From positions 1 through 64,000 of the forward strand of contig JAFSIR010000025.1 of assembly GCA_017439715.1 (NCBI GenBank): a DNA stretch of 64,000 bases, in the 5' to 3' direction. Both the position numbers and the translations under genes were made by a program. The stretch's first letter is position 1. Each line of letters begins with the position of its first letter. This document shows, piece after piece, positions 1 to 64,000 of this stretch. The notes beneath the pieces are model-generated. The model was not told the origin of the DNA. It saw only the letters and a list, made by a program, of their open reading frames with translations, and ran no database searches. The DNA comes from Clostridia bacterium (lineage in GTDB: Bacteria > Bacillota > Clostridia > Christensenellales > QAND01).

Positions 1-85
1 AGCCACGTTGGCTCTGTTGGCCTTTGGTGTCATCACCGGTGCCATTGGTATCCTGGGCGATGGCGGCCTGATCAAATTTGCGTAA
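1..85 (+). CDS. PTS mannose-family IID component, C-terminal end (partial)
   Basis: Only the last 27 codons and the TAA are in the window; the reading frame begins at base 2. The visible tail (FGVITGAIGILGDGG near the end) closely matches the last residues of the complete PTS protein at 500-2131, so this is the end of a second mannose-family EIID or IIC-IID permease in tandem with it. Whether this copy is also a fusion cannot be seen. An intrinsic terminator follows 25 bases after the stop. Confidence 0.8.
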   Translation, partial: ATLALLAFGVITGAIGILGDGGLIKFA

Positions 86-110
86 TAAGCAAATCTGACG
101 CCAATTACAA

Positions 111-141
111 GAGAGCCTGCTTCTTGCAGGCTCTCTTTTTT
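111..141 (+). terminator. Intrinsic terminator after first PTS gene
   Basis: A 10-bp perfect stem (GAGAGCCTGC with GCAGGCTCTC), a 5-base loop and a run of T. It separates the two PTS permease genes into different transcripts. Confidence 0.9.
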
Positions 142-499
142 GTATTTGCGGGAAACTGCACTATGAAAGAAAAAAGAGCGGGAAACGACATAATAGGGCA
201 GAGAAAAATAGGGCAGATAAAAACTGCACATGTGCAGATAGTAGTAATAAAGTGGGAAATAACAGGCGAAAAATAGGGGAAAACGGCGAAATCCTTTCGT
301 ATTCTGCAAGAAAATTGAAACGAAGTGGAACTGGCTATATACTTTTTATGACGTGTAAAAGGCATAAATTATTTAGATTTTTAAAGACGGGCGCAGTACA
401 ACCCGCAAATACACCGTGACTGCGGCGGATAGGAGGGATGCAAAGGATCAGCAGTGATGTAGTATACACCAATTTGTTATAATATCAGGAGTGCATATT
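142..499 (+). other. AT-rich intergenic region with a 14-bp palindrome
   Basis: About 350 bases without a credible gene. It holds a perfect 14-bp palindrome, CTGCACATGTGCAG (224-237), and just before it two copies of ATAGGGCAGA (194-203 and 208-217). A TATAAT hexamer at 478-483 lies too close to the start at 500 to be a sure promoter. The long leader may carry control of the downstream PTS gene, but no known operator was recognised. Confidence 0.4.
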
Positions 500-2131
500 A
501 TGAGTCTTAGCTTTTTCCAATGTTTGATGCTCGCCGTTACCTACTGGGTCGGCGGCCTGAACCTCGGTTACGCGCTTCGCTTGTCTGACATTTTCTTCTT
601 TGTCGGCATCGCGATCTTCATCCCGGATCCGGCTAAAGCGGCTGTTATCCTTGCCGGTATCACCCCGCTGTTCCTGGCCTTCACGGGCGCTGGCGGCACG
701 GTTGTTTGGGACCAGAACGCCGGCAAACTCGTGGGCGCTGTGGTTGCCATCGTCGGTGGCCTCGATGTGGAACAGGCTGTGGCGCTTGCCATGCCTATCT
801 CGATCCTGTTTGCGCAGCTGCACACCGTGCGCCGCATCTGGTTCGCTGTTCCCGCTCAGAGAGCTGACGCCGCTGCTGCTAAAGGCAATGACAAAGCGAT
901 CGTGTGGTATGGCGGCTGGTTCTGCCACCTGTCCAAAGTCGTTATCTACCTGATCCCGATGTTCCTGACGCTGTACTTCGGCGCTGAGAGAATCGGTAGC
1001 CTGATGTCTTCAATGCCTGCGTGGATCAACAACGCGCTGTCCTGCGCCGGCGGCCTGCTGCCTGCCCTGGGCTTCGCGATGACGGTTCGCGTTATCGGCC
1101 GCCCGAAATTCCTGGGCTTCTTCCTGGCCGGTTATTTCCTGGTTGAGTATACGGGCGTTGGCGGCGTGTTCCTCGCCTGCATCGGCCTGTTCGCTGCGTT
1201 CATTTACTACCTGATCGTTGACGCGACCACCGAAGGCGGCGCCAACATGTTCGCGACCTTCCGCATCAAAGCTGACCAGTCCAGTACGAAACATCTGCTG
1301 ACCATGAAAGACGTTAACAACATGTGGTGGCGTTGGCAGTGGTACTGCGAGCAGAGTAATTCCTTCTCCCGCCTGCAGTCTATCGCATACTGTATCTCTT
1401 ACATTCCGTGCCTGAAGAAACTCTATGGCCATGATCCCGAAGAGTACGCCGCTTCCTTGCAGCGTCACCTGATGTTCTTCAACACGCAGGGTATCTGGGG
1501 TTCTGTTGTTCACGGCATCGCTTTGGCGATGGAAGAGCAGCGTGCTCTCGGCGCGCCGATCGACATCTCTGCCATCACGGGCGTTAAAGCCGGTTTGATG
1601 GGCCCGTTCGCCGGTATCGGCGACACGATCGACTGGGCGACCCTCCGCCCGCTGCTGCAGGTTCTGTTCCTGCCCATGGCTCAGAACGGAAGCATGGCCG
1701 GCCTGTATGTGCCGTACATCGTTCTCTCCGCCATCTGCTACGCGGAAGGTTACTTCTTCAGCTCCATCGGCTATAAGATGGGCACCAGCGCTGCGCTCTC
1801 CATTCTGCAGGGCGGCGGCATCAACGTGTTCATCTCCGTGGCGAGCGTGCTGGGCTTGTTCATGATGGGCGGCCTGTCTGCTTCCATGGTTAAGCTGAGC
1901 ACCCCGATCGCCTGGATGAGCGATAGTGGCGAGTTCTACTCTGTGCAGAAGATGCTGGACGGCGTTCTGCCGGGCTTGCTGCCGTTGATCGGTGTGTTCT
2001 GGACCTACAACTTCATTATGAAGGGCAACTCCATGACCAAGGCGACGCTGGTTCTGTTGATCTTCGGCGTGGTTATGGGTGCGATCGGTATCCTCGGCGA
2101 CGGCGGCATCATCGCCTTCGCGAAAGCGTAA
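500..2131 (+). CDS. PTS mannose/fructose/sorbose-family IIC-IID fusion permease
   Basis: Sugar permease of the mannose-type phosphotransferase system; the membrane part that imports a sugar phosphorylated by separate EIIA/EIIB proteins. Residues about 1-255 are EIIC-like (hydrophobic, with GGTVVWDQNAGKLVGAVV). Residues about 270-543 are EIID-like (FFNTQGIWGSVVHGIALAM, then GLMGPFAGIGDTIDWATLRP). In most bacteria IIC and IID are separate proteins of about 260 and 280 residues; here they are one chain. ATG 500 is preferred over GTG 491 because AGGAG (487-491) sits 8 bases before it. Codon choice is strongly biased, as in highly expressed genes. No EIIA, EIIB or HPr gene is in the window, so the substrate is unknown. 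Confidence 0.9.
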   Translation: MSLSFFQCLMLAVTYWVGGLNLGYALRLSDIFFFVGIAIFIPDPAKAAVILAGITPLFLAFTGAGGTVVWDQNAGKLVGAVVAIVGGLDVEQAVALAMPISILFAQLHTVRRIWFAVPAQRADAAAAKGNDKAIVWYGGWFCHLSKVVIYLIPMFLTLYFGAERIGSLMSSMPAWINNALSCAGGLLPALGFAMTVRVIGRPKFLGFFLAGYFLVEYTGVGGVFLACIGLFAAFIYYLIVDATTEGGANMFATFRIKADQSSTKHLLTMKDVNNMWWRWQWYCEQSNSFSRLQSIAYCISYIPCLKKLYGHDPEEYAASLQRHLMFFNTQGIWGSVVHGIALAMEEQRALGAPIDISAITGVKAGLMGPFAGIGDTIDWATLRPLLQVLFLPMAQNGSMAGLYVPYIVLSAICYAEGYFFSSIGYKMGTSAALSILQGGGINVFISVASVLGLFMMGGLSASMVKLSTPIAWMSDSGEFYSVQKMLDGVLPGLLPLIGVFWTYNFIMKGNSMTKATLVLLIFGVVMGAIGILGDGGIIAFAKA

Positions 2132-2173
2132 GTTAATAATAGGATAATAGGCGGATAACACTGCCAAAAAAGA

Positions 2174-2202
2174 GAAAGGGCTCGTTATGAGCCCTTTCTT
2201 AT
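2174..2202 (+). terminator. Intrinsic terminator after PTS IIC-IID
   Basis: Stem GAAAGGGCTC / GAGCCCTTTC with loop GTTAT, followed by a short T-rich tail. Confidence 0.8.
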
Positions 2203-2255
2203 ATTCAAAACCTTTCGCATTGTGAACAAACAAACGAACATGTTTTAATAATCTC

Positions 2256-2264
2256 TGGTATACT
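2256..2264 (+). promoter_or_regulatory. Extended -10 promoter (TGGTATACT) for MATE gene
   Basis: TGG directly before TATACT, 36 bases ahead of the GTG start at 2301. No good -35 hexamer is visible, as often seen with extended -10 promoters. The same 9-mer recurs on the minus strand at 9216-9224 and 29303-29311. Confidence 0.5.
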
Positions 2265-2300
2265 ATATTTATCACAGTTTTTTGGGAAGAAGGTCCAAAA

Positions 2301-3650
2301 GTGCGGTTACTGAAAATGAGCCGAGAAGAATGGCGGGAGATCGGCGGGATGTTTGGCCCGCTGTTCATTGAACAGCTGTCCATTGCGCTGATCCCGACGC
2401 TTGTTTCCATGATGGTGAAGGGAACGGGTTTGGCGGCGGTTGCGGCGGTGAACCTGCTGAACACGCTGGTGCTGGTGATCCAGCAGGTATATACGGCGAT
2501 CGGCGTGGGTGTATCGGTAGTTGTTGCGCAGTATCGCGGACGAGGCGACGTGCATGCCACGGGCCGGGCTGCGGCGCAATGCACCACGCTGGCCATTGTG
2601 CTTTCGTGCGTGGTGGCAGCGGGCTGCTATATTGCGATGGAGCCCATCCTGAGTGCAGTGTTTGGCGCTTCGGAAGAAGCGGTGTATACCTACAGGCGGA
2701 TCTATCTGGCATACAATCTGTTATCGCTGCCGTTTATCGGGGCGTATACCGTGGCAGCGGCGGCCATCCGCGGCAGCGGCTATCCGCGGCTGTCGCTGGT
2801 GTCAACGCTGATTAACAACATTTCGTATGCCGTGATCGCGATTGTTGCGGTGAATGTGTTTAACGGCGGCCTTGTGGGCGTGTGTTATGCTCTGGTGATC
2901 AGCCGGTTCCTTGCAGGTGCATCGGGCATGTGGATCATGCGGCGCGGCACGCCGACGATGCAGATGAAGCGTGCTTTCCTGTTCAAGATGGACCGCGACG
3001 TGATGAAGCCGTTGATGCAGGTGTCTTTGCCGGTGTTTTTGGAAAACCTGCTGTTCCAGAGCGGTAAGCTGATCACCCAAACGTTCTCCATCGCGTATGG
3101 CACGGTGGGCACGGCGGTGAACGGCATTGCCACCAATATGTTTAATCTTGTGCTGGTGCCGGGCAGTATGGTGTCGAACGCGACAACGCCCATTGTGGGC
3201 CGCATGCTCGGCGCGGGCGATGTGGAAGGCGGCAAGCGCAAAGCCAATCAAATGCTGGTGATCTCGCTGATCATCGGCGCTTTGTTCGGTTTCTTGATGC
3301 TGCTGTTTATGGGGCCGCTGGCGCGGTTCTTCTCCGATGATCCTGTGGTGCAGGCGGAGATTAAGCGCACTGTTGCCGTGATCTTTGTGGGCATTCCGCT
3401 GTCATGGCCGTTCGGGTTCGTGATCGCGGCGGGGCTACGCGCCTCGGGCGACAGCCGATTTGCTTCCATCGTAGCGGTGATCTGCATGGCCGTGATGCGT
3501 GTGGGCCTTGGCTATTATCTGACCAAAGTGAAGATGATTGGCGTTGTTGGCATTTGGATTGGCTGCGTGATGGAATACTGGATGCGCGGTGTATTCCTGT
3601 TACCCAGACTGCTCAAAGGCAAATGGGCGGAGCTCAAGCTGCTCGACTGA
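2301..3650 (+). CDS. MATE family efflux transporter (first copy)
   Basis: Multidrug and toxic compound extrusion family antiporter of 449 residues in the cytoplasmic membrane, the usual MATE length with about 12 membrane segments in two similar halves. Typical features are an N-terminal GPLFIEQL segment and the conserved AAAAIRGSGYPR stretch after the fourth segment. It starts with GTG; GAAGAAGG lies 7 bases upstream, and the second MATE protein aligns from the same residue (KLLKMSKEE against RLLKMSREE). The paralogue at 4804-6156 is closely similar over its whole length, so this is a recent local duplication with an unrelated gene between. Substrate unknown. Confidence 0.93.
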   Translation: MRLLKMSREEWREIGGMFGPLFIEQLSIALIPTLVSMMVKGTGLAAVAAVNLLNTLVLVIQQVYTAIGVGVSVVVAQYRGRGDVHATGRAAAQCTTLAIVLSCVVAAGCYIAMEPILSAVFGASEEAVYTYRRIYLAYNLLSLPFIGAYTVAAAAIRGSGYPRLSLVSTLINNISYAVIAIVAVNVFNGGLVGVCYALVISRFLAGASGMWIMRRGTPTMQMKRAFLFKMDRDVMKPLMQVSLPVFLENLLFQSGKLITQTFSIAYGTVGTAVNGIATNMFNLVLVPGSMVSNATTPIVGRMLGAGDVEGGKRKANQMLVISLIIGALFGFLMLLFMGPLARFFSDDPVVQAEIKRTVAVIFVGIPLSWPFGFVIAAGLRASGDSRFASIVAVICMAVMRVGLGYYLTKVKMIGVVGIWIGCVMEYWMRGVFLLPRLLKGKWAELKLLD

Positions 3651-3657
3651 TAAAAAC

Positions 3658-3690
3658 AAAAAAGGGTTGTTCTCACGAACACCCCTTTGG
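3658..3690 (+). terminator. Bidirectional terminator between convergent genes
   Basis: Stem AAAGGG-TGTTC / GAACA-CCCCTTT between the stop of the MATE gene and the stop of the leftward TPR gene, with A and T runs on its flanks. Confidence 0.7.
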
Positions 3691-3692
3691 GA

Positions 3693-4682
3693 TTACTGTT
3701 TAAAGAAAACGGAAACGCTGCCCTGATCGTAGGTGGGCCGCTCGTCCATCTCGATCATGGTATCGGCAATGGTATACGTGGCGGTGAGCTCCACGGTGCT
3801 GCCGGGCTTGAGCGGCGAAACAAACGTGAGTGGGGCAGAATGGCTGCCGCCGTTGTAATCGCGCACATAGGCGGTTATAGCGCCTGTAACGGGATAAGGC
3901 CCGTTGTTGGTGATGCGCACAAGATAATCATAATACACGGTTAGGCTGCCGGAAGACATATCGCCCCGTTCGGCGTAGGAAACAAACTCAATAGAGAGGT
4001 TTGAAAACGCTTTTTTATTGGGATACAGCTTTTTGAATTCGGCCTGCGCGTTCGGAAAATCCTGGCAGGCGAGGGTGTACAGCGCGGCGATATCCTTAGT
4101 TTCCACGGCGGCGTGAAACGCACAGTCTTTATACGCAGCGGCGGCCCGGGTGTTATCGGGATACAGGCTTAACAGCGATAGGGCGGGCTGAAACGCCCCT
4201 TTTTGGTGTAGTGCAAGGCCGGCGGAAACGGCGCTGTGCTCCCAATCCTCGGGAGACAGGGGCTGCACGAGCAAAAGAAAGCGCACGGCACCGGCCGCGT
4301 TCTGCTGGGAAAGCAGGCGGGTCACGGCGGCTTCGCCCGTTTCTTTTAGGGCGTTGCGCACCCATTCATCCTCGGCCACATAGCGTGCATACATGGCGTG
4401 GGCGGATTCAAAATCGTTCTCCGCAAGGCACGCTTCAAAAGCACCGGCCACGGCTTTGGCGCGGTTTTCGCGGGCGTTTTTGCGGTCGATCACCGATTCA
4501 AACAGATCAGCGGCCTGTTCAAAGCGCCCCTGCTCCATCGCAGACACGGCCTTTTGATAGATGAGCATTGGGCGAAACACGGCCAGTGCCAGCGACAGCG
4601 CCAGCGCGGCCGGGATACAAAACAGCAATATCTTTTTCATCTTTGCCGCAGGCGGATTGCCCGCGGGGGAACGGCTTGCCAT
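3693..4682 (-). CDS. Membrane-anchored TPR-like protein, function unknown
   Basis: A 329-residue protein. Residues about 15-37 form one hydrophobic segment (KKILLFCIPAALALSLALA), so the rest is predicted outside the membrane or anchored to it. Residues about 40-220 read as short helix pairs of TPR type (for example YQKAVSAMEQGRFEQAADLF). The last about 100 residues are rich in beta-strand patterns (VYYDYLVRITNNGPYPVTG), like FxLYD-type domains of secreted proteins. ATG 4682 was chosen because GGAGG lies 6 bases upstream; longer upstream readings lack a ribosome site. It lies between two MATE paralogues but on the opposite strand. No specific function can be assigned. Confidence 0.75.
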   Translation of the reverse strand: MASRSPAGNPPAAKMKKILLFCIPAALALSLALAVFRPMLIYQKAVSAMEQGRFEQAADLFESVIDRKNARENRAKAVAGAFEACLAENDFESAHAMYARYVAEDEWVRNALKETGEAAVTRLLSQQNAAGAVRFLLLVQPLSPEDWEHSAVSAGLALHQKGAFQPALSLLSLYPDNTRAAAAYKDCAFHAAVETKDIAALYTLACQDFPNAQAEFKKLYPNKKAFSNLSIEFVSYAERGDMSSGSLTVYYDYLVRITNNGPYPVTGAITAYVRDYNGGSHSAPLTFVSPLKPGSTVELTATYTIADTMIEMDERPTYDQGSVSVFFKQ

Positions 4683-4711
4683 AGGGCACCTCCAAACTCG
4701 GGGTTGAAACC

Positions 4712-4740
4712 AGTATACCGCAAAGCGGGGCAAAAATGAA
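4712..4740 (-). promoter_or_regulatory. Probable promoter of TPR gene
   Basis: Minus-strand TATACT (4712-4717) with a weak TTCATT at 4735-4740, 17-bp spacing. The transcript would start about 20 bases before the ATG. Confidence 0.45.
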
Positions 4741-4745
4741 ATGGA

Positions 4746-4775
4746 TTGGCACAGGAAATAAACGGCACATATAAT
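4746..4775 (+). promoter_or_regulatory. Sigma-A promoter of second MATE gene
   Basis: TTGGCA (4746-4751), 18-bp spacer, TATAAT (4770-4775). It lies 29 bases before the ATG at 4804 and back to back with the promoter of the leftward TPR gene. Confidence 0.75.
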
Positions 4776-4803
4776 TACACACGGTTGTAAACGGAGGCAA
4801 GGC

Positions 4804-6156
4804 ATGAAACTATTGAAAATGAGCAAAGAGGAGCGCAAGGAAATCGGCGGCATGATGTGGCCGGTGTTCATCGAGCAATTCTGTATTGCGGTGATGGGCA
4901 CATTCATCTCCATGATCGTAAAAGGGTCGGGGCTGCAGGCGGTTGCGTCCATTAACTTGCTCAATTCTGTAACAATGCTGTTCCAACAGGCGTACACGGC
5001 CATCGGCATCGGTGTTACGGTTGTTGTGGCGCAGTTCCGCGGCAGGGGTGATACGAAGAGCACCGGACGGGCAGCCTCGCAGAGCACCATGCTGGCGGTA
5101 TATATGGCGTCTGTAGTGGCGGCGCTGTGCCTTGTGTTTATGACGCCCATCCTCAACGATGTGCTGCAGGATTCTGAGCCGCTGATCTACGAATACAGCC
5201 GCATTTATTTAACGTATAACGTGATTTCGCTGCCCTTTATCGGCATTTACACGGTGGCTGCTGCGGCCATCCGCGGCAGCGGATTCCCCCGCCTGTCACT
5301 GATTGCCACGCTGGTGCACAACGTTGCCTATGCAGTGATGGCGCTGTTGGCGGTTCAGGTGTTCAACGCCGGCATCCTGGGCGTGTCCATCGCGCTGCTG
5401 GCAAGCCGTGTGTTTGCTGCAGCGGCCGGCCTTGTGCTGCTCAAGCGCGGCAACAAGAACATGCAGGTGGAAACGCTGTTGGCCTTCAAGATCGAAAAAA
5501 GCATCCTTAAGCCGATGATGCTTGTGGGCCTGCCGATCTTTTTGGAAAACCTGCTGTTCCAGGTAGGCAAGGTGATCACGCAAACCTTCTCCGTTGCGTA
5601 TGGTACGGTGGGCATTGCGGTGAACGGCATTGCCAACAACATGTTCTCCATGATGATGGTGCCGGGAACAGCCGCGTCAAACGCAGCGCCGCCCATCGTT
5701 GGGCGATACTGCGGCATGGGCGACAAGGAAGGCGCCCGGCGCAAGGGCTATCAGTTTATTTTGCTGGCCGTGATCTTTATGGCGCTGGCCTCGCTGCTCA
5801 TGTTTGTGTTGCTTGACCCGGTGGCCAGGTTCTATTCAGACGATGCGTATGTGCAGACGCAGATCAAGCTGGTGGTTGGCCTGTGTGCGGCGGTGATCCC
5901 CATTTTATGGCCGTTGGGCTTTGTAGTGCCGGCCATTCTGCGCTCGAGCGGCGACAGCCGATACTCCTCGGTGATTGCGGTTTTGGCTATGATCTTCATG
6001 CGCGTGGGCCTGGGCTATTATTTAACGCAGGTGCTGCACACCGGCGTGATCGGCATCTGGATCGCCATGTATGCAGACTTTGTGTTCCGCGCCGTGTTCT
6101 TTATTCCGCGGTTGATCAAGGGCAAATGGCTGGAGAAAAAGCTGATCGATGACTAA
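4804..6156 (+). CDS. MATE family efflux transporter (second copy)
   Basis: A 450-residue MATE antiporter, paralogue of the protein at 2301-3650 with matching start, AAAAIRGSGFPR motif and C-terminal RLIKGKW ending. It is expected to export cationic or other drugs with Na+ or H+ in exchange. GGAGG lies 6 bases before the ATG and a clear TTGGCA/TATAAT promoter lies just upstream, so it has its own transcript. An intrinsic terminator follows. Divergence is spread along the protein and no key gap was noticed, so both copies are probably functional. Confidence 0.93.
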   Translation: MKLLKMSKEERKEIGGMMWPVFIEQFCIAVMGTFISMIVKGSGLQAVASINLLNSVTMLFQQAYTAIGIGVTVVVAQFRGRGDTKSTGRAASQSTMLAVYMASVVAALCLVFMTPILNDVLQDSEPLIYEYSRIYLTYNVISLPFIGIYTVAAAAIRGSGFPRLSLIATLVHNVAYAVMALLAVQVFNAGILGVSIALLASRVFAAAAGLVLLKRGNKNMQVETLLAFKIEKSILKPMMLVGLPIFLENLLFQVGKVITQTFSVAYGTVGIAVNGIANNMFSMMMVPGTAASNAAPPIVGRYCGMGDKEGARRKGYQFILLAVIFMALASLLMFVLLDPVARFYSDDAYVQTQIKLVVGLCAAVIPILWPLGFVVPAILRSSGDSRYSSVIAVLAMIFMRVGLGYYLTQVLHTGVIGIWIAMYADFVFRAVFFIPRLIKGKWLEKKLIDD

Positions 6157-6163
6157 CAGTCAA

Positions 6164-6197
6164 CAAAAAGGGCGAAGATGTTTCTTCGCCCTTTTTT
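6164..6197 (+). terminator. Intrinsic terminator after second MATE gene
   Basis: Stem AAAGGGCGAAG / CTTCGCCCTTT followed by a T run. Confidence 0.9.
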
Positions 6198-6326
6198 GAT
6201 GCGTTCGTTTACTGGGTTAAGGCCGATGATCGTGCAGGCTGCGTTATCAACGGCGACAGCCGGGGCAGACGGCGCCTTGTTTTTCAATGCGGTTTGGCCC
6301 CAAAATATAGGAATCTTGCGTTGTGG

Positions 6327-6366
6327 GATAAAAAGAGACCCGCGTAAACGCGGGCCCGTTTTTTTA
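6327..6366 (-). terminator. Terminator of the AI-2E / PK_C-like / C_GCAxxG_C_C operon
   Basis: Stem CCCGCG / CGCGGG (6339-6354) with TAAA loop. On the minus strand it is followed by a T-rich stretch; on the plus strand also by T. The 130 bases before it (6198-6326) show no gene or recognised site. Confidence 0.65.
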
Positions 6367-6774
6367 CAGCAGTTTTTCCGCCTGTTCTACGCACCATTCG
6401 ACATACGCGGTGCAGGGTTTGAGCCCGTCTTCCCGGGCGGGAGCGGTGTCCTTAAGATCGGCGCACATGCAGGAGCCAAACTCTTTTTCAAACGCAAGGC
6501 CCAGGTTGCGCATGGCAGCGCGGGCGGCGGATTTTTCTTCTTCCGGGCCGTTGGGTGCGGGATACAGCACTTCGCCCAACGCCATCACCGCGCCGCACAC
6601 AGCGCCGCAGGTGTGCCCAAGGCCGCCCACGCCGCCGCCGAACGCGGCAGACATGCGGGCCGCCGCTTCCTCGGAAACGTCGGGCATTTCGTTGCGCGTG
6701 GCGAGATAGGCTGCCTGTGCGCAGTTATAACCATTGTTGAACAGTTCAATGGCTTTTTCGGTTTTCTTGCTCAT
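6364..6774 (-). CDS. C_GCAxxG_C_C family redox protein
   Basis: A 136-residue cytoplasmic protein of the C_GCAxxG_C_C family, putative redox-active or metal-binding proteins of anaerobes. The pattern is visible: YNCAQA near residue 17, then a glycine-rich stretch and CGAVCGAVMALG, and later cysteines (GSCMCADL, KPCTAYVEWC). ATG 6774 is preferred to an upstream in-frame ATG because AAGGAG lies 10 bases before it. It is the last gene of the leftward run starting at 9154, 51 bases after the preceding gene. The substrate or partner is not known for the family. Confidence 0.85.
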   Translation of the reverse strand: MSKKTEKAIELFNNGYNCAQAAYLATRNEMPDVSEEAAARMSAAFGGGVGGLGHTCGAVCGAVMALGEVLYPAPNGPEEEKSAARAAMRNLGLAFEKEFGSCMCADLKDTAPAREDGLKPCTAYVEWCVEQAEKLL

Positions 6775-6825
6775 AAAAACAACACTCCTTATTGTATGCA
6801 TTCACAAAAATCGATGGTAAACGGA

Positions 6826-7389
6826 TCAATACAGGCCGGGCTTGCATAGGTATTCGTGGATTACGGTGTCCAGCACCTGCGCGGTGCCGCAGGGGGTGAG
6901 GATCAAGGCCGTATCCGCGCCGCCGCCGGACCCACCGACGGACACGATGGGTGTGCCCACCTTGAGGAGGCCGGCATCAAATGCCATGGCTCCACATTCC
7001 ACGGCCACCTTGGTGCCCGGGCCGAACATGCGCAGTGTGTGTGCGATGATCTCCACCGGGTAAGCGCCAGGGAACTGCTTGCCGATGCCGCGTTCTGCGC
7101 CCGAAAGGGCGTGGGCTGCGGTGACAAGCCTGGCGCCGCTGCTTTTAATGGCCTGCATGGTTTCTTTAGGCATGCGCTGCACGCCCTGCTCCGGCCAGCC
7201 AAACACGAGAGACACCACGATCACGGGGCCCTCAAACTGCTGGCGGCGCACTTCTTCAGTAACGGCCAGCCCTGTGCTGCCCTTAGAGGAGGCAACAACG
7301 AGGGCCAAATTCTTTTCTTTAGCGGCAGCAACGGCGATTTTGAGGGTTTCCGCCGTGCAGGCGCGGCCTTTTTCGGGGAAAACGATCAT
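6826..7389 (-). CDS. Pyruvate kinase C-terminal-domain-like protein (second of tandem pair)
   Basis: A 187-residue stand-alone protein resembling the alpha/beta C-terminal domain of pyruvate kinase (archaeal MTH1675/AF0103-like family), without any catalytic barrel. It begins MIVFPEKGRACTAETLKIA and ends in a glycine-rich VSVGGSGGGADTAL segment before the last strand. Its start overlaps the stop of the preceding paralogue by 4 bases (ATGA), which implies translational coupling. The two share the AAHALSGAER and AYPVEIIAHTLRMFG stretches. No biochemical role is established to my knowledge; a regulatory ligand-binding role is only a guess. Confidence 0.85.
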   Translation of the reverse strand: MIVFPEKGRACTAETLKIAVAAAKEKNLALVVASSKGSTGLAVTEEVRRQQFEGPVIVVSLVFGWPEQGVQRMPKETMQAIKSSGARLVTAAHALSGAERGIGKQFPGAYPVEIIAHTLRMFGPGTKVAVECGAMAFDAGLLKVGTPIVSVGGSGGGADTALILTPCGTAQVLDTVIHEYLCKPGLY

Positions 7390-7961
7390 GCTTTCACCGC
7401 CTTTTTTTCAAATGGGAGGCACAGCACTTCATGGATCTTCACATCAAGCACCTGCGCTGAACCGGCGGGCGTGATGACAAGGGCGGTGTCCACCCCTGTG
7501 CCGGTGCCGCCGAGGGACACAACAGGTGTGCCGGGCTCGAGCAGGCCGGCGTCGTACGCCATGATGGCGCATTCCACGGCCACCTTGGTGCCCTGGCCGA
7601 ACATGCGCAGCGTGTGCGCGATGATCTCCACAGGGTAGGCGCCGCCGAATTTTTTGCTGATGCTGCGCTCTGCGCCGCTGAGCGCATGCGCGGCGGACAC
7701 GATTTCCACCCCGGCATCGAGCAGCTGCTGCTCGGTTTCGGCCGGCATTTTGAACGCGCCCGGGATATGGAACCCGAACGTGCCGCGAACAGCGATGATG
7801 GAAAGGTCTGCCCCGGCATCTTTTACGGCTTTGACAAGGGTAAGGCCGGTTTCTCCCGTGTAGGTAGACACGATGAGAGGGGCGTTGAGCGCCTGGGCGC
7901 GGGAAACGGCCAAGGCAATGGTGTCAGCAGTGTTTTGTTTGCCGGCGGTGGAAAAAACCAT
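7386..7961 (-). CDS. Pyruvate kinase C-terminal-domain-like protein (first of tandem pair)
   Basis: A 191-residue paralogue of the next gene, with the same fold signature (MVFSTAGKQNTADTIALAV at the start; SLGGTGTGVDTALVITPAG near the end). ATG 7961 is chosen because AAGGAG sits 8 bases upstream; that ribosome site is inside the last codons of the transporter gene, so the three genes are tightly linked. The pair may act as a heteromer, since both copies are kept side by side with matched conserved cores, but this is inference. Confidence 0.85.
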   Translation of the reverse strand: MVFSTAGKQNTADTIALAVSRAQALNAPLIVSTYTGETGLTLVKAVKDAGADLSIIAVRGTFGFHIPGAFKMPAETEQQLLDAGVEIVSAAHALSGAERSISKKFGGAYPVEIIAHTLRMFGQGTKVAVECAIMAYDAGLLEPGTPVVSLGGTGTGVDTALVITPAGSAQVLDVKIHEVLCLPFEKKAVKA

Positions 7962-7966
7962 AAAAA

Positions 7967-9154
7967 TCACTCCTTAATCGTTTTGCCTCTGAGCTGCTCT
8001 TCCACAGCGGATTGGCGGAGCAGCTGGGCTTTTTGAACGCCTTCATCCGTAGAGCCGTACACCGCTTCTTTATAAGTACGGCCATTGAGATAGGCGGAGA
8101 TAACATATTTGAGCAACAGCATGAGCATGGGCCCGAGGATCAGGCCCAGCACACCGGCCACGACAAAGCCGGCGTACATGGCAGTGAGGGTGAGCAGCGG
8201 GTGGATGCCGATCTGCTGGCCGACGATGCGCGGCTCGATCAGCTGGCGGGTGACAACCGCGCACAGATAGATCACCGCAAGGCCGATGCCGCGGCCGACA
8301 GCGCCGGTGAATAGGCAATACACGCTCCATGGCAGCAGCACCGCCGCCGAGCCGAACAGGGGCAGCGCGTCTAGCAGTGCAATGGCAAGCGCGATGAGGA
8401 AGGCATAATTCACATGCAGGATCAATAGGCCGATGAGAATCACCGTGCCCAAACAGAGCATGATGATCAACTGGGCGCGGATCCACCCTACCAGCGCGTG
8501 AATAAACGTTTTATACATATTCACCATAAAGCTCAGCCATTTTTCAGGGATGTGGCGGCGCATATGCTGATACAGCTTGTGCCGGTCAACCAAAAAGAAG
8601 AAGGTGGCCAAGATGGTGATGATGCAGGCAAAAAAGATCTGCGGGATTTTGGTGAGCCCTTTTACCATGTTTGTTGCGGTGTTGGAAAAGAAAACCAGCA
8701 AGTCGGCGAGGCTCGAATCGACCCACTCGGCGATTTTATTCACGGTGTCCGGCGTTAAGAAAGTGATGGTTTGCTGTGCCCAGGCAAGGGCCTCGTTCAC
8801 CACGCTGTCCAGCTTGTCAACAAAGGCGGGGAAGCCTTTGCCCAACTGCACCAGTTCTGTTACGGCAAGCGAGCCGCACCAGACGAGCAGGGAGCCGACC
8901 AATGCGAACAGCAGCACCATCACCAGCAGCACAGCCAGCGCGCGCGGACAGCGCTTGCCCAAAAGGCGCAGCACCAACATTACCAGCGGGTTGAGCACCA
9001 GTGCCAGCACAAAGCCAAGAGCCACAGGCAGCACATATTTGAGCAGCAAGCCGAATACGACCAGCACCAAAATGGTGCCCAGCACAAGGGTGGGCAGCTC
9101 CAGTGCTTTGCGCCACGGGGCTGCATAGGGGGCTTCTTTTTTGGGGATCTCCAT
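7967..9154 (-). CDS. AI-2E / YtvI family membrane transporter
   Basis: A 395-residue polytopic membrane protein of the AI-2E transporter superfamily (TqsA/PerM/YtvI type). It shows the typical C-terminal run of hydrophobic segments with LLDALPLFGSAAVLLPW and RQLIEPRIVGQQIGIHP, and a long soluble segment after the second pair of membrane helices. The usual family length is 340-400. The gene opens the leftward operon; its stop lies 5 bases before the next ATG. In spore formers YtvI is a sporulation membrane protein; transport of a signal, sodium or another solute cannot be told apart here. Confidence 0.88.
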   Translation of the reverse strand: MEIPKKEAPYAAPWRKALELPTLVLGTILVLVVFGLLLKYVLPVALGFVLALVLNPLVMLVLRLLGKRCPRALAVLLVMVLLFALVGSLLVWCGSLAVTELVQLGKGFPAFVDKLDSVVNEALAWAQQTITFLTPDTVNKIAEWVDSSLADLLVFFSNTATNMVKGLTKIPQIFFACIITILATFFFLVDRHKLYQHMRRHIPEKWLSFMVNMYKTFIHALVGWIRAQLIIMLCLGTVILIGLLILHVNYAFLIALAIALLDALPLFGSAAVLLPWSVYCLFTGAVGRGIGLAVIYLCAVVTRQLIEPRIVGQQIGIHPLLTLTAMYAGFVVAGVLGLILGPMLMLLLKYVISAYLNGRTYKEAVYGSTDEGVQKAQLLRQSAVEEQLRGKTIKE

Positions 9155-9203
9155 GAATGCACCTCATTTTCTTTCCCAAGGGGATGGGAAAGCAGACCGA
9201 TTC

Positions 9204-9224
9204 ATTATATAATACAGTATACCA
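9204..9224. promoter_or_regulatory. Overlapping divergent promoters (transporter operon / aldolase)
   Basis: Plus strand TATAAT at 9208-9213 serves the aldolase gene at 9253. Minus strand TGGTATACT (9216-9224) is an extended -10 for the operon starting at 9154. The two -10 boxes are only 2 bases apart, so polymerase binding in one direction should exclude the other. Confidence 0.55.
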
Positions 9225-9252
9225 CATATTTATAAAAGGAGACATAATTGCC

Positions 9253-10083
9253 ATGCTGATATCGATGAAACTGATTTTGCAGCGCGCCCGCGAGGGCGGA
9301 TACGGGGTGCCGGCGCCCAACGTTCGCAATGAAGACACGGTGCGTGCCTGCATTGAGGCGGCGGAAGAGCTGAACAGCCCGCTGATCATCGGCCCGGGGT
9401 ATAAGAGTAACCCGGATTTTAAGTTTTTTGCCTGTATGATCCGCGAGCTGGCCGAGCAAAGCAAAATTGAGATTGCCTTCAATCTTGACCATGGCAGTTC
9501 GCCTGAGCAATGCTTTGATGCTGCGGATAACGGATACACGGGCGTGATGATCGACGCGTCTGTGCAGCCGTATGAACAGAATGCGGTCATCACGAAGCAA
9601 GTGGTGGATTATGCGCATGCAAGGGGCGTTTCGGTAGAAGCGGAGCTGGGCCATGTGGGGCAGGGCATTCAATACGAGGTGGACCGCGATGCGGCGCTGA
9701 CCGATCCTGACGAGGCGGTGCGCTTTGTGAGCGAAACGGGTGTGGATGCGCTGGCGGTGGCCATCGGATCGGCCCACGGAGTGTATAAAGGCGTGCCGCG
9801 GCTGGATTTTGATCGGCTGCAGGTGCTGCGCCGGCGTGTTTCGGTGCCGCTGGTGCTGCACGGCGGGTCGGGCACCGGAGATGAAAACCTGGCGCGGGCG
9901 TGCCGCGAGGGCATTTGCAAGGTAAACTTGGCCACAGACCTGTATAACTGCGGGGGCCGGCGGGTGGCGGCGTTCATCGGCGAGGGCGGCAGCGGGCTGC
10001 AGGCCTATCAGGAGCTGACGGCTGGCTATAAAGACGAGCTGAAGCGGTATATGCAGGTGATCGGCGCAGCGGGCCGGGCCTAA
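9253..10083 (+). CDS. Class II fructose/tagatose-bisphosphate-type aldolase
   Basis: Zinc-dependent class II aldolase family protein of 276 residues, expected to split a ketose bisphosphate into dihydroxyacetone phosphate and an aldehyde. Visible motifs: NLDHG (first zinc histidine and catalytic aspartate), EAELGHVGQG, GSAHGVYKG, LVLHGGSGTGDE and KVNLATDL (phosphate loop). ATG 9253 matches the start of the paralogue at 29472, and AAGGAG lies 11 bases upstream. Codon use is ordinary, unlike the paralogue, which looks highly expressed. The true sugar could be fructose, tagatose or another ketose phosphate. Confidence 0.9.
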   Translation: MLISMKLILQRAREGGYGVPAPNVRNEDTVRACIEAAEELNSPLIIGPGYKSNPDFKFFACMIRELAEQSKIEIAFNLDHGSSPEQCFDAADNGYTGVMIDASVQPYEQNAVITKQVVDYAHARGVSVEAELGHVGQGIQYEVDRDAALTDPDEAVRFVSETGVDALAVAIGSAHGVYKGVPRLDFDRLQVLRRRVSVPLVLHGGSGTGDENLARACREGICKVNLATDLYNCGGRRVAAFIGEGGSGLQAYQELTAGYKDELKRYMQVIGAAGRA

Positions 10084-10091
10084 AAAAACAT

Positions 10092-10122
10092 AAACGGCGA
10101 AAGGAAACTTTCGCCGTTTTAT
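10092..10122 (+). terminator. Bidirectional terminator with GAAA tetraloop
   Basis: Perfect 12-bp stem AAACGGCGAAAG / CTTTCGCCGTTT closed by a GAAA loop, placed between convergent genes; its right arm reaches the stop codon of the leftward gene. Confidence 0.9.
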
Positions 10123-10640
10123 TTATTGGCCCATTTTTCCAGTAGGCGTTCTGACTGCCCGCGGGAATAAAAGCGGAACTGGAGCACCTCGGGGTGATTT
10201 TTAAGCACTTGTTCCATGCCAGGGGCAGTATCGGTTTTAAAGTGCCAAATACTGTTTAAAAAGGCGCGGTCGATCTTATCCGGGCAGCCGGGCGCCATAT
10301 CGGGCCGGGTATGGTTGCGGTGGACAAGGGCGCGGTATAGTGCGCCACTGTAACAGGTGGAACGCGAATAATCCAGCCAGATGACGCAATCGGCAAACCG
10401 CAGCCTTAGATCGAGCGTGCGGGCATAGTTGCCATCCATAATAAAGCGCTCGCGCGCCAGCACGGGGGCAAGGCGCTGCTCAAACACAGCGTTTGAAACG
10501 CTTTTCCATTGGGCCTGCCAATACAGCTGATCCAAATGCACAACGGGGTGGCCGCAAATCTCGCTCAGCCGATTGGAAAACGTTGTTTTCCCGCTTCCGG
10601 GCGCGCCGATAACCAAAATGCGTTTGGGGATGAGAAACAT
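10119..10640 (-). CDS. P-loop NTPase, adenylate-kinase-like (topology modulation protein type)
   Basis: A 173-residue small P-loop protein. The Walker A motif GAPGSGKTT is at residues about 12-20, followed by HLDQLYW and a MDGNY segment, the pattern of the FlaR / topology-modulation family of shikimate- or adenylate-kinase-like proteins. ATG 10640 follows GGAGG by 8 bases; a longer frame to 10661 lacks a ribosome site. It is transcribed alone. Substrate unknown. Confidence 0.85.
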   Translation of the reverse strand: MFLIPKRILVIGAPGSGKTTFSNRLSEICGHPVVHLDQLYWQAQWKSVSNAVFEQRLAPVLARERFIMDGNYARTLDLRLRFADCVIWLDYSRSTCYSGALYRALVHRNHTRPDMAPGCPDKIDRAFLNSIWHFKTDTAPGMEQVLKNHPEVLQFRFYSRGQSERLLEKWANK

Positions 10641-10775
10641 GCGCACAGCCTCCTTTCCCACTTAATAGTATAGTCGGGCGGCGGTGCAAAAGCAAGGGGA
10701 CCGCCACTGTCCTGATTATGGGACAGATGATCCGTTATACTCAAAGCTGCAAATACGAAAAAGGGGGGCAGGCGG

Positions 10776-11042
10776 ATGAAAGCAGCCAAGCAGTTACGGA
10801 ACAAAAAGAGGCAGGCGGAGAAAACAGATCTGGAGCGGATCACGGCTGTGGATGTTTGGAAAATTTTGTGTTTGGGGCTGCCGCGGGCGTTTTTACTGCA
10901 CAATCGGCGGCGTGCAATAAAGCCCATGAAGCTTAAAACAAGGGCGTATCAAAAAAGCGCTCCGATGATGCGGGCAGCGCAGGTTTCATGCGCCGCGCCC
11001 AAACGCATTGCCGCGCCGCGAAGAACGGTGATGGACAAATAA
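10776..11042 (+). CDS. Small basic hypothetical protein
   Basis: An 88-residue open frame very rich in lysine and arginine, with no recognised domain. Support for a real gene: AAGGGG about 10 bases upstream, a TATACT at 10736-10741, a stop directly before a terminator, and no competing gene on the other strand. Against it: no strong -35 box, an overlapping frame of similar length and no known family. It could be a small nucleic-acid-binding protein or a chance frame. Confidence 0.35.
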   Translation: MKAAKQLRNKKRQAEKTDLERITAVDVWKILCLGLPRAFLLHNRRRAIKPMKLKTRAYQKSAPMMRAAQVSCAAPKRIAAPRRTVMDK

Positions 11043-11067
11043 AAAAAGGCCGCAGGGCCTTTTTTGT
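11041..11067 (+). terminator. Terminator between convergent genes
   Basis: Short stem AAAAAGGCC / GGCCTTTTT with an A-rich left arm and T run, usable in both directions. Confidence 0.7.
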
Positions 11068-11083
11068 TTGCGCAGAAGGACGG

Positions 11084-11950
11084 TTATTTGCTCAGTTCGT
11101 TATACAGCGTGAAGCCAAGGATCAGCGCGCCGCCGACAAGCTGCAGTACAGAGAGCGGCTCGCCCAGCAGTGTGACGGAGATGGCAACGGCCACAAGCGG
11201 GTCGATATAGCTTAAGATGGCGGCTTTTTGGCCAGGCAATTCTTTGAGCGAGGAAAAATACAGGCAATAGTTGATCCCCGTGTGCACGAAGCCAACGAAC
11301 AGCAGGCTCAGCCAGCCAACGGTGTTCAGCGCAAAGAGCGAAACGCCGCTTGTGAGCAGCACATAGGGCAGCAGCACGCAGATGGCCGACAGGAACTGCA
11401 AAAACGTTCTGTGCAGGCCGGCTACGTTTTGGATGAACTTGTTTAAAAGGACCACCGAGGCATACAGCACCGCGGCGCCCAGCCCGAACAGGATGCCCAA
11501 CAGGTGGTTGCTGCCATGGCTCAGCTCGCCAAGCCCGGTGATCAGCACAAGGCCGAGAGTGGACATGGCAAAGCACAGCCATTGCTTAGGACCCGTTTTT
11601 TCGCGAAACAGGAGGGGGCAGGCAAGGGTGACGAGCACGGGGGCAAAATAATAGCTCAGCGTGGCCACGGACACGGTGGTGTATTTATATGCCTCGAACA
11701 ATAGAATCCAGTTAAACCCCATAAACGCGCCGGACAGGAACAGCAGCGGCAGCTCTTTGCCGATGGCGGTAAAGGGGATTCTTTGTTTTGAAAGCAGCAG
11801 ATAGGCGCCCAAAAGCACCGCCGCCAGCACCGCGCGATACAGCGCAAGCTCGGCTGAGCAGACGCTGATGCTGCGCACAAACGGCCCCAGCGTGCCGAAC
11901 ACAGCCATGGACAGGATCATCTTTGTTTTGGCTGAAAAAACCCGTTTCAT
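11084..11950 (-). CDS. EamA/DMT family transporter
   Basis: A 288-residue protein with about ten membrane helices in two EamA repeats, the drug/metabolite transporter superfamily, usually exporters of amino acids or metabolites. Repeat 2 begins near residue 148. ATG 11950 lies 6 bases after GGAGG; the longer frame upstream has no ribosome site. A minus-strand TTGCCG (11998-12003) / 17 bp / TATACT (11975-11980) promoter precedes it. Substrate not predictable. Confidence 0.9.
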   Translation of the reverse strand: MKRVFSAKTKMILSMAVFGTLGPFVRSISVCSAELALYRAVLAAVLLGAYLLLSKQRIPFTAIGKELPLLFLSGAFMGFNWILLFEAYKYTTVSVATLSYYFAPVLVTLACPLLFREKTGPKQWLCFAMSTLGLVLITGLGELSHGSNHLLGILFGLGAAVLYASVVLLNKFIQNVAGLHRTFLQFLSAICVLLPYVLLTSGVSLFALNTVGWLSLLFVGFVHTGINYCLYFSSLKELPGQKAAILSYIDPLVAVAISVTLLGEPLSVLQLVGGALILGFTLYNELSK

Positions 11951-11974
11951 CGTTTGCCTCCGTTTTACTGATTG

Positions 11975-12003
11975 AGTATACCGCATCGGCGCAGGGGCGG
12001 CAA
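11975..12003 (-). promoter_or_regulatory. Promoter of EamA gene at 11084-11950
   Basis: Minus strand TTGCCG, 17-bp spacer, TATACT, about 25 bases before the start codon. Confidence 0.6.
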
Positions 12004-12075
12004 CAAAAAAACGAAACAAGGCGGCAAGAGACGAAAAACAGCAAAACAGGACGAAGCGGTTGGGAATGGGACACA

Positions 12076-12106
12076 AAAGAAAAAGCCGCCCGATTGCGCG
12101 GGCGGC
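12076..12106 (-). terminator. Terminator of M24/PPOX operon
   Basis: GC-rich stem GCCGCCC / GGGCGGC (12085-12106); on the minus strand it is followed by a T-rich run. Confidence 0.75.
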
Positions 12107-12123
12107 GGGAGCGCTGGGATCAA

Positions 12124-12681
12124 TCAGGCGCGGGGCTGGTTGGCCGGCATGGGCACTTCCTCAACGGAGGAGATGGGATACTGTGTTTTGCCTGTGACGA
12201 TCTCGGCCGTGACGCGAAGCGCCCAGAGGCGGGCGAGCATTTCGGGTGAGGCCTGTTTCACTTCCGGGCGGCCGCTGTTGCAGCGGCAGAGCACGGAAAA
12301 GGCGTGCAGATAAGAATCCATATCGTCTTCAGGTTTAATGATCTCGGCGGTGCCGAACACGGTAACGCTTCTGTAATCGTGGGTTTCGTTGCGATAGGAA
12401 GCGAAGCCGTGCCGATCCAGGAAGGTGGAGATGGACAGGCACACGCGCGGATCTTTTTTGATCAGCTCAATGCGGTGTCCTTCAATGGCCATGTGGAAAT
12501 AGAACACGGGCAGGTCGCCCTCCCATTCGTAGCCAAAATTCATGGGAACGCAGTAGGGATACGGCTCGTCATGTAGGCCGACAACGGCAACCTGCGTTAG
12601 ATCGAGCATGGCTTTGAGCATTTCTTTGTCGCGGATGCGTACTTTTTCGCGGTGCATGGTAAGGGTGGTATGGTCTGTCAT
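12124..12681 (-). CDS. PPOX-family (NimA-like) flavin-binding split-barrel protein
   Basis: A 185-residue protein of the pyridoxamine 5'-phosphate oxidase-like split-barrel family, closest in pattern to NimA/5-nitroimidazole reductase-like proteins: KAMLDLTQVAVVGLHDEPYP, then PMNFGYEW, YFHMAIEGHRIELIKKDPRVC and YRSVTVFGTAEII. Such proteins bind FMN or haem and reduce small molecules or act on F420; the exact activity is open. ATG 12681 follows AAGGAG by 8 bases. It lies 12 bases after the M24-like gene and shares its transcript. A second NimA-like protein is at 47766. Confidence 0.85.
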   Translation of the reverse strand: MTDHTTLTMHREKVRIRDKEMLKAMLDLTQVAVVGLHDEPYPYCVPMNFGYEWEGDLPVFYFHMAIEGHRIELIKKDPRVCLSISTFLDRHGFASYRNETHDYRSVTVFGTAEIIKPEDDMDSYLHAFSVLCRCNSGRPEVKQASPEMLARLWALRVTAEIVTGKTQYPISSVEEVPMPANQPRA

Positions 12682-12693
12682 CACAAAGGCTCC

Positions 12694-14079
12694 TTAGATA
12701 AGCGCAAGGCTGTGGGTACGGTTGAGAAAGAAGGGGTTCACATACCCGCAGGTGTTGGACATGGGCAGCACAGACGGATGCAGAGCGATATGATACGCAT
12801 CCATGATATGCGCGCGGCGCTGCATAAAGCGGGCCCAAAGCGCGGGATATTCGGCCCGGATGGCGGCCTGCAGGGCCTCGTCTGCCAGCAGCACGCCGTC
12901 TTCCCCGTTGATGCCGGAATAGCCGGGCACGCTGATGATGATATCCGCCTGCAGCATCATGCCGCTGCGCAGCTGAATGAGCGAATCTTTTTCAATGGGG
13001 GAGGACAGCCATTCCTCCGTGCCGATCAGATGGCCGGGATTAAGCGACCAGCCAAACTCTTTTTTGGGCAGAACGCTGTCGACCGCGGCATACAGTTCGC
13101 CCCCCGAAAGGCCGACCTTGAGGGTGGAATACCACACGGCGAGGCCGGCATAATAGGGCTTTGCCACCTTTTCCAAATAATCGGAAACGGCGGGGTTCAG
13201 CTCATCCGCCGAAGAAACGGCGAATCCCCCGCGATTGGAAAAGCCGCCCTTGTACCCGATGGACATGGAAAACCGATCGCCCAACACAACGGCTTTATCC
13301 CGCGGAGGCACGATGGCGTTTGTGAACCGCTCACCCGTTGCACAGATGGTGTGCACCGAATGCTGCTGGCCTTCACTTTCCAGGAACGAGGCGATCTCCG
13401 TTTCTGTTTTGCCAACGGCCACCTGCTGCATGGCGCGCAGAATGCCGTTGGAGGCAAGGCAGGCAAAATATTCAAAATGGGCGGCCTCGTTGGCGTTCAC
13501 CGTGGTGCGCACGCCGCCTTCGGGGCTAATGAAAAGATCGCACGCGTTGACAACATGGCTGCCCGCGATCTCCATAATCGTGTTTACGATGTAATACGGC
13601 AGGTCAAACAGGCGGCTGTTGTCCATAAACGAATCGGTGAACATTTTCCAGCCCGCCAGGCCCACGCGCTGGCCGGCTTCAAGGCCCGCGTCACGGAAAA
13701 GCTCATGCAGCGGCTTTGTGTTTTCCATCGGCTGGTTGGGCAGGGAAAAATAGGGCACTAAAATGCAGCTTGCGTTCAGGCGCGAGTTTTTGCCCATGGA
13801 AAACATTTCGTTCCCCAAAAGCTGATAGGCGCGGCCGTTTTGGTGCAGCACGAGCAGTGCTTCCTCAAACCGCGGTTCCCAGCCGGTGAGATAGGCAAAA
13901 TTGCCGCCGTGTTCCCGATCGGCATACACAATGAGAACATCCAGGTCTTTTTGTGCCATGGCGGCGAGCACGTTTTGCAGCCGCTGCTGCATGGTTTGCT
14001 CCGAAAGGATAACTTGGGTGTCCGGCGCAAGCATCTGCGGCGCAGCGGCCGGACGATACACAACATGGGGATAAGACAT
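12694..14079 (-). CDS. M24 (Xaa-Pro peptidase-like) protein with altered metal site
   Basis: A 461-residue two-domain protein: a creatinase-like N-terminal domain (about 40-200; LDVLIVYADREHGGNFAYLT) and a pita-bread M24 domain (about 210-440). Active M24 enzymes use two aspartates, a histidine and two glutamates for the metals. Here the first aspartate region reads FSMSIGYKGGFSNRGG, with S and N where D is expected, while GHLIGTEEW and INGEDGVLL keep a histidine and a glutamate. It may have lost peptidase activity or bind differently. ATG 14079 has AGGAAG 8 bases upstream. First gene of a two-gene unit with the PPOX protein. Confidence 0.75.
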   Translation of the reverse strand: MSYPHVVYRPAAAPQMLAPDTQVILSEQTMQQRLQNVLAAMAQKDLDVLIVYADREHGGNFAYLTGWEPRFEEALLVLHQNGRAYQLLGNEMFSMGKNSRLNASCILVPYFSLPNQPMENTKPLHELFRDAGLEAGQRVGLAGWKMFTDSFMDNSRLFDLPYYIVNTIMEIAGSHVVNACDLFISPEGGVRTTVNANEAAHFEYFACLASNGILRAMQQVAVGKTETEIASFLESEGQQHSVHTICATGERFTNAIVPPRDKAVVLGDRFSMSIGYKGGFSNRGGFAVSSADELNPAVSDYLEKVAKPYYAGLAVWYSTLKVGLSGGELYAAVDSVLPKKEFGWSLNPGHLIGTEEWLSSPIEKDSLIQLRSGMMLQADIIISVPGYSGINGEDGVLLADEALQAAIRAEYPALWARFMQRRAHIMDAYHIALHPSVLPMSNTCGYVNPFFLNRTHSLALI

Positions 14080-14204
14080 ACAACAAACTTCCTTTCCGGC
14101 ATGCCCTCCCCGGGACAGCCTACGTTTATAATACCAATTTTTTAAAAAAAGGGAAGAGGAAAGGGGAGCGGCTGTTGGGCGAATCAACAAGCCCGGCAAA
14201 ATAA

Positions 14205-14232
14205 AAAAGAGGGCCTTTTGGCCCTCTTTAAT
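14205..14232 (-). terminator. Terminator of alcohol dehydrogenase gene
   Basis: Stem AGAGGGCC / GGCCCTCT with TTTT loop and A/T runs on both sides; downstream of the leftward gene ending at 14246. Confidence 0.85.
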
Positions 14233-14245
14233 TTGATGTGATGGA

Positions 14246-15328
14246 TTACACACCCTGCAGATCCACGGTGACGCGGTAGGCGCCGGGGGTGGCAGCAGCT
14301 TTGTAAGCTTCGTTGATCTCACGCAGCGGGAAGACTTTGCCTTCGAGCGAGTAAGAGCAGTTGATGAGCTTTTTGCTGATCAGGGTCGCGGAATCGATCC
14401 AGTCTTCCAGATCGCAGCCGAAGGTACCGATGATCTCGATCTTGCGGTAGTGCAGCTCGTTGGGGTCAACCTGGAGTTCGGGTTTCGGATAGCCAGCCGG
14501 GAAGATGACCAGACGGCCGCGAAGGGGTTTGAGCATCTGATAGCCCTGTTTGTAGGCAATGGTGGCACCCACAGCCGCGATTACGCAGTCAGCGCCCACG
14601 CCGCCGGTGAGGTCTTTAACGGCCTGCACAGGATCGGTGTTTTTGGCATCGACGACGTCCGCAAACTTCATTTCTTTCGCGCGGGCGATCTTCTTGGGGT
14701 CAATCTCGGTGATGATAACGCGAGCGCCGAAGGCTTTGGCGACCTGGGCATTGACAAGGCCCATGGTGCCGGCGCCGATAACGACGACGTCTTCCATCGG
14801 TTTGATACCGGCTTTTTTCACGCCCTGCACGACCGTGGCGACGGGCTCAAGGAAACCGGCTTCCGCGGGCGCGATCGCATTGTTGATCGGCACGACGAAG
14901 CGCTGATCACACACGATATAGTCAGCAAACCGTTTGGTGCCATAGAAACCGTCATAGCTCAGGGTTTTGGATTCGCCTTTGCCCGTGCAGTCGCCGGTGT
15001 GGCCGATACGGCAGTTGTGGCATTTGCCGCAGAACGGATGCATAGCGCCGACCTGCATGCCGATTTCAAAGGAATCGAGCACGTTTTCGCCTTTGGCAAA
15101 GATGGTGCCGGCGAATTCGTGACCAGCCGCCATCGGGAAGCCCTGATGGTCGCGCAGGCCCATCCACTGCTGATAGTCCGTGGTGCAGATGTTGTTAGTC
15201 GCCATTTTGATGACGATGTCTTCCGGGCCCACTTCGGGGAACGCGCATTCGTGCATTTCAGCACCGTACGAACCGTCCTCATATTTGTGGATAGCACCGA
15301 AATGGATCTTTTCAGGCAAGTTGTTCAT
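14246..15328 (-). CDS. Zinc-dependent medium-chain alcohol/polyol dehydrogenase
   Basis: A 360-residue MDR-superfamily dehydrogenase, probably NAD-dependent oxidation of a polyol or sugar alcohol. It shows the catalytic zinc region (NNICTTDYQQW and AAGHEFAGTI), the four-cysteine structural zinc loop (FCGKCHNCRIGHTGDC) and the nucleotide-binding GAGTMGLVNAQVAKAFGA. ATG 15328 follows GGAGG by 9 bases. Codon choice is strongly biased, as in the PTS and 29472 aldolase genes, so it is likely highly expressed. The substrate (threonine, sorbitol, idonate or similar) cannot be read from sequence. Confidence 0.9.
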   Translation of the reverse strand: MNNLPEKIHFGAIHKYEDGSYGAEMHECAFPEVGPEDIVIKMATNNICTTDYQQWMGLRDHQGFPMAAGHEFAGTIFAKGENVLDSFEIGMQVGAMHPFCGKCHNCRIGHTGDCTGKGESKTLSYDGFYGTKRFADYIVCDQRFVVPINNAIAPAEAGFLEPVATVVQGVKKAGIKPMEDVVVIGAGTMGLVNAQVAKAFGARVIITEIDPKKIARAKEMKFADVVDAKNTDPVQAVKDLTGGVGADCVIAAVGATIAYKQGYQMLKPLRGRLVIFPAGYPKPELQVDPNELHYRKIEIIGTFGCDLEDWIDSATLISKKLINCSYSLEGKVFPLREINEAYKAAATPGAYRVTVDLQGV

Positions 15329-15480
15329 GAAAATCACCCTCCGTAGTGTTTTTTGGTTTGCGCCCCGGGGGCTCCGAAGCACAACACATATTTTTTTACG
15401 ATTACATTTTACCCTCTTTTGTGTTTGGTTTCAAGCCTAAAAATACGCCGTGCCCAAAAAGGAAACACCGAAACGAACAT

Positions 15481-15509
15481 TTGATATTAGCAATGCAAAA
15501 TGATATAAT
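15481..15509 (+). promoter_or_regulatory. Near-consensus promoter of lipoprotein/ABC cassette
   Basis: TTGATA (15481-15486), 17-bp spacer ending in TGA, TATAAT (15504-15509). The start point would be near 15516, with a leader of about 38 bases. This is among the strongest promoter matches in the window. Confidence 0.85.
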
Positions 15510-15553
15510 ATAGCCATCTATATCTTCGGGTTACCTAAAGGAGTGGACCAGGC

Positions 15554-18500
15554 ATGAAACGCACAAGGAAAGGGTTGGTTTTGTTTGCGGCGCTTTTAGC
15601 GGCGCTGATGACCTTAACGGGATGCTTTAAAGTAACGGCGGTGCCGGTGGAGGATTTTTCGGACAGCCCGTTCAAGCACATCAACAACGGCGGGTTGACG
15701 GATGATGAAACGCTGCCGTACAACATTGATGCGATTACGGGCGCCACGATGACGGTGGAAGGGCCGGGCATGATAACGAGCATTCCGCTCTCCGTGCGCG
15801 AGATTGAAAACCGCAGCGAAGGCCAGTTCCGCGGGATATACAAAGACAGCACCGGCAAGTTCATGTATGAAGGGCTGGATGTGTATTATCTTTTGAACGG
15901 CATGTCCGAAGGAGACAACGGCATCGTGCTGACGGAGACGGCGCAGGTGGTGCAGTTTAAAGACAGCAACCGCGCGACCATCGCAGAGATGGAGATCAGC
16001 GAGATTGAAAAAGCCCACGAAGCGGGCACGCCTGTGATCCTGGCATACGGCATCGGCACAGAAGACGGCGAAACGGTGGCCCCGTTTGTGTTTGACGCGA
16101 AGGCCGACGGCGAGCATTCTTTAGGCTATGTGGACGAGCTCGAGAATGACGACGGGTGCGTAAAACTGGTGTATGACTTGAGCAACACCAAAAACAACCT
16201 GAAATACAAAACGTTTACCAACGTTGCGTATATTTACATTTGTGAAAAAACGGAGCCCGGTTTTAAGCATGCGGATTCCGCGGTGGAAGCTTTCCGTTCC
16301 CCCAAATACACGCAGCGGCTGCTGACTGTCAGCGGCGCGGCGCTGGGCGCGGAATTCAACTTTACGCTGGAAGAGCTGGAAAACCTGGTGGTGTATGACA
16401 GCAAAGGCAACGTGAAAGAAGGCGGCATCGGGTACAGCGATTATTATTGCCTGGCCAACAACGCCTACTGGTATGTGAACGAATACGAAGGCCTTGAGCT
16501 GTATGATTTCTTGCAGTATCTGGGTATGGAAACATATGAAGAAATGGGCCGGTCCAAAGCGCGCACCACCTATGCCAAGTTCCTGGCGGCAGACGGGCGC
16601 GAGAGCACGGAAAGCTTCAACATCGAATCGCTGGCGTATCCGGACGCGTTCGGCTTCTACAATAAGAATGCGGCCGATCCGGGCGACGGCACGTATATGC
16701 CCACGGCGGCGGACCTTGTGGATACCGGGTATCCGGTGCTTCTGGCGTACGGCGTGAACAATTATCCTTACACTATCAGTAAACTTGACGATGGGTATCT
16801 GTCGGGCCTGTCCAACGGCGGCGGTCCGCTGCGCATCGTATTCGGCAAAACACAGTATAACCACGCCAACGGCTCCAACCAGGTGCAGCAGGTGAGCCAC
16901 ATCACCGTGGGTGACCCGGTGAACTACGCCGCTCATGCATACACCACAGACGAGGACCTGGCAGCGTATAAAGACAGCAGCATTGCCATCCGCGTGCTTA
17001 ACCCGGACGGCTCGGTGCTGATGAACAAAATGATGACCGTTGCCGAGATCGAAGCGCTGGTTTACGGCGAAGCGGTTGATGCGGCGACCAAGAGCAACAC
17101 GCAGCGCAAGGGCCTGTATCAGGCGCCTGAAGGGGATAAGCTGGTGACGGATGTTTACGAAGGCGTTGACATGGAAATGTTCCTGATGGATACGCTGGGC
17201 CTGCCGGGCACGAGCGGCAAGATCACCTTCAAGGGCGACACGGAAACGGCTGTGCAGCTGAGCGAAGTGTTTGCCAAGGGCTATAACCCGGAACGCGGCG
17301 TGGAAGGGCTAAGTGCCATCATCGCGTATGCCAAAAACGGCGCGGCTTTAGCGCCCGATGAGAATGCGGCGGGTTATGTGGATGTCCGCGCGCTGCAGCC
17401 GTTCCTGGACAGTGACCCCAAAGAATACCGCGTTGATAACGCCGGCGGGCCGCTTGCGGTGCTCATCCCGAGCGCTACGGCAGAAGAAAAAGGCACGGCC
17501 AAAGCCGTTCATAACTTGAAAGAGATCGTGATCGAGCTGGAGCCCGATTCCTACGCGCACTTGAGCGGGGAAGAGGCGGCGTACCAGACCAGCAAGATCA
17601 AGTTTTACGGCCCGGGCCTGTACAACGAAAAAACGATGACGGTGGCCGAAATTGAAGCGCGCCAGCGCACGGCCAAAACGATGGATTACAGCGTGCTGAA
17701 CAAAAAGGGCGAGCTCAAACAGGAGCGGTACCGCGGCGTGAACCTGTATGACCTGTTCACGGAGATCGGCATCAAGAGCAACGCGGGCAACGTGATCGTG
17801 CACGCGGCAGACGGCAGCAAAACGGAGCTGTCGCTGGCGCTGGTGAAAAAGAGCTATGAAAACTTTGCCGATGCCTCCAAACCCGCGCTGTACGCCATGC
17901 TTGCTTACGGCCAGGGCGATGCTGCTGCAGCGGCAGATTCCAAAGGTGCCCCGCTGACGAGCGAAACGGGCGGGCCGATCAAACTGGTTGTTCCCATGGA
18001 AACGGCGGAAAGCGCCAACAGCGGCCTGTGCGTTAAAAACGTAACGGCCATTGAAGTAACGGCCAACAAGATCGAAACGTGGGGCCACAGCATGAGTGAT
18101 ATTTATGCGGAGTTCCTGCCGTACACCATGACGCTGACAGTAAAAAACGACACGCAGGAAAAGAGCATCGACATCACGGTGGAAGAGCTGGAGAAGCTGG
18201 AAGGCATGATCGTTCGCGACACGTATTCCGTGCTTGATATCGGCACTTGCGAAGGCATTGACCTTTGGAAACTGGTGGAAATCAGCGCGGCGGGCACGGA
18301 AAATCTGAACAACCCCGTGTCTGTAACGGTGTATGCATCTGACGGCTATAAGAATGACCTTTTGAGCGTGTTCTATATGGACGGGCTGACCAAGGGCGTG
18401 GTTGACGGCAACGGCGACCGCAAAAAACTGATCATTGCCTATGCGTTCAACGGCTACCCGCTGGTTGACGAGGAAACGCACGAAGGATATACCGGGATTG

Positions 18501-18625
18501 CCGGCAACACGAGCGGGCCGCTGCGCATTGTGGCAGAAACGGTGCAGGGCGCGAGCGTGAAATATTTTGCCAAGCTTGTGGTGACGCTGCCCGGCAGCGG
18601 CAACATTGAACTGAGTTTGAAATAA
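15554..18625 (+). CDS. Large lipoprotein with five SUOX-like repeats and an FMN-attachment-like motif
   Basis: A 1023-residue exported lipoprotein: lipobox LTGC with Cys24. Residues 59-67 read DAITGATMT, matching the Dxx[ST]GA[ST] motif that ApbE flavinylates on Thr, but the rest of an FMN_bind domain is not visible. The remainder is about five repeats that resemble the sulfite-oxidase (SUOX) molybdopterin-fold domains found in bacterial lipoproteins. Each has a YxGxxLxD-like motif (YEGLDVYYLL, YEGLELYDFL, YEGVDMEMFL, YRGVNLYDLF, CEGIDLWKLV) and most have a later AYG or AYA strand and a GGPL or SGPLRIV segment. Export looks Sec-dependent without a Tat motif, so true molybdopterin loading is unlikely. 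ATG 15554 follows AAAGGAG. First gene of the cassette to 24024. Confidence 0.75.
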   Translation: MKRTRKGLVLFAALLAALMTLTGCFKVTAVPVEDFSDSPFKHINNGGLTDDETLPYNIDAITGATMTVEGPGMITSIPLSVREIENRSEGQFRGIYKDSTGKFMYEGLDVYYLLNGMSEGDNGIVLTETAQVVQFKDSNRATIAEMEISEIEKAHEAGTPVILAYGIGTEDGETVAPFVFDAKADGEHSLGYVDELENDDGCVKLVYDLSNTKNNLKYKTFTNVAYIYICEKTEPGFKHADSAVEAFRSPKYTQRLLTVSGAALGAEFNFTLEELENLVVYDSKGNVKEGGIGYSDYYCLANNAYWYVNEYEGLELYDFLQYLGMETYEEMGRSKARTTYAKFLAADGRESTESFNIESLAYPDAFGFYNKNAADPGDGTYMPTAADLVDTGYPVLLAYGVNNYPYTISKLDDGYLSGLSNGGGPLRIVFGKTQYNHANGSNQVQQVSHITVGDPVNYAAHAYTTDEDLAAYKDSSIAIRVLNPDGSVLMNKMMTVAEIEALVYGEAVDAATKSNTQRKGLYQAPEGDKLVTDVYEGVDMEMFLMDTLGLPGTSGKITFKGDTETAVQLSEVFAKGYNPERGVEGLSAIIAYAKNGAALAPDENAAGYVDVRALQPFLDSDPKEYRVDNAGGPLAVLIPSATAEEKGTAKAVHNLKEIVIELEPDSYAHLSGEEAAYQTSKIKFYGPGLYNEKTMTVAEIEARQRTAKTMDYSVLNKKGELKQERYRGVNLYDLFTEIGIKSNAGNVIVHAADGSKTELSLALVKKSYENFADASKPALYAMLAYGQGDAAAAADSKGAPLTSETGGPIKLVVPMETAESANSGLCVKNVTAIEVTANKIETWGHSMSDIYAEFLPYTMTLTVKNDTQEKSIDITVEELEKLEGMIVRDTYSVLDIGTCEGIDLWKLVEISAAGTENLNNPVSVTVYASDGYKNDLLSVFYMDGLTKGVVDGNGDRKKLIIAYAFNGYPLVDEETHEGYTGIAGNTSGPLRIVAETVQGASVKYFAKLVVTLPGSGNIELSLK

Positions 18626-18727
18626 CCGCGCTGTTCACAGTGGGTGCGCCGGGATTTAGGCTTCTGAATGATTCGGCGTGCCCGCTATAACGAACAGGCA
18701 AAAATAACGAACAAAGGGGAAAACGCA

Positions 18728-19771
18728 ATGAAAAACAAGCGGATCGGGGGGCGGCTTTTGTGTCTGCTGCTGGTGCTTATAATGGTGCTGCCCGCCGGCT
18801 GCGGCACAACGGGCGAACAGACGCCCATGGGGCCAACAGTGACAGACGCGTCCGGCGCGGTGCTGGCACTGAAGGAAAACCGACAGGAGCTTACGATCGC
18901 CTCGGTGTATGCCGTGTCTGTGCCGTTTATCAAAGCCCTTGGGCTGACGGACCGGGTGAAGGCGATCAACTGCAAATCCAATTTCTGGAAAGAGGCAGAC
19001 GAGCATCTTAAGGCCGCCGGGTCTGTGGGCCGCGGCAAGGTTGACCTTGAAGCGCTGGCAAGCTTTGCCCCCGATGTATTGGTGCACCGTTCCAACGACA
19101 CGGACACGCTGGAAGCAGTGGGCCAGCTGGGCGTTACGCTTTTGTGCATTTCGGCGGAGGACATGGCCGGCATTTACAGCACGCTGGAGCTGATGGGCAC
19201 GTATTTCGGCGTGGAAGAGCGGGCGGCGGAAGTGATCGCCTGGATGGACGCCAAGTTTGCCAGGATCGATGCGCTGGTGGCTGATATCCCCGAAGAGGAC
19301 CGCAAAACTGCCCTTGTGATGGGCGGTGAGCTGGGCCGCATTGCGGGCGGCGACATGCTGCAGAGCTGGATGATTGAAAAGGCGGGCGGCGTATGCGTAG
19401 CCAAAGGCATTGAAAACAACAGCAACTGGGTGACCGTTGGCGTGGAAAAAGTGTTCAGCATGAACCCGGAAGTGATCATGTGTACCTCGTCTACCGCGCT
19501 TGAATATGAACTGAGCGACATGCTTGAAGGACCGGCATGGAGCGCGGTGGAAGCGGTGAAAAACAAGGCGGTGTATCAGATCCCGTCCTTGAAAGATTCG
19601 TGGGATATGCCGGGGATCAGCCCGGTATTGGGCACGATGTGGATGGTGCACACCATGTATCCCGAAAAGCTCAGCAAAGCAGAGCTTGAAAAAGAAATTG
19701 AAGAGTATTATCTGTTCCTGTTCGGCAAAACGTTTACCCCTGAAACGCTGGGGTATGAATTGAGCTTTTGA
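18728..19771 (+). CDS. FecB/BtuF-type ABC substrate-binding lipoprotein
   Basis: A 347-residue lipoprotein (PAGC, Cys25) of the periplasmic-binding-protein family that serves FecCD-type importers of siderophores, haem, cobalamin or, in MolA-type members, molybdate/tungstate. Typical features are a helical backbone linking two lobes and the phrase GSVGRGKVDLEALASFAPDVLV. ATG 18728 has AAGGGGA 7 bases upstream. Its stop overlaps the permease start by one base. The ligand cannot be named; SUOX-like neighbours make an oxyanion, metal or porphyrin plausible. Confidence 0.88.
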   Translation: MKNKRIGGRLLCLLLVLIMVLPAGCGTTGEQTPMGPTVTDASGAVLALKENRQELTIASVYAVSVPFIKALGLTDRVKAINCKSNFWKEADEHLKAAGSVGRGKVDLEALASFAPDVLVHRSNDTDTLEAVGQLGVTLLCISAEDMAGIYSTLELMGTYFGVEERAAEVIAWMDAKFARIDALVADIPEEDRKTALVMGGELGRIAGGDMLQSWMIEKAGGVCVAKGIENNSNWVTVGVEKVFSMNPEVIMCTSSTALEYELSDMLEGPAWSAVEAVKNKAVYQIPSLKDSWDMPGISPVLGTMWMVHTMYPEKLSKAELEKEIEEYYLFLFGKTFTPETLGYELSF

Positions 19772-20805
19772 TGGGCAGGGGCAACCAAAAAAACAGGCTT
19801 TTGCTGTTATTAACGGTGAACGGCGTGCTGCTGATTTTATTGGCAACGGTGGTTGTTGTGGCCGTGTGCGTGGGAAAATACGCCGTTACGCCCGCAGAAT
19901 GCCTTAAGGTGATTTGGGGTGCGGTGTCGCATACGCCGAGCGGCTGCGCGCCGATGACGGAGAACGTGGTGCTCATGCTGCGCCTGCCGCGCATTCTGGC
20001 CTCGGTGCTGGTGGGCGCGTGTTTATCCGTTTCGGGTGTTGCGTATCAGGGCGTATTCCAGAACCCGCTGATCGCGCCTGATTTTTTGGGCGTGTCCAGC
20101 GGCGCGTGTATCGGTGCGGCAGTGGCCATTTTACTCTCGCTCGGGCGTGGATCAACGCAGTTGATGGCGTTTTTGGGCGGCATTGTTGCTGTTGCCATCA
20201 CGGTGCTTATCCCCATTGCGATCCGCAACAACACAAACATTATGCTGGTATTGAGCGGCGTTGTGGTAGGCGCGGCGGCGAGCAGTGTTTTGGGCTTTAT
20301 CAAGTTTACCGCTGACCCCGAAAGCCAGCTGGCGGCCATCACGTATTGGACGATGGGTGATTTCAGCTATATCCAGATGGACGACATTTTGTCTGTACTG
20401 CCCATGATGGGTGTGGCGGGCGTGGTATTAACGCTGAACAGCTGGTGGCTTGATGTTTTGAGCATGGGCGAAAACCAGGCCAGAAGCTTAGGTGCAAACG
20501 TGACGCTTTTGCGGAACATTACCATCGTGTGCGCCACGCTGTTAACGGCAGGCAGCGTTTGCTTGGCCGGCACGATCAGCTGGGTGGGGTTGGTGATCCC
20601 GCATTTGAGCCGCATGATCGTTGGCCCGAATAACACAAGGCTGATTCCCGTGTCTGCGCTGATGGGCGGGCTTTTCATGCTCGTGGTTGACACGCTGACA
20701 CGCACAATCGGCGCCATTGAAATGCCGGTTAGCATCCTGACAGGGCTGATCGGTGCGCCGTTCTACATTTATTTGCTGATACGGAACAAGAGGGCAGGCG
20801 CATGA
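19771..20805 (+). CDS. FecCD/BtuC-family ABC importer permease
   Basis: A 344-residue membrane protein with about ten helices, FecCD family. Recognisable segments are RLPRILASVLVGACLSVSG, the QNPLIAPDFLGVSSGA stretch and GLVIPHLSRMIVGPNN near the C-terminus. ATG 19771 overlaps the TGA of the binding protein; a TTG just before it is possible. Its stop overlaps the ATPase ATG by 4 bases, so the three import genes are translationally coupled. Only one permease is present, implying a homodimer. Confidence 0.93.
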   Translation: MGRGNQKNRLLLLLTVNGVLLILLATVVVVAVCVGKYAVTPAECLKVIWGAVSHTPSGCAPMTENVVLMLRLPRILASVLVGACLSVSGVAYQGVFQNPLIAPDFLGVSSGACIGAAVAILLSLGRGSTQLMAFLGGIVAVAITVLIPIAIRNNTNIMLVLSGVVVGAAASSVLGFIKFTADPESQLAAITYWTMGDFSYIQMDDILSVLPMMGVAGVVLTLNSWWLDVLSMGENQARSLGANVTLLRNITIVCATLLTAGSVCLAGTISWVGLVIPHLSRMIVGPNNTRLIPVSALMGGLFMLVVDTLTRTIGAIEMPVSILTGLIGAPFYIYLLIRNKRAGA

Positions 20806-21587
20806 ACGGGATATATGAGCTGCAGGGCGTAGATTTTATGTATCCTTCGGGGCGGCGCAAGGTGCTCAATGATGTTACGCTGTCCGTGCGCGAGGGCGAA
20901 GTGCTCAGCATTTTGGGGCCCAATGGCGCGGGTAAAAGCACGCTGCTGAACTGCATGTTAAAACTGCTTAAAATTACAGGCGGGCGCATTTTGCTGCGCG
21001 GCAAGCCCATTGAACAATGCCGTGCCAAGGAGATTGCCGCAGTGGTGGGCTATGTGCCGCAGAGCATGCCGGTAGCGTTCCCCTACACGGTGGAAGATTT
21101 TGTGCTCATGGGGCGGGCATCGCGCGTGAGCGTGATGGGCAAGCCCACAGCACTTGACAGGGAAAAGGCGCAGGAAGCCATTGCTCTCATGGGGTTGGAG
21201 CGCATCAAAACCGCAGCGTTTACGGAGCTGAGCGGCGGCGAGCAGCAGCAGGTTGCTATTGCGCGCGCCATTGCCGCGGAGCCGCAGGTGATTTTGTTTG
21301 ACGAGCCGACCAGCCACCTTGATTTTGGCAATCAATTAAAAACGCTGCGAATGGTAAAACAGCTGTGCGAGCGGGGGTTTGCCGTGGTGATGACCACGCA
21401 CAACCCGGATCACGCGCTGCTGTTGGGACACAGAGCGGCGTTGTTGGACCGCGAAGGCCGTTTAACGAGCGGGCCTACGGATGAAGTGGTGACCGAGGAA
21501 AAGCTCAAAGCGGTGTATGAAGCGGACCTGAAGATCCGCTTCATGGAGGAAGAGAAGCGGCGGGTTTGCATTTATCCGGCGCTGTAA
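20802..21587 (+). CDS. FecE/BtuD-family ABC importer ATPase
   Basis: A 261-residue ATPase that energises the adjacent permease. Walker A GPNGAGKST, signature LSGGEQQQVAIARA, Walker B VILFDEP and the switch histidine TTHNPDH are all present. It starts inside the end of the permease gene (ATGA). The C-terminal about 30 residues (EKLKAVYEADLKIRF) match the usual FecE tail. Confidence 0.95.
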   Translation: MNGIYELQGVDFMYPSGRRKVLNDVTLSVREGEVLSILGPNGAGKSTLLNCMLKLLKITGGRILLRGKPIEQCRAKEIAAVVGYVPQSMPVAFPYTVEDFVLMGRASRVSVMGKPTALDREKAQEAIALMGLERIKTAAFTELSGGEQQQVAIARAIAAEPQVILFDEPTSHLDFGNQLKTLRMVKQLCERGFAVVMTTHNPDHALLLGHRAALLDREGRLTSGPTDEVVTEEKLKAVYEADLKIRFMEEEKRRVCIYPAL

Positions 21588-21654
21588 AACAACGGTACTT
21601 ACCGGGATGACCGGTGATGATACAATATCCGAATCCAAACAGGAGGGAAAGAAG

Positions 21655-22650
21655 ATGAAGAAGTTTAAAAGCCTTGCGGCGCTGATGCTGGCGCTGGTAA
21701 TGGTGCTGAGCCTGGCGGCTTGCGGCGGCACGAAAGCTCCCGTTGACGAGGGCGGGCAGCAGCAGGGCGGCGATGCCAAGCTCGAAGAAGTGATGGGCAT
21801 CACCATCCCTGAGTTCTCCGTGCTGGTTAACGGCGTGGCAGTAACGCACGAGATGATGGCCGATTACGCGGTGTACAAAGTGGTGGCGACGAGTGTGAAC
21901 AGCTCGGGCACCGAATCCACCGTTACGTACTGCGGTTTCTCCATGGCGGACGTGCTGACGGCTACCGGCCTCAAAGGCGAAGCGACCAAGCTGACTGCGG
22001 TGGCGACCGACGGATACGAAGTGGAATACGATGCGGCCCTGTTGAAAGAAGCGGACACCCTTTTGGCGCTGACAAAAGATGGCGAGCCCTTCTCCAAAGC
22101 GCCGTGGTTTGCCCCGTGTTCTTCCGAAACAACGGGCGATTACATGAAACTGCTGAGCGAGCTGAAGATCGAAGGCATGGATGTTAAAGAAGGCGGCGAG
22201 AAGCAGCCGGCCGGCGAAGGCGAAGAGATTGACCTGGATGCGCTGCCGGAAATTTCCGACAGAACGGACAAAGTGGTTTTTGCGGATTTCTGCTTCAAAG
22301 TTAACGGCAAAGAAGTGAAAAACGCCGATCTGGAAGGCCTTTCCATTTACAAGATCGAGCGCAGCATGCTCAACAAAAAAGGCAACATCAAGACCAGCAC
22401 CTACACAGGCTATTAGCTGGCCGATGTGCTTAACAAACTGGGCATCACCGGTTACACCAGCGTGATCGCCGTTGCCAACGATGGCTTTGAAGTGACTCTT
22501 TCTGCGGAAGCGGCCAACAGCGATTACACGCTGCTTGCCATTGAAGTGGACAAAGAAGTGGGCGAAGACGGCACGATCTGGGTGGCGCAGTGCGAAAGCA
22601 GCTCCTCCAGCGATTATGCCAAACTGATCGTTGAGATCAAAGCGCAGTAA
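21655..22650 (+). CDS. SUOX-like two-domain lipoprotein interrupted by an in-frame TAG
   Basis: Lipoprotein (LAAC, Cys23) with two similar domains of the same type as the repeats in 15554-18625. Domain 1 (about 45-170) has YCGFSMADVL. Domain 2 (about 215-331) has LNKKGNIK, as in repeat 4 of the large protein. In domain 2 an amber codon (22414-22416) falls inside the YxGxxLxD motif (TYTGY, stop, LADVL). Reading continues in frame for another 78 codons of normal coding character to TAA at 22650. The full product would be 331 residues, the truncated one 253. The TAG is at a position occupied by D, E, N or S in other repeats. It is a nonsense mutation, a sequence error or a recoded codon. ATG 21655 follows AGGAGG by 8 bases. 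Confidence 0.75.
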
Positions 22651-22664
22651 CACAAAACGCTATG

Positions 22665-22703
22665 GGCTGCCGCAATGCTGCAAGGCAAGGCGGCAGCCTT
22701 TTT
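22665..22703 (+). terminator. Intra-cassette hairpin with T tract (possible attenuator)
   Basis: Stem GGCTGCCG / CGGCAGCC with an 18-base loop and five T. It lies between the TAG-containing lipoprotein and the rhodanese-like gene and may lower expression of the last two genes. Confidence 0.6.
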
Positions 22704-22720
22704 AAAAAAGGAGAAAAACG

Positions 22721-23398
22721 ATGAAACGGATGCTGGGGCTTTGCCTTGCGTGTGTGATGGCGCTGTGCCTGTTCGGGTGTGCGGGGGAAGCTAAACCGGC
22801 ACCACTGCCCAAGCCCGAAGCTATGCAGGGCGACCAATTCGGCGTGGATAAAAACATCAATATGACCACCATTGACCAATATTTGGGGCGGGACGATGTG
22901 GCGTATCGTGACATGCGCATGCTGTTTGACCCGGCGCAGTATGGCGATATTGGCGGCGAGGCTGACCTGACCCGCACGATCCGGGGATTTAAGGTGGTCC
23001 CCTTTCCGTATATCGGCACGCTGCAGAGCCTGCCGGTGGCGGGCGCGTACACGGGCGACAAGCTGTTTGACATTGTGTGGACCGCCTCGGGCGAGGTGGA
23101 AAGCGTAACCCCGGTGTATGAAGAATCGATGACCATTTTGGAAGAGCTGTTCCCCAAAGACAAGGCCATCTTTTTGATGTGCGGTGGCGGCGGGTATGCC
23201 GGCATGATGCGTACGCTGCTGATCGAGCTGGGGTGGAACGAAGCGCTTTTATACAACATCGGCGCTAACTGGACCTATGACGGAGAAAATAAGCTAGAGC
23301 TGATCGTGTATCCGGAAGCGGTAGATGGCAACAAACTGTATGCCATGTGGCGGGCGGATTACGCGTTCATCCCGTTTGATAAGCTGAACAAGCGGTAA
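22721..23398 (+). CDS. Rhodanese-like lipoprotein
   Basis: A 225-residue lipoprotein (LFGC, Cys20). Residues 151-172 (FLMCGGGGYAGMMR followed by an amphipathic helix) look like a rhodanese active-site loop, with Cys154 as the persulfide-carrying residue; the earlier DDVAYRDMRMLFDPAQY fits the second strand and helix of that fold. If right, it handles sulfur or another chalcogen outside the membrane. AAAAGGAG lies 8 bases before the ATG. It is the sixth gene of the cassette; the next gene starts 11 bases later. The fold call rests on pattern only. Confidence 0.65.
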   Translation: MKRMLGLCLACVMALCLFGCAGEAKPAPLPKPEAMQGDQFGVDKNINMTTIDQYLGRDDVAYRDMRMLFDPAQYGDIGGEADLTRTIRGFKVVPFPYIGTLQSLPVAGAYTGDKLFDIVWTASGEVESVTPVYEESMTILEELFPKDKAIFLMCGGGGYAGMMRTLLIELGWNEALLYNIGANWTYDGENKLELIVYPEAVDGNKLYAMWRADYAFIPFDKLNKR

Positions 23399-23409
23399 AG
23401 GAGCAGAAG

Positions 23410-24024
23410 ATGAAACGGATCTTATGCATTGTGCTGGCCGTGCTGACGGCGCTGTGCGTTGCTGCGTGCGGATCGGCAGGTGCCCCTGCGCCCACGGCGC
23501 AGCCCGGCGGCCTTGAGGCGGATAAACTATCTGAGTTTGTGGATGTGGTGTATTTTACGCATTACGCTTCCGGCGGCACGGCGGAAGAATATCCTGCCAT
23601 CATTTTGATGGAGGAAAGCAATTCCACGTTCACGTGTTATCAGGTGGCGTATTCGGGCTGCACCTGCCGCGATTCCATGGCAAACTATTATTCCGTGGTG
23701 TATGTGGAACTGTTGAACACCAAGCCTTCAGGCGATGAGGCGGCCATCCGCAGCATCACCATGGCGGACAACAAGGGCCTGTGGGGCGACAGCAACCCCA
23801 ACTATTATATTGCCGAGTACACGCAGGAATACATGGATGAACACTTTTTGCAGCCCCTGGTGGGCGTTACAAAGGCGGAGTTTGACGCCTGGCAGGGCTA
23901 CGGCACGCAAATAGACGCCATTGAGGCGGACGCCGTTTCCGGCGCCACGGTGTCTACCGGCAACCTGACCAGCATGCTCAGAAGCCTGCTTGCGTATCAT
24001 GCAGAAAAGTATTATCAGAACTAA
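23410..24024 (+). CDS. FMN-binding-domain lipoprotein
   Basis: A 204-residue lipoprotein (VAAC, Cys20). The C-terminus carries DAVSGATVS (residues 174-182), the classic flavinylation motif in which ApbE links FMN to Thr180. The preceding 130 residues have the size of an FMN_bind domain and contain CTCRDSMANYYSV, with two cysteines. It should act as an extracytoplasmic one- or two-electron carrier. GGAG lies 7 bases upstream of the ATG. Last gene of the cassette; a terminator follows. No ApbE gene is in the window. Confidence 0.85.
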   Translation: MKRILCIVLAVLTALCVAACGSAGAPAPTAQPGGLEADKLSEFVDVVYFTHYASGGTAEEYPAIILMEESNSTFTCYQVAYSGCTCRDSMANYYSVVYVELLNTKPSGDEAAIRSITMADNKGLWGDSNPNYYIAEYTQEYMDEHFLQPLVGVTKAEFDAWQGYGTQIDAIEADAVSGATVSTGNLTSMLRSLLAYHAEKYYQN

Positions 24025-24029
24025 AGATT

Positions 24030-24053
24030 AAGGGCGGAGAACCGCCCTTTTTT
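24030..24053 (+). terminator. Terminator of lipoprotein/ABC cassette
   Basis: Stem AAGGGCGG / CCGCCCTT with AGAA loop and T run, 6 bases after the last stop. Confidence 0.9.
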
Positions 24054-24102
24054 GTTGGGCAGAAGTAACGGGTTGTTGGGCACGGGGAAGACAGGCGAAA
24101 AG

Positions 24103-24131
24103 AAAAAACCGCAGGTAGCCTGCGGTTTTTG
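24103..24131 (-). terminator. Terminator of MFS gene
   Basis: Stem AAAAACCGCAGG / CCTGCGGTTTTT with TAG loop, symmetrical A and T runs. Confidence 0.85.
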
Positions 24132-24143
24132 AACAGCGCCAGT

Positions 24144-25373
24144 TTATTTTTTGGGGACTTTGGACGCAACAAAGAGGTTGCCCAAAGAAACGAGGGCAGC
24201 GAAGAAGAACACATACTGCGGGCCGATGCCCGTCCAGATCAGGCCGCAGAACTGGGCAGCGAGGATGGATACGACATGGTCCAGCGAGATGCCGGTGCTC
24301 AGCGCAGGGGTGACATCCTCCGGCGAGAGGGCGATGGAGCGCAGGTACACGGATTTTACGATGGCGGTTTGCATGCTCATGCGGTCAAGCACAAACATGA
24401 GATACACAATCATCACGCGCCAGCTGTCTGCCGGGATGAGCGAGTTTGTGACCATCCACACCACGATGCCGTACAGCGCATAGATGATGATGAAAGACAG
24501 CGCGTCTGCATACATCATGGTGCGCAGGCCGAAGCGGTCCATCCACTTGCCGAGGGCGCGGTAAAACAAAATGCCGATGAAGCTGGCAATGATGATCAAA
24601 AGGCTGGTAACGTCTGTGCCCTTATGCAAAAGATCAATGATTACCCACGAGCCGTACACATGAGCGACCTGTTTTTGCACGCCGGAAAACACAGTGAGCA
24701 TATAATAATATTTATATTCTTTGCGGAAGAGCAGTTTTTGCCGTTTTTTGGCGCTTTGGCCGGCAGCGATGCCGCGCTTTTTAGCAGTGCTCACCAGATA
24801 AAAAGCGGCAAAAATAGCCAGCAGCATGAACCCTGCGCCGATCAAAAATACGGGCTGCACGCCCTGGGTGAACTTGAAAAAGCCGGTGCGGAACCCAAAA
24901 AAGATGATAAGGCCGGCGATGAAGGCACAGGCTGTTTTGATGGAGGCGATCTGACCCACGCGTTTGCCCACGGCATCCGGCTCTGCCAGCGACATGCCGA
25001 TGGAATCCGTAAGCGGCAGGAACAGGTGCATGCCCTGCGAGTTGATATACAAGAACAGCAGCATCATGCTGAACGGCGGTGTGAACAGGCCCAGCACCGT
25101 CAGCCCTGCGCAGGAAAGCACCTGCGCAATGAGGCTTAACTTCAAATCACCCAACGACCCCAAAAGTGCCACAATTACAAGGCAAATAATGCCGGGCAGC
25201 TCGCGCGGAAACTCAATAAACGCGCGCTGAGACGCCGTTACCTGATACACCTCTTTATAATAATTGGCAAAAATCGCATCGCTGAATCCGTTGCCCAGCG
25301 CGTGCAGGGCTACCAGCAGCATGAAGATATACAGCTCCGGCCGTTTCTTAACGGCGCTCCACCATGCTTTCAT
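24144..25373 (-). CDS. Major facilitator superfamily transporter
   Basis: A 409-residue membrane protein with about 12 helices in two halves, separated by a basic loop around residue 200 (STAKKRGIAAGQSAKKRQK). This is MFS-like, without a recognised substrate signature. ATG 25373 is preferred over an upstream ATG that overlaps the ribosome site; GGAGG lies 9 bases before it. A promoter TTGTGT / 17 bp / TACAAT precedes it on the minus strand. Confidence 0.8.
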   Translation of the reverse strand: MKAWWSAVKKRPELYIFMLLVALHALGNGFSDAIFANYYKEVYQVTASQRAFIEFPRELPGIICLVIVALLGSLGDLKLSLIAQVLSCAGLTVLGLFTPPFSMMLLFLYINSQGMHLFLPLTDSIGMSLAEPDAVGKRVGQIASIKTACAFIAGLIIFFGFRTGFFKFTQGVQPVFLIGAGFMLLAIFAAFYLVSTAKKRGIAAGQSAKKRQKLLFRKEYKYYYMLTVFSGVQKQVAHVYGSWVIIDLLHKGTDVTSLLIIIASFIGILFYRALGKWMDRFGLRTMMYADALSFIIIYALYGIVVWMVTNSLIPADSWRVMIVYLMFVLDRMSMQTAIVKSVYLRSIALSPEDVTPALSTGISLDHVVSILAAQFCGLIWTGIGPQYVFFFAALVSLGNLFVASKVPKK

Positions 25374-25403
25374 TGTGCGCGTCCTCCAAATCATAATAGT
25401 GTT

Positions 25404-25432
25404 ATTGTATCAGCCGCGGCGGGAGAACACAA
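25404..25432 (-). promoter_or_regulatory. Promoter of MFS gene
   Basis: Minus strand TTGTGT (25427-25432), 17 bp, TACAAT (25404-25409) preceded by TGA (extended -10). Confidence 0.65.
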
Positions 25433-25435
25433 GAG

Positions 25436-25464
25436 AAAAGGGCCTTGGACAAGGCCCTTTTTTC
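25436..25464 (-). terminator. Terminator of phosphoesterase gene
   Basis: Stem AAAAGGGCCTT / AAGGCCCTTTT with GGAC loop. Confidence 0.8.
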
Positions 25465-26008
25465 ACATCGTGATGGATAGATACGGGGTGTGAGCCATAA
25501 GCTCGTACACGGTGAACACGCCGTTTTCCAGCATGGCGTAGCTTTTAGGCGTGTTGTTTTTGGGGATGGACACCGAGCCCGGGTTTAAAAAGAACAGGCC
25601 GTTTTTTTCGTGTGCTGTGGGCACATGCGTGTGCCCGGAAAGAAGCGCGTCGCCCATTTGCAGCGGGGGCAGCCGGTCAGGCCCATAGTTGTGGCCGTGT
25701 GTTGCATAGATCGTGCGGGAACACACGTGCAAAACGGCGTATTCCGCCATCACGGGGAAGGGCAGCACCATCTGGTCCACCTCCGCTTCGCAGTTGCCGC
25801 GCACGCACAAAAGACGGTTTTTACAGGCGCTTAAAAGCTCGATTACTTTTTTGGGCGCGTATCCATCGGGCAGGTCGTTCCGCGGGCCGTGATACAATAG
25901 ATCCCCCAGCAGCACCAGTTTGTCCGCCCCGCTCAAGTCAAACGCCTGCAGCAGAGCGCTTACATCAGGGGCTGCGCCGTGCAGGTCGGATGCGATCATC
26001 AGTTTCAT
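25463..26008 (-). CDS. YfcE/MJ0936-type metallophosphoesterase
   Basis: A 181-residue calcineurin-like phosphodiesterase. All metal-site motifs are visible: SDLHG, GDLLYHGPRN, GNCE, THGHNYG and SGHTHVP. Family members split simple phosphodiesters with Mn2+; the natural substrate is usually unknown. ATG 26008 is chosen because GAGGTG lies a few bases upstream. Its own promoter is TTGTTG / 17 bp / TACACT with a TG extension at 26022-26050 on the minus strand. Confidence 0.92.
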   Translation of the reverse strand: MKLMIASDLHGAAPDVSALLQAFDLSGADKLVLLGDLLYHGPRNDLPDGYAPKKVIELLSACKNRLLCVRGNCEAEVDQMVLPFPVMAEYAVLHVCSRTIYATHGHNYGPDRLPPLQMGDALLSGHTHVPTAHEKNGLFFLNPGSVSIPKNNTPKSYAMLENGVFTVYELMAHTPYLSITM

Positions 26009-26021
26009 GTATTTCACCTCG

Positions 26022-26050
26022 AGTGTATCATAACAGGAAAAAAGCAACAA
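26022..26050 (-). promoter_or_regulatory. Promoter of phosphoesterase gene
   Basis: Minus strand TTGTTG (26045-26050), 17-bp spacer ending TGA, TACACT (26022-26027). Confidence 0.6.
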
Positions 26051-26074
26051 AAAAGCCCTCGTGAGGGCTTTTTT
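26049..26074 (-). terminator. Terminator of iron alcohol dehydrogenase gene
   Basis: Stem AAAAGCCCTC / GAGGGCTTTT with T run on the minus strand. It overlaps the -35 region of the next promoter. Confidence 0.85.
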
Positions 26075-26082
26075 GCTGTGTG

Positions 26083-27252
26083 TTACAGGGCGAGAGTGTA
26101 GATAGCTTTGATATCTTCCACGTCCAGGGGCATGAAACAGCCGAGGGGACGGCCGTTCATTTTAACAGCCTGTTCGGCCATGAAATCGAGTTTATCGGTG
26201 GGGAGATTTCCTTCCTTGAAGGAGGTGGGCATATCGAGGGATTTGAAGAAGGCCTTGGTGGCTTCAATACCGGCAAGGGCAGCAGCTTCGGGCGTTTCCG
26301 CAGTGATGCCGAATACTTCTTTAGCATAGCGCACGAAGCGGCCGAGGCGGGCTTTGTGCACATACGTCATCCATGCGGGGATGATGATGGACAGGGTGGC
26401 ACCATGGGCCATATCGTAATGCGCGCTCAGCTCATGCCCGATGCCGTGAGAGGCCCAATCCTGCGCGCGGCCAAGGCCGAGGGCGTTATCGTGAGCAACG
26501 GTGCCGATCCACATGATCTCGGCGCGGGTATCATAATCGTTCGGGTTTGCCATCACCTTGGGACCGAAATCGACAAGGGCACGGAACACGCTTTCGCACA
26601 GGTAATCCATAATGCCAAAGTTTTCGTTATTTGTAAAATACCGCTCCACCACATGGGAGAAAATATCCACCACGCCGCAAGCCGTGAGGTACGGGGGGAG
26701 GGAATAGGTAAGCTCGGGGTTCATAAAGGCGAGCACGGGGCGAATGGCTTCGCTGCCGCAGCCGGCTTTTTCCATGGTTTCTTCGTTGGTGACCACGGTG
26801 TTGGTGCTGCTTTCGCTGCCGGTGGCAGGATAGGTGAGCACTGCGGCCACGGGCAGGGTGTTGACCGGGGGAAGTTTGTGGGCATAGAAATCCCACACAT
26901 CGCCTTCATACAGCGCGCCGAGGCCAATAGCCTTACACACGTCAATCACCGAGCCGCCGCCGACGGCCACGATAAAATCGATCTGTTCTTTTTTGGCGGT
27001 TTCCACCGCTTCGCGCACAAAGGAGAGAACGGGGTTGGGCTTAACGCCGCCGCAGCGCACCACGCGTATGTCTTCAGCTTCCAGATATCCGCAAACCGCA
27101 TCCAGCAGGCCGCTTTTAACAACCGTGCTGCCGCCGTACACCACCAGCACGTTTTGCGCACCGCGGGCTTTAAGCGCTTTGCCGATAGATTTTTCCGCGT
27201 CTTTCCCAAAAACGAAATGGGTGTGCAGATCAAACTCGAAATTGTTCAGCAT
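26083..27252 (-). CDS. Iron-containing alcohol dehydrogenase (butanol dehydrogenase type)
   Basis: A 389-residue group III alcohol dehydrogenase, close in pattern to clostridial BdhA/BdhB and YqhD. It has the GGGSVIDVCKAI nucleotide motif, DIFSHVVERYF (Asp and first His of the metal site) and HGIGHELSAHYDMAHG (remaining His ligands). Expected role: NAD(P)H-dependent reduction of aldehydes to alcohols. ATG 27252 follows AAGGATGG by about 7 bases. It lies 45 bases after the EamA gene, with a GGGGCA / TGCCCC hairpin between, so it may be co-transcribed with 28181-29272 and 27298-28176. Confidence 0.93.
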   Translation of the reverse strand: MLNNFEFDLHTHFVFGKDAEKSIGKALKARGAQNVLVVYGGSTVVKSGLLDAVCGYLEAEDIRVVRCGGVKPNPVLSFVREAVETAKKEQIDFIVAVGGGSVIDVCKAIGLGALYEGDVWDFYAHKLPPVNTLPVAAVLTYPATGSESSTNTVVTNEETMEKAGCGSEAIRPVLAFMNPELTYSLPPYLTACGVVDIFSHVVERYFTNNENFGIMDYLCESVFRALVDFGPKVMANPNDYDTRAEIMWIGTVAHDNALGLGRAQDWASHGIGHELSAHYDMAHGATLSIIIPAWMTYVHKARLGRFVRYAKEVFGITAETPEAAALAGIEATKAFFKSLDMPTSFKEGNLPTDKLDFMAEQAVKMNGRPLGCFMPLDVEDIKAIYTLAL

Positions 27253-27297
27253 GATACAACCATCCTTTTTTATAGTTAGGGGCAGTGCCCCCAAAAA

Positions 27298-28176
27298 TCA
27301 TTTTTTTGCGTCTGTTACCGTGTAATAGGCGGCACCGGCGACGATCAGAAGGCCGCCGCCGAGGGTGGCAAAGGTGGGCAGCTCGCTTAAAAGCAGGAAC
27401 GCCCACAGGGCAGACAAAAACGGCTCGGACAAGCCAACGACGGACACGGTGGACGCGGGCACGAACTTGAGTGCAAAATTAAACATGCTGTGGCCCATGA
27501 AGGTGGGCACCAGCGTGAGCGCCGCGCACAGCAGCAGCGGCACAAAGCCAAAGCCGGTAAGCTGCACGCCCATGAGACACCCTGCAAACAGCAACAGCAC
27601 TGCACAGCCGCCATAGACACAGAAGGTGAGCGCCGTGAGCGACATGGTTTCTCTCAGGCGCTGGTTGCACAGAAGATACACGGCCATGGCGAGCGCGCCG
27701 GCCACGGCGAACAGACAGCCGGACAGGCTGCCGCTATCCCCGCGCCCTGCAAAGGCGATGATGAAAACGCCCACAGCGCAGGGGATAAGGCCGAGAACGG
27801 CGGCTTTTTTGGGCCGGGTTTTAAAGAACACAAGGCCGCCGATGAGCGTGAACACCGGCTGCACGCATAAAAGCGCGGTAGAAGCAAAGGTGCTGATGCG
27901 GCCCAGGGAGCAGAACCAGCACACAAAATGCAGCGCTAAGGCACAGGCGCTCAAAGACACAGTACCGCCCTGCGCTTTCAGGTTTACCGTTTTGCGGTTT
28001 TCTTTTTTGACAAACGCGGGCAGCAGCAGGGCTGCAGCCATGCTCAGCCGCCAGAGCGCAATGGTGACCGGGGGCATTTGCATGCCCAGCAGCAGTTTTA
28101 CAAGCGGACCTGCGCAGGACACGCCCACGGCTCCGATGATCAGCGGCAGAAAGGAAGAAAGGCGGGCATTTTTCAT
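27298..28176 (-). CDS. EamA/DMT family transporter
   Basis: A 292-residue ten-helix EamA transporter, probably a metabolite exporter. Two similar halves are visible, the second starting near residue 150. It begins 4 bases after the stop of the DUF362 gene, so the two share one transcript. Distinct in sequence from the EamA proteins at 11084 and 31808. Confidence 0.9.
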   Translation of the reverse strand: MKNARLSSFLPLIIGAVGVSCAGPLVKLLLGMQMPPVTIALWRLSMAAALLLPAFVKKENRKTVNLKAQGGTVSLSACALALHFVCWFCSLGRISTFASTALLCVQPVFTLIGGLVFFKTRPKKAAVLGLIPCAVGVFIIAFAGRGDSGSLSGCLFAVAGALAMAVYLLCNQRLRETMSLTALTFCVYGGCAVLLLFAGCLMGVQLTGFGFVPLLLCAALTLVPTFMGHSMFNFALKFVPASTVSVVGLSEPFLSALWAFLLLSELPTFATLGGGLLIVAGAAYYTVTDAKK

Positions 28177-28180
28177 GTGT

Positions 28181-29272
28181 TTACACCTTGGTCAGCAAAA
28201 AATCCAGAATGGCGCGGGCGTTCGGCGGGCAGCCGCCGAGGCCTTGGGCAAAGCCGCTGCAGCAGCGGCCGATGCCGATGCCGTTATCCGTTTTACCCTG
28301 ATAGCCCTGCCCGATATGGATGGGCTCGCGCAGGCGGGAGAGCATGCCCATTTCATCCAGCCTGTTCAGGGCGTGGATCAAAGAGCCGTAGCACGCGGAG
28401 CAGGCCTGGTCTGCCTTTACGCAGCGGGCAAGGCCCTGCACAGCGCGGGTGGGGCGAAAGGCACGGTCCTGCCCGTCGGCCGGGCGGTTTATCTCGATAA
28501 GTTCCTTGCCGGTGAACCGTTTGCCGACGCCGAGTTTTTCGCCATGGATGATATACCGCACTTCTTCGGGCGCAAGGCCCAGAAGCGACGCGCCATAGGA
28601 ATCGATCAGCACGCTGTCTGCCCCCAGAATGAGCCGGTTCATGGGTACAGGGTTGCCGCCCTCTTCAAAGTTCAGATCGCCGCAGATGGCGTCAACCAGC
28701 GTAAGGCCGGGACGGAAGGCTTTGTTGAGCAGCGCAATGGGTTTATCCAGCCCCATGGTGTGAAAGCGTCGTTTTTCCCGATCGGGTATGATGCCTTTTA
28801 AGTTTTTCATTGCGCAGGTCATCACCGTTTGGCAATGGCCTTTTAAAACAGGCACGTTGATCAAAAAATCCGCTTCCACGGCGCGGCGGCACAGGCTGAT
28901 CTCCTCGCTCTCAACGGCAACGGCCATGCTGCTGTCGGATTTCAAATCATAGATCGGTACGTTCATGCGGCGGCTAAGCTCAGTATACCCGGCCACTTCA
29001 AAGGCGCGGCGGGTATTATCGCCCACCCAGCTGGATTCAATGATGGTGATATCATTAAACCCGTTTTCCCTTAAATAATCAATGATGCCGGCCACGATCT
29101 CAGGGTGCGTGGTGGCGCCGCTGTTAGCCGGTTTTGCCACAACAAGGTTGGGCTTGATGGCAATGGATGCATTCGCGGGGATCAGTGTTTTCGCGTCTGC
29201 CGCAGTCAGCAGTTCGCGCGCCATGCGCCGCCCGTCTGTTCCGTACTGTACATACAAATGCCTGTCGTCCAT
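28181..29272 (-). CDS. DUF362 domain protein
   Basis: A 363-residue protein of the DUF362 family. Visible pieces are SIAIKPNLVVAKPANSGATTHPEIV, shortened here to the KPNLV and TTHPE motifs, then LINVPVLKGHCQTVMTCAMKNL and several cysteines near the C-terminus (VKADQACSACYGSL, IGRCCSGFAQGLGGCPP). DUF362 proteins often carry Fe-S clusters but their reaction is unknown. ATG 29272 is preferred because AGGGG lies 7 bases upstream; the ATG two codons earlier is too close. Extended -10 promoter TGGTATACT precedes it. Confidence 0.85.
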   Translation of the reverse strand: MDDRHLYVQYGTDGRRMARELLTAADAKTLIPANASIAIKPNLVVAKPANSGATTHPEIVAGIIDYLRENGFNDITIIESSWVGDNTRRAFEVAGYTELSRRMNVPIYDLKSDSSMAVAVESEEISLCRRAVEADFLINVPVLKGHCQTVMTCAMKNLKGIIPDREKRRFHTMGLDKPIALLNKAFRPGLTLVDAICGDLNFEEGGNPVPMNRLILGADSVLIDSYGASLLGLAPEEVRYIIHGEKLGVGKRFTGKELIEINRPADGQDRAFRPTRAVQGLARCVKADQACSACYGSLIHALNRLDEMGMLSRLREPIHIGQGYQGKTDNGIGIGRCCSGFAQGLGGCPPNARAILDFLLTKV

Positions 29273-29302
29273 AGCCATGCCCCTTTAGTTCAAATTTTGT
29301 TT

Positions 29303-29311
29303 AGTATACCA
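29303..29311 (-). promoter_or_regulatory. Extended -10 promoter of DUF362 operon
   Basis: Minus strand TGGTATACT about 30 bases before the start codon; the -35 region is a weak TTTTAT. Confidence 0.55.
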
Positions 29312-29364
29312 TAAATATATAAAGCATAAAATAACACACGAGAAGTTTTTATATTTTTTAATGC

Positions 29365-29435
29365 TTGCGTTTATCCTGTATTCGTTGTACAATAAGGTTA
29401 CTTAGTAAGGTACAAACCCGTAGTATCTACGGTTT
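29365..29435 (+). promoter_or_regulatory. Promoter and leader hairpin of highly expressed aldolase
   Basis: TTGCGT (29365-29370), 17-bp spacer, TACAAT (29388-29393). The leader of about 70 bases contains a 6-bp stem CCGTAG / CTACGG with a TAT loop (29418-29432), which may stabilise the message. Confidence 0.7.
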
Positions 29436-29471
29436 GGAAATATCCTAATAAACTCTAAGGAGGAAAAAATC

Positions 29472-30296
29472 ATGCTCGTTCCTATGAAAGACATCCTCGT
29501 AGCGGCTCGTGAAGGCGGCTACGGCGTAACTGCGCCGAACATCAACAACGAAGATACCCTTCGTGCTGCGATCGAAGCGGCTGTTGAAAACAACGCCCCG
29601 ATGATCCTTGACGTGGGCTTCTCTGCCAACCCCGACATCGTTTGGTTTGGCCGTGTGTGTGAGCAGTTTGCCAAAGAAGCGCCCGTTCCGGTTTGTATCA
29701 ACCAGGACCATGGTGCCAACTTCGAATCCGCTGTTTGGGCGATCCGTGCCGGTTACACCTCCGTCATGGCTGACCGTTCCACCTGCGAATATGAAGAGAA
29801 CATCCGTCTGGTCTCCGAGATCGTCAAAATGGCGCACGCCGTTGGCGTCTCCGTCGAAGCTGAGCTCGGCCACGTTGGCCAGGGCTTCCAGTACGCTGTG
29901 GACCGCGACGCTGCTCTGACCGATCCCGCTCAGGCTGCTGACTATGTTGCCCGCACCGGTATCGACTGTCTGGCTGTTGCCATCGGCACCGCTCACGGCG
30001 AATACAAAGGCACCCCGTACCTCGATTTCGATCGTCTCCATGAGATCTATGACGCGGTTTCCGTCCCGCTGGTTCTGCACGGCGGCTCCGGCACCGGCGA
30101 CGAGAACCTTGCCAAAGCGACCCGCGAAGGCATCAGCAAAGTCAACCTGGCTACCGACCTGTACAAAGCGGGCGCGAAAGCTTGGAACGACGAAGAGTGC
30201 GTCCACCTCAGCCCGGGCTACAAGCTCGTCAAAGCCGGCTACAAAGACAAACTCATCCACTACATGAAACTGTTCAACCAGTGCGGCAAAGCGTAA
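29472..30296 (+). CDS. Class II aldolase (highly expressed paralogue)
   Basis: A 274-residue class II aldolase, paralogue of 9253-10083. Motifs: NQDHGANFES (zinc His and catalytic Asp), EAELGHVGQG, GTAHGEYKG, LVLHGGSGTGDE, KVNLATDLYKAG. Likely glycolytic or sugar-catabolic cleavage of fructose- or tagatose-1,6-bisphosphate. ATG 29472 follows AGGAGG by 7 bases. Codon choice (CGT, GGC, AAC, GAC enriched) is markedly more biased than in the other copy, in line with a strong promoter and leader hairpin. Single-gene transcript ended by a strong terminator. Confidence 0.93.
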   Translation: MLVPMKDILVAAREGGYGVTAPNINNEDTLRAAIEAAVENNAPMILDVGFSANPDIVWFGRVCEQFAKEAPVPVCINQDHGANFESAVWAIRAGYTSVMADRSTCEYEENIRLVSEIVKMAHAVGVSVEAELGHVGQGFQYAVDRDAALTDPAQAADYVARTGIDCLAVAIGTAHGEYKGTPYLDFDRLHEIYDAVSVPLVLHGGSGTGDENLAKATREGISKVNLATDLYKAGAKAWNDEECVHLSPGYKLVKAGYKDKLIHYMKLFNQCGKA

Positions 30297-30324
30297 TTAG
30301 TTACGCATCAGCTAATCATGTAAG

Positions 30325-30353
30325 ACGGCGCGGTTTATCCGCGCCGTTTTTTT
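30325..30353 (+). terminator. Terminator of aldolase gene
   Basis: Stem CGGCGCGG / CCGCGCCG with 5-base loop and seven T. The next 130 bases up to 30480 hold no recognised element. Confidence 0.92.
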
Positions 30354-30480
30354 GTGGGTGGAGATTGTAAAAGAGCATTGGTTTAAAATCTTAGCCATGG
30401 GGCGGTGCATGCCCGCAGGCCAATCTGTGCGCCGAACACCGTTGACCCACAAAACGGGCCCAATGCACAAAAACAGGCAA

Positions 30481-30512
30481 AAAAAAGAACTGCTTAGCAG
30501 TTCTTTTTTTAT
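30481..30512 (-). terminator. Terminator of cysteine-desulfidase-family gene
   Basis: Stem AAAAAAGAACTGC / GCAGTTCTTTTTT with TTA loop. Confidence 0.85.
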
Positions 30513-30517
30513 TCTTC

Positions 30518-31786
30518 TTATTTTAACATGATACGGATGATCTCTTTATCCGTTTCGGACATGCCGTGTTTGGCAAGACGGCCAACGTTTTTGATGGTGT
30601 TTTCCACGCCTTTGGTGATGATGCCGTCGCCCCCTAGAAACTCTTTGCCCATTTCAAACATTTCAAGGCCCATGAGGCCAGCTTCCACGGCCATGGCGAT
30701 CTTGGCTGCACACGAGGGTTTGGCGCCATCGCAAATGGTGCCCGACAGGATAGCCACGGAGTTGACAAGGGTGTGGGCGATCTCGGTGTATCGGCCGCCG
30801 CGCAGATAGCAAATGCCGGTGGCACACCCGCAGCCGGCGCTGATGGCGCCGCAATAGGCGCTCAGGCAGCCGATGCCGGTTTTCTGGTGAATGGTGATCA
30901 AATCGCTGACAACAAGGGCACGGATGAGGGTTTCTTCGTCAACCCCCATTTCGCGCGCGTACACTACCACGGGCACGGAGGCGGTGATGCCCTGATTGCC
31001 GGAGCCGGAAATAATGCACACCGGCATTTCACAGCCGCTCATGCGCGCGTCGGACCCTGCGGCGGCCATGGCGCGGGCCTTGTCTTTCACGGAACAATTT
31101 CCATTTTTATACAGCAGGCGGCCGATGGCTGCGCCGTAATCATTTTCAAGGCCTTCTTCGGCGATGGCCATGTTCAGCTTGATTTGGCGGCGGATCATAT
31201 CCTGCACCATTTCAAGCGGCACGGTTTCAGCGTATTCCACAATGTCTTCCACGGTGAGCAGGCCGCGATCGGCATGGTCCACCTCCTCGGTGATCTCATC
31301 ACCCTTGTATTGCTCGGTAACGTTTTGCCCGTTTGCGGTGACGGAGATAACGTTGGTGTGCCGATCGGCCAGATGCACGGAAGCTTCGCTGTTTCCGGCC
31401 GTGCCGAACAGCTTGATCTCAAACTGTTTATCGGTATCAAGCTCGCTGATCGTCAATTTGCAGGTTTCGAGCAAGGTGTGGATATGGCCCAAATCGTCAG
31501 CCGAAAGGCCCGAGAGCACCTGCAGCTGTTTTTCAGGCGCGTTTGCGGCAATGCCGGCGGCTATAGCGCTTTCAATGCCGTGCATGCCGCCCGTGGCGGG
31601 CACGATAACGGATTTGACATTTTTAATGATGTTGCCGCTCAGCTGCACATTCATATCTTCCGGCTCGGCGCCGAGGGCGCTTGTCAGAATACTGGCGGCA
31701 TAAGCAATGGCGATGGGCTCGGTGCAGCCGGTGGCTAACTGGATCTCTTCGCGCAGGATCTCAGTGTATATTTCCATTCGGTTCAT
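30518..31786 (-). CDS. UPF0597 / L-cysteine desulfidase family protein
   Basis: A 422-residue protein of the UPF0597 family (YhaM/CyuA-like), related to the alpha part of anaerobic L-serine dehydratase. It contains GCTEPIAIAYAA near the N-terminus, SGCEMPVCIISGSGNQG and CGAISAGCGCATG, cysteines suitable for a [4Fe-4S] cluster. Characterised members release sulfide from L-cysteine. The second of two adjacent ATG codons is chosen (6 bases from GGAGG). Extended -10 promoter TGATATACT lies at 31818-31826 on the minus strand. Confidence 0.9.
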   Translation of the reverse strand: MNRMEIYTEILREEIQLATGCTEPIAIAYAASILTSALGAEPEDMNVQLSGNIIKNVKSVIVPATGGMHGIESAIAAGIAANAPEKQLQVLSGLSADDLGHIHTLLETCKLTISELDTDKQFEIKLFGTAGNSEASVHLADRHTNVISVTANGQNVTEQYKGDEITEEVDHADRGLLTVEDIVEYAETVPLEMVQDMIRRQIKLNMAIAEEGLENDYGAAIGRLLYKNGNCSVKDKARAMAAAGSDARMSGCEMPVCIISGSGNQGITASVPVVVYAREMGVDEETLIRALVVSDLITIHQKTGIGCLSAYCGAISAGCGCATGICYLRGGRYTEIAHTLVNSVAILSGTICDGAKPSCAAKIAMAVEAGLMGLEMFEMGKEFLGGDGIITKGVENTIKNVGRLAKHGMSETDKEIIRIMLK

Positions 31787-31807
31787 CATAAGCCTCCAAC
31801 AGTAGGT

Positions 31808-32701
31808 TTATAAATCAAGTATATCACATTTTCTGTTTTTTCGCACTTTTTTGGTGGGCACGGGGAGTTGGGCGAGCAAAGTGGCGACAAAGATCAGTGC
31901 GCAGCCAAGGCCTTCCCGCGCGGTGATGGTTTGGCCCAGAAGCAAAAAACTGCCGATGAGCGCAAAAACGGATTCAAGGCTCAGTACGAGCGATGCGACC
32001 ACGGGGGGCACACTTTTTTGCGCAAATACCTGCAGGGTATACGCGACGCCGCTGGACAAAAGCCCGGTGTATAAAAGCGGGAGGGTGGCGTTGCAAAGGC
32101 CCGAAAGGGTGGGCTGTTCAAAGAACAGCATGAACGCGCCGCTGATGGCACCGCAGGCAAGAAACTGCACGCAGGACAGGGTGAGCGGGTCGGTGTGTGG
32201 GGCGAAATGGTCGATCAACAGAATATGCATGGAAAAGGCCAGCGAGCTTAACAGCACCAGCGTGTCACCCATGGCAAGGCGGAAATCGCCGCCCTTGATG
32301 CACAAAAAATACGCGCCGACAAGGGCGATAAGAACGCACAGCCATTGCAGCGCATGCACCCGAATGCCGCGGAAAAGGCCCAAAAGCGGCACCATCACGA
32401 TGTATGTGACGGATAAAAACCCTGCTTTGGGCACCGTTGTCATCGGCAGGGCAAGCTGCTGCAAAAAAATGGCGAGGCACAGCACTGCGCCGCATAAAAT
32501 GCCGGGTTTGAGGGCGCTTTGGGCAGACGGCTGCCCCAGTACGCGGCGGAAGGGGATGAGCACAAGGCCTCCCAGCGTAAAGCGGACGGCGTTGAACGTA
32601 AGCGGACCCAGATCATCCGCGCCAACGGTTTGCGCAGTGAACGCAAAGCCCCAGATCATGGCGGCGAGCATGAGCATACATAATTTCGGTTTGGCTTTCA
32701 T
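31808..32701 (-). CDS. EamA/DMT family transporter
   Basis: A 297-residue ten-helix EamA transporter (FAFTAQTVGADDLGPLTFNA at the N-terminus is typical). It ends in a basic tail KKVRKNRK. A minus-strand TATACT at 32709-32714 would put the message start almost at the ATG, so a leaderless or very short leader transcript is possible; no good ribosome site is visible. It is followed after 21 bases by the UPF0597 gene, which has its own promoter. Confidence 0.88.
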   Translation of the reverse strand: MKAKPKLCMLMLAAMIWGFAFTAQTVGADDLGPLTFNAVRFTLGGLVLIPFRRVLGQPSAQSALKPGILCGAVLCLAIFLQQLALPMTTVPKAGFLSVTYIVMVPLLGLFRGIRVHALQWLCVLIALVGAYFLCIKGGDFRLAMGDTLVLLSSLAFSMHILLIDHFAPHTDPLTLSCVQFLACGAISGAFMLFFEQPTLSGLCNATLPLLYTGLLSSGVAYTLQVFAQKSVPPVVASLVLSLESVFALIGSFLLLGQTITAREGLGCALIFVATLLAQLPVPTKKVRKNRKCDILDL

Positions 32702-32717
32702 AAGGCTCAGTATAACA

Positions 32718-32746
32718 CAAAAAGGCCGCTAACGCGGCCTTTTTTT
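32718..32746 (-). terminator. Terminator of Ig-like surface protein gene
   Basis: Stem AAAAAGGCCGC / GCGGCCTTTTT with TAAC loop; T run in both directions. Confidence 0.85.
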
Positions 32747-32755
32747 AATCAGGGA

Positions 32756-33931
32756 TTAGTACCGTCTCCGGTTTTTTCTGCGTTTGCGTTTTTTACTGTT
32801 GTTCACGGCCACGGCAATTAAGATGGCGATGATCAAAAGGCATCCGCCCGCAATAGCGCCAACGATCCACAGCGGCATGCCGAACACGGTGGGCGCCGGT
32901 TGGGGCGTGGGCGTGGGCAGCGGCGTGGGGGTAGTGGTGGGCACCGGGGTGGATTCGGCGGTGGTGACCGGCGTGGGTGCGGGGGACGCGGCAGTGAGGG
33001 TGACGGTGGCGATGTTGCTCAGCACAGTTTCACTCACTACGCCATCAACGGTAACGGATACGGTGCAATAATAGTATCTAGTACCCTCCTGAGGGGCGGC
33101 GATGGTATAAGTAGAGGCGGTGGCGCCGGGGATGGCGGTCATCGAGTTGTGGAGATTGACAGAGCCTGCGTACCACTGATAGTTCAAATTTCCTTCGGGG
33201 GCGGAGGCGGTAACGGACAAGGTGATGGGTATTGACGTGTCGCCCGAGTAGTTCTGCGGGTGGCTGACGATGCTCGGCGGGGCAAGGCGGACGACAAGCA
33301 CCGCGGCTTCGGTGGTTTTGCTTTCGTTTTTGCCTACGAAGGTGGCGCGGAAATAGGTGTTGTTCATATCGGCCGTAATGTTTTTCAGGCTCAGTTTTTC
33401 GCCATTGAGGCCGGAGAAGGAGACCTTCACATCTTTAAACGTTTGGGTAAGCTTTGAAATGGGCTGATAGTCCGTATCATTTTTGGTTTTGTATTCCCAG
33501 TTGCATTCTGCCCAGAAGCCTGTGGCCGCGGCGATATACAAGGCGCCTTCGCCCGGCAGGCCGCCTTCACGGGAGGGGTGCTTGGTGATGGTGATGGGTT
33601 CGTATCCTTCCACCAGGATCAGGCACGATCCGCTCTGGGTGCTCTCGTTTGCCTCGTTTTTCACAACACAGCTAAGCGCCAACCCCTTGTTCAGATCGGA
33701 CCCGATCAGGGTGTAGCTGTTTTTGGTGCTGTTCTGCACCATGTCGCCGTCCAGATACCAGGCATATGTCAGCCCCGTGCCCTCGGCGGTGAGAGTGAAG
33801 GTTTTGGTTTCGCCGTATTTGATGGTAACGGAGCCGGGCAGGTCGCCCGTTATTGCAGGCGCGGCAAGTGCCGTGGGGCAAATGAGAACAAAGCACACGA
33901 GCAGAGCCAATACAAAGGCACGCAGTTTCAT
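32756..33931 (-). CDS. Secreted Ig-like repeat protein with C-terminal membrane anchor
   Basis: A 391-residue surface protein. Signal peptide residues 1-23 (ending ALA, AP), then three Ig-like domains: about 25-110 (YAWYLDGDMVQNSTKN), about 112-220, and about 222-315 (LNYQWYAGSVNL, RYYYCTVSVTV). A Pro/Thr-rich linker (about 318-352), one membrane helix (about 357-378) and a very basic cytoplasmic tail (KKRKRRKNRRRY) follow. It is oriented with the Ig domains outside. No sortase motif. ATG 33931 follows AAAGGATG. Role unknown; adhesion or binding is only a guess. Confidence 0.85.
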   Translation of the reverse strand: MKLRAFVLALLVCFVLICPTALAAPAITGDLPGSVTIKYGETKTFTLTAEGTGLTYAWYLDGDMVQNSTKNSYTLIGSDLNKGLALSCVVKNEANESTQSGSCLILVEGYEPITITKHPSREGGLPGEGALYIAAATGFWAECNWEYKTKNDTDYQPISKLTQTFKDVKVSFSGLNGEKLSLKNITADMNNTYFRATFVGKNESKTTEAAVLVVRLAPPSIVSHPQNYSGDTSIPITLSVTASAPEGNLNYQWYAGSVNLHNSMTAIPGATASTYTIAAPQEGTRYYYCTVSVTVDGVVSETVLSNIATVTLTAASPAPTPVTTAESTPVPTTTPTPLPTPTPQPAPTVFGMPLWIVGAIAGGCLLIIAILIAVAVNNSKKRKRRKNRRRY

Positions 33932-33956
33932 CGGTCATTCATCCTTTACGATCTGA

Positions 33957-34020
33957 TGGTATAATTATACAATATATTTGCCTGTTTCTGCTTGCGAAAT
34001 TTGTTTGTTTATGCAATAAT
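33957..34020. promoter_or_regulatory. Divergent promoter region (Ig-like protein / lipoprotein)
   Basis: Plus strand has TGG-TATAAT (33957-33965) and a better placed TTGCGA (33992-33997) / 17 bp / AATAAT (34015-34020). Minus strand has TATAAT-like ATTATA at 33962-33967. Which box is used in each direction is not settled. Confidence 0.45.
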
Positions 34021-34066
34021 ATTCGAAGGAAAACTGGTGTGCTGGCACCAAGAAAGAGGTATTACA

Positions 34067-34474
34067 ATGAAAAAACGGTTTACAGCTGTTGCATTGGCAG
34101 CGCTGATGCTGATGATGGCATTCGCACTGGTGGCTTGCGGCGGCGAAAAAACAATCGTAGGCACCTGGAAAACGGATGACTCCGAAGCAGCGGGTTTGGG
34201 TGAACTGCCGGGCACCCTGTTCTTTATCTTCGAAAAAGACGGCTCTGCTCGCTTTGAGCTGGACCTCAAAGGCCTTGATGGCGATGAAAAAGCCGCGGGC
34301 GAACTGGCCAACGGCGTGCTAAGCATGATGGAAATCGGCTATGAGATCCTGTCTGACACCGAGATCGAAATGACCCTCTCCGTGATGGGCGAAACTGATG
34401 TGAGCACCGTTGAATATTCCCTCAACGGCGACACCCTCGTGTTCGAAGGCGTGGAATTCAAACGCGTGAAATAA
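34067..34474 (+). CDS. Small lipoprotein of unknown function
   Basis: A 135-residue lipoprotein (LVAC, Cys24). The mature part begins TIVGTWKTDDSE and contains FEKDGSARFEL and a final LVFEGVEFKRV strand, the pattern of small beta-barrel lipoproteins in Bacillota that start with a GTWK motif. ATG 34067 has AGAGG 7 bases upstream. Single gene with a strong terminator. No partner is evident. Confidence 0.8.
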   Translation: MKKRFTAVALAALMLMMAFALVACGGEKTIVGTWKTDDSEAAGLGELPGTLFFIFEKDGSARFELDLKGLDGDEKAAGELANGVLSMMEIGYEILSDTEIEMTLSVMGETDVSTVEYSLNGDTLVFEGVEFKRVK

Positions 34475-34480
34475 GCGTGT

Positions 34481-34517
34481 AAAAAAAGAGACCGGTATAA
34501 CGCCGGTCTCTTTTTTT
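34481..34517 (+). terminator. Terminator of small lipoprotein gene
   Basis: Stem GAGACCGG / CCGGTCTC with seven T. Confidence 0.9.
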
Positions 34518-34947
34518 ATTTCCGAACAAAACTTGAGCCTGTAAGCGCCCTCATACGCACGCTAAGAAAAGGGCGAGTACGCCCTATGTGGGTTAACGGC
34601 AAGAGATTGAGGGTGAACACGGGTGTTAGAGAGGGCACAGCAGCGGTACGAACAGAGACAGAATGCCTGACAAAAAGAAACAGTAAAATTAACGAAAAAC
34701 ACCAAAAGCCTGCGGGCTTCTTTTTTTGTAAATTTTAAGAGATCGGTAAAAAAGGCCGTTTTACAGGCGAAAATCAAAGCCAAAAAAATGATGAAAATAT
34801 TTTTGAAAATTACGTCCGTTTTCGGAGGGTCATGTGGTAGGATAGCAGGGCAATAAGGGGAACAAATGTTCGCATATTCATAAACAAGCGAACGTAAGAA
34901 CAAATAAATACAGGCCGACAGGCCCACAACGAACGAGGGGGAGACGG
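34518..34947. other. Non-coding junction before the phage-like cluster
   Basis: About 430 bases without a credible gene. It holds three small hairpins: AGGGCG / CGCCCT (34570-34585), a terminator-like AAGCC / GGCTT with T run (34704-34728), and an inverted repeat GTTCGC / GCGAAC (34868-34893). A TGG-TAGGAT at about 34836-34844 could be an extended -10. No terminase, repressor, integrase or att-like repeat is seen. Confidence 0.45.
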
Positions 34948-36678
34948 GTGACAAGGCGGATAAGCGCAAGTGAATTTAAGAAAAGCGGAATCGTGAACAA
35001 CAAAAAGCAGGCGAGCGAAGAAGTGGTGCAGGCGGACGAGAAGCGAACACTGCCGTACTGGATGGAGAAGCTGCAAAAGGTTTTGAGCCATCATCAGGCG
35101 GAGCGGCAGCAGATGGACGGGCGGGAGCGATTGTACCGCGGGACGAAGCAGATTGACGGGCGGCTGCCGGGCACGGTGGCGCGAAAGCCGGCAACGGTGA
35201 CGCGGAACATTGTGTTTGAGCTGATCGAAAGCCAGATAGATGCCAACATACCGCAGCCGAAGGTGAGCGCGCTGTGCGCTGACTGCGAGGAAAAGGCGCT
35301 GGCGGTTGAAAACTTTTTAAAAGCGGAGCTGCAGCGGCTGCCGATGGAGCGGCTCAACGATGAACAGGAACGCACCGTGCCGCTGCAGGGGGGCAGCTGG
35401 TTTTTATTGGAATGGGACAGCAAGGCGCCCGAAGGACAGGCGCTGTGTGTTTCGATCCTGCACCCGAAGGACGTTTTGGTGCAGCCAGGGGTTGTGGAGA
35501 TAGACGAGGCAGACTATGTGTTTGTGCTGCGGCGGCGCACACGGGAGCAGCTGTTTCGGCAATACGGCGTATGGGTGGCGGAGAGCAATGCCTTGAAATC
35601 CTATGAAGGCGGGCAGACGGATATGATCACCCATGTAACAGTGTATTACAAGGACAACAGCGGGCGGATCGGTCTGTTTGCGTTTGCGGGCGACGAGGTG
35701 CTGCAGGATCTACCGGATTATTTTGCGCGGCGGGACGAAAATGGAGAACCGGTTGATGAAGAGAGCGTGCTTTTGGACAGGCAAACGCAGAACGGCGTGA
35801 TTACAAGAGGCACTGTTTTACCGTATTACCGCATCAAGGGGTATCCGCTGGTACTTAGAAAAAATGTGTCTGTCTGGGGCCAGCTTTTGGGCGACAGCGA
35901 TGCAGACAAGATACGCGACCAGCAAATGCTGATCAACAAGCTGGGCACGAAGATCGAAGAAAAGCTGTTAAAGGGCGGCAGTTTTGTGACGCTGCCGCGG
36001 AACGTTGGCGTGCGCCGGGATGACGAGGAACTCAAGGTGATCGAACTTTACAGCCCAACGGAAGCGCAGATGATACAAACCATCAACCTGCAACCGAACA
36101 TAGCTCTTGACGCGGCGGAGAAGGAGCGGGCGTATCTTGAAGCGAAGAGCACGCTGGGGGTGACGGACTCATTCCAGGGCAAGCCGGATGCAACGGCGCA
36201 ATCGGGCCGGGCCAAGGAAATACAGGTGCAGCAGAGCGCAGGGCGCCTTGAGAGCAAACGGCGGATGAAAAACGCGGCGTATGCAGACCTGTTCCAAAAA
36301 ATGTTTTGGTTCATGCTGGCGTTTTGCGATGAGCCGTATCCCATCCCGATTCAGGACGGGCATGGCCAGAAAGCATTTTTAACGGCGTCGCGCTACGACT
36401 TTTTAACAAAGGGGCCTGATGGCGCCTGGCAGTATAACGATCGGTTTTTGTTTCGCACCGATGCGGCGGGGTCGCTCGGGCAGAACAGGGAAGCTATGTG
36501 GCAGGAAACGCGGCTGAATTTTACGCAAGGGGCGTTTGGCCCATTGGCGGAGAAAAGCACGCTGCTACTGTTTTGGGATGTGATGGAAAGCCTGCATTAT
36601 CCCAAAGCGCATGAAGTGAAGCAGGCGTTAGAAAGCATAACGGAGGAGAGCAATGGCATTGATGAAAAAGGGCTGTAA
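34948..36678 (+). CDS. Phage portal protein (P22-like type)
   Basis: A 576-residue portal-like protein: basic N-terminus, central LHPKDVLVQPGVVEIDEADYV segment and a helical stem followed by GRAKEIQVQQSAGRLESKRRM, the arrangement of P22-type portals. It would form the dodecameric ring through which DNA enters a capsid. It starts with GTG preceded by GAGGGGGA. It is the first gene of the cluster and has no terminase upstream. It overlaps the next gene by 26 bases. Confidence 0.82.
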   Translation: MTRRISASEFKKSGIVNNKKQASEEVVQADEKRTLPYWMEKLQKVLSHHQAERQQMDGRERLYRGTKQIDGRLPGTVARKPATVTRNIVFELIESQIDANIPQPKVSALCADCEEKALAVENFLKAELQRLPMERLNDEQERTVPLQGGSWFLLEWDSKAPEGQALCVSILHPKDVLVQPGVVEIDEADYVFVLRRRTREQLFRQYGVWVAESNALKSYEGGQTDMITHVTVYYKDNSGRIGLFAFAGDEVLQDLPDYFARRDENGEPVDEESVLLDRQTQNGVITRGTVLPYYRIKGYPLVLRKNVSVWGQLLGDSDADKIRDQQMLINKLGTKIEEKLLKGGSFVTLPRNVGVRRDDEELKVIELYSPTEAQMIQTINLQPNIALDAAEKERAYLEAKSTLGVTDSFQGKPDATAQSGRAKEIQVQQSAGRLESKRRMKNAAYADLFQKMFWFMLAFCDEPYPIPIQDGHGQKAFLTASRYDFLTKGPDGAWQYNDRFLFRTDAAGSLGQNREAMWQETRLNFTQGAFGPLAEKSTLLLFWDVMESLHYPKAHEVKQALESITEESNGIDEKGL

Positions 36679-37336
36679 GGGCGAGGATGTGCGTGCGGTG
36701 CAGGAAGGGTTGACGGCGCTGGGCATTGACTGCGGCCCGATAGATGGCAAGTTCGGCAAAAAAACGAAGGCGGGGGTGGAAGCGTTTCAGCGGCAGAACG
36801 CCCTGAAGGTGGACGGCATTGTGGGCCCCATTACAGACGGGGCGCTGGAAGCGAAGCTAAAGAACCTCTACCCCGAGCCGAAAACGGAGCACTATTCGCT
36901 TGCGGACATCAACATCTGCCGGCCGGCGCTCAGGCATTTGTGGCAGGACCTGCCGGTTAAGTATTATCCCAACGCCCAAAAGGTGCTGGAGCGGATGGAG
37001 CTGGTGCGCGAAAAGCTGCTGCGCACGTGGCCGTATGCCGTGCTGCAGGTCAGGAACGGGTATCGCCCTGAGGCGTACAACAAACAGGTGGGCGGGGCCA
37101 GAAAATCGCGCCATCTGTACGGCCAGGCGGTGGATCTGATGTGCAAAACAGACGTGATCCAGTATGTGCCGAACTGTTATCAGATAGGGGTGCTGTGCTT
37201 GGCGCTCTTCAATGAAGACGGGGGGCTGGGCTTAGGCAGCAACACCAACGTGCACATGGATATACGGGAGAAAAAAACGCGCTGGTATTACACCTATAAA
37301 ACCATGAAGGCGTGGGAAAAGAACCAGCAGTATTAA
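36653..37336 (+). CDS. Endolysin: peptidoglycan-binding domain plus M15 peptidase
   Basis: A 227-residue protein. Residues about 5-70 are a PG_binding_1 domain (GIDCGPIDGKFGKKTKAGVE). Residues about 90-227 are a D,D-peptidase of M15 type, with zinc ligands in SRHLYGQAVDLM (His, Asp) and NVHMDI (His). It should cleave peptidoglycan stem peptides. There is no signal peptide or holin nearby. GGAGG lies 6 bases before ATG 36653. Sitting between portal and capsid genes is unusual for a lysis gene and suggests a virion-bound or host-entry role. Confidence 0.85.
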   Translation: MALMKKGCKGEDVRAVQEGLTALGIDCGPIDGKFGKKTKAGVEAFQRQNALKVDGIVGPITDGALEAKLKNLYPEPKTEHYSLADINICRPALRHLWQDLPVKYYPNAQKVLERMELVREKLLRTWPYAVLQVRNGYRPEAYNKQVGGARKSRHLYGQAVDLMCKTDVIQYVPNCYQIGVLCLALFNEDGGLGLGSNTNVHMDIREKKTRWYYTYKTMKAWEKNQQY

Positions 37337-37450
37337 AGATTATTTGGCGGTGCGCCGGGCGAAGGAAGCAAGAGACCCGATGTTAAAAACGAGATTCCGG
37401 CGCGGGAAAGCCGCAGCGGCGGGGCCGCGGCAAACACAAGGAGGAAACGG
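37337..37450 (+). other. Structured GC-rich spacer
   Basis: The stretch 37405-37432 can fold into nested GCCGC / GCGGC stems just before the ribosome site of the next small gene. Confidence 0.35.
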
Positions 37451-37594
37451 ATGAAACAGGCAACGTATATCGGCCGTATCGGCCGCAGCGGTCAAACGAA
37501 GGTGCAGGCCCCGTTTGACCCGAAACAGGAAAAACAGCTGTCGGGCGTTACCAAGGGCGGCGACCTGCGTGTGCGTCCCAAAGGTGAAAAATGA
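37451..37594 (+). CDS. Small basic phage-cluster protein (47 aa)
   Basis: A 47-residue frame starting MKQATYIGRIGRSGQTKVQA and ending RVRPKGEK, net positive. AAGGAGG lies 6 bases upstream and its stop overlaps the next ATG (ATGA), a strong sign of a true gene in this operon. Function unknown; a similar small basic gene often sits near scaffold genes. Confidence 0.7.
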   Translation: MKQATYIGRIGRSGQTKVQAPFDPKQEKQLSGVTKGGDLRVRPKGEK

Positions 37595-38043
37595 TGGAGC
37601 CGATCAGCGAGGGCCGTGCAGCGTGGCTCATAAAGCAGGAAGCGCAGGCGGCGGTGAACATGGCACTCAGGCGCCTGAAGGAGGAGTTCCCCGATTGCGG
37701 GTATGAAGCGGTTTCGGACTTTGCGCAGATGGATTCAGACAAGTTCGGTGCGTTTGTGGATTATGTGGGGCTGGGGCTGGACTATGCCGATGCCTATGCC
37801 CTCACGCATCGAGCGGAGCTGATCGAACGCGCCGTGCAGGCCGCGCAGGCGGAAGCGGTGCGCAGCGCCCAATCCCGCGCGCATTTAACGCGCAGTGGCG
37901 GCGCCGGGGAAAGCGATTTGGAAACCGTGCCCGAAAGCACGATGGAAACCTACCGCGCCTGGTTCCCCGCCTGGTCCACCGCCCGCATCCGCGCCAGCTA
38001 TACCGACATGAAGCTGGCCGGAGAACGGAGTGATGTGAAATAG
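37591..38043 (+). CDS. Phage-cluster protein, possible scaffold
   Basis: A 150-residue, largely helical protein (AAVNMALRRLKEEFPD; ERAVQAAQAEAVRSAQSRA). Its size, helical character and place between portal and capsid genes fit a scaffolding or assembly protein, but no family is recognised. It starts in the ATGA overlap and stops with TAG, a rare stop in this window (the other is at 45184, also in this cluster). Confidence 0.65.
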   Translation: MMEPISEGRAAWLIKQEAQAAVNMALRRLKEEFPDCGYEAVSDFAQMDSDKFGAFVDYVGLGLDYADAYALTHRAELIERAVQAAQAEAVRSAQSRAHLTRSGGAGESDLETVPESTMETYRAWFPAWSTARIRASYTDMKLAGERSDVK

Positions 38044-38189
38044 GCAAAACACTTATTTTTGTTGGTGCTTGTCTGTTTTTCAACGGGCTTTGTTGTGCGC
38101 AGACGGTCAACTGTGGAAACAGGCGCAGGACACGAACTAAAAAACTGCCGGATTTCAGATGAACCGGAAAAGAAAGGAAAAAGTAACAG

Positions 38190-38567
38190 ATGTTCAAACT
38201 TTACAACAAAACACAGGGGTATACCGGTGCAGCGGAGGAGCGGGTGCGCGTGATGGAGAATGCGTATTTCCGCGGACAGGCGCTGGTGCTCAAAGAAGGG
38301 GCGCTGGTTGCGGCAACGGGGAGCGACAAGCCGCATTATCTGTGCCTAGCCGACAGGCAAGCGAACGCGGGCGCTGGGACCGTGCCGGTGCTGTCTGTGA
38401 CGGACAACCAGCGGTATGAGACCACGGCTGTAACCGGCGCAGAGCTTGAGGAAGGCGACTGTGTGACCCTGTCAAATGATGGTATGCAGGTGACGGGCAC
38501 AAAAGAAAACGGCGTGTTCACCATAACGCACGTAAATGGCGATACGGTGGTTGGGCTGTTCAAATAA
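38190..38567 (+). CDS. Phage head decoration-like protein
   Basis: A 125-residue protein rich in beta strands (FRGQALVLKEGALVAATG, later TVPVLSVTDNQRYETT), the look and position of a capsid decoration or head-stabilising protein just before the major capsid gene. AAAGGA lies upstream of the ATG. A 146-base gap with no clear gene precedes it. Confidence 0.65.
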   Translation: MFKLYNKTQGYTGAAEERVRVMENAYFRGQALVLKEGALVAATGSDKPHYLCLADRQANAGAGTVPVLSVTDNQRYETTAVTGAELEEGDCVTLSNDGMQVTGTKENGVFTITHVNGDTVVGLFK

Positions 38568-38579
38568 AGGAGGAAAACG

Positions 38580-39602
38580 ATGGCAGGCATTGTGATCAGC
38601 AAATCGAGCGAGCTTGTAAACTCGCTGTATGGTAAGAGCCAGGAGCCGATCTTTGCGTTGATACAGGATCAGGTGGAGGCGTTTGAAAAGGAGCGCAGCG
38701 CGCTGAGCGACATTTATGTGATGGAGAAAACGGATAAATACGCCGAAAAGTTCATCACCGAAACGAGTTTGCCCAACTTTACGCCGGTGGGCGAAGCAGG
38801 GGCATATCCGCACAACGAATTCAGGGAAGGTTACAGCAAAGTGATCGAGCCGGACACGTGGAAAAACTCGTTTGAAGTGACGATGGAGATGGTGGAAGAC
38901 GCGAACATCGGCAAGATCAAGCAGCGGGCGGGTGCGTTCACTCTGTCCTATAACCGTACGAGGGAGCTGTTCGGCGCGCAGATGTTGATGGGCGGACTGA
39001 ACAGTAACACCGCGATTACAAACGGCGGGGTGACTAAGAATTACAGCACGGCGTGCGCCGATGGGCAGCCGATGTTCTCCACCGCGCATCCGCAGCTGAT
39101 GGGCTCCGACACGCAAAGCAACCTGTTTTCAAGTGCGTTTAGCTATGACGCGCTGTGTTATATGCAGGAAGCGATGCAGAACTACACCGATGATGACGGG
39201 CATTTGCTTGGTGTTTCGCCCGACACCATCATTATCCCGAACGACGCGATGCTCAAAAAAGCGGTGTTCAGCGCGATCGGCGCCGAGGGTTTGCCCGACA
39301 CGGCGAACCATTCCATGAACTTTCAGTGCGGGCTGTGGAATGTGATCATCTGGCCGTATCTGAACCGATTTATCCCGGCGAACGCGCAGAGCAAGCCGTG
39401 GCTGTTGATGGACAGCGAGTTTAACAAAGCCTATTACGGCGCGGTGTGGCTTGACCGTGTGCCTCTTTCGGTGCGCAGCGAGATCGCCCCGAACGACAAC
39501 AACATTTTTAAAGGTCGGGCGCGGTACGCCGCCGGCTTTAACAACTGGCGCCCCTTTGCCATGAGCTTTGAAGGCAGCGGCGGCACGGTATTGGGTGAAT
39601 AA
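38580..39602 (+). CDS. Major capsid protein
   Basis: A 340-residue protein placed and sized as an HK97-fold major head subunit, similar in pattern to Mu gpT-like capsid proteins. Conserved-looking pieces include GKIKQRAGAFTLSYNRTRE, ADGQPMFSTAHP and GRARYAAGFNNWRPFAMSFE. There is no long N-terminal cleavable delta domain. AAAGGAGG lies 6 bases before the ATG. It follows the decoration gene after 12 bases. Confidence 0.8.
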   Translation: MAGIVISKSSELVNSLYGKSQEPIFALIQDQVEAFEKERSALSDIYVMEKTDKYAEKFITETSLPNFTPVGEAGAYPHNEFREGYSKVIEPDTWKNSFEVTMEMVEDANIGKIKQRAGAFTLSYNRTRELFGAQMLMGGLNSNTAITNGGVTKNYSTACADGQPMFSTAHPQLMGSDTQSNLFSSAFSYDALCYMQEAMQNYTDDDGHLLGVSPDTIIIPNDAMLKKAVFSAIGAEGLPDTANHSMNFQCGLWNVIIWPYLNRFIPANAQSKPWLLMDSEFNKAYYGAVWLDRVPLSVRSEIAPNDNNIFKGRARYAAGFNNWRPFAMSFEGSGGTVLGE

Positions 39603-39642
39603 CAGGCGGGCGCATTTGCGCCCGCATTAAAGGAGAGAGAGC

Positions 39643-40572
39643 GTGACCTATAAAGAGATCAAAGACCAGGTGTTTCAGTTGATGTTCGGTTACTCGGTTG
39701 ACGGGGAAAACCGCCTGAACGCCCGCGAAAATAAAGACGCGATGCTTGCCCTACCGGGCGCGGTAACCCGCGGGCTGCAGGATCTGGCGATGAGCACCGC
39801 GCCCATTGAGGTGCCGCTGTGCATCACGCTGCAGCAGATCGAGCCGCTGGATTATGAAACGGAAACGGAAGAAACGGAGCAGGGCCGGGGATACACCGTT
39901 TATTGCGAAGACTGCGGGGGATACCGCCTGTGCAGCAGAAGCCCTATGGATGTTAAGGAAGACTGGGTGGATGATAACGGCATCCCTGCCGCCATTGGGC
40001 GGTACACCGTGAGCGCTGCGGGCGAGATTGTGGCCCGCGCCTTAAAGGGCCGCGGCCGATTGAGGCTGACGTTTTTGCCTACGCAGGGCGATGTGCTGGA
40101 GCCCGACATGGTGTTTTACAGCGGCATTTTCAACACGCCTGCAGCCCTGCCGGTGCAGAGCGGGGTGATCAACCTTTGCGCGTTAGTCAAAGAGCGCGGG
40201 TATCATGACGTGATCGGCCTGCGCCCCATGGCTCCTGCGTATCTTAATGGCGCGGACGTGAGCCGATTTATCGCCGTGCCAGCGCAGAAGCTGATCTACC
40301 TGCCCGACGGTATGGAAGGGCAGCTGACCTTATATGTGCGGCTGCTGCCCAAGCCCATCACGGCGGACACGCCGGACGATTACGTGCCCGAGATTGCGGA
40401 GGAAGCGCTCAGCTTAGTGCCATATTACGCGGCAGCGCGGTTGTTTTTGGAAGACGATCCCAATTTGAGCGAACTGTATTACCGCCGCTATCAGGATGAG
40501 AAGGCCGTGTTGCCGCAAACCATTTGGCGTGGGGTGACCGAGCGGTTCCAATCGGTAACGGGGTGGGCATGA
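39643..40572 (+). CDS. Head-tail connector-like protein
   Basis: A 309-residue protein after the capsid gene, the usual place for head-completion proteins (P22 gp4-like role). The C-terminal half contains VPYYAAARLFLEDDPNLSELYYRRY, typical of such adaptors. A small CxxC-type cluster (YCEDCGGYRLC) lies near residue 90. It starts with GTG preceded by GGAG and overlaps the next gene by 4 bases. Confidence 0.65.
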   Translation: MTYKEIKDQVFQLMFGYSVDGENRLNARENKDAMLALPGAVTRGLQDLAMSTAPIEVPLCITLQQIEPLDYETETEETEQGRGYTVYCEDCGGYRLCSRSPMDVKEDWVDDNGIPAAIGRYTVSAAGEIVARALKGRGRLRLTFLPTQGDVLEPDMVFYSGIFNTPAALPVQSGVINLCALVKERGYHDVIGLRPMAPAYLNGADVSRFIAVPAQKLIYLPDGMEGQLTLYVRLLPKPITADTPDDYVPEIAEEALSLVPYYAAARLFLEDDPNLSELYYRRYQDEKAVLPQTIWRGVTERFQSVTGWA

Positions 40573-42413
40573 TGAAAGCGGGGCAAACGGTATACAGCCG
40601 CTTTCGCGGCGTGGATTATACGACCGACCCTGCCATGATCGACCCCGGTCGGTCGCCCTATGCGCGTAATTTAGTGGCCGACGCGGGCGGGTATCCCGAA
40701 AAGCGGCCGGGTTATGCGGTGGTGGACAGGGGGGACGAGCTTGTATACGGCCTGTATGAATTAACTAACGAGCAGGGCACGGTGTTTTTAATGCATCGGG
40801 GGAATGCGCTGTACCGCTGGTATCCCTTTGGGGAAAACGGCGATAACAGCCCGGGCCTTGAGCTACTGCCTGAAAAAACGCTGATCGCCACCGGGCTGGC
40901 CCGCCAGATATCCATGGCGTTTGCCCATGGGGGCAAGCTGTATATTTTGGATGGGGAGACCTACTGGCAGTTCGATGGGGAACGGCTTCGTCCGGTAACA
41001 GAGGTGGCCACGCGGCCGACTGTGTCCGTTTCCCGCACACCGGCGGGTACGGGCACGCCTTTTCAAAGCGTGAACCTGCTGTCCTCCTACAGAACGGACA
41101 GCTTTACCAGCGATGGTACGAGCACCCAATATGTACTTTCTGACCATGATTTGGACGTTGAGGAAGTTACTGTTACGGTGTTCGGCGAGCCGCTGCAGGA
41201 GGGGTTTTCGGTCAACTATACAGATGGCGTGGTTACTTTTTCCACCCCGCCCGAAAACTCGTTTGGTCTTGATTCCGTTCGCATCACCTATCAAAAAACG
41301 GAGGCGGGCGCGGTGGACAGGATCAACGGCTGCCGCTTTGCCGCGTTTTACGGTTTGGGAAACGACACCCGCGTGTTCATCAGCGGCAACAAAAACTTTA
41401 AGAATATAGATTGGCATTCGGCATTGGACGACCCCTGCTATTTCCCGGACGATGGGTTTACCCGCGTGGGGGCAGATGCTTCGGCCATTATGGGATACCT
41501 GCCGCACCACGATGCGTTATTGGTGTTAAAGGAAAACAACGATCAGGATTCAACGCTGTTCGTGCGCACTGCGGCGCTGGACGATAAGGGGCAGGCGTAT
41601 TTCCCGCTCTGGCAGGGCGGGGCGGGCGTGGGCGCCATATCGCGCTTGGGGTTTACTGTGCTTAGAGACGATCCCCTGTTTTTGGCGGAAAGCGGCGTGT
41701 ATGCCCCTACCTTGAGCACTATCACAGGTCAGCGGCGCATGGCCAACCGCAGCCATTTTATTGACGCCAGATTGCGGGACTGCGTGCTTGATAACTGTTG
41801 CGCCGTTTCGTGGGGGGATCTTGCGCTGTTCTGTGTGCCGGAGCATTGCTTTGTGGCTGATGCGCGGCAGAAAACGGTGGTGGACGGCCGAACGGTGTAC
41901 GAATGGAACGATTGGACGGGCATTGAAGCACACCTGTTTTTCCCCTATGGGGACGAGCTGTTTTTTGCGCAGGGGAAAAACGTTTGCCGCTTTCGCTCAG
42001 CGCGGCGGGATAGCCAGCGGTATTATGACGACCAAGAGCCCATCTGCGCGTTCTGGTCAACCAAGTTTGATGACGATGGCGATTTTATGGCTTTAAAATC
42101 CCTTGACAGGCGAGGCTGCGGCGTGATGCTGAAACCCTACGCCCATTCTTCCTGCGCGGTAAGCGTGCGCACGGAGGCGGAAGGCATACTGGACCTTGTG
42201 GAAAACAGGGACCTTACGAGCTTTGACTTTGGCGATGTGGATTTTAGCCAGTTCACCTTTGCTACGGACGACAGCCCCCGTGTTGTGCCGTTCAACACGC
42301 CGGTGCGCCGGTACCGCGCCTGCCGCATCATTGTGAAAAACGACCGGCCGGGGGAAGGGTTTGGCGTGTATGGCGTGATCAAGCGGTACCGCGTGGTGCG
42401 CACGCTGCGATAA
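40569..42413 (+). CDS. Phage tail/stabilisation protein, predicted beta-propeller (P22 gp10-like)
   Basis: A 614-residue protein. The start (VYSRFRGVDYTTDPAMIDP and SPYARNLVADAGGYPEKRPG) is the pattern of short-tailed phage tail or DNA-stabilisation proteins in Bacillota prophages. The rest has repeated beta-strand blocks with HGGKLYILDGETYWQFDG. It probably closes the portal channel below the connector. It starts inside the previous stop (ATGA). A tail tape measure, tube or sheath gene is absent, which supports a podovirus-like particle. Confidence 0.7.
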   Translation: MMKAGQTVYSRFRGVDYTTDPAMIDPGRSPYARNLVADAGGYPEKRPGYAVVDRGDELVYGLYELTNEQGTVFLMHRGNALYRWYPFGENGDNSPGLELLPEKTLIATGLARQISMAFAHGGKLYILDGETYWQFDGERLRPVTEVATRPTVSVSRTPAGTGTPFQSVNLLSSYRTDSFTSDGTSTQYVLSDHDLDVEEVTVTVFGEPLQEGFSVNYTDGVVTFSTPPENSFGLDSVRITYQKTEAGAVDRINGCRFAAFYGLGNDTRVFISGNKNFKNIDWHSALDDPCYFPDDGFTRVGADASAIMGYLPHHDALLVLKENNDQDSTLFVRTAALDDKGQAYFPLWQGGAGVGAISRLGFTVLRDDPLFLAESGVYAPTLSTITGQRRMANRSHFIDARLRDCVLDNCCAVSWGDLALFCVPEHCFVADARQKTVVDGRTVYEWNDWTGIEAHLFFPYGDELFFAQGKNVCRFRSARRDSQRYYDDQEPICAFWSTKFDDDGDFMALKSLDRRGCGVMLKPYAHSSCAVSVRTEAEGILDLVENRDLTSFDFGDVDFSQFTFATDDSPRVVPFNTPVRRYRACRIIVKNDRPGEGFGVYGVIKRYRVVRTLR

Positions 42414-42426
42414 AGAAAGGAAACAG

Positions 42427-43404
42427 ATGGAAGCATACAAGATAACGGACAACGATTTTAGAAACAAAGGCACTTCGTCTTTACCAGACCGCCCTTCCCA
42501 GGAAGGCTTGCGGGCGGGTGAGATCAAAACCAAAATGGATGAGCTGGTGACAACGGTGGTAAAAGCGCGGTTCAATGAGCTGATCGATGCGCTCTCTGCC
42601 CCCACTGCCGCGGCGCTGTTAGGCGCCCTTGCGGCAGACGGGGTAACGCCATCCACCGTTAGAGAGCGGCTGAACAGCCTGCAAAGCCAGCTGCAGGAGG
42701 TGTCGCAGGGTGCGGTGGCCGATGGATCGGTGACAGATGCAAAGCTGTCAAGTAACGAAACGGATCTGCTGGCCCGGTTTGGGGTGCATGCGGCGGCGGT
42801 GGCCCTGCACGCGACTGACCTGGGCGTCACTGAGGGGAGCGGGTCGCAGTACACCGCGCAGGGCACGCTGCCTTCTTCGGGGCGGGCGCTGTTTATGATG
42901 CAAACGCACGCGCCCAGCGCTGCCGGTGCAGCGTTAAAAATCGGCAGCCATGAGCCGCTTGCGCTGGTAACTTCCAACGGCCAGACCCTTTCCGAGGGCC
43001 GCCTGCTGCGATACGGTGTGTATCTTTTGTTATACCAAAGCGGTGTGCCCGGCACGTTCACGGTGCTCAACCCCGAGCCCAGCGGCACAACGCACAGCCA
43101 TTATGCCAACGAGATCATCGGCCTTACGACGGAACTTGCCGGCAAGGCGCCCGCTGTGCACAGCCACAGCCAGGCCGACGTGGCAGATCTTACGCAGGCG
43201 CTGGCCAATAAGGCTGCTGCCGACCACCAACACAGCGTGTACGCAACGCTTAACCACACCCACAACACCCTGTTAAACTTACAGATCACCGGCGGTGTAC
43301 AAAGCGGGGTGCTGGGCGTAACGAACGTGTATATCACTGACAGCGAAACGGCCGTGCCTGCCGATGCGCCCGAGGGCACGTTGGTGCTGCGCCTGGAGGC
43401 ATGA
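42427..43404 (+). CDS. Tail fibre-like protein with HSH repeats
   Basis: A 325-residue protein. The N-terminal part has a coiled-coil region (ERLNSLQSQLQEVSQGA). The C-terminal part carries repeated His motifs (THSHYANEI, VHSHSQADVADL, DHQHSVYATL, NHTHNTLL), as in trimeric phage tail fibres that bind metal ions along the shaft. Likely receptor-binding fibre. Confidence 0.75.
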   Translation: MEAYKITDNDFRNKGTSSLPDRPSQEGLRAGEIKTKMDELVTTVVKARFNELIDALSAPTAAALLGALAADGVTPSTVRERLNSLQSQLQEVSQGAVADGSVTDAKLSSNETDLLARFGVHAAAVALHATDLGVTEGSGSQYTAQGTLPSSGRALFMMQTHAPSAAGAALKIGSHEPLALVTSNGQTLSEGRLLRYGVYLLLYQSGVPGTFTVLNPEPSGTTHSHYANEIIGLTTELAGKAPAVHSHSQADVADLTQALANKAAADHQHSVYATLNHTHNTLLNLQITGGVQSGVLGVTNVYITDSETAVPADAPEGTLVLRLEA

Positions 43405-43952
43405 TCATGGCAGTGATCACCTTTTTACCCACCACTGTGGTGGCAGACAGAACACCCGAAACCGGGTATATGACCATTGGTAAAAATTCTTCGGGCGTGA
43501 ACAGGCAGGCGGTGCTGTCGTTTGAAGCGCTGGCAGTGCCCGGCACGGTGGACAGCGTTACGCTCAACCTATCGTGGAACAACAGCGCTGCGGGGGAAGG
43601 GTTTTCCGCTGCCGTTACCCATTGTGCCACGGTGCTGAACACCAGCCATGAATATCAGATGAGCGGGCCGAACGGCAGCGTTTCCGTGTTTTTGAACGCG
43701 TATAGCACTGAGCAGCCGTTCACTGTCACGCTTTCGGGCCTGAGCGCAAACGCCAAAAGCACCAGCAAGGCAGTGCTCAAAGACGCGAGCATCACGGTGT
43801 CTTACACGCCGGGGTCTGTCAGGAGTGTGGAAGTAAAGAAAGATGGCGCCTTCACGCCTGTTTCTTCTATGGACGTGAAGGTGAACGGATCGTATGTGTC
43901 CGTTGAGGGTGCATCGGTGCGCCGCAGCGGGACATGGGAGGTGTTGTTTTGA
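43401..43952 (+). CDS. Tail-associated beta-sandwich protein
   Basis: A 183-residue protein. The first 135 residues resemble a DNRLRE-type beta sandwich (RTPETGYMTIGKNSSGVN; SVTLNLSWNNS), followed by a short strand-rich tail. It starts in ATGA overlap with the fibre gene, so it is probably part of the host-recognition tip. Confidence 0.6.
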   Translation: MIMAVITFLPTTVVADRTPETGYMTIGKNSSGVNRQAVLSFEALAVPGTVDSVTLNLSWNNSAAGEGFSAAVTHCATVLNTSHEYQMSGPNGSVSVFLNAYSTEQPFTVTLSGLSANAKSTSKAVLKDASITVSYTPGSVRSVEVKKDGAFTPVSSMDVKVNGSYVSVEGASVRRSGTWEVLF

Positions 43953-44536
43953 ATTTGCGCACAATTGCCGCACGCTTAGAAGCCTTAAAGGGCATGGAAC
44001 ATGAATTGGGCGTGCCGGTGGAAGAAATGGCAAAGGCCGTGCTTTTAACGAACAACGAAATTGAGGATACCCCTGACACGCAAACCATTCGGCTGCAAAA
44101 CGCGGGCAGCCTGCTGAACGCATTAAACGAGCTTGAAAAAACGGCCCAAACCGCCAAATTGGAAACCGAGCAAAAACAGGCGGTTTACGAGGCAGAACAG
44201 CAAGCCGAACAGCGCAAACGCGAAGATAAGCTGGGGTTAACAAAGGAAGGAATTGCAAGAGACACGCAAAATCAGGATGATAAGCAGGCGCAAACGGCGC
44301 AGGAAACGCAGGCCGCGTTTGATCGGAAGATGGCCGAGTTAACGGAGCCGAAACAGGAACTGAACGATATGTGGCAGCGGGCGGCGCTGGAACTGAGCGT
44401 GTTTGGCTATATCGTGTCCCCTGAAGTGGGAGCGGGCACGGGGCTGCCTGTTGGTCCTCAAAAGCGGAAAAAGAAGAAAAAACAGCAGGGCGATTATAGC
44501 TTTGTGCTGCCGCCGACCGGCCCTGCGCCGCGATAA
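43949..44536 (+). CDS. Coiled-coil virion protein A (TTG start)
   Basis: A 195-residue protein. TTG 43949 is chosen because GGGAGG lies 7 bases upstream and it overlaps the previous TGA by 4 bases; an ATG 15 bases earlier lies in front of the ribosome site. Residues about 50-130 form a long charged coiled coil. The C-terminal motif FGYIVSPEVGAGTGLPVG matches the end of the next protein, followed by a basic KRKKKKK stretch. It may be an internal or ejection protein. Confidence 0.65.
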   Translation: MNLRTIAARLEALKGMEHELGVPVEEMAKAVLLTNNEIEDTPDTQTIRLQNAGSLLNALNELEKTAQTAKLETEQKQAVYEAEQQAEQRKREDKLGLTKEGIARDTQNQDDKQAQTAQETQAAFDRKMAELTEPKQELNDMWQRAALELSVFGYIVSPEVGAGTGLPVGPQKRKKKKKQQGDYSFVLPPTGPAPR

Positions 44537-44545
44537 GGAGGGGCT

Positions 44546-45184
44546 ATGGGAATCTTTGAAGAGTATTTAAATGCCGCAAGGCGCCGCCGCGAGGAAAAGG
44601 AAGCGCAGGCACAGGCACAGGCGGCCTTAACGCAAACGGAAATAGATAAAACGGTGGATGGGTTTGATGCCCTTCGGCGCACCGCTTCCGCTCAAAATCT
44701 GCACGAGCAGGCCGCACAGGCGGAACAGATGGCGGCGCTCGGGGTAAGCGGCTCGGGCTACGCCCAAAAGCGGGCGCAGGCGCAGCAGGATAGTTTTCAG
44801 GGGCAGGTAGTTTCTTCGCTGGCCGACCAAACGGCCCAAACCCGCGCCATGATGGATGAAAAGAATTTGGCCTATCAAAACCTGGTAAATCAGGGCGAGC
44901 AGGAAGCGGATGCGCTGATCCTGCAGGGCCTCAAGGAACAGGCCGAGCAGCAGCGGGCCGACGACGCCTTGGCCTTTGACCGTGAACAGGCGGAACGCCT
45001 GCAGCAAAACTGGGAAGAGGAACAGGCGGAACGAAGGCGCCAAAGGGAGGAAGACTTTGCCGCCGCCCAGCGAAAAGCAGACACGGACGCCGCTTGGCGC
45101 ATTGTGCGGGCCTTGGGCTACGTGCCCAGTGAGGCAGTGGCAGCCCTGGTGGGCCTGCCGGTCGGCACCCGCGTGCAGAAATAG
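44546..45184 (+). CDS. Coiled-coil virion protein B
   Basis: A 212-residue, alanine- and glutamine-rich protein with charged coiled coils on both sides of a GVSGSGYAQ motif (near residue 70), a hallmark of internal structural proteins in Bacillota phages. Its last residues LGYVPSEAVAALVGLPVGTR resemble the C-terminal motif of the preceding protein. AGGAGG lies 6 bases before the ATG. Stops with TAG. Last gene of the cluster. Confidence 0.65.
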   Translation: MGIFEEYLNAARRRREEKEAQAQAQAALTQTEIDKTVDGFDALRRTASAQNLHEQAAQAEQMAALGVSGSGYAQKRAQAQQDSFQGQVVSSLADQTAQTRAMMDEKNLAYQNLVNQGEQEADALILQGLKEQAEQQRADDALAFDREQAERLQQNWEEEQAERRRQREEDFAAAQRKADTDAAWRIVRALGYVPSEAVAALVGLPVGTRVQK

Positions 45185-45272
45185 CAGACAGTATCAAAAC
45201 AAGCAAAAAAACGTCAAAAAATCACCTGCACGGGGCAAACAGGATGCGATGGGCCCGGCCGTTGGCAGGGGG

Positions 45273-45325
45273 TTGACGGAGAAGAAAAAAAGGCGTACAC
45301 TCTTATTAATTAGGTTACCGAATTA
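45273..45325 (+). promoter_or_regulatory. Promoter and palindromic operator of MarR gene
   Basis: TTGACG (45273-45278), 17 bp, TACACT (45296-45301). At 45308-45324, at the expected transcription start, lies AATTAGGTTACCGAATT, an inverted repeat with arms AATT-GGT / ACC-AATT around a central T. It is the right size for a MarR dimer and would block its own promoter. Confidence 0.75.
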
Positions 45326-45338
45326 TTGGAGGAGTATG

Positions 45339-45797
45339 ATGGAACAAGAGCGGATGCAGCGTATGATGGATGCGTTGGTGCGCATGGCGCGCAATGTGCG
45401 CCGCCGCCCGGAAGGGGCGGAAAAGCTCACGCAGGGACAGCTGCGCGTAATGCGGCGCATTGCGCTGGGTGAAGAAAAAAGCCTGAGCGTGCTGGCGATG
45501 GAAATCGGCGTACGCCCGTCATCTTTAACGGAGATGATGGATAAGCTGGAAGCGCGGGGGTTGGTGACCCGCTCGCGTTGGGAGGCTGACCAGCGGGTGA
45601 TGCGTGTGAAGCTGACCGAAGCGGGGCAGAAAGTGGCGCAGGAAGCGGAAAACCTTCGCGCCGGCGCGAGTATAAACGATATTTTAACGGAAAGCGAAAA
45701 AGAAACGCTGACCATGCTGTGCAACAAGCTGTCTGACGGTATGGAAGCGCGCTTGGGCCAGCCCGTGATGCGGCGGCACAGTGGGCGGCGGCTGTAA
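45339..45797 (+). CDS. MarR family transcriptional regulator
   Basis: A 152-residue winged-helix regulator. The MarR core is clear: LTQGQLRVMRRIALGEE, SVLAMEIGVRPSSLTEMMDKLEARGLVTR and the wing WEADQRVMRVKLTEAGQKV. ATG 45339 is 6 bases from GGAGG; the ATG just before is too close. It probably represses its own promoter through the palindrome at 45308-45324 and so the co-transcribed gene at 45797, whose start overlaps its stop (TAATG). Confidence 0.92.
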   Translation: MEQERMQRMMDALVRMARNVRRRPEGAEKLTQGQLRVMRRIALGEEKSLSVLAMEIGVRPSSLTEMMDKLEARGLVTRSRWEADQRVMRVKLTEAGQKVAQEAENLRAGASINDILTESEKETLTMLCNKLSDGMEARLGQPVMRRHSGRRL

Positions 45798-46822
45798 TGA
45801 AAAAGCTATGCATTGTTTTAGCGGTTTGCTTTCTTTTGGCGCTGTGCGCCTGCAAGCCGACCATAGGGCCGCTTTCAACGCCCACGCCTGAGCCTACGCC
45901 TACGCCCGTGCCCACCCCTACGCCTGATCCGCTGGATGCGGTGTTTGCAAAAAAAGGGGAAGAGATTATTTCTATCCAAAAGAACGGGCAGGAAATTTCC
46001 TTGGGCAACGGTGAGCACCCCGATTACTGGCTGTATAACTCGCACGATCTGAAGGTGGAGATCACGCAGAAAACCGCCGAAAAGCTGGTGTATTATGTGG
46101 CGCACATCAGGATGCGCGCAGATGTGCGTGAATATGCATTGTATGGGAGCGAAACACCCCCCGGCAACAATATGAGCAAGGCCACGCAAATGGCCCGCAA
46201 GGCACAGGCGGTGCTGGCCATAAACGGCGATTATCTTGTTAAATCCCACACCGATAAAAAGGGCACCATGGTGCGCAGCGGCGTGGTGTATCAGGAATCG
46301 AGCAAGGAAAGCACGCTGGCCTTTATGCCGGATATGTCGTTAGCGGCGTACCCCGCTGGGGTCAGCGGGCAAATGCTGCTGGACGCGGGCGTGCAGAACG
46401 CCCTGTCTTTTGGGCCGCTGATGGTGGAGAACGGTGCAAAAATAGAGAAAATGACGGATGTTCGCAAAATAAACAACGTCAAAAACCCGCGCTGCGGCAT
46501 TGGCATGGTAGAACCGGGCCATTTGGTGGCCATCGTGGTAGAAGGGCGCATTCCCCGGAGCGGCGGCATCACCGTGCCCGACTTTGCCGACCTGTTTTTA
46601 AATGAAGGCTGCACCCTTGCCTATAACCTTGACGGCGGACGCAGCACCTCCATGGTGTTCATGGGGAACTTGGTAAACTGCGGGGAACTGGCGTATAACA
46701 TCTATTTGGGCTGCCGCACCATGCCCGATATGATTGCGTTTGGCACGAGCGACCAATGCGCCACCATTGACGATCTTTATTACATGAACGGCAAGGGCGT
46801 GAACAAAAACTACGTTCCATAA
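45797..46822 (+). CDS. Phosphodiester glycosidase (NAGPA-like) lipoprotein
   Basis: A 341-residue lipoprotein (LCAC, Cys19). A Pro/Thr repeat linker (PTPEPTPTPVPTPTPDP) leads to an NAGPA/DUF2233 domain: QAVLAINGDYLV, NPRCGIGMVEPGHLVAIVV and GCTLAYNLDGGRSTSMVF. This family removes N-acetylglucosamine from phosphodiesters on glycans or acts on wall polymers. Start codon overlaps the MarR stop, so it is the likely regulated target. A terminator follows. Confidence 0.88.
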   Translation: MKKLCIVLAVCFLLALCACKPTIGPLSTPTPEPTPTPVPTPTPDPLDAVFAKKGEEIISIQKNGQEISLGNGEHPDYWLYNSHDLKVEITQKTAEKLVYYVAHIRMRADVREYALYGSETPPGNNMSKATQMARKAQAVLAINGDYLVKSHTDKKGTMVRSGVVYQESSKESTLAFMPDMSLAAYPAGVSGQMLLDAGVQNALSFGPLMVENGAKIEKMTDVRKINNVKNPRCGIGMVEPGHLVAIVVEGRIPRSGGITVPDFADLFLNEGCTLAYNLDGGRSTSMVFMGNLVNCGELAYNIYLGCRTMPDMIAFGTSDQCATIDDLYYMNGKGVNKNYVP

Positions 46823-46857
46823 CAATAGGGCACAGCCAAATATTGTTTTTAACAAGC

Positions 46858-46893
46858 AAAAAAGCAGTAATTATGATAATTACTGCTTTTTTT
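46858..46893 (+). terminator. Terminator of MarR operon
   Basis: Stem AAAGCAGTAATTA / TAATTACTGCTTT with TGA loop and a T run. Confidence 0.9.
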
Positions 46894-46927
46894 AATGGCA
46901 CAACGGTTGATGCCATAGCATGCTTTG

Positions 46928-47614
46928 TTATAGCAGGTCGGCATATCCATCGTTGCCGGCAAGCAAAAACTCCGTGCGTTTGGCGGCGGCATCTGCAAAG
47001 GCAAACGCTTCTTCCACGGTGTAAAGTTCGGACGGTGCGGGGCTGATGGCTTCATAATACTGGCGGCACACCCACTGCTTGCTGTTGTATAAGATCTCCG
47101 GCGGCAGCAGGGAGCCTGCGCTATTGGCGTGATAATAGTTAAACACGCGGCGGAGGGGATGCAAAAATTTGTATTTATGGGCGATCACGCGGTCCACGCG
47201 GTCCATGCCGTCCATAATGGCGGTGAAAAACTCGCGTGAACCGGGGTGGATATCAAACACGGCCAGTCGCTCCACCAGCCGCTGCCGCACCGTTCGGTTA
47301 TACAGCTCGTCCGTGATCAGGTGGCACAAATACCCGCGCCACAGGTCAATGGGCGTTTTGTCCTTAAGGGTGTGGGAAAACTCGCGGTATCGCTGCTGCA
47401 GCATGGCGTGCACCTCGGGGTCGCCCAGCATCAGGCCGGTTACACCCTGCGTTAAATGCGTTTCGCGTTTAAGATCGCGCACATAATCCTCCCGCTGGTG
47501 CACCGCATCGGGCGCTAAGCACCCGCACAGGAACAGCAAAGGATCGGATATTTTAAGGTCAAGGGCGCGCAGCACCGCGTCGCCCACAAGCAGATGTGTG
47601 ATGCTAGCCGCCAT
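46928..47614 (-). CDS. Zinc-dependent phospholipase C-like protein
   Basis: A 228-residue helical protein resembling the Zn_dep_PLPC family: SITHLLVGDAVLRA, LFLCGCLAPDAVHQRED and LWRGYLCHLITDELYN give spaced His and Asp residues for metal binding. It has no signal peptide, so it is likely cytoplasmic and its substrate may be a small phosphoester rather than a lipid. ATG 47614 follows AGGAGG by 7 bases. Confidence 0.75.
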   Translation of the reverse strand: MAASITHLLVGDAVLRALDLKISDPLLFLCGCLAPDAVHQREDYVRDLKRETHLTQGVTGLMLGDPEVHAMLQQRYREFSHTLKDKTPIDLWRGYLCHLITDELYNRTVRQRLVERLAVFDIHPGSREFFTAIMDGMDRVDRVIAHKYKFLHPLRRVFNYYHANSAGSLLPPEILYNSKQWVCRQYYEAISPAPSELYTVEEAFAFADAAAKRTEFLLAGNDGYADLL

Positions 47615-47713
47615 AAAAGCCCCTCCTGCGTTGTGAAACTGCCTGCATTATACAAAACTATGGCGGAAGATGGCAACCAGTTCATAAAAATGCGCGGGTT
47701 ACGCCATCTTTTC

Positions 47714-47742
47714 TTGTGTTTTGTGGCAGAATTCTTTATACT
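47714..47742 (+). promoter_or_regulatory. Promoter of second PPOX gene
   Basis: TTGTGT (47714-47719), 17 bp, TATACT (47737-47742), 23 bases ahead of the ATG. Confidence 0.7.
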
Positions 47743-47765
47743 GGCATCGAAAGAAGGGGTTTTTT

Positions 47766-48257
47766 ATGCGCAGATACAGGCAGGCGCTGTCCCAAACAGA
47801 GTGCCTCAAGATTTTAGAAAGCAACACCTCCGGTGTGCTTGCCCTTTATGGGGAGGATGGATATCCTTACGCCGTGCCCATCAGCTACGCGTTTATGGAT
47901 GAAAAAAAGAACAAGCTGGTGTTCCATTCCGCCGTGGAAGGCAAAAAGCTGGATGCCATTCGCTATTGCAGCAAAGCGTCTTTCTGCGTGATTGACAGGG
48001 ACACCGTTGTTCCCGAAACATTTACCACGGTGTACCGCTCTGTGATCGCGTTCGGCACGGTGAGAATAGAAAACAATTGGGCGAAGATCAAACCCGTGCT
48101 GCACGCCTTGAGCGAGAAATACGCGCCCCGTGTGCCCATGGAAGCGCGGGAAAAAGAGATCGCCGGGGCAGAACACAGAACGGTAACCATTGAGTTTGCC
48201 ATCGAGCGGATGACCGGCAAACAGGCAAAGGAATTGGTTGAGGATAAACAGATATGA
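47766..48257 (+). CDS. PPOX-family (NimA-like) flavin-binding protein
   Basis: A 163-residue split-barrel protein of the PPOX family: LESNTSGVLALYGEDGYPYAVPISYAF in shorter pieces (GVLALYGEDGYP), LVFHSAVEGKKLDAIRY and YRSVIAFGTVRI. Probably binds FMN and reduces small molecules such as nitroimidazoles. ATG 47766 follows AAGGGG. Its stop overlaps the next start (ATGA). The earlier PPOX protein at 12124 belongs to the same superfamily. Confidence 0.88.
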   Translation: MRRYRQALSQTECLKILESNTSGVLALYGEDGYPYAVPISYAFMDEKKNKLVFHSAVEGKKLDAIRYCSKASFCVIDRDTVVPETFTTVYRSVIAFGTVRIENNWAKIKPVLHALSEKYAPRVPMEAREKEIAGAEHRTVTIEFAIERMTGKQAKELVEDKQI

Positions 48258-49009
48258 AACGGTTGGTTGTTTTGTTAGTGGCACTTGCTCTTATGTTTTC
48301 TTTGGGCGCGGCGAAGATTCCGCTGACCATTGCAAACGGGTCAGTTGAGCCCCCGGCGGGCGACTATGTGTTTCATGCGTATATCGCTGAAGACGATGCG
48401 GGTTTGGCGCTGCTCGAAATCAGCTATGAGGACCTGATGCAGCACCTGAAAAACAACAACCTTGTGTTTATGACGGGCGACCTTGATGCGGGCTACGAAG
48501 TGCTGATGTGGACGGCAGACCTTGGCGAAGATGGGGCCGGCAGCCTGCATGAGATGGACAGCGCAATGCAAAAGCTTGTGGTGCAGCAGCTGGAACGCAT
48601 GGTGAGCCAGGAGGCCGGCGTTTCACAGGTGACGGTGGCAATGGAAACGCTTAGCCGCTATCCCTTCGTGATCCTCAAATACCGCGTGGCTGACGATAAC
48701 GGCGTTCGGTTTGACTGCATTTATTACACGCTGATCAACAACATTGAATACTATTTTCAGGTTACCGGCAGCCGTAGCATCGTAACGGAAGAAATGGAAG
48801 CGGCGGTCAGAGATTCGGCCGATTCGCTTTTCATTGCGGACAGTACGGCGAACACCGGGCATGAAACGCCCGCGAGCAAACCCGCGAGCAACACCATCGG
48901 GTTTGACGGCGCCATCGGCCGCGGCGCTTTGCGCGGCGCCCTTGTCGGCGGCTCGGTGGGCCTGATCGGGGCATTGATCAAATTGTTCAAGAAGAAAAAA
49001 GAGAAATAA
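48254..49009 (+). CDS. Secreted/membrane protein with C-terminal glycine-zipper anchor
   Basis: A 251-residue protein with an N-terminal signal segment (residues 1-20) and one C-terminal membrane helix rich in glycine (GRGALRGALVGGSVGLIGAL) ending in FKKKKEK. The middle part (about 30-200) is a mixed alpha/beta domain of unknown family. Translation is coupled to the PPOX gene by ATGA. A terminator with a GAAA loop follows. Confidence 0.7.
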   Translation: MKRLVVLLVALALMFSLGAAKIPLTIANGSVEPPAGDYVFHAYIAEDDAGLALLEISYEDLMQHLKNNNLVFMTGDLDAGYEVLMWTADLGEDGAGSLHEMDSAMQKLVVQQLERMVSQEAGVSQVTVAMETLSRYPFVILKYRVADDNGVRFDCIYYTLINNIEYYFQVTGSRSIVTEEMEAAVRDSADSLFIADSTANTGHETPASKPASNTIGFDGAIGRGALRGALVGGSVGLIGALIKLFKKKKEK

Positions 49010-49040
49010 AAAAAGAGAGCCGAAAGGCTCTCTTTTTTTT
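49008..49040 (+). terminator. Bidirectional terminator with GAAA tetraloop
   Basis: Stem GAGAGCC / GGCTCTC closed by GAAA, between convergent genes (48254-49009 and wecB), with A and T runs. Confidence 0.9.
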
Positions 49041-50154
49041 ATTTCAGGTGTTCCAGCAGCGCCTGTGCGATGCGCTCGCTCGCGTGCCCATCGCCGTAGG
49101 GGTTGCTGGCGCGGCTCATGGCCCGGTAGGCGGCTTTATCGGTCAACAGCTGCTTAAAGGCGTTGTAGATGCACTCTTCATCCGTGCCCACCAGCTTGAG
49201 CGTGCCGGCGGCAATGCCCTCGGGGCGCTCGGTGGTGTCGCGCATAACAAGCACAGGTTTGCCCAACGACGGTGCTTCTTCCTGCACACCGCCGCTGTCC
49301 GTTAAGATCAGATAGCTGCGGGCCATAAAGTTGTGAAAATCCAGCACGCCGAGCGGCTCCATGATGCGGATGCGTTCGCAATCGCCCAGTTCTTCCTGTA
49401 TCACGGCACGCACCTGCGGGTTCATATGCGCGGGATACACGGCCTTGATATCGGGAAACTCGTTTACAATGCGGCGGATGGCGCGGAACATATTGTGCAT
49501 GGGCGCGCCCAGGTTTTCCCGCCGATGCGCGGTGATCAAAATCAGTTTGTCCTGCCCCACCCAGTCCAGCACGGGATGGGTGTATTCGGGGCGAACGGTG
49601 GTTTTCAGCGCGTCAATGGCGGTGTTCCCGGTAACAAAAATGCTTTGCTCGTTCCGCCCCTCACGCACAAGCTGGGTCTTTGCCTGTTCCGTGGGCGCAA
49701 AATTAAACTGCGCCACAATGCTCACCGCCTGGCGGTTGAACTCTTCCGGATACGGGGACAGGATGTTGTACGTTCTAAGCCCCGCTTCCACATGGCCCAC
49801 CGGGATGCGCAGGTAAAATGCGGCCAACGCGGCGGAGAACGTGGTGGTCGTGTCGCCATGTACAAGCACAATATCCGGCTGTTCTTTTGCCAAAACATCG
49901 CGAATGGCAACAAGGGCGTTTGCCGTGATGTCAAACAGCGTTTGTTCCGGTTTCATGATGCCAAGGTCATATTCCGGCACAACGCCGAAACAGCTGAGCA
50001 CCTGGTCCAGCATTTGGCGGTGCTGCCCTGTAACGCACACAACGGTTTCGATCTCAGGGTGTTTTTTCAGTTCCAACACCAGCGGACACATTTTGATGGC
50101 CTCCGGCCTAGTGCCGAAGATGAGCATGATTTTCAAAGCAAGCCCTGCCTTCAT
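49039..50154 (-). CDS. wecB: UDP-N-acetylglucosamine 2-epimerase
   Basis: A non-hydrolysing UDP-GlcNAc 2-epimerase of up to 371 residues, making UDP-ManNAc. Motifs: IFGTRPEAIKM, VTGQHRQML, VHGDTTTTF, GHVEAGLRT, TAHRRENLG and LTDSGGVQEE. The ATG at 50154 gives eight extra residues; a TTG at 50136 would give the usual MKIMLIFGTRPEA start. It is the last gene of the leftward polysaccharide operon and works with wecC to supply UDP-ManNAcA. Confidence 0.95.
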   Translation of the reverse strand: MKAGLALKIMLIFGTRPEAIKMCPLVLELKKHPEIETVVCVTGQHRQMLDQVLSCFGVVPEYDLGIMKPEQTLFDITANALVAIRDVLAKEQPDIVLVHGDTTTTFSAALAAFYLRIPVGHVEAGLRTYNILSPYPEEFNRQAVSIVAQFNFAPTEQAKTQLVREGRNEQSIFVTGNTAIDALKTTVRPEYTHPVLDWVGQDKLILITAHRRENLGAPMHNMFRAIRRIVNEFPDIKAVYPAHMNPQVRAVIQEELGDCERIRIMEPLGVLDFHNFMARSYLILTDSGGVQEEAPSLGKPVLVMRDTTERPEGIAAGTLKLVGTDEECIYNAFKQLLTDKAAYRAMSRASNPYGDGHASERIAQALLEHLK

Positions 50155-50199
50155 GGGTAATACTTCTATGCCACAGTATAAGTTCTGGCGCAGCGTTTA

Positions 50200-52242
50200 T
50201 CAAGCGCTGTAGTTTCGGAATACCAACGAGTCTGCCGCGGCTTGCGTGTGTCCGCCCTCCCGGCGGATCAGCGCCCCGTATTCGGGCGGCGCGGCGAGGG
50301 TTGTTTCCGTTTCGTTCATCAGCACGCGGCCGAACACGATGCCCGCGTTTGTTTCCTGTGCACGGGTTAACAACACACAAAGCCCGTCGCCGATCACCTC
50401 GTGTTCCGCCTTCATTTTGAACAAGTAGGGCGCCGAAGCTTCCTGTTCGCTTTCGGTGCATCGCACGTTGGGATACCGCCGCGCAAGCTCGGTGCAGAAC
50501 GGGTCGGTTTGGTTCAACAACAAAATTTCCAAGCTGTCAAACAGGCTGGATCGCCTAAGGGACGCAAACGCCTTGCCGTACAGCGCCCAACCGGACGCTA
50601 CTTCCACCGCAACGGTGATCTTCTTCTGTGAGAGTGTAACGCCCTTTTCAACCGGGTTTTCATCGTAATTGAACCGGTCCAGGGCATAGCCGTTTTTAAG
50701 CATCTGCGGGCCGCTCAACTTGAGCAGGAACGCAGCATCAAACGCCTCTTTCCAAAACACGGTGCGATATTTGCTTGCCATGGTGTCTGTAAACGCATGC
50801 TCGTGGCCTTCCGTGAATGTGTCCGAAGCGAAAAACGCCGCCTTTGTTACATAATCACATGCGGTGTATTTAAAGGCATTGATCATGTCTTCCAAATAAA
50901 ACGGGCTGTAAAATGCTTCGTCGCTCATAAAGGCGATGATGTCAAACGCGGCCAAATCGTTTTCCGTTACGGTATTTTGGAAAAACACGGTTTTGTGAGG
51001 ATACGTTTGCCGTGAAAAATTTGCCCGACCTTTTTCGGTTTGCAGGATCACCGCCGCTTTGCGGGCCGTTTGCTCGCCCGAAATGCCCACGGTGTTCAGC
51101 AAATACTGTATCCTGTCAAAACAGGTTTCCCCGGTCATCACCCGCCGCACGCCGCTCACCTTGCGCTCATAAAGCTCTTCCTCGGAAAAACAGGTGAGCA
51201 TGGCAGCCGCTTCCGCTTCATCGTGCGGCATGAACAGGGTGGGGAACAGGCGGTTCACGCCAACGGAAAAATTAGAAAGCATCAGGTTGCCGCTTGCCTG
51301 CAGCTCGCATACGCGGTTGGCAAACATCGTTTCGCTTTGTTTTACGGTGTTCACATTGATGGCCCAGTCATAGCATTTGTGCGCCCGCATCAGCACATCG
51401 TGCGGCAGCGGCGGGGCCACACACGCAGAAAACCTGTCCGGAAAATGATGCAGCGGGTTTTGATAGCGAAAATTTCTGTCTACAATCCTGGCCCCCCGGC
51501 CGCTTTGCACCGCGCCGTCCAGCATGATGGCGAGGTCCCGGCAGCGTTCAGGATAACTCTCGATCCATGACCCGGAAAATATCACGCGCTGTGATCTGTC
51601 GCCCTGCATGCCGATGGGGTTATGGAACAGCGGGTTGATGCCAAACCGCATCACAAACACACGCTCATGCCCGCAGTCGCGCTTATAATCGTTCACCACC
51701 TCTTCTGCCGTGGTAAACACATAATCGCACCGCTGAGCCAGCGTGATAAACACCTTGTAGTTCGTGGGATCTTCCTTGGAATAGAAAACGGTGGGAATGT
51801 TTTTTTCCTTGCAGGCCTGCACAATGCGGTACTGCAGCCTTCTTACCGCCGTGCCTTCGCCCGAACAGCCGCGCCAGTCATCGTTTTTCAGGCCCTGCCA
51901 GGTGCTTACGATCAGCAAACAGTCGATATCCTGAATTTTCGGTTCCCAGTCGTTAGGGCTCAGATACACAAACTCGGCCGCTGCAAACACAGAATCATAA
52001 AAAAACCGGTCGCAAATAAGGCCGATGCGCGCCGGATGTTTTTGAAAATAACGGGTGCCGCTGCTACTCTCAAGCTGCGCGGTTTTTGCTTCAATGCGGG
52101 CCTGATAGTCCTCATCTGCCGCCCAGGTTATATGGCGCATCAGGCCGCGGCGCGTACTGGCGCCCCTGTCCCGCCCGAACAGGCTGCGCCCCGCTCGCAC
52201 CGCCCACACCAGCGGCGGGATTTTTTTGGCAGCGGTGTACAC
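50200..52242 (-). CDS. CgeB-like glycosyltransferase
   Basis: A 680-residue protein. Residues about 55-390 are a CgeB/DUF3880-type glycosyltransferase module (DCLLIVSTWQGLKNDDW, TVFYSKEDPTNY, RCDYVFTTAEEVV, VFVMRFGINP). Residues about 410-580 form a second domain with FIAFMSD-like and FYLEDMINAFKYT pieces. It is paralogous to the first two modules of the protein at 56205. GTG 52242 is the first normal start; the frame stays open upstream, and an AUA after AGAGGGCGG would give a plausible longer N-terminus. Likely adds a sugar to the ManNAcA polymer. Confidence 0.75.
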   Translation of the reverse strand: MYTAAKKIPPLVWAVRAGRSLFGRDRGASTRRGLMRHITWAADEDYQARIEAKTAQLESSSGTRYFQKHPARIGLICDRFFYDSVFAAAEFVYLSPNDWEPKIQDIDCLLIVSTWQGLKNDDWRGCSGEGTAVRRLQYRIVQACKEKNIPTVFYSKEDPTNYKVFITLAQRCDYVFTTAEEVVNDYKRDCGHERVFVMRFGINPLFHNPIGMQGDRSQRVIFSGSWIESYPERCRDLAIMLDGAVQSGRGARIVDRNFRYQNPLHHFPDRFSACVAPPLPHDVLMRAHKCYDWAINVNTVKQSETMFANRVCELQASGNLMLSNFSVGVNRLFPTLFMPHDEAEAAAMLTCFSEEELYERKVSGVRRVMTGETCFDRIQYLLNTVGISGEQTARKAAVILQTEKGRANFSRQTYPHKTVFFQNTVTENDLAAFDIIAFMSDEAFYSPFYLEDMINAFKYTACDYVTKAAFFASDTFTEGHEHAFTDTMASKYRTVFWKEAFDAAFLLKLSGPQMLKNGYALDRFNYDENPVEKGVTLSQKKITVAVEVASGWALYGKAFASLRRSSLFDSLEILLLNQTDPFCTELARRYPNVRCTESEQEASAPYLFKMKAEHEVIGDGLCVLLTRAQETNAGIVFGRVLMNETETTLAAPPEYGALIRREGGHTQAAADSLVFRNYSA

Positions 52243-52308
52243 CGCGCTTTTTAGTTTTGCGCGCCATAACAGCGCGTTTGCGCTCCGTTTTATGGTTTCC
52301 GCCCTCTT

Positions 52309-53112
52309 TCAGCCGATCAAAAGATGGCTTTGGTTTTCAATCACGTGGTCAACATACGCTTTCTTTTCCGCCGGCGTCATCTTGTTATACGAAGAGATGA
52401 ACCGCTGATACATGGGCAGCACCTCGTCAACCGGGCCAAACGCTTTGGCCACGCCGTATTCCAGCCACAGGGCCTTGTTGCAGAACGTGCCGATCTGAGC
52501 GAGGTTGTGGCTAACGAAAAACAGGGTTTTGTTGCTCTGGCGGAATGCGTTCATTTTATCCAGGCACTTATCCGTAAAGCTCGGGTCGCCCACGGCCAGC
52601 GCCTCATCGATCACCATGATGTCGGGATTGATGTTTACCGCAATGGCAAACCCCAGCCGCGCCCGCATACCGCTGGAATACACCTTCAGCGGCTGGCGGA
52701 TAAACTCACCAAGATCGGCAAACGCGATAATCTCGGGCATCCTGGCGCGTATCTCTTTGAGGGTAAGGCCCATCAAAAGGCCCTTGTATTCTATGTTTTC
52801 CAGCCCCGTCATCTGCGGGTTCATGCCGCTGTTCACGCTGATCAGCGCGCTCTCACCACAAAGCTCAATGCTGCCGCCCGTTGGCTGGGAAATACCGCCG
52901 ATGATGTTGGCAAGCGTGCTTTTGCCGCTGCCGTTCAGACCAACAAAACCAATGCTGTCCCCCTCAAACGCATCAAAGCTCACGCCCTTTAAGGCATAAA
53001 AGCTTTTGGCGCGGCTGCGGGAAAACAGAAGCTCCCGAACACGGTCTCCGTTAGATGGGTGCAGCTTATACATTTTGCTTATATTTTTGGCACTGACTGT
53101 TATCTTCTTCAT
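52309..53112 (-). CDS. TagH/Wzt-type polysaccharide ABC exporter ATPase
   Basis: A 267-residue ATPase for wall polymer or polysaccharide export. Walker A GLNGSGKST, signature YSSGMRARLGFA, Walker B IMVIDEALAVGD and the switch region VSHNLAQI are typical of the TagH/Wzt/KpsT branch. ATG 53112 is preferred (GAGG upstream). It starts 8 bases after the permease stop. There is no long C-terminal sugar-binding domain. Confidence 0.93.
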   Translation of the reverse strand: MKKITVSAKNISKMYKLHPSNGDRVRELLFSRSRAKSFYALKGVSFDAFEGDSIGFVGLNGSGKSTLANIIGGISQPTGGSIELCGESALISVNSGMNPQMTGLENIEYKGLLMGLTLKEIRARMPEIIAFADLGEFIRQPLKVYSSGMRARLGFAIAVNINPDIMVIDEALAVGDPSFTDKCLDKMNAFRQSNKTLFFVSHNLAQIGTFCNKALWLEYGVAKAFGPVDEVLPMYQRFISSYNKMTPAEKKAYVDHVIENQSHLLIG

Positions 53113-53120
53113 ATTTTTCC

Positions 53121-54236
53121 TCACAGCATGTCAAGGAACCGCGCCTTAAAGCGCTGCAGCATATTACACCCCAGAACGAGCAAAACCAGCGTGACGCCCC
53201 AGAACAGCAGCATCCTGAGGGGTTCAGCGTAAAACGGTGTTTGGAATAAAAACGAGCCGCGCACCCCATCCACCAAATACAAAATGGGGTTTAATTTCAT
53301 CACGCTCTGCAGCGCGGGCGACAGCCCATCCATTGTCCATAAAATGGGGGTCACAAAAAACAGCAGGCGGATCATGGAATTGATCAGCTTTTGAAAATCG
53401 CGGGCGATCATTGTCAGCGTGGCGCTGATCAGCGCCACCGCCGTTAAAAACACGTACATGGCAATCAGGTAATACACCATGTTCAGCCAGTACAGCGTGG
53501 GGAAATAGCCAAAAGCAAACAGCGTAACGATCAGTATCCCCAGCGACACAAACTGGTCAAACAGCGCTTCTAAAATGCTGCCCGCCGGGATGGTGGAAAG
53601 CGGGTATCGCAACCTGAGCGCCGTGTTGGCTTTTGCATAAATGCTCGCCGCGCCTTTTACAATGCCGGCGTTTATGAAAAACCAGGGGATCAGGCCGCTT
53701 AACATCCACAGAAGATAGGGATGCCCGTTCACCGGCGCTCCTTGCCTGAGCCCAATGCCGAACACAAACCAATACGTGCCGATCTGGATCAGCGGGTATA
53801 AAACGCTCCAGAGCTTACCAAGATACGTGTCTTTATTGGCCATGTTATAGTCATACCGCGCAATGCGCGCCATGCGCTTGCGGTGATGAAATATTTCTTT
53901 GATCACGGCAGCGGTGTTCTCCAGCCACACCTTCGGCCCCCGCCGTTTCTTTTCGCGGATCAGCACGGTTTGAACGCCTTTAAAGGTAACGGCGCCGGTA
54001 TCAAAGCTGGTCACCTGGCCGCTTGCGTCTTTTTCAAAAACCTTGGCGGTGTATTCGCCCGGCTCGGTAAGCCAGTAAATGGTTTCGGGTTTATCCGTAT
54101 ACCAAATCTTTTCCAATATCTCGCCGTTTTTATACACATAAAACGCATAGGCGCAGCCCTCCACAGCGTCGTTGCACGCGATGGACAGGCGGTTGCCCGA
54201 AAGCGATAGGGTCATGCTGCGTTCTGTTTGTTCCAC
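53121..54236 (-). CDS. ABC-2 polysaccharide export permease with extra N-terminal domain
   Basis: A 371-residue TagG/Wzm-type permease. Residues about 110-371 are the standard ABC-2 unit with six membrane helices (WSVLYPLIQIGTYWFVFGIG, GLIPWFFINAGIVKGA). Residues 1-85 are an extra soluble domain with beta-strand pattern (YAFYVYKNGEILEKIWYTDK, EYTAKVFEKDASG), not found in usual TagG proteins, which are about 260-280 residues. Starts with GTG after AAGGAG. Pairs with the ATPase at 52309 to export the undecaprenyl-linked polymer. Confidence 0.88.
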   Translation of the reverse strand: MEQTERSMTLSLSGNRLSIACNDAVEGCAYAFYVYKNGEILEKIWYTDKPETIYWLTEPGEYTAKVFEKDASGQVTSFDTGAVTFKGVQTVLIREKKRRGPKVWLENTAAVIKEIFHHRKRMARIARYDYNMANKDTYLGKLWSVLYPLIQIGTYWFVFGIGLRQGAPVNGHPYLLWMLSGLIPWFFINAGIVKGAASIYAKANTALRLRYPLSTIPAGSILEALFDQFVSLGILIVTLFAFGYFPTLYWLNMVYYLIAMYVFLTAVALISATLTMIARDFQKLINSMIRLLFFVTPILWTMDGLSPALQSVMKLNPILYLVDGVRGSFLFQTPFYAEPLRMLLFWGVTLVLLVLGCNMLQRFKARFLDML

Positions 54237-54256
54237 TCCCGCACTCCTTTGTTTTT

Positions 54257-55459
54257 TTACAGGCGGTGCACGTTCGGCCCGAACACAACGTGCCGCGTGT
54301 CCAGCACCGTAAGGCCGCGCAGCTTGTCCGCATTTTGTTTGATGTGGCTGTGCGAAACGAGAACAACCACCATCTTCAGCCCGCTTAAAAATGCGTTAAA
54401 ATCGTACACCTGGTTGTCCACCGCGTTTGTTTCGATCATCGGATCAAACACGCGCACGCCGCTTATTCCTGCGGCTTTGAGCCTTTCGATCAGCGCCAGC
54501 GTTGGGCTTTCACGCAGATCGTCTACATCTTCTTTATACGATAAACCGTACAGGCCGATTTCCTTAAAATCCGTGATGTTTTCTTCCGCCATCACTTCGC
54601 GGATGCGCGTTAACACATGGTCGGGCATGCTGTCGTTCACGCACCGTGCGGTGTGGATCAGCCTGCTTTCGTTCGGATAATCACCCACCAAGAACCACGG
54701 GTCCACGGATATGCAGTGCCCGCCCACGCCGGGGCCCGGCTGCAAAATGTTCACCCGCGGGTGCATGTTCGCCACCTCGATTATTTTGTGAACGTCCATG
54801 CCCCCCGCCCGGCAGATGCGCGCCAGCTCGTTGGCAAAGGCAATATTGATGTCGCGATATGTGTTTTCAACCACCTTGCTCATCTCTGCCGTGCGGATAT
54901 CGGTGATCACAATGTCGCCCTTACAGAAGGATTGATAGATCTGCTTTACAAACAGGCCCGTTTCCTCATCGTCTGCGCCGATCACACGGGCGTTGTGCGC
55001 GAGCTCAAACAGCATGTTGCCCGGAATGATGCGCTCCGGCGCGTGAACCAAACGAACGCGGCCGTTTACAATGGGGCGCACATGCGTGTCGATCGTGCCC
55101 GGCGGGATGGTGGATTCCACCACCACAACGGCGTTATCCCCGCACACGGCCAAAACGCTTTTCACCGCGTTTATGATATACACGGGGTCGACTTTGTGTG
55201 TCACACTGTCATACGGCGTGGGCACGGCCACGATATAGCAATCCGCCTGTTCCACCTGCGTGGTAAACCGAATGCCGTTTTCGAGCGCTTTTGCGAACAG
55301 GCCGTCCAGCCCATCTTCCTGAAAAGTCAGCACCCCCTGCTGCAGCTTCTCCACCATGTTTTTGTTCAGATCAACGCCCACAGTGTTCACCCCGTTGGCC
55401 GCAAGCGACAACGCGGTGGGCAGCCCGATATACCCAAGGCCGACAACACAAACTTTCAT
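54257..55459 (-). CDS. wecC: UDP-N-acetyl-D-mannosaminuronate dehydrogenase
   Basis: A 400-residue UDP-sugar 6-dehydrogenase of the WecC branch, oxidising UDP-ManNAc to UDP-ManNAcA. It has the N-terminal VVGLGYIGLPTA Rossmann motif, STIPPGT, NTYRDINIAFANELA and GPGVGGHCISVDP with the catalytic Cys. First gene of the leftward operon, with a TTGACA promoter. Together with wecB it indicates a ManNAcA-containing surface polymer. Confidence 0.95.
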   Translation of the reverse strand: MKVCVVGLGYIGLPTALSLAANGVNTVGVDLNKNMVEKLQQGVLTFQEDGLDGLFAKALENGIRFTTQVEQADCYIVAVPTPYDSVTHKVDPVYIINAVKSVLAVCGDNAVVVVESTIPPGTIDTHVRPIVNGRVRLVHAPERIIPGNMLFELAHNARVIGADDEETGLFVKQIYQSFCKGDIVITDIRTAEMSKVVENTYRDINIAFANELARICRAGGMDVHKIIEVANMHPRVNILQPGPGVGGHCISVDPWFLVGDYPNESRLIHTARCVNDSMPDHVLTRIREVMAEENITDFKEIGLYGLSYKEDVDDLRESPTLALIERLKAAGISGVRVFDPMIETNAVDNQVYDFNAFLSGLKMVVVLVSHSHIKQNADKLRGLTVLDTRHVVFGPNVHRL

Positions 55460-55531
55460 TTTTTCGCCCTTCTTTTTTGCCCGCAGCGGAGCAGATTGGC
55501 GCGCTTAAAAACGCGCATAAAAAATCAATTT

Positions 55532-55560
55532 ATCTTACCATGCGGGTATACCGCTGTCAA
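55532..55560 (-). promoter_or_regulatory. Promoter of wecC operon
   Basis: Minus strand TTGACA (55555-55560), 17-bp spacer, TAAGAT (55532-55537) preceded by TGG. The spacer contains GCGGGTATACCGC, a near-palindrome that could be an operator. Confidence 0.8.
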
Positions 55561-55581
55561 TCAACGCCTGCCGCCCCCGCA

Positions 55582-55610
55582 TTGACAAAACACGTGTTCT
55601 GCCCCACAAT
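55582..55610 (+). promoter_or_regulatory. Promoter of rightward glycosyltransferase genes
   Basis: TTGACA (55582-55587), 17 bp, CACAAT (55605-55610). The spacer contains the perfect 10-bp palindrome AACACGTGTT. Its -35 box is 21 bases from that of the wecC promoter, back to back. Confidence 0.75.
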
Positions 55611-55647
55611 ACATACAGGAACTTTATGCGGAAAAGAGCTGGTTTTT

Positions 55648-56205
55648 TTGCTGATATCGCCCGATGAACTGTGGCTTCCCGAAGGGGCAGCCGCCGTGTG
55701 TGCGCTTACTGACCCGGTGGAAGATTGGCAGGTCCTGCGCCCGCAGCTGAGCATGCTGCCACAGCCGGAAAACGCTTCGCTTGTTTATCTTTTGGCAGAG
55801 CAGGTTTTAACGCTTGACCTGTCCATATCGGCAGATCTGTGGGTAAAAGGCTATCAGGCAGCGGTGCTTGAAGCGTTAACACAGGCCGGCTATGCGCTTA
55901 CAAAGGCGGCGGGAGACAATCTGTATTTCCAAAAAAATGCGGAACAGCTGCCGGTTGCTGAGCTTATCAAAGCCCTGTGTGAAGCGGGTGCGCAAACAGA
56001 CAAAAACTGCCTTGAGGCCCTTGCCGCCGCAAGGGCGGCCGTGTCAGCCGCGGCGCAGGAGATCAGCCTTTTAAGGGAGGAAAACCGCCAGTTCCGCTAC
56101 AAACTCGGCCGCATCACCAACACATGGTACGGCAAATGCCTGCTGGCGGTGTACCGCTTTTTGCGCAAATGCAAGCATCTTGTCACAACGGGGAAATGGG
56201 CGTGA
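55648..56205 (+). CDS. Coiled-coil protein of polysaccharide locus (TTG start)
   Basis: A 185-residue protein of unknown family. TTG 55648 is the likely start, as it follows the mapped promoter by about 30 bases and AAGAG by 9. The N-terminal 95 residues are alpha/beta. Residues about 110-155 form a coiled coil (ISLLREENRQFRYKLGRI), then a basic amphipathic tail (YRFLRKCKHLVTTGKW). Coiled coils of this type often precede glycosyltransferase modules, so it may tether the next enzyme. Its stop overlaps the next ATG. Confidence 0.6.
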   Translation: MLISPDELWLPEGAAAVCALTDPVEDWQVLRPQLSMLPQPENASLVYLLAEQVLTLDLSISADLWVKGYQAAVLEALTQAGYALTKAAGDNLYFQKNAEQLPVAELIKALCEAGAQTDKNCLEALAAARAAVSAAAQEISLLREENRQFRYKLGRITNTWYGKCLLAVYRFLRKCKHLVTTGKWA

Positions 56206-59200
56206 TGGATACCGTTCTGCGTTTAAGCCGCGCGCTTACCCAAATCTCCGCCTGTGAAAAGGCGCTCAGCGCAAAAGTGCCCGAACAGCAGCCCATGCCT
56301 GCGCTTCGCCCGCTGTTTGAAACGGAGAAAACAACTTTGTCGTCCCTTCGCATTGCCGCGGTGATGGACGAGTTTACCTATACGTGTTACGCCCCCGAGT
56401 GCCAACTTCTGCAGCTTTCGCCCAACGGATTTAAAGAAGAAATAGAATCCTTTCAGCCCGACCTTGTGTTTATCGAGTCCGCATGGCAGGGCAAAAACAA
56501 GCAGTGGGAACGCAAGATTTCAAACGGCAGCCGCGAGCTGTCGGCCTTGGCAGCGTTTGTAAAAAGCAAGCATATCCCCCTTGTGTTCTGGAACAAGGAA
56601 GACCCGGTACATACCGCGTCCTTTTTGCCCGCCGCGCGGCTGGCGGATTATGTGTTCACCACAGATATAGACTGCATTGAGATTTACCGGCGCGCCCTGG
56701 GGCATGACCGTGTGTTTTTCCTGCATTTTGCGGCCCAGCCCGCGCTGCACAACCCCATTGAGCGGTTTGATCGGCAGGACAAGTTCTGCTTTGCCGGCGC
56801 TTATTATCATCGGTATCCTGAGCGCGTGCGCGTGTTTGATGCCTTTGCTTCATATTTTATGGCCACCAAGGGATTGGATATTTATGATCGGAATTATCCC
56901 GATCCGCCGCCCCAGTTCGCGTTCCCGCCGCAGTATGCCCCGCATATTCTGGGCAAGCTGGCCCCCACGGAGATCGACAAAGCCTATAAAGGTTATACCT
57001 ACGGCGTGAACATGAATTCCGTGCGCCAATCGCAAACCATGATGGCCCGCCGCGTGTTTGAAATGCTGGCCTCCAACACCATTGTGATCGGCAACTATGC
57101 CCGCGGCGTGAAAAACCTGTTTGGCGATCTTACCATCTGCACAGATGATGAACGAACCATGCAGCAGGCCCTTGAAACCTACACAGGCTCAGAACGCGCC
57201 CTGCACGGGTTCCGCTTGCAGGGCTTAAGAAAAGTGTTGTCCCATCATCTGTATCAGGACAGGCTCAGCTACATCTGCCAAAAGGTGTTCGGCAAACCGC
57301 TTACCTGCGGCCTGCCGCCCATCACCGTTGTGGCAAAGGCAAACGATCGGGAACAGGCGGTTAAAATCGTTGCCATGTTCCGCAGCCAGAACTATCAAAA
57401 CCGGCGCCTGCTGCTGTGCGCCGAACAGGGCTGGGTCAGCCCGCTTGATAGCGAAACGGTGCTTGACAGGGAAGTGTTTGCAAGCGCCCTTGAAACGCAC
57501 ATGCAAAGCGGCTTTGCCGCCTGCTTTGATCCGAACGATGCCTATGGGGCAAACTATTTAACGGACCTTGCCCTCTCTACCCGCTACACCGATGCGAACG
57601 TGATCGGCAAGGCCGCGTTTTTCACGGCCGATGGGTTTATAAACGGCCCTGTATACCGGTTTATAAACGCAGTTTCCGGCAGGCGCTGCATCGTCAGGTT
57701 TGCCCTTTGCAAACACCTTTCCATGGCAGATTTCTGCGCCGAGCGCGTGTGGGAAAATGCCTTGGCGGTGGATGAATTTTCCTATGCCGAAAACTGCACC
57801 GTGCTGCCCGAAAGGGCCGTGCCTATGCCTGTTTTGGATACAGGGATCAGCCAATCGCAGTTGGTTGCCGTTTCCGAGCGCCGCGCGGCAAAACAGGCCG
57901 GCGGCTTTGGTCTGCGCCTTGAGCCCGCTGCGTTTGGTGCGTATAACGAAAGCAAAAAGCTGGCGATTACAGCGGAGCCGCACCAGCTTGTTATCGAAAG
58001 CAAGCTGAAAGAAAAAGAGCAGGAAAGCCTGTGGTTTGCCCCTGTGTATGAGACAAACGCGCTTGCGTTTAGCGGCACGCTGCCTGTGCACCTGAGTCTT
58101 TCGGGCAGCGGGCGGCCCGCCGGCCTTGTGCGCTTTTTGGATGCTGCGGGGCAGGAAATAAGCAGCCTGCCCGTTTCCTGCAACCGTGTGCAGCTTTTGC
58201 TGGTGCCGCCATGCACCAAAACCCTGCAGCTTGGCCTGCGTGTTACCGGCCCGGGCCGCATTCTGTTTAGCCGCGCGCTGTTCGGTGCGGCGTGCTCGGA
58301 GCCTGAAACCAACCGGTTTTTGCCGCGGGCCGAAACGCTCATTGTGTCCAACCGTTATCCCTCGTATCAGGAGCTTTACCGCAACATGTTTGTGCATAAA
58401 CGCGTGCAGCGCTATAAGGCTGCCGGATTGTTGGCGGATGTGATGGCGGTTGATCCGAAAAACAATTTTTCTTTTGATGAGTTTGAGGGCATCAACGTGT
58501 GCCGCGGCGATGCGGCGCACCTGTCTGCGGCGCTGTCGTCCGGCGTGGTGCGCTCCGTTGCCGTGCATTTTATGGACGAGAGCATCTTTCGCGCTTTAAA
58601 ACCGCATCTGGTCCGCGTGCGCGCCGTTGTGTGGCTGCACGGGGCAGAGGTGCAGCCGTGGTGGCGCAGAAAACACAATTTTGTTTCCCCCGAAGCGATT
58701 GACCATGCAAAGCGCCAGTCAGCCGAGCGTATGCGGCTGTGGCGCGAAGTATTTGAAACCGCACAAACGGAACAAAACCTGCGCTTTGTGTTTGTTTCGC
58801 AGGCGTTTAAGGATATGGTGTTTGAAGATTATGGGCTTTCCTTATCGCCCGATCAGGCCCTTGTGATCCATAACTGCATTGATACCGACCTGTTTATCTA
58901 TCAGGCAAAATCAGCCGATCAGCGCAAAAAGGTGCTGTCCATCCGCCCGTTCGCCAGCCCCAACTATGCTAACGATCTTTCCGTGCAGGCCATTCAGGCG
59001 CTCAAAGACAAGCCCTTTTTTAACGAGCTTTCTTTCCATATCATCGGTGACGGCCCGCTGTTTGAGCAAACAGTTGCTCCCCTTAAGGGCTTTAAAAACG
59101 TAACACTTGAAAAGCGCTTCCTTCGCCAGGAACAGATCCGCGATCTATATCATCAATATGGGCTTTTGCTCATCCCCTCGCGGTCTGACACGCAGGGCGT

Positions 59201-59459
59201 TTCGCGCGATGAGGGCATGGCCTGCGGCATGGTGCCGTTAACAAGCGCTGTGGGCGCTATCCCCGAATTTGCGGATGAAAGCTGTGCCGTCCTTGCCCCT
59301 GCGGAAGATTATTTAACATTAAGCCGCGGCATTGAAAACCTGTATTACAACCCCGAAACATTCCTGCGCCTGTCCGAAGCTGCGGCCGCGCGCGTTCGAA
59401 GGCAAACCTGCCACACGCTTACCATTCCCCAAGAGATAGCGCTGTTGAAAGGCAATTAA
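56205..59459 (+). CDS. Large multi-domain glycosyltransferase (CgeB-like plus GT4)
   Basis: A 1084-residue cytoplasmic enzyme. Residues about 45-370: CgeB/DUF3880-type transferase (DLVFIESAWQGKNKQWE, PLVFWNKEDPVH). About 375-560: second module shared with 50200-52242. About 580-700: beta-rich part, possibly carbohydrate binding. About 715-1084: GT4-type retaining transferase with NCIDTDLF, IIGDGPLFEQ and SRSDTQGVSRDEGMACGMVP, including the conserved donor-binding glutamate. It probably adds two or more sugars to the polymer. ATG 56205 overlaps the previous stop (TGATG). A terminator follows. Confidence 0.82.
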   Translation: MDTVLRLSRALTQISACEKALSAKVPEQQPMPALRPLFETEKTTLSSLRIAAVMDEFTYTCYAPECQLLQLSPNGFKEEIESFQPDLVFIESAWQGKNKQWERKISNGSRELSALAAFVKSKHIPLVFWNKEDPVHTASFLPAARLADYVFTTDIDCIEIYRRALGHDRVFFLHFAAQPALHNPIERFDRQDKFCFAGAYYHRYPERVRVFDAFASYFMATKGLDIYDRNYPDPPPQFAFPPQYAPHILGKLAPTEIDKAYKGYTYGVNMNSVRQSQTMMARRVFEMLASNTIVIGNYARGVKNLFGDLTICTDDERTMQQALETYTGSERALHGFRLQGLRKVLSHHLYQDRLSYICQKVFGKPLTCGLPPITVVAKANDREQAVKIVAMFRSQNYQNRRLLLCAEQGWVSPLDSETVLDREVFASALETHMQSGFAACFDPNDAYGANYLTDLALSTRYTDANVIGKAAFFTADGFINGPVYRFINAVSGRRCIVRFALCKHLSMADFCAERVWENALAVDEFSYAENCTVLPERAVPMPVLDTGISQSQLVAVSERRAAKQAGGFGLRLEPAAFGAYNESKKLAITAEPHQLVIESKLKEKEQESLWFAPVYETNALAFSGTLPVHLSLSGSGRPAGLVRFLDAAGQEISSLPVSCNRVQLLLVPPCTKTLQLGLRVTGPGRILFSRALFGAACSEPETNRFLPRAETLIVSNRYPSYQELYRNMFVHKRVQRYKAAGLLADVMAVDPKNNFSFDEFEGINVCRGDAAHLSAALSSGVVRSVAVHFMDESIFRALKPHLVRVRAVVWLHGAEVQPWWRRKHNFVSPEAIDHAKRQSAERMRLWREVFETAQTEQNLRFVFVSQAFKDMVFEDYGLSLSPDQALVIHNCIDTDLFIYQAKSADQRKKVLSIRPFASPNYANDLSVQAIQALKDKPFFNELSFHIIGDGPLFEQTVAPLKGFKNVTLEKRFLRQEQIRDLYHQYGLLLIPSRSDTQGVSRDEGMACGMVPLTSAVGAIPEFADESCAVLAPAEDYLTLSRGIENLYYNPETFLRLSEAAAARVRRQTCHTLTIPQEIALLKGN

Positions 59460-59490
59460 AAAAGGTGAGAGATTTTCTCTCACCTTTTTC
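59458..59490 (+). terminator. Bidirectional terminator after glycosyltransferase
   Basis: Stem GGTGAGAGA / TCTCTCACC with T loop, between convergent genes. Confidence 0.85.
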
Positions 59491-60019
59491 ATTTGATCAT
59501 GCTGCTCATCGGCCCTTCCAGCGCGCGCCGGCACAGGGCGGTGAACTCCTCGGGCGGATACGGGTTTTCATCGTGCAGCCAGCGCAAAAGCGCACAGCGG
59601 AACGCATCTGCCGCAAACGTGGAAAAGAATTGGTAAAACGGCTCGTTTGGCTTTCCTTCGCCCAAAAACGTCAGCGCAATGGGTTCCAACGTTTCACCAA
59701 AAAACTCAACAAAGCCGTTCTGCCCGGTGATCATCATGGCGTTGCGGTAAAACAGCCGATCCTGAAACAAAAACTCCGCCGTGGCAGACAGGAACGACCA
59801 GAAAGAATCAAACTCTTTCTCCCCGATAAACACCATATACTCGGTGTAAAATACCCAGTTCAAAAGGTCGTATTTATCTTTGAAATGATAATAAAAGCTT
59901 TTACGGCTGATCCCGCAATGCGCGCAGAGATCACCCACCGTGATGCGTTGAAACGGCGTTTTCCGCATCATAGCCTTGATGGAAGCGCCCAGCGCCGCCT
60001 TGGTTCCCATTTCAGGCAT
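59489..60019 (-). CDS. TetR family regulator (DhaS-like)
   Basis: A 176-residue TetR-type regulator. The helix-turn-helix is FQRITVGDLCAHCGISRKSFYYHFKDKYDLLNWV (cited here in part: GISRKSFYYHFKDKYDL). The C-terminal ligand domain is of the TetR_C type found with DhaS-like proteins. ATG 60019 is 6 bases from GGAGG and overlaps the stop of the upstream gene by 8 bases. It is the last gene of the DegV unit, so it probably controls that operon. Confidence 0.88.
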   Translation of the reverse strand: MPEMGTKAALGASIKAMMRKTPFQRITVGDLCAHCGISRKSFYYHFKDKYDLLNWVFYTEYMVFIGEKEFDSFWSFLSATAEFLFQDRLFYRNAMMITGQNGFVEFFGETLEPIALTFLGEGKPNEPFYQFFSTFAADAFRCALLRWLHDENPYPPEEFTALCRRALEGPMSSMIK

Positions 60020-61022
60020 GGCATCCCTCCCTGTATGCATACAAAAGGGCGCAAACCTCTTTGAGCGGCAGCCCGCCCTTACACAGCGGCTCTTTCTGCC
60101 CGCTCACAGTAACCGCGCCGTCCGACCCGCGGTACACCAAAAGCGGTGCCCCGTCACTGATCACGCGGTTAATATACAGCACATCATCCGGAAAATCAAA
60201 GCAGATCAGCGGATATTCCTGCCCGTAACGGGAAGCGATCACATATTCCTGCACGCACTTTCGCGCCTGCACGCTGCATTGCTCGCTCGCCACAAGGCAA
60301 ACAAACGGCAGCTCCAACGCCGTTGCTTCGTCTGTCACGCGGCCGGACACAATGCTTTCTACGTCTTCATCCGTGTACAGCCGGTGCACGCCGGCAAACA
60401 GCCGCCGTTCCAGCGCATCGGCCCACTGCGCTTCAAATTCGGGCGCCGTGGCCTCAAAGGAAAACATCATGTTCACGCCTGCCTGCTCGATCGGCGCGGC
60501 AGAAGAACAGAAAATAAAAAACGCGCTGGTGCCAAACGCCTTTAATGCCTGTATCAACCCGTCGGGCACCGTGCCTTCCTCGCCCAGAAACAGGAAAAAG
60601 GAAAATACGCCCAGCTCGTTTGCCTGCGCTACCAGGGCCGGAACATCAATCCCGTCAGCCCCGCCTGTTAAATCAAACGTCAGCGCCCACGGCACGCACA
60701 GCGCCTGCGCCTGAGACACCTGGCGCAGCTTGCGCGCCCCGCTTGTCCAGCTGCCATAGCCTACATTCACGCACACGGTTTCCATCGTTTGCGCATCGGT
60801 GCGGCGCACCAGCGCCTCCACCAACGGGTAATACGCGCTGTTGGGATCCGTCAGCAGCTTCTGCACTTTTTTGAAAAACTCTTTCTGGCGCTTCGTTTTG
60901 GCAAAAAATGCGCCCAGATCCACCAAATTACGCGCGCTTCTGCGCGAATCGTTTTCTATATCGCGGATGCCCTTGCGCACCGCCGCGGAAACCAGCGTTC
61001 TTGTAAAATCGTCTTTATTCAT
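60012..61022 (-). CDS. Radical-SAM-like protein lacking the Fe-S cysteine motif
   Basis: A 336-residue protein. The order of segments follows a clostridial radical SAM family that is often next to TetR genes: ALTFDLTGGADG where the normal form has TxxCNxxCxxC, then ALVAQANELGVFSFFLFLGEEG where a GGEP-type strand is expected, then a SPASM-like end (ASRYGQEYPLICFDFPDDVLYINRV) with few cysteines. None of the three cluster cysteines is present, so it should not cleave SAM. It overlaps both neighbours by 8 bases. Assignment is by pattern only; it could be another TIM-barrel protein. Confidence 0.5.
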   Translation of the reverse strand: MNKDDFTRTLVSAAVRKGIRDIENDSRRSARNLVDLGAFFAKTKRQKEFFKKVQKLLTDPNSAYYPLVEALVRRTDAQTMETVCVNVGYGSWTSGARKLRQVSQAQALCVPWALTFDLTGGADGIDVPALVAQANELGVFSFFLFLGEEGTVPDGLIQALKAFGTSAFFIFCSSAAPIEQAGVNMMFSFEATAPEFEAQWADALERRLFAGVHRLYTDEDVESIVSGRVTDEATALELPFVCLVASEQCSVQARKCVQEYVIASRYGQEYPLICFDFPDDVLYINRVISDGAPLLVYRGSDGAVTVSGQKEPLCKGGLPLKEVCALLYAYREGCHA

Positions 61023-61878
61023 GGTTTTTTAAAAAAATGATGCCAAGGGTGTTCGGCCCGCAATGGCTGGCAATGGTGCTGCCAGCCTCAGTGATATGGA
61101 TGGTTTCAAACCGCCCGTCTTTTTTCAGCAGCTGCTCGGCAAAAAGAGGCAGCTCATCCGTTTCACATGTGCCTGTGATAAAGGCTGTGCGCGTGTCAAT
61201 ATCCGTTCTGCCGCGCAGGCGCTCCACAATGTACTTCTCAACGCATTTTTTCAGGCTGCCTTGATGCTTGCGCCCGGCCAGCATGCCGCCGTTTTTTACC
61301 TCAATGGTCGGCCGGATGTGCAGCAGCCCCGCGCTGAGCGCCGTGGTAGCGCTGCATCGCCCGCCCTTGTGCAGATAATCCAGTTTGTCGATTACAAAGC
61401 TCGCCTCTACCAGCCCCGTAAGCTCCGTTATCTTTTGGGCGATCTCGGTGCCGCACAGCCCCTGTTCTGCCAAACGCACGGCTTCGAGCACCAACAGGCC
61501 GATGCCCGTTGAAAGATTGCGGGAATCTACCACATACACGTGTTCCATCTCAGCCGCGCAAAGGCACGCGTTGGCATACGAGCTTGAAAGTTCGCTGCTG
61601 ATGCTGATGTGAACAACTTCTTCGCCTTCGTTCTGCGCATCGGCAAACACCGCATGAAAATCCTCGGGCGAGGGCGCGCTTGTGCGCGGCAGTTCCCCCA
61701 TTTTATTCGCGGAATCAAACAGCTCAGGCACCGTGATGTTCACCCCATCGGCGTATGTTTTGCCCCCCACCGTTACATACAGCGGCACGATGCGTATCCC
61801 GTGCGCTGCAAGAAGCGCCGGCCCAAGGTCGCAGGTGCTGTCTGCGGTAATCACTGTTTTCTTTTTCATTTCACTCAT
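61015..61878 (-). CDS. DegV family fatty-acid-binding protein
   Basis: A 287-residue DegV-family protein. The N-terminal ITADSTCDLGPALL, HISISSELSSSYANA and FVIDKLDYLHKGGR, SAGLLHIRPTIEVKNG are classic family motifs, including the FakB-type fatty-acid pocket. Such proteins present fatty acids to a kinase for phospholipid synthesis. GGAG lies 10 bases before ATG 61878. First gene of the three-gene leftward unit. Confidence 0.93.
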   Translation of the reverse strand: MSEMKKKTVITADSTCDLGPALLAAHGIRIVPLYVTVGGKTYADGVNITVPELFDSANKMGELPRTSAPSPEDFHAVFADAQNEGEEVVHISISSELSSSYANACLCAAEMEHVYVVDSRNLSTGIGLLVLEAVRLAEQGLCGTEIAQKITELTGLVEASFVIDKLDYLHKGGRCSATTALSAGLLHIRPTIEVKNGGMLAGRKHQGSLKKCVEKYIVERLRGRTDIDTRTAFITGTCETDELPLFAEQLLKKDGRFETIHITEAGSTIASHCGPNTLGIIFLKNHE

Positions 61879-61939
61879 CTATGTGTATCTCCGTAGAAAA
61901 ATTTGTTTCGCTTTTGTGTTGTTTTGATATCTTTGCCGC

Positions 61940-62001
61940 CGGCTGGAAACAGCCGATCAGCGATTGTATCTCAGTATACTCCAATCCCCGCCGCTGCACA
62001 A
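61940..62001 (-). promoter_or_regulatory. Promoter and leader hairpin of DegV operon
   Basis: Minus strand TTGTGC (61996-62001), 17 bp, TATACT (61973-61978). The leader, about 88 bases, contains a 6-bp stem CGGCTG / CAGCCG (61940-61955). The -10 box is part of a self-complementary AGTATACT. The remaining AT-rich bases to 62093 show no gene. Confidence 0.6.
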
Positions 62002-62094
62002 TCTGCACCCCTTATTGCACCGGGAAACAATTTTCTAAAATTGAGAACATGAAATACAGTTTTGTTAATTTATTTCAAATTTGTTAAATTTATG

Positions 62095-62129
62095 TTGAAA
62101 TATTAATCAATTTGTGATATCGTTATACA
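62095..62129 (+). promoter_or_regulatory. Probable promoter of L,D-transpeptidase gene
   Basis: TTGAAA (62095-62100), 17-bp spacer ending TGA, TATCGT (62118-62123); an alternative -10 TATACA lies at 62124-62129. Confidence 0.5.
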
Positions 62130-62146
62130 CGCAAGGGAGGGGAAGG

Positions 62147-63004
62147 ATGAAGCATATTGGTTTAAAGGCAAAGCTGTTGTTTGTGTATTTATTCTGCGTG
62201 CTGGTGGTTGGGTGCAGCCATGCCCCGGCAACCGAAGCATCTTTTTTCAAACTCGTGGGCGCGGCGGTGCAAAACAGCCTGCAGGCAAGCGTGCCGGCGC
62301 CATCGCCTGAAGTGAGTATAACAGAACAAATCAAGTATGTTGCCAAAAGCAAGGTAAATGTGCGCGAATCGGCAAGCACGGAAAGCGCTGTAATCACAAC
62401 GCTGTCCATGGGTGCAGAGGTGGTTTGCCTTGGTGTGACCGGCGCATGGACGGAAGTTTCCGTGTCCGGCAAAACAGGCTATATCCGCTCGGATCTATTG
62501 CAAACCGGCAAGCCGAAAGAAACGATCGAGATGAAAAAAGTAACCGATCCGGCCATTGTGGTGTATAAAGCCCGCCGTACGCTGGAATTATATGATGGGG
62601 AAACGCTGGTTGCTTCCTATCCCATCGGCCTTGGGCCGCAGCCGGTAGGGCACAAGCAGCGCGAGGGTGACGGGAAAACCCCGGAAGGGGAATACTATGT
62701 GTGCGTGCGCAACAGCGCCAGCAATTTTTATCTTTCCTTGGGCGTTTCATACCCCAATGAAATAGATGCCAAACAAGGCCTAAGCGAAGGCGCGATCGAT
62801 CAGGCAACGTACAATTCGATCGCGTCGGCGATCGGCAGCAAACGCCAGCCGAACTGGAACACCGCCCTTGGCGGTGCCATCATGATCCATGGCATGGGTG
62901 GCGACCGGGATTGGACAGCCGGTTGCATTGCGGTGGATAATGATGTGATGGATGTTCTGTGGGAGTGCTGCGCGCTTGGCACGCCGATCACCATTTATCC
63001 GTAA
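62147..63004 (+). CDS. L,D-transpeptidase lipoprotein with SH3 domain
   Basis: A 285-residue lipoprotein (VVGC, Cys23). Residues about 62-120 are a bacterial SH3 domain (SKVNVRESASTESAVITTL). Residues about 135-285 are a YkuD L,D-transpeptidase: YPIGLGPQPVGHKQREGDGKT in parts (REGDGKTPEGEYYV), IMIHGMGGDRDWTAGCIAV with catalytic His and Cys. It should cross-link or modify peptidoglycan. ATG 62147 follows GGGAGGGG. A terminator follows. Confidence 0.93.
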   Translation: MKHIGLKAKLLFVYLFCVLVVGCSHAPATEASFFKLVGAAVQNSLQASVPAPSPEVSITEQIKYVAKSKVNVRESASTESAVITTLSMGAEVVCLGVTGAWTEVSVSGKTGYIRSDLLQTGKPKETIEMKKVTDPAIVVYKARRTLELYDGETLVASYPIGLGPQPVGHKQREGDGKTPEGEYYVCVRNSASNFYLSLGVSYPNEIDAKQGLSEGAIDQATYNSIASAIGSKRQPNWNTALGGAIMIHGMGGDRDWTAGCIAVDNDVMDVLWECCALGTPITIYP

Positions 63005-63017
63005 GAAAGACAGACGC

Positions 63018-63050
63018 AAAAAAAGCAAAGCCCTGCGCTTTGCTTTTTTT
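63018..63050 (+). terminator. Terminator of L,D-transpeptidase gene
   Basis: Stem AAAAGCAAAG / CTTTGCTTTT with a T run; the right arm also supplies the TTGCTT -35 box (63040-63045) of the next promoter (TATACT 63062-63067, 16-bp spacing). Confidence 0.8.
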
Positions 63051-63086
63051 CGTTGGTGGCGTATACTTGTTTTGGAGGAGAAGAAA

Positions 63087-63632
63087 ATGGACCTGTGGGA
63101 AAAACAAACGGGGTCGGAACAGGTGTTTTCCGGCCGCGTGCTCAAACTGTTTGTCGATTCCGTGGCGCTGAGCGACGGGTCGGCCTCCAAGCGCGAGATT
63201 GTGCGGGCGGGCGAGGTCGGCTGCGTTCTGCCCGTTGATGAAACAGGAAACGCCTATTTGGTTGAGCAGTTCCGCTATTCGCTGGGCCGCACCGTGCTTG
63301 AAGCGCCGGCCGGCCGCCTGAACGAGGGCGAAACGCCGCTGGATTGCGCTGTGCGCGAGCTGAAGGAGGAAACGGGCCTGTCGGCAGATTGCTTCATTCC
63401 CTTAGGCATTTACCGCCCCAGCCCCGGCATTCTGGATGAAACCATCCATCTGTTTGCCGCCGTGGGCCTGCACAGCGGGCAGGCTGCACCCGACGAGGGC
63501 GAATTTGTGCGCCTTGTTGTGATGCCGCTGCAGGAACTGATAGATCAGATTCTCTCCGGCAAAATTGAAGATGGGAAAACACAGGTGGCCGTGCTCAAAG
63601 CGCTGCATGTGCTGAAGGAGGAAAAGGGATGA
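63087..63632 (+). CDS. Nudix hydrolase, ADP-ribose pyrophosphatase type
   Basis: A 181-residue Nudix enzyme. The Nudix box GRLNEGETPLDCAVRELK with EETGL fits GX5EX7REUXEEXGU exactly. The N-terminal part and the YRPSPGILDETIHLF segment match the NudF/ADP-ribose pyrophosphatase branch, which splits ADP-ribose to AMP and ribose phosphate. ATG 63087 follows GGAGGAG. Its stop overlaps the next ATG. Confidence 0.93.
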   Translation: MDLWEKQTGSEQVFSGRVLKLFVDSVALSDGSASKREIVRAGEVGCVLPVDETGNAYLVEQFRYSLGRTVLEAPAGRLNEGETPLDCAVRELKEETGLSADCFIPLGIYRPSPGILDETIHLFAAVGLHSGQAAPDEGEFVRLVVMPLQELIDQILSGKIEDGKTQVAVLKALHVLKEEKG

Positions 63633-64000
63633 ACGCGCTTCGCCCCAAAACCGCCTGCTTTACCGGGCACCGCCACGTTGCACCGGGCGATGTGCGCATG
63701 CTGCGGCAAAAGCTGATTGACACCGTTATTGGCCTGTACAAACGGGGGTACCGTTATTTTGGCGCCGGCGGCGCCTTGGGGTTTGATACCATGGCCGCCC
63801 AAACCGTGCTGGACCTGAGAAAGGAATATTCCGATATCCGCCTGATCCTTGTGCTCCCCTGCGGCGACCAGTCACGCGAGTGGACGGTGACGCAGCGCGG
63901 CGAATATGAGCGCATCCGCGGCCTGGCAGATAAAGAAGTGGTGCTGTTCCGCACGTATAACGAGGGCTGCATGCAGGCGCGCAACCGCCACCTGGTGGAC
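63629..64000 (+). CDS. SLOG family protein (YpsA/DUF1273-like), partial
   Basis: The first 124 codons of a protein cut by the window end. It begins MNALRPKTACFTGHRHVAPG and has FGAGGALGFDTMAAQTVLDLR and LILVLPCGDQSREW, the nucleotide-binding pattern of SLOG/YpsA-like Rossmann proteins, thought to bind nucleotide-derived ligands. It starts in ATGA overlap with the Nudix gene, so the pair may handle ADP-ribose-like nucleotides together. Confidence 0.88.
   Translation, partial: MNALRPKTACFTGHRHVAPGDVRMLRQKLIDTVIGLYKRGYRYFGAGGALGFDTMAAQTVLDLRKEYSDIRLILVLPCGDQSREWTVTQRGEYERIRGLADKEVVLFRTYNEGCMQARNRHLVD

Follow-up and report, generated by a model that had tools for sequence, protein, structure and literature searches.

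The locus described here resembles several known systems in its parts. Its importer is laid out like MolBC-A of Haemophilus influenzae (HI1470-HI1472), which consists of a single FecCD-type permease, one ATPase and a Fec-type binding protein; importers of the Fec type also carry haem, corrinoids and siderophores. Its largest protein shares its fold and its Pfam family (PF00174) with sulfite oxidase and MsrP (YedY), and with PruR (7KOM, 7KOS, 7RKB) it shares an exported SUOX fold of about 160 residues per domain that lacks the Mo-ligand cysteine. The metabolic role that we propose for it is that of the tungstate importer TupABC. The gut is believed to offer very little tungsten, yet tungsten enzymes are common in it. 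Tup and Tub are named in recent literature as the acquisition system and the storage protein, respectively (PMC13328260).

In this study, we followed up a prediction made from the letters of a single stretch of DNA from a Clostridia bacterium (GCA_017439715.1, contig JAFSIR010000025.1, positions 1 to 64,000), and this whole stretch of 64,000 nucleotides is referred to as the window. Seven genes, all on the plus strand, occupy positions 15554-24024, and we consider it reasonably probable that they form a surface machine for the acquisition of tungsten or molybdenum, with flavin and sulfur chemistry attached. The features are as follows.

15481..15509, plus strand: extended -10 promoter of the sigma-70 type, TTGATA-17-TATAAT with TG, 11/12 match
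15554-18625, plus strand: g1, lipoprotein of 1023 amino acids with five tandem SUOX/PruR-like domains (Pfam and structure model)
18728-19771, plus strand: g2, Fec/MolA-type substrate-binding lipoprotein, Peripla_BP_2 (Pfam)
19771-20805, plus strand: g3, FecCD-type permease whose closest solved relative is MolB, HI1471 (Pfam and PDB search)
20802-21587, plus strand: g4, ABC ATPase, ABC_tran (Pfam)
21655-22650, plus strand: g5, lipoprotein with two SUOX-like domains (Oxidored_molyb at the level of the family)
22414..22416, plus strand: in-frame TAG inside g5, where relatives have mostly Lys or Arg and some Ala
22721-23398, plus strand: g6, rhodanese-like lipoprotein with invariant Cys154 and a C-x-x-G-G loop (family matches and alignment)
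23410-24024, plus strand: g7, FMN_bind-like lipoprotein (family matches and motifs)
24030..24049, plus strand: terminator-like hairpin followed by a T-run, 3' of g7

The reading frames were re-checked and lie where the original prediction had placed them, and its picture of a seven-gene cassette behind one strong promoter, encoding five lipoproteins, holds: lipobox-type cysteines were found by eye in g1, g2, g5, g6 and g7. As only five promoter-like sites were found where 6.5 are expected by chance, the weight of the promoter lies in its top rank and its position rather than in the count. True start/stop overlaps are two in number, g2/g3 by 1 base and g3/g4 by 4 bases. A correction is needed for g5, which is interrupted as sequenced by the in-frame amber codon and thus comprises 253 residues instead of 332; its frame stays homologous past the codon to its end. 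Base composition gave no signal of foreign origin (G+C 0.560 vs 0.556).

The grouping of the seven genes is not due to chance, as the neighbourhood is conserved. Among 53 related loci found in Clostridia, in gut and other anaerobic members, eight carry the full set of seven in unchanged order (L013, L014, L015, L017, L020, L021, L030 and L052), which answers the co-occurrence check that had been proposed together with the prediction. Five others have the order g6-g7-g1 (L019, L024, L025, L033 and L045), and giant forms of g1 with 1,500-2,700 residues occur elsewhere, accompanied by the importer in Mogibacterium-type loci. Among cultured organisms, Flavonifractor sp. An112 and Lutispora saccharofermentans carry an orthologous operon. 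No relatives of g1 were found in 395 other genomes of the host's order, and no description of the cassette was found among open-licence papers.

The importer is of the Fec type with a single permease, as predicted, and at the level of sequence g2-g4 resemble MolA-MolB-MolC. The best PDB match of g3 is HI1471 MolB (206 bits), followed by a haemin permease (165) and BtuC (131), while g2 matches HI_1472 MolA with 55 bits and some uncharacterised binding proteins more strongly (4hn9 with 86 bits, others with 70 and 62). The family, together with weak matches of g2 to IsdE and BtuF and an ECF S component of ABC_cobalt type close to some of the relatives, could suggest that another ligand such as haem, a corrinoid or a siderophore is taken up and that the Mo/W neighbours are incidental. 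We regard this as very unlikely, given the associations with a riboswitch, aldehyde:ferredoxin oxidoreductase (AOR) and Moco genes across loci, a permease nearest to MolB, and a paralogue of that permease in the host's tungstate island. Of the ligands originally suggested, haem and corrinoid are not supported because permease and neighbourhood point to Mo/W, and the last one named, molybdate with a MolA-type importer, is the one favoured by the evidence.

The neighbourhood in question is that of the relatives and of a paralogous island in the host; no Mo/W genes were seen directly beside the copy in the window. A match to RF01055 stands directly upstream of g1 orthologues in nine loci (L017, L020, L021, L037, L041, L049, L053, L056 and L058), and a model built from 12 RF01055 hits adds further riboswitch loci. 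The P3 stem is absent from all RF01055 matches shown in the alignment, and P3-less Moco RNAs are assigned to the tungsten-cofactor type in PMC2408646. No terminator-like hairpin was seen on the coding strand 3' of three riboswitches. No RF01055 was detected at the copy in the window: the Rfam scan gave no match in this stretch and, for the 340 bases about the start of g1 (15300-15640), none even at E = 10, and the model from 12 hits found no riboswitch there either. Its leader is only about 40 bases long after the promoter, which leaves no room for a riboswitch upstream of g1.

Genes neighbouring the related operons encode MoaA, MoaC, MoaE, MogA, MoeA, MobB, ThiF, XdhC, AFOR and ApbE. Gene set and order are conserved, and in relatives the operon stands behind predicted P3-less riboswitches or by genes annotated as Moco/Tuco, AOR and apbE genes. 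At the genome level, AFOR_C (AOR) is present in all 43 carriers as compared with 20 of 248 and 9 of 197 background genomes, a background of 4-8% that samples two orders whereas the cassette occurs in several; MoaC is present in 39 of the 43 carriers as compared with 19/248. The host itself carries an island, L099, with RF01055 (39.4 bits), a FecCD permease 49% identical to g3, and a binding protein in which a TupA-like half (NF041772, 204 bits) is joined to a half that resembles g2 (29% to g2). XdhC, TupB/TupC-like proteins, two copies of MoeA, MoaC and MoaA are encoded there as well. Having a TupABC-like system, the host does not depend on the cassette as its only tungsten importer. The idea that the cassette substitutes for missing known importers was weakened among carriers, as PBP_like_2 (TupA/PstS) is absent from 12/43 and ModA from 17/43 of these incomplete MAGs, and both from only 5. 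The conserved order and the place of the relatives in a W/Mo-cofactor gene set make an uptake device for W/Mo, perhaps for the whole cofactor, the most likely reading, and the cassette most likely belongs to a gene set that supplies tungstopterin or molybdopterin enzymes such as AOR.

The Pfam match of g1 is Oxidored_molyb (1.4e-13), and its structure model (pLDDT 86) yields five SUOX-fold domains, at about residues 65-231, 256-452, 476-663, 681-837 and 858-1011, in agreement with the fold first proposed for it. One invariant His was found per domain (42, 239, 461, 669 and 845). Similarly, Oxidored_molyb is found in 14/14 members of the g5 family set (best 4e-13), with g5 alone at 21.8 bits, under the Pfam cut-off of 24. 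Such folds could indicate a surface Moco/Tuco enzyme in which g1 and g5 are of the sulfite-oxidase type, receive electrons from the flavin lipoproteins and have a metal importer of their own. FMN, ApbE and 4Fe-4S NapH-like neighbours would fit, as would the riboswitch-controlled genes of S. wolfei that are termed putative Moco-utilizing sulphite oxidases in PMC2408646. However, across 39 orthologues no g1 domain has a conserved Cys column at the site expected for Mo ligation, and the signal of g1, judged by eye, is of the lipoprotein type without a twin arginine, which is at odds with the cytoplasmic folding of Moco enzymes. Moreover, the Moco RNA acts as an OFF switch where it was tested, in E. 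coli, and this agrees more with acquisition than with use. We therefore consider an enzyme at the surface quite improbable.

A PDB profile search with g1 gave no match; matches came from structure search alone, and the best single-domain ones were PruR pterin-binding proteins (TMt 0.69-0.73). The original suggestion that the fold is reused for a ligand other than molybdopterin is thus borne out as far as the missing Mo-ligand Cys and Tat signal are concerned, but the neighbourhood and regulation of the relatives, which are those of Mo/W-pterin genes, and the likeness to a pterin-binding protein speak against it. The same likeness might point to a sensory module in which the array senses pterins and signals instead of transporting; as the usual partner is an importer and no DcpA or sensor kinase occurs among the conserved neighbours, this is extremely unlikely. 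A further reading is a cofactor scavenger: intact (metallo-)molybdopterin that other cells release would be captured by the array, and the cofactor or a metal-pterin fragment of it would enter through the importer. This would agree with the PruR match and with SUOX as a molybdopterin-binding fold, and in the same regulon small SUOX lipoproteins are found next to importers of both the Fec type and the ECF (vitamin) type, with MobB. Animals are known to take up dietary Moco (PMC9793310). Nevertheless, we think such scavenging unlikely: the presence of MoaC in nearly all carriers indicates that they can start the Moco pathway themselves, Moco is believed not to fit into the pocket of PruR (PMC13259868), and the pterin-binding Trp of PruR is not evident by eye in the g1 domains. 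The small SUOX lipoproteins of relatives have a conserved Trp near the C-terminus.

The predicted flavin-binding and rhodanese-like parts also find support, at the level of motifs and families. A flavinylation motif, DAITGAT, lies at residues 59-65 of g1 and is kept in strict form in 28 of 39 orthologues with an invariant acceptor Thr (Thr65 in g1). In g7, DAVSGAT (D-x-x-[ST]-G-A-[ST] type) at 174-180, with Thr180 as the putative acceptor, is preceded by CTCR at 84-87; g7 itself scores 18.6 bits for FMN_bind, under the 22-bit cut-off, and the family matches in 17/20 members (best 8e-6). The flavin transferase ApbE is encoded at G000:C34 and in 40 of the 43 carrier genomes. By itself g6 has no Pfam match, Rhodanese is found in 5/19 members of its family set (best 1e-7), and its fold matches are weak. 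The only g6 relatives from same-family and same-order searches are fused FMN_bind-rhodanese proteins, which by eye have no Mo/W genes among their neighbours; the model of such a fusion is poor (pLDDT 59), supports a rhodanese fold weakly and does not support FMN_bind. Plasmids contained no relative of g6.

For the uptake of tungsten or molybdenum, we propose that g1 and g5, as putative receptors with Cys-less SUOX/PruR folds, would collect a W/Mo species at the surface, be it an oxyanion, a thio-anion or a metal-pterin. Flavin on g1 and g7, which ApbE would attach, could act with the CTC motif in g7 and the rhodanese-type Cys in g6 as an electron and sulfur relay, and, to judge from these motifs, the relay may free the metal so captured, for instance from ligands such as sulfide or dithiolene, or may remodel it. 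The released species would then pass to g2, be imported via g3-g4 and enter MoeA-dependent insertion. It is doubtful, though conceivable, that what is harvested is intact tungstopterin or molybdopterin (or its metal), with the flavinylated array capturing it, the flavin-thiol-rhodanese relay opening the metal-dithiolene and the MolBC-type importer taking the product.

If true, a second, surface-based tungsten system would add a new component to the tungsten economy of the gut, and Cys-less SUOX folds and flavinylated lipoproteins would gain a concrete use outside respiration. It would also account for the 'sulphite oxidase' genes under tungsten-type riboswitches that Regulski et al. (2008) left unplaced.

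The cassette differs from each of the systems that it resembles. In contrast to MolBC-A, its binding protein is a lipoprotein and only distantly MolA-like, and four further surface lipoproteins are co-encoded. Unlike PruR, g1 is a lipoprotein of tandem domains with a flavinylation motif and an importer, without DcpA or a sensor kinase, and it departs from sulfite oxidase and MsrP in being an array that has neither the metal-ligand Cys nor a Tat signal. Although the host's TupA-like protein is fused to a g2-like domain, the permease and binding protein of the cassette come from families other than those of TupABC. A precedent is found in S. wolfei, with two P3-less Moco RNAs by 'sulphite oxidase' genes and a triple-RNA operon (PMC2408646), comparable to the Syntrophomonas MAGs (L034) in which g1 orthologues lie downstream of tandem riboswitches. 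That paper leaves such genes as possible exceptions, and its available text describes neither the cassette nor the Cys-less SUOX array and the importer that belong to it.

The seven genes of the cassette (15554-24024, +) were borne out as originally predicted, on a single strand with the region's best promoter match 5' and a terminator-like hairpin 3'. Among the window's proteins, clear Pfam assignments were obtained for the 1023-residue, five-domain SUOX/PruR-like lipoprotein g1 and for the importer proteins g2 (Fec-type binding lipoprotein), g3 (FecCD permease) and g4 (ABC ATPase). The lipoproteins g5 (SUOX-like), g6 (rhodanese-like) and g7 (FMN_bind-like) each fell below Pfam cut-offs when scored alone, and their sets of relatives matched Oxidored_molyb (14/14), Rhodanese (5/19) and FMN_bind (17/20), respectively. 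Lipoboxes, the PruR Trp and some neighbour genes were judged by eye. The g5 gene contains an in-frame TAG (22414-22416) where relatives mostly have Lys or Arg; the remaining frame is intact and homologous, and the TAG may reflect a nonsense polymorphism, read-through or an error in the assembly. A terminator-like hairpin between g5 and g6 (window 22676-22695) is possibly an attenuator inside the operon.

The proposal of one seven-gene surface system also held up across genomes. With g1 as the query against 84,980 species genomes, 53 loci with relatives were found, most of them full-length (best-segment identity 32-58%) and nearly all in Clostridia MAGs (metagenome-assembled genomes), as well as in isolates, e.g., Flavonifractor sp. 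An112 and Lutispora saccharofermentans. The distribution of g1 is patchy, as it was found in no further genome among 396 of the host's own order. On the basis of ORF calling and BLAST across all loci, the order g1-g2-g3-g4-g5-g6-g7 is unchanged in eight (L013, L014, L015, L017, L020, L021, L030 and L052); L026 lacks g6 and L016 is rearranged. A second layout is g6-g7-g1 with a one-domain g5 upstream (e.g., L019, L024, L025, L033). The third has a giant g1 of 1,500-2,700 residues, followed in Mogibacterium-type loci by permease, ATPase and binding protein. Beta-propeller-like repeats were seen by eye in the giant g1 of L036, L041 and L057, the last also with S-layer-homology-like C-termini. In L029, L031, L032, L035, L036, L038, L044, L046-L048 and L061, genes after the importer encode a Big_2 protein, a MotA/ExbB-like protein, in most cases DUF2149, and a small SUOX lipoprotein whose Cys is invariant; this arrangement may represent an energised step of uptake in a Gram-positive.

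Gene clusters adjoining the relatives encode Pfam-confirmed MoaA, MoaC, MoaE, MogA, MoeA, MobB, ThiF/MoeB-like, XdhC, AFOR and ApbE proteins. AFOR_C (aldehyde:ferredoxin oxidoreductase, AOR) was matched in 43/43 carriers tested, the host's only AOR match being an incomplete gene where a contig ends (G000:C37:86197-86790), vs backgrounds of 20/248 in the host's order and 9/197 in that of a Flavonifractor carrier (three of the nine being carriers themselves); the carriers come from several orders and the background from two. MoaC was found in 39/43 carriers vs 19/248, and ApbE in 40 of the 43, a count for carriers alone. The AOR association is one-way, most AOR genomes of the host's order being without g1. 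In a census of PBP_like_2 and ModA alone, run on incomplete genomes, five carriers (L022, L023, L024, L032, L033) had a match to neither; most relatives are MAGs.

The molybdenum/tungsten cofactor (Moco/Tuco) riboswitch RF01055 lies immediately 5' of g1 in nine loci (L017, L020, L021, L037, L041, L049, L053, L056, L058), upstream of moaA in L033 and upstream of apbE-g1 in L034 and L057. Extra matches came from a model trained on 12 RF01055 hits, which is not independent of Rfam. Neither the Rfam scan nor this model found a riboswitch for the window's own copy, whose leader is short. The P3 stem is absent in every RF01055 alignment shown; Regulski et al. correlate the P3-less form with tungsten-cofactor metabolism and show OFF-switch behaviour for the E. 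coli representative (PMC2408646).

The nearest solved structure to g3 is HI1471, MolB (206 bits), followed by a haemin permease (165) and BtuC (131). The structures matched by g2 include HI_1472, MolA, along with several that are uncharacterised. Molybdate import by MolBC-A is of low affinity, and tungstate is also bound by its MolA component (PMC4031551). The host has a further FecCD permease (49% identity to g3), which lies in an island (L099) headed by these features:

L099, 3682-3805: RF01055 riboswitch, 39.4 bits vs a cut-off of 36, ending at the lipoprotein start codon
L099 (host genome G000, contig C7), 3682-5570: the riboswitch, then a lipoprotein fusing TupA-like (tungstate-type) and Fec-type binding domains

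The TupA-like half matches NF041772 (204 bits, under the model's full-length cut-off of 400) and the Fec-type half is homologous to g2 (29%). Then follow permease, ATPase, XdhC, TupB-like, TupC-like, two MoeA (one with a PBP domain), MoaC, MoaA, MOSC-like (called by eye) and MogA genes. This island is the strongest in-host evidence that g2-g4 belong to a Mo/W importer group. Small SUOX lipoproteins are found with the Fec-type importer in Mogibacterium loci, where they have an invariant Cys, and also alongside MobB and an ECF importer. The ECF-type importer of L034, L037, L039, L049, L053, L054, L057 and L063 comprises an ABC_cobalt-like S component, a CbiQ-like T and two ATPases; a small SUOX-fold protein is encoded between the importer genes, and MobB usually comes after it. 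The L049 importer lies behind a Moco/Tuco riboswitch (3252-3370).

Joint action of g6 and g7 is supported by the fusion of their domains in single exported proteins of four other genomes of the host's order:

L008, 6545-7876: FMN_bind-rhodanese fusion
L009, 10101-11534: FMN_bind-rhodanese fusion
L010, 9568-10908: FMN_bind-rhodanese fusion
L011, 9375-10808: FMN_bind-rhodanese fusion

An MsrA-like gene (by eye) adjoins the L008 and L009 fusions, which hints at an extracytoplasmic thiol/sulfur redox role. A CxC motif occurs in 19/20 g7 relatives, and the rhodanese-type loop of g6 contains a Cys that is invariant.

The predicted SUOX-type fold of g1 was recovered by AlphaFold2 (39 orthologues; pLDDT 86, pTM 0.74) as five similar domains in a row. 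This model was matched by Foldseek to sulfite oxidases, the best single-domain matches being PruR pterin-binding proteins (TMt 0.69-0.73), including the neopterin complex 7rkb. Each of the five domains has one His that does not vary among the orthologues (39/39). For flavinylation by ApbE, the motif D-x-x-[ST]-G-A-[ST] suffices (PMC12052999); 28/39 orthologues of g1 have it in strict form and the acceptor Thr65 is invariant, and therefore g1 is probably flavinylated in addition to g7. PruR carries small pterins in a pocket thought too small for Moco (PMC13259868), and g1 and PruR are alike in having no conserved Cys at a Mo-ligating type of site. Uptake of the whole cofactor by the cassette appears unlikely to us; we favour acquisition of a metal species, which we consider moderately probable. 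At the level of sequence, a single conserved operon, its place within the W/Mo-cofactor gene set of relatives and a MolB-like importer are supported, as are a Cys-less SUOX/PruR-fold surface array and flavinylation motifs with ApbE present. In the proposed mechanism, g1 and g5 would gather a metal species or metal-pterin, g6 and g7 would perform electron/sulfur chemistry on it, and g2-g4 would bring the product into the cell; candidate ligands are tungstate, molybdate, a thio-anion, a chelate and a metal-pterin.

This family may also bear on a known case. In the riboswitch study, two P3-less RNAs of Syntrophomonas wolfei, beside 'putative Moco-utilizing sulphite oxidase' genes, are listed as apparent exceptions (PMC2408646). 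L034 and L057 are Syntrophomonas MAGs with g1 orthologues at the equivalent place, and therefore the S. wolfei exceptions are probably explained by the cassette family. At L034:7020-7621, three tandem riboswitch matches precede apbE and a giant g1, which resembles the triple arrangement reported there for S. wolfei.
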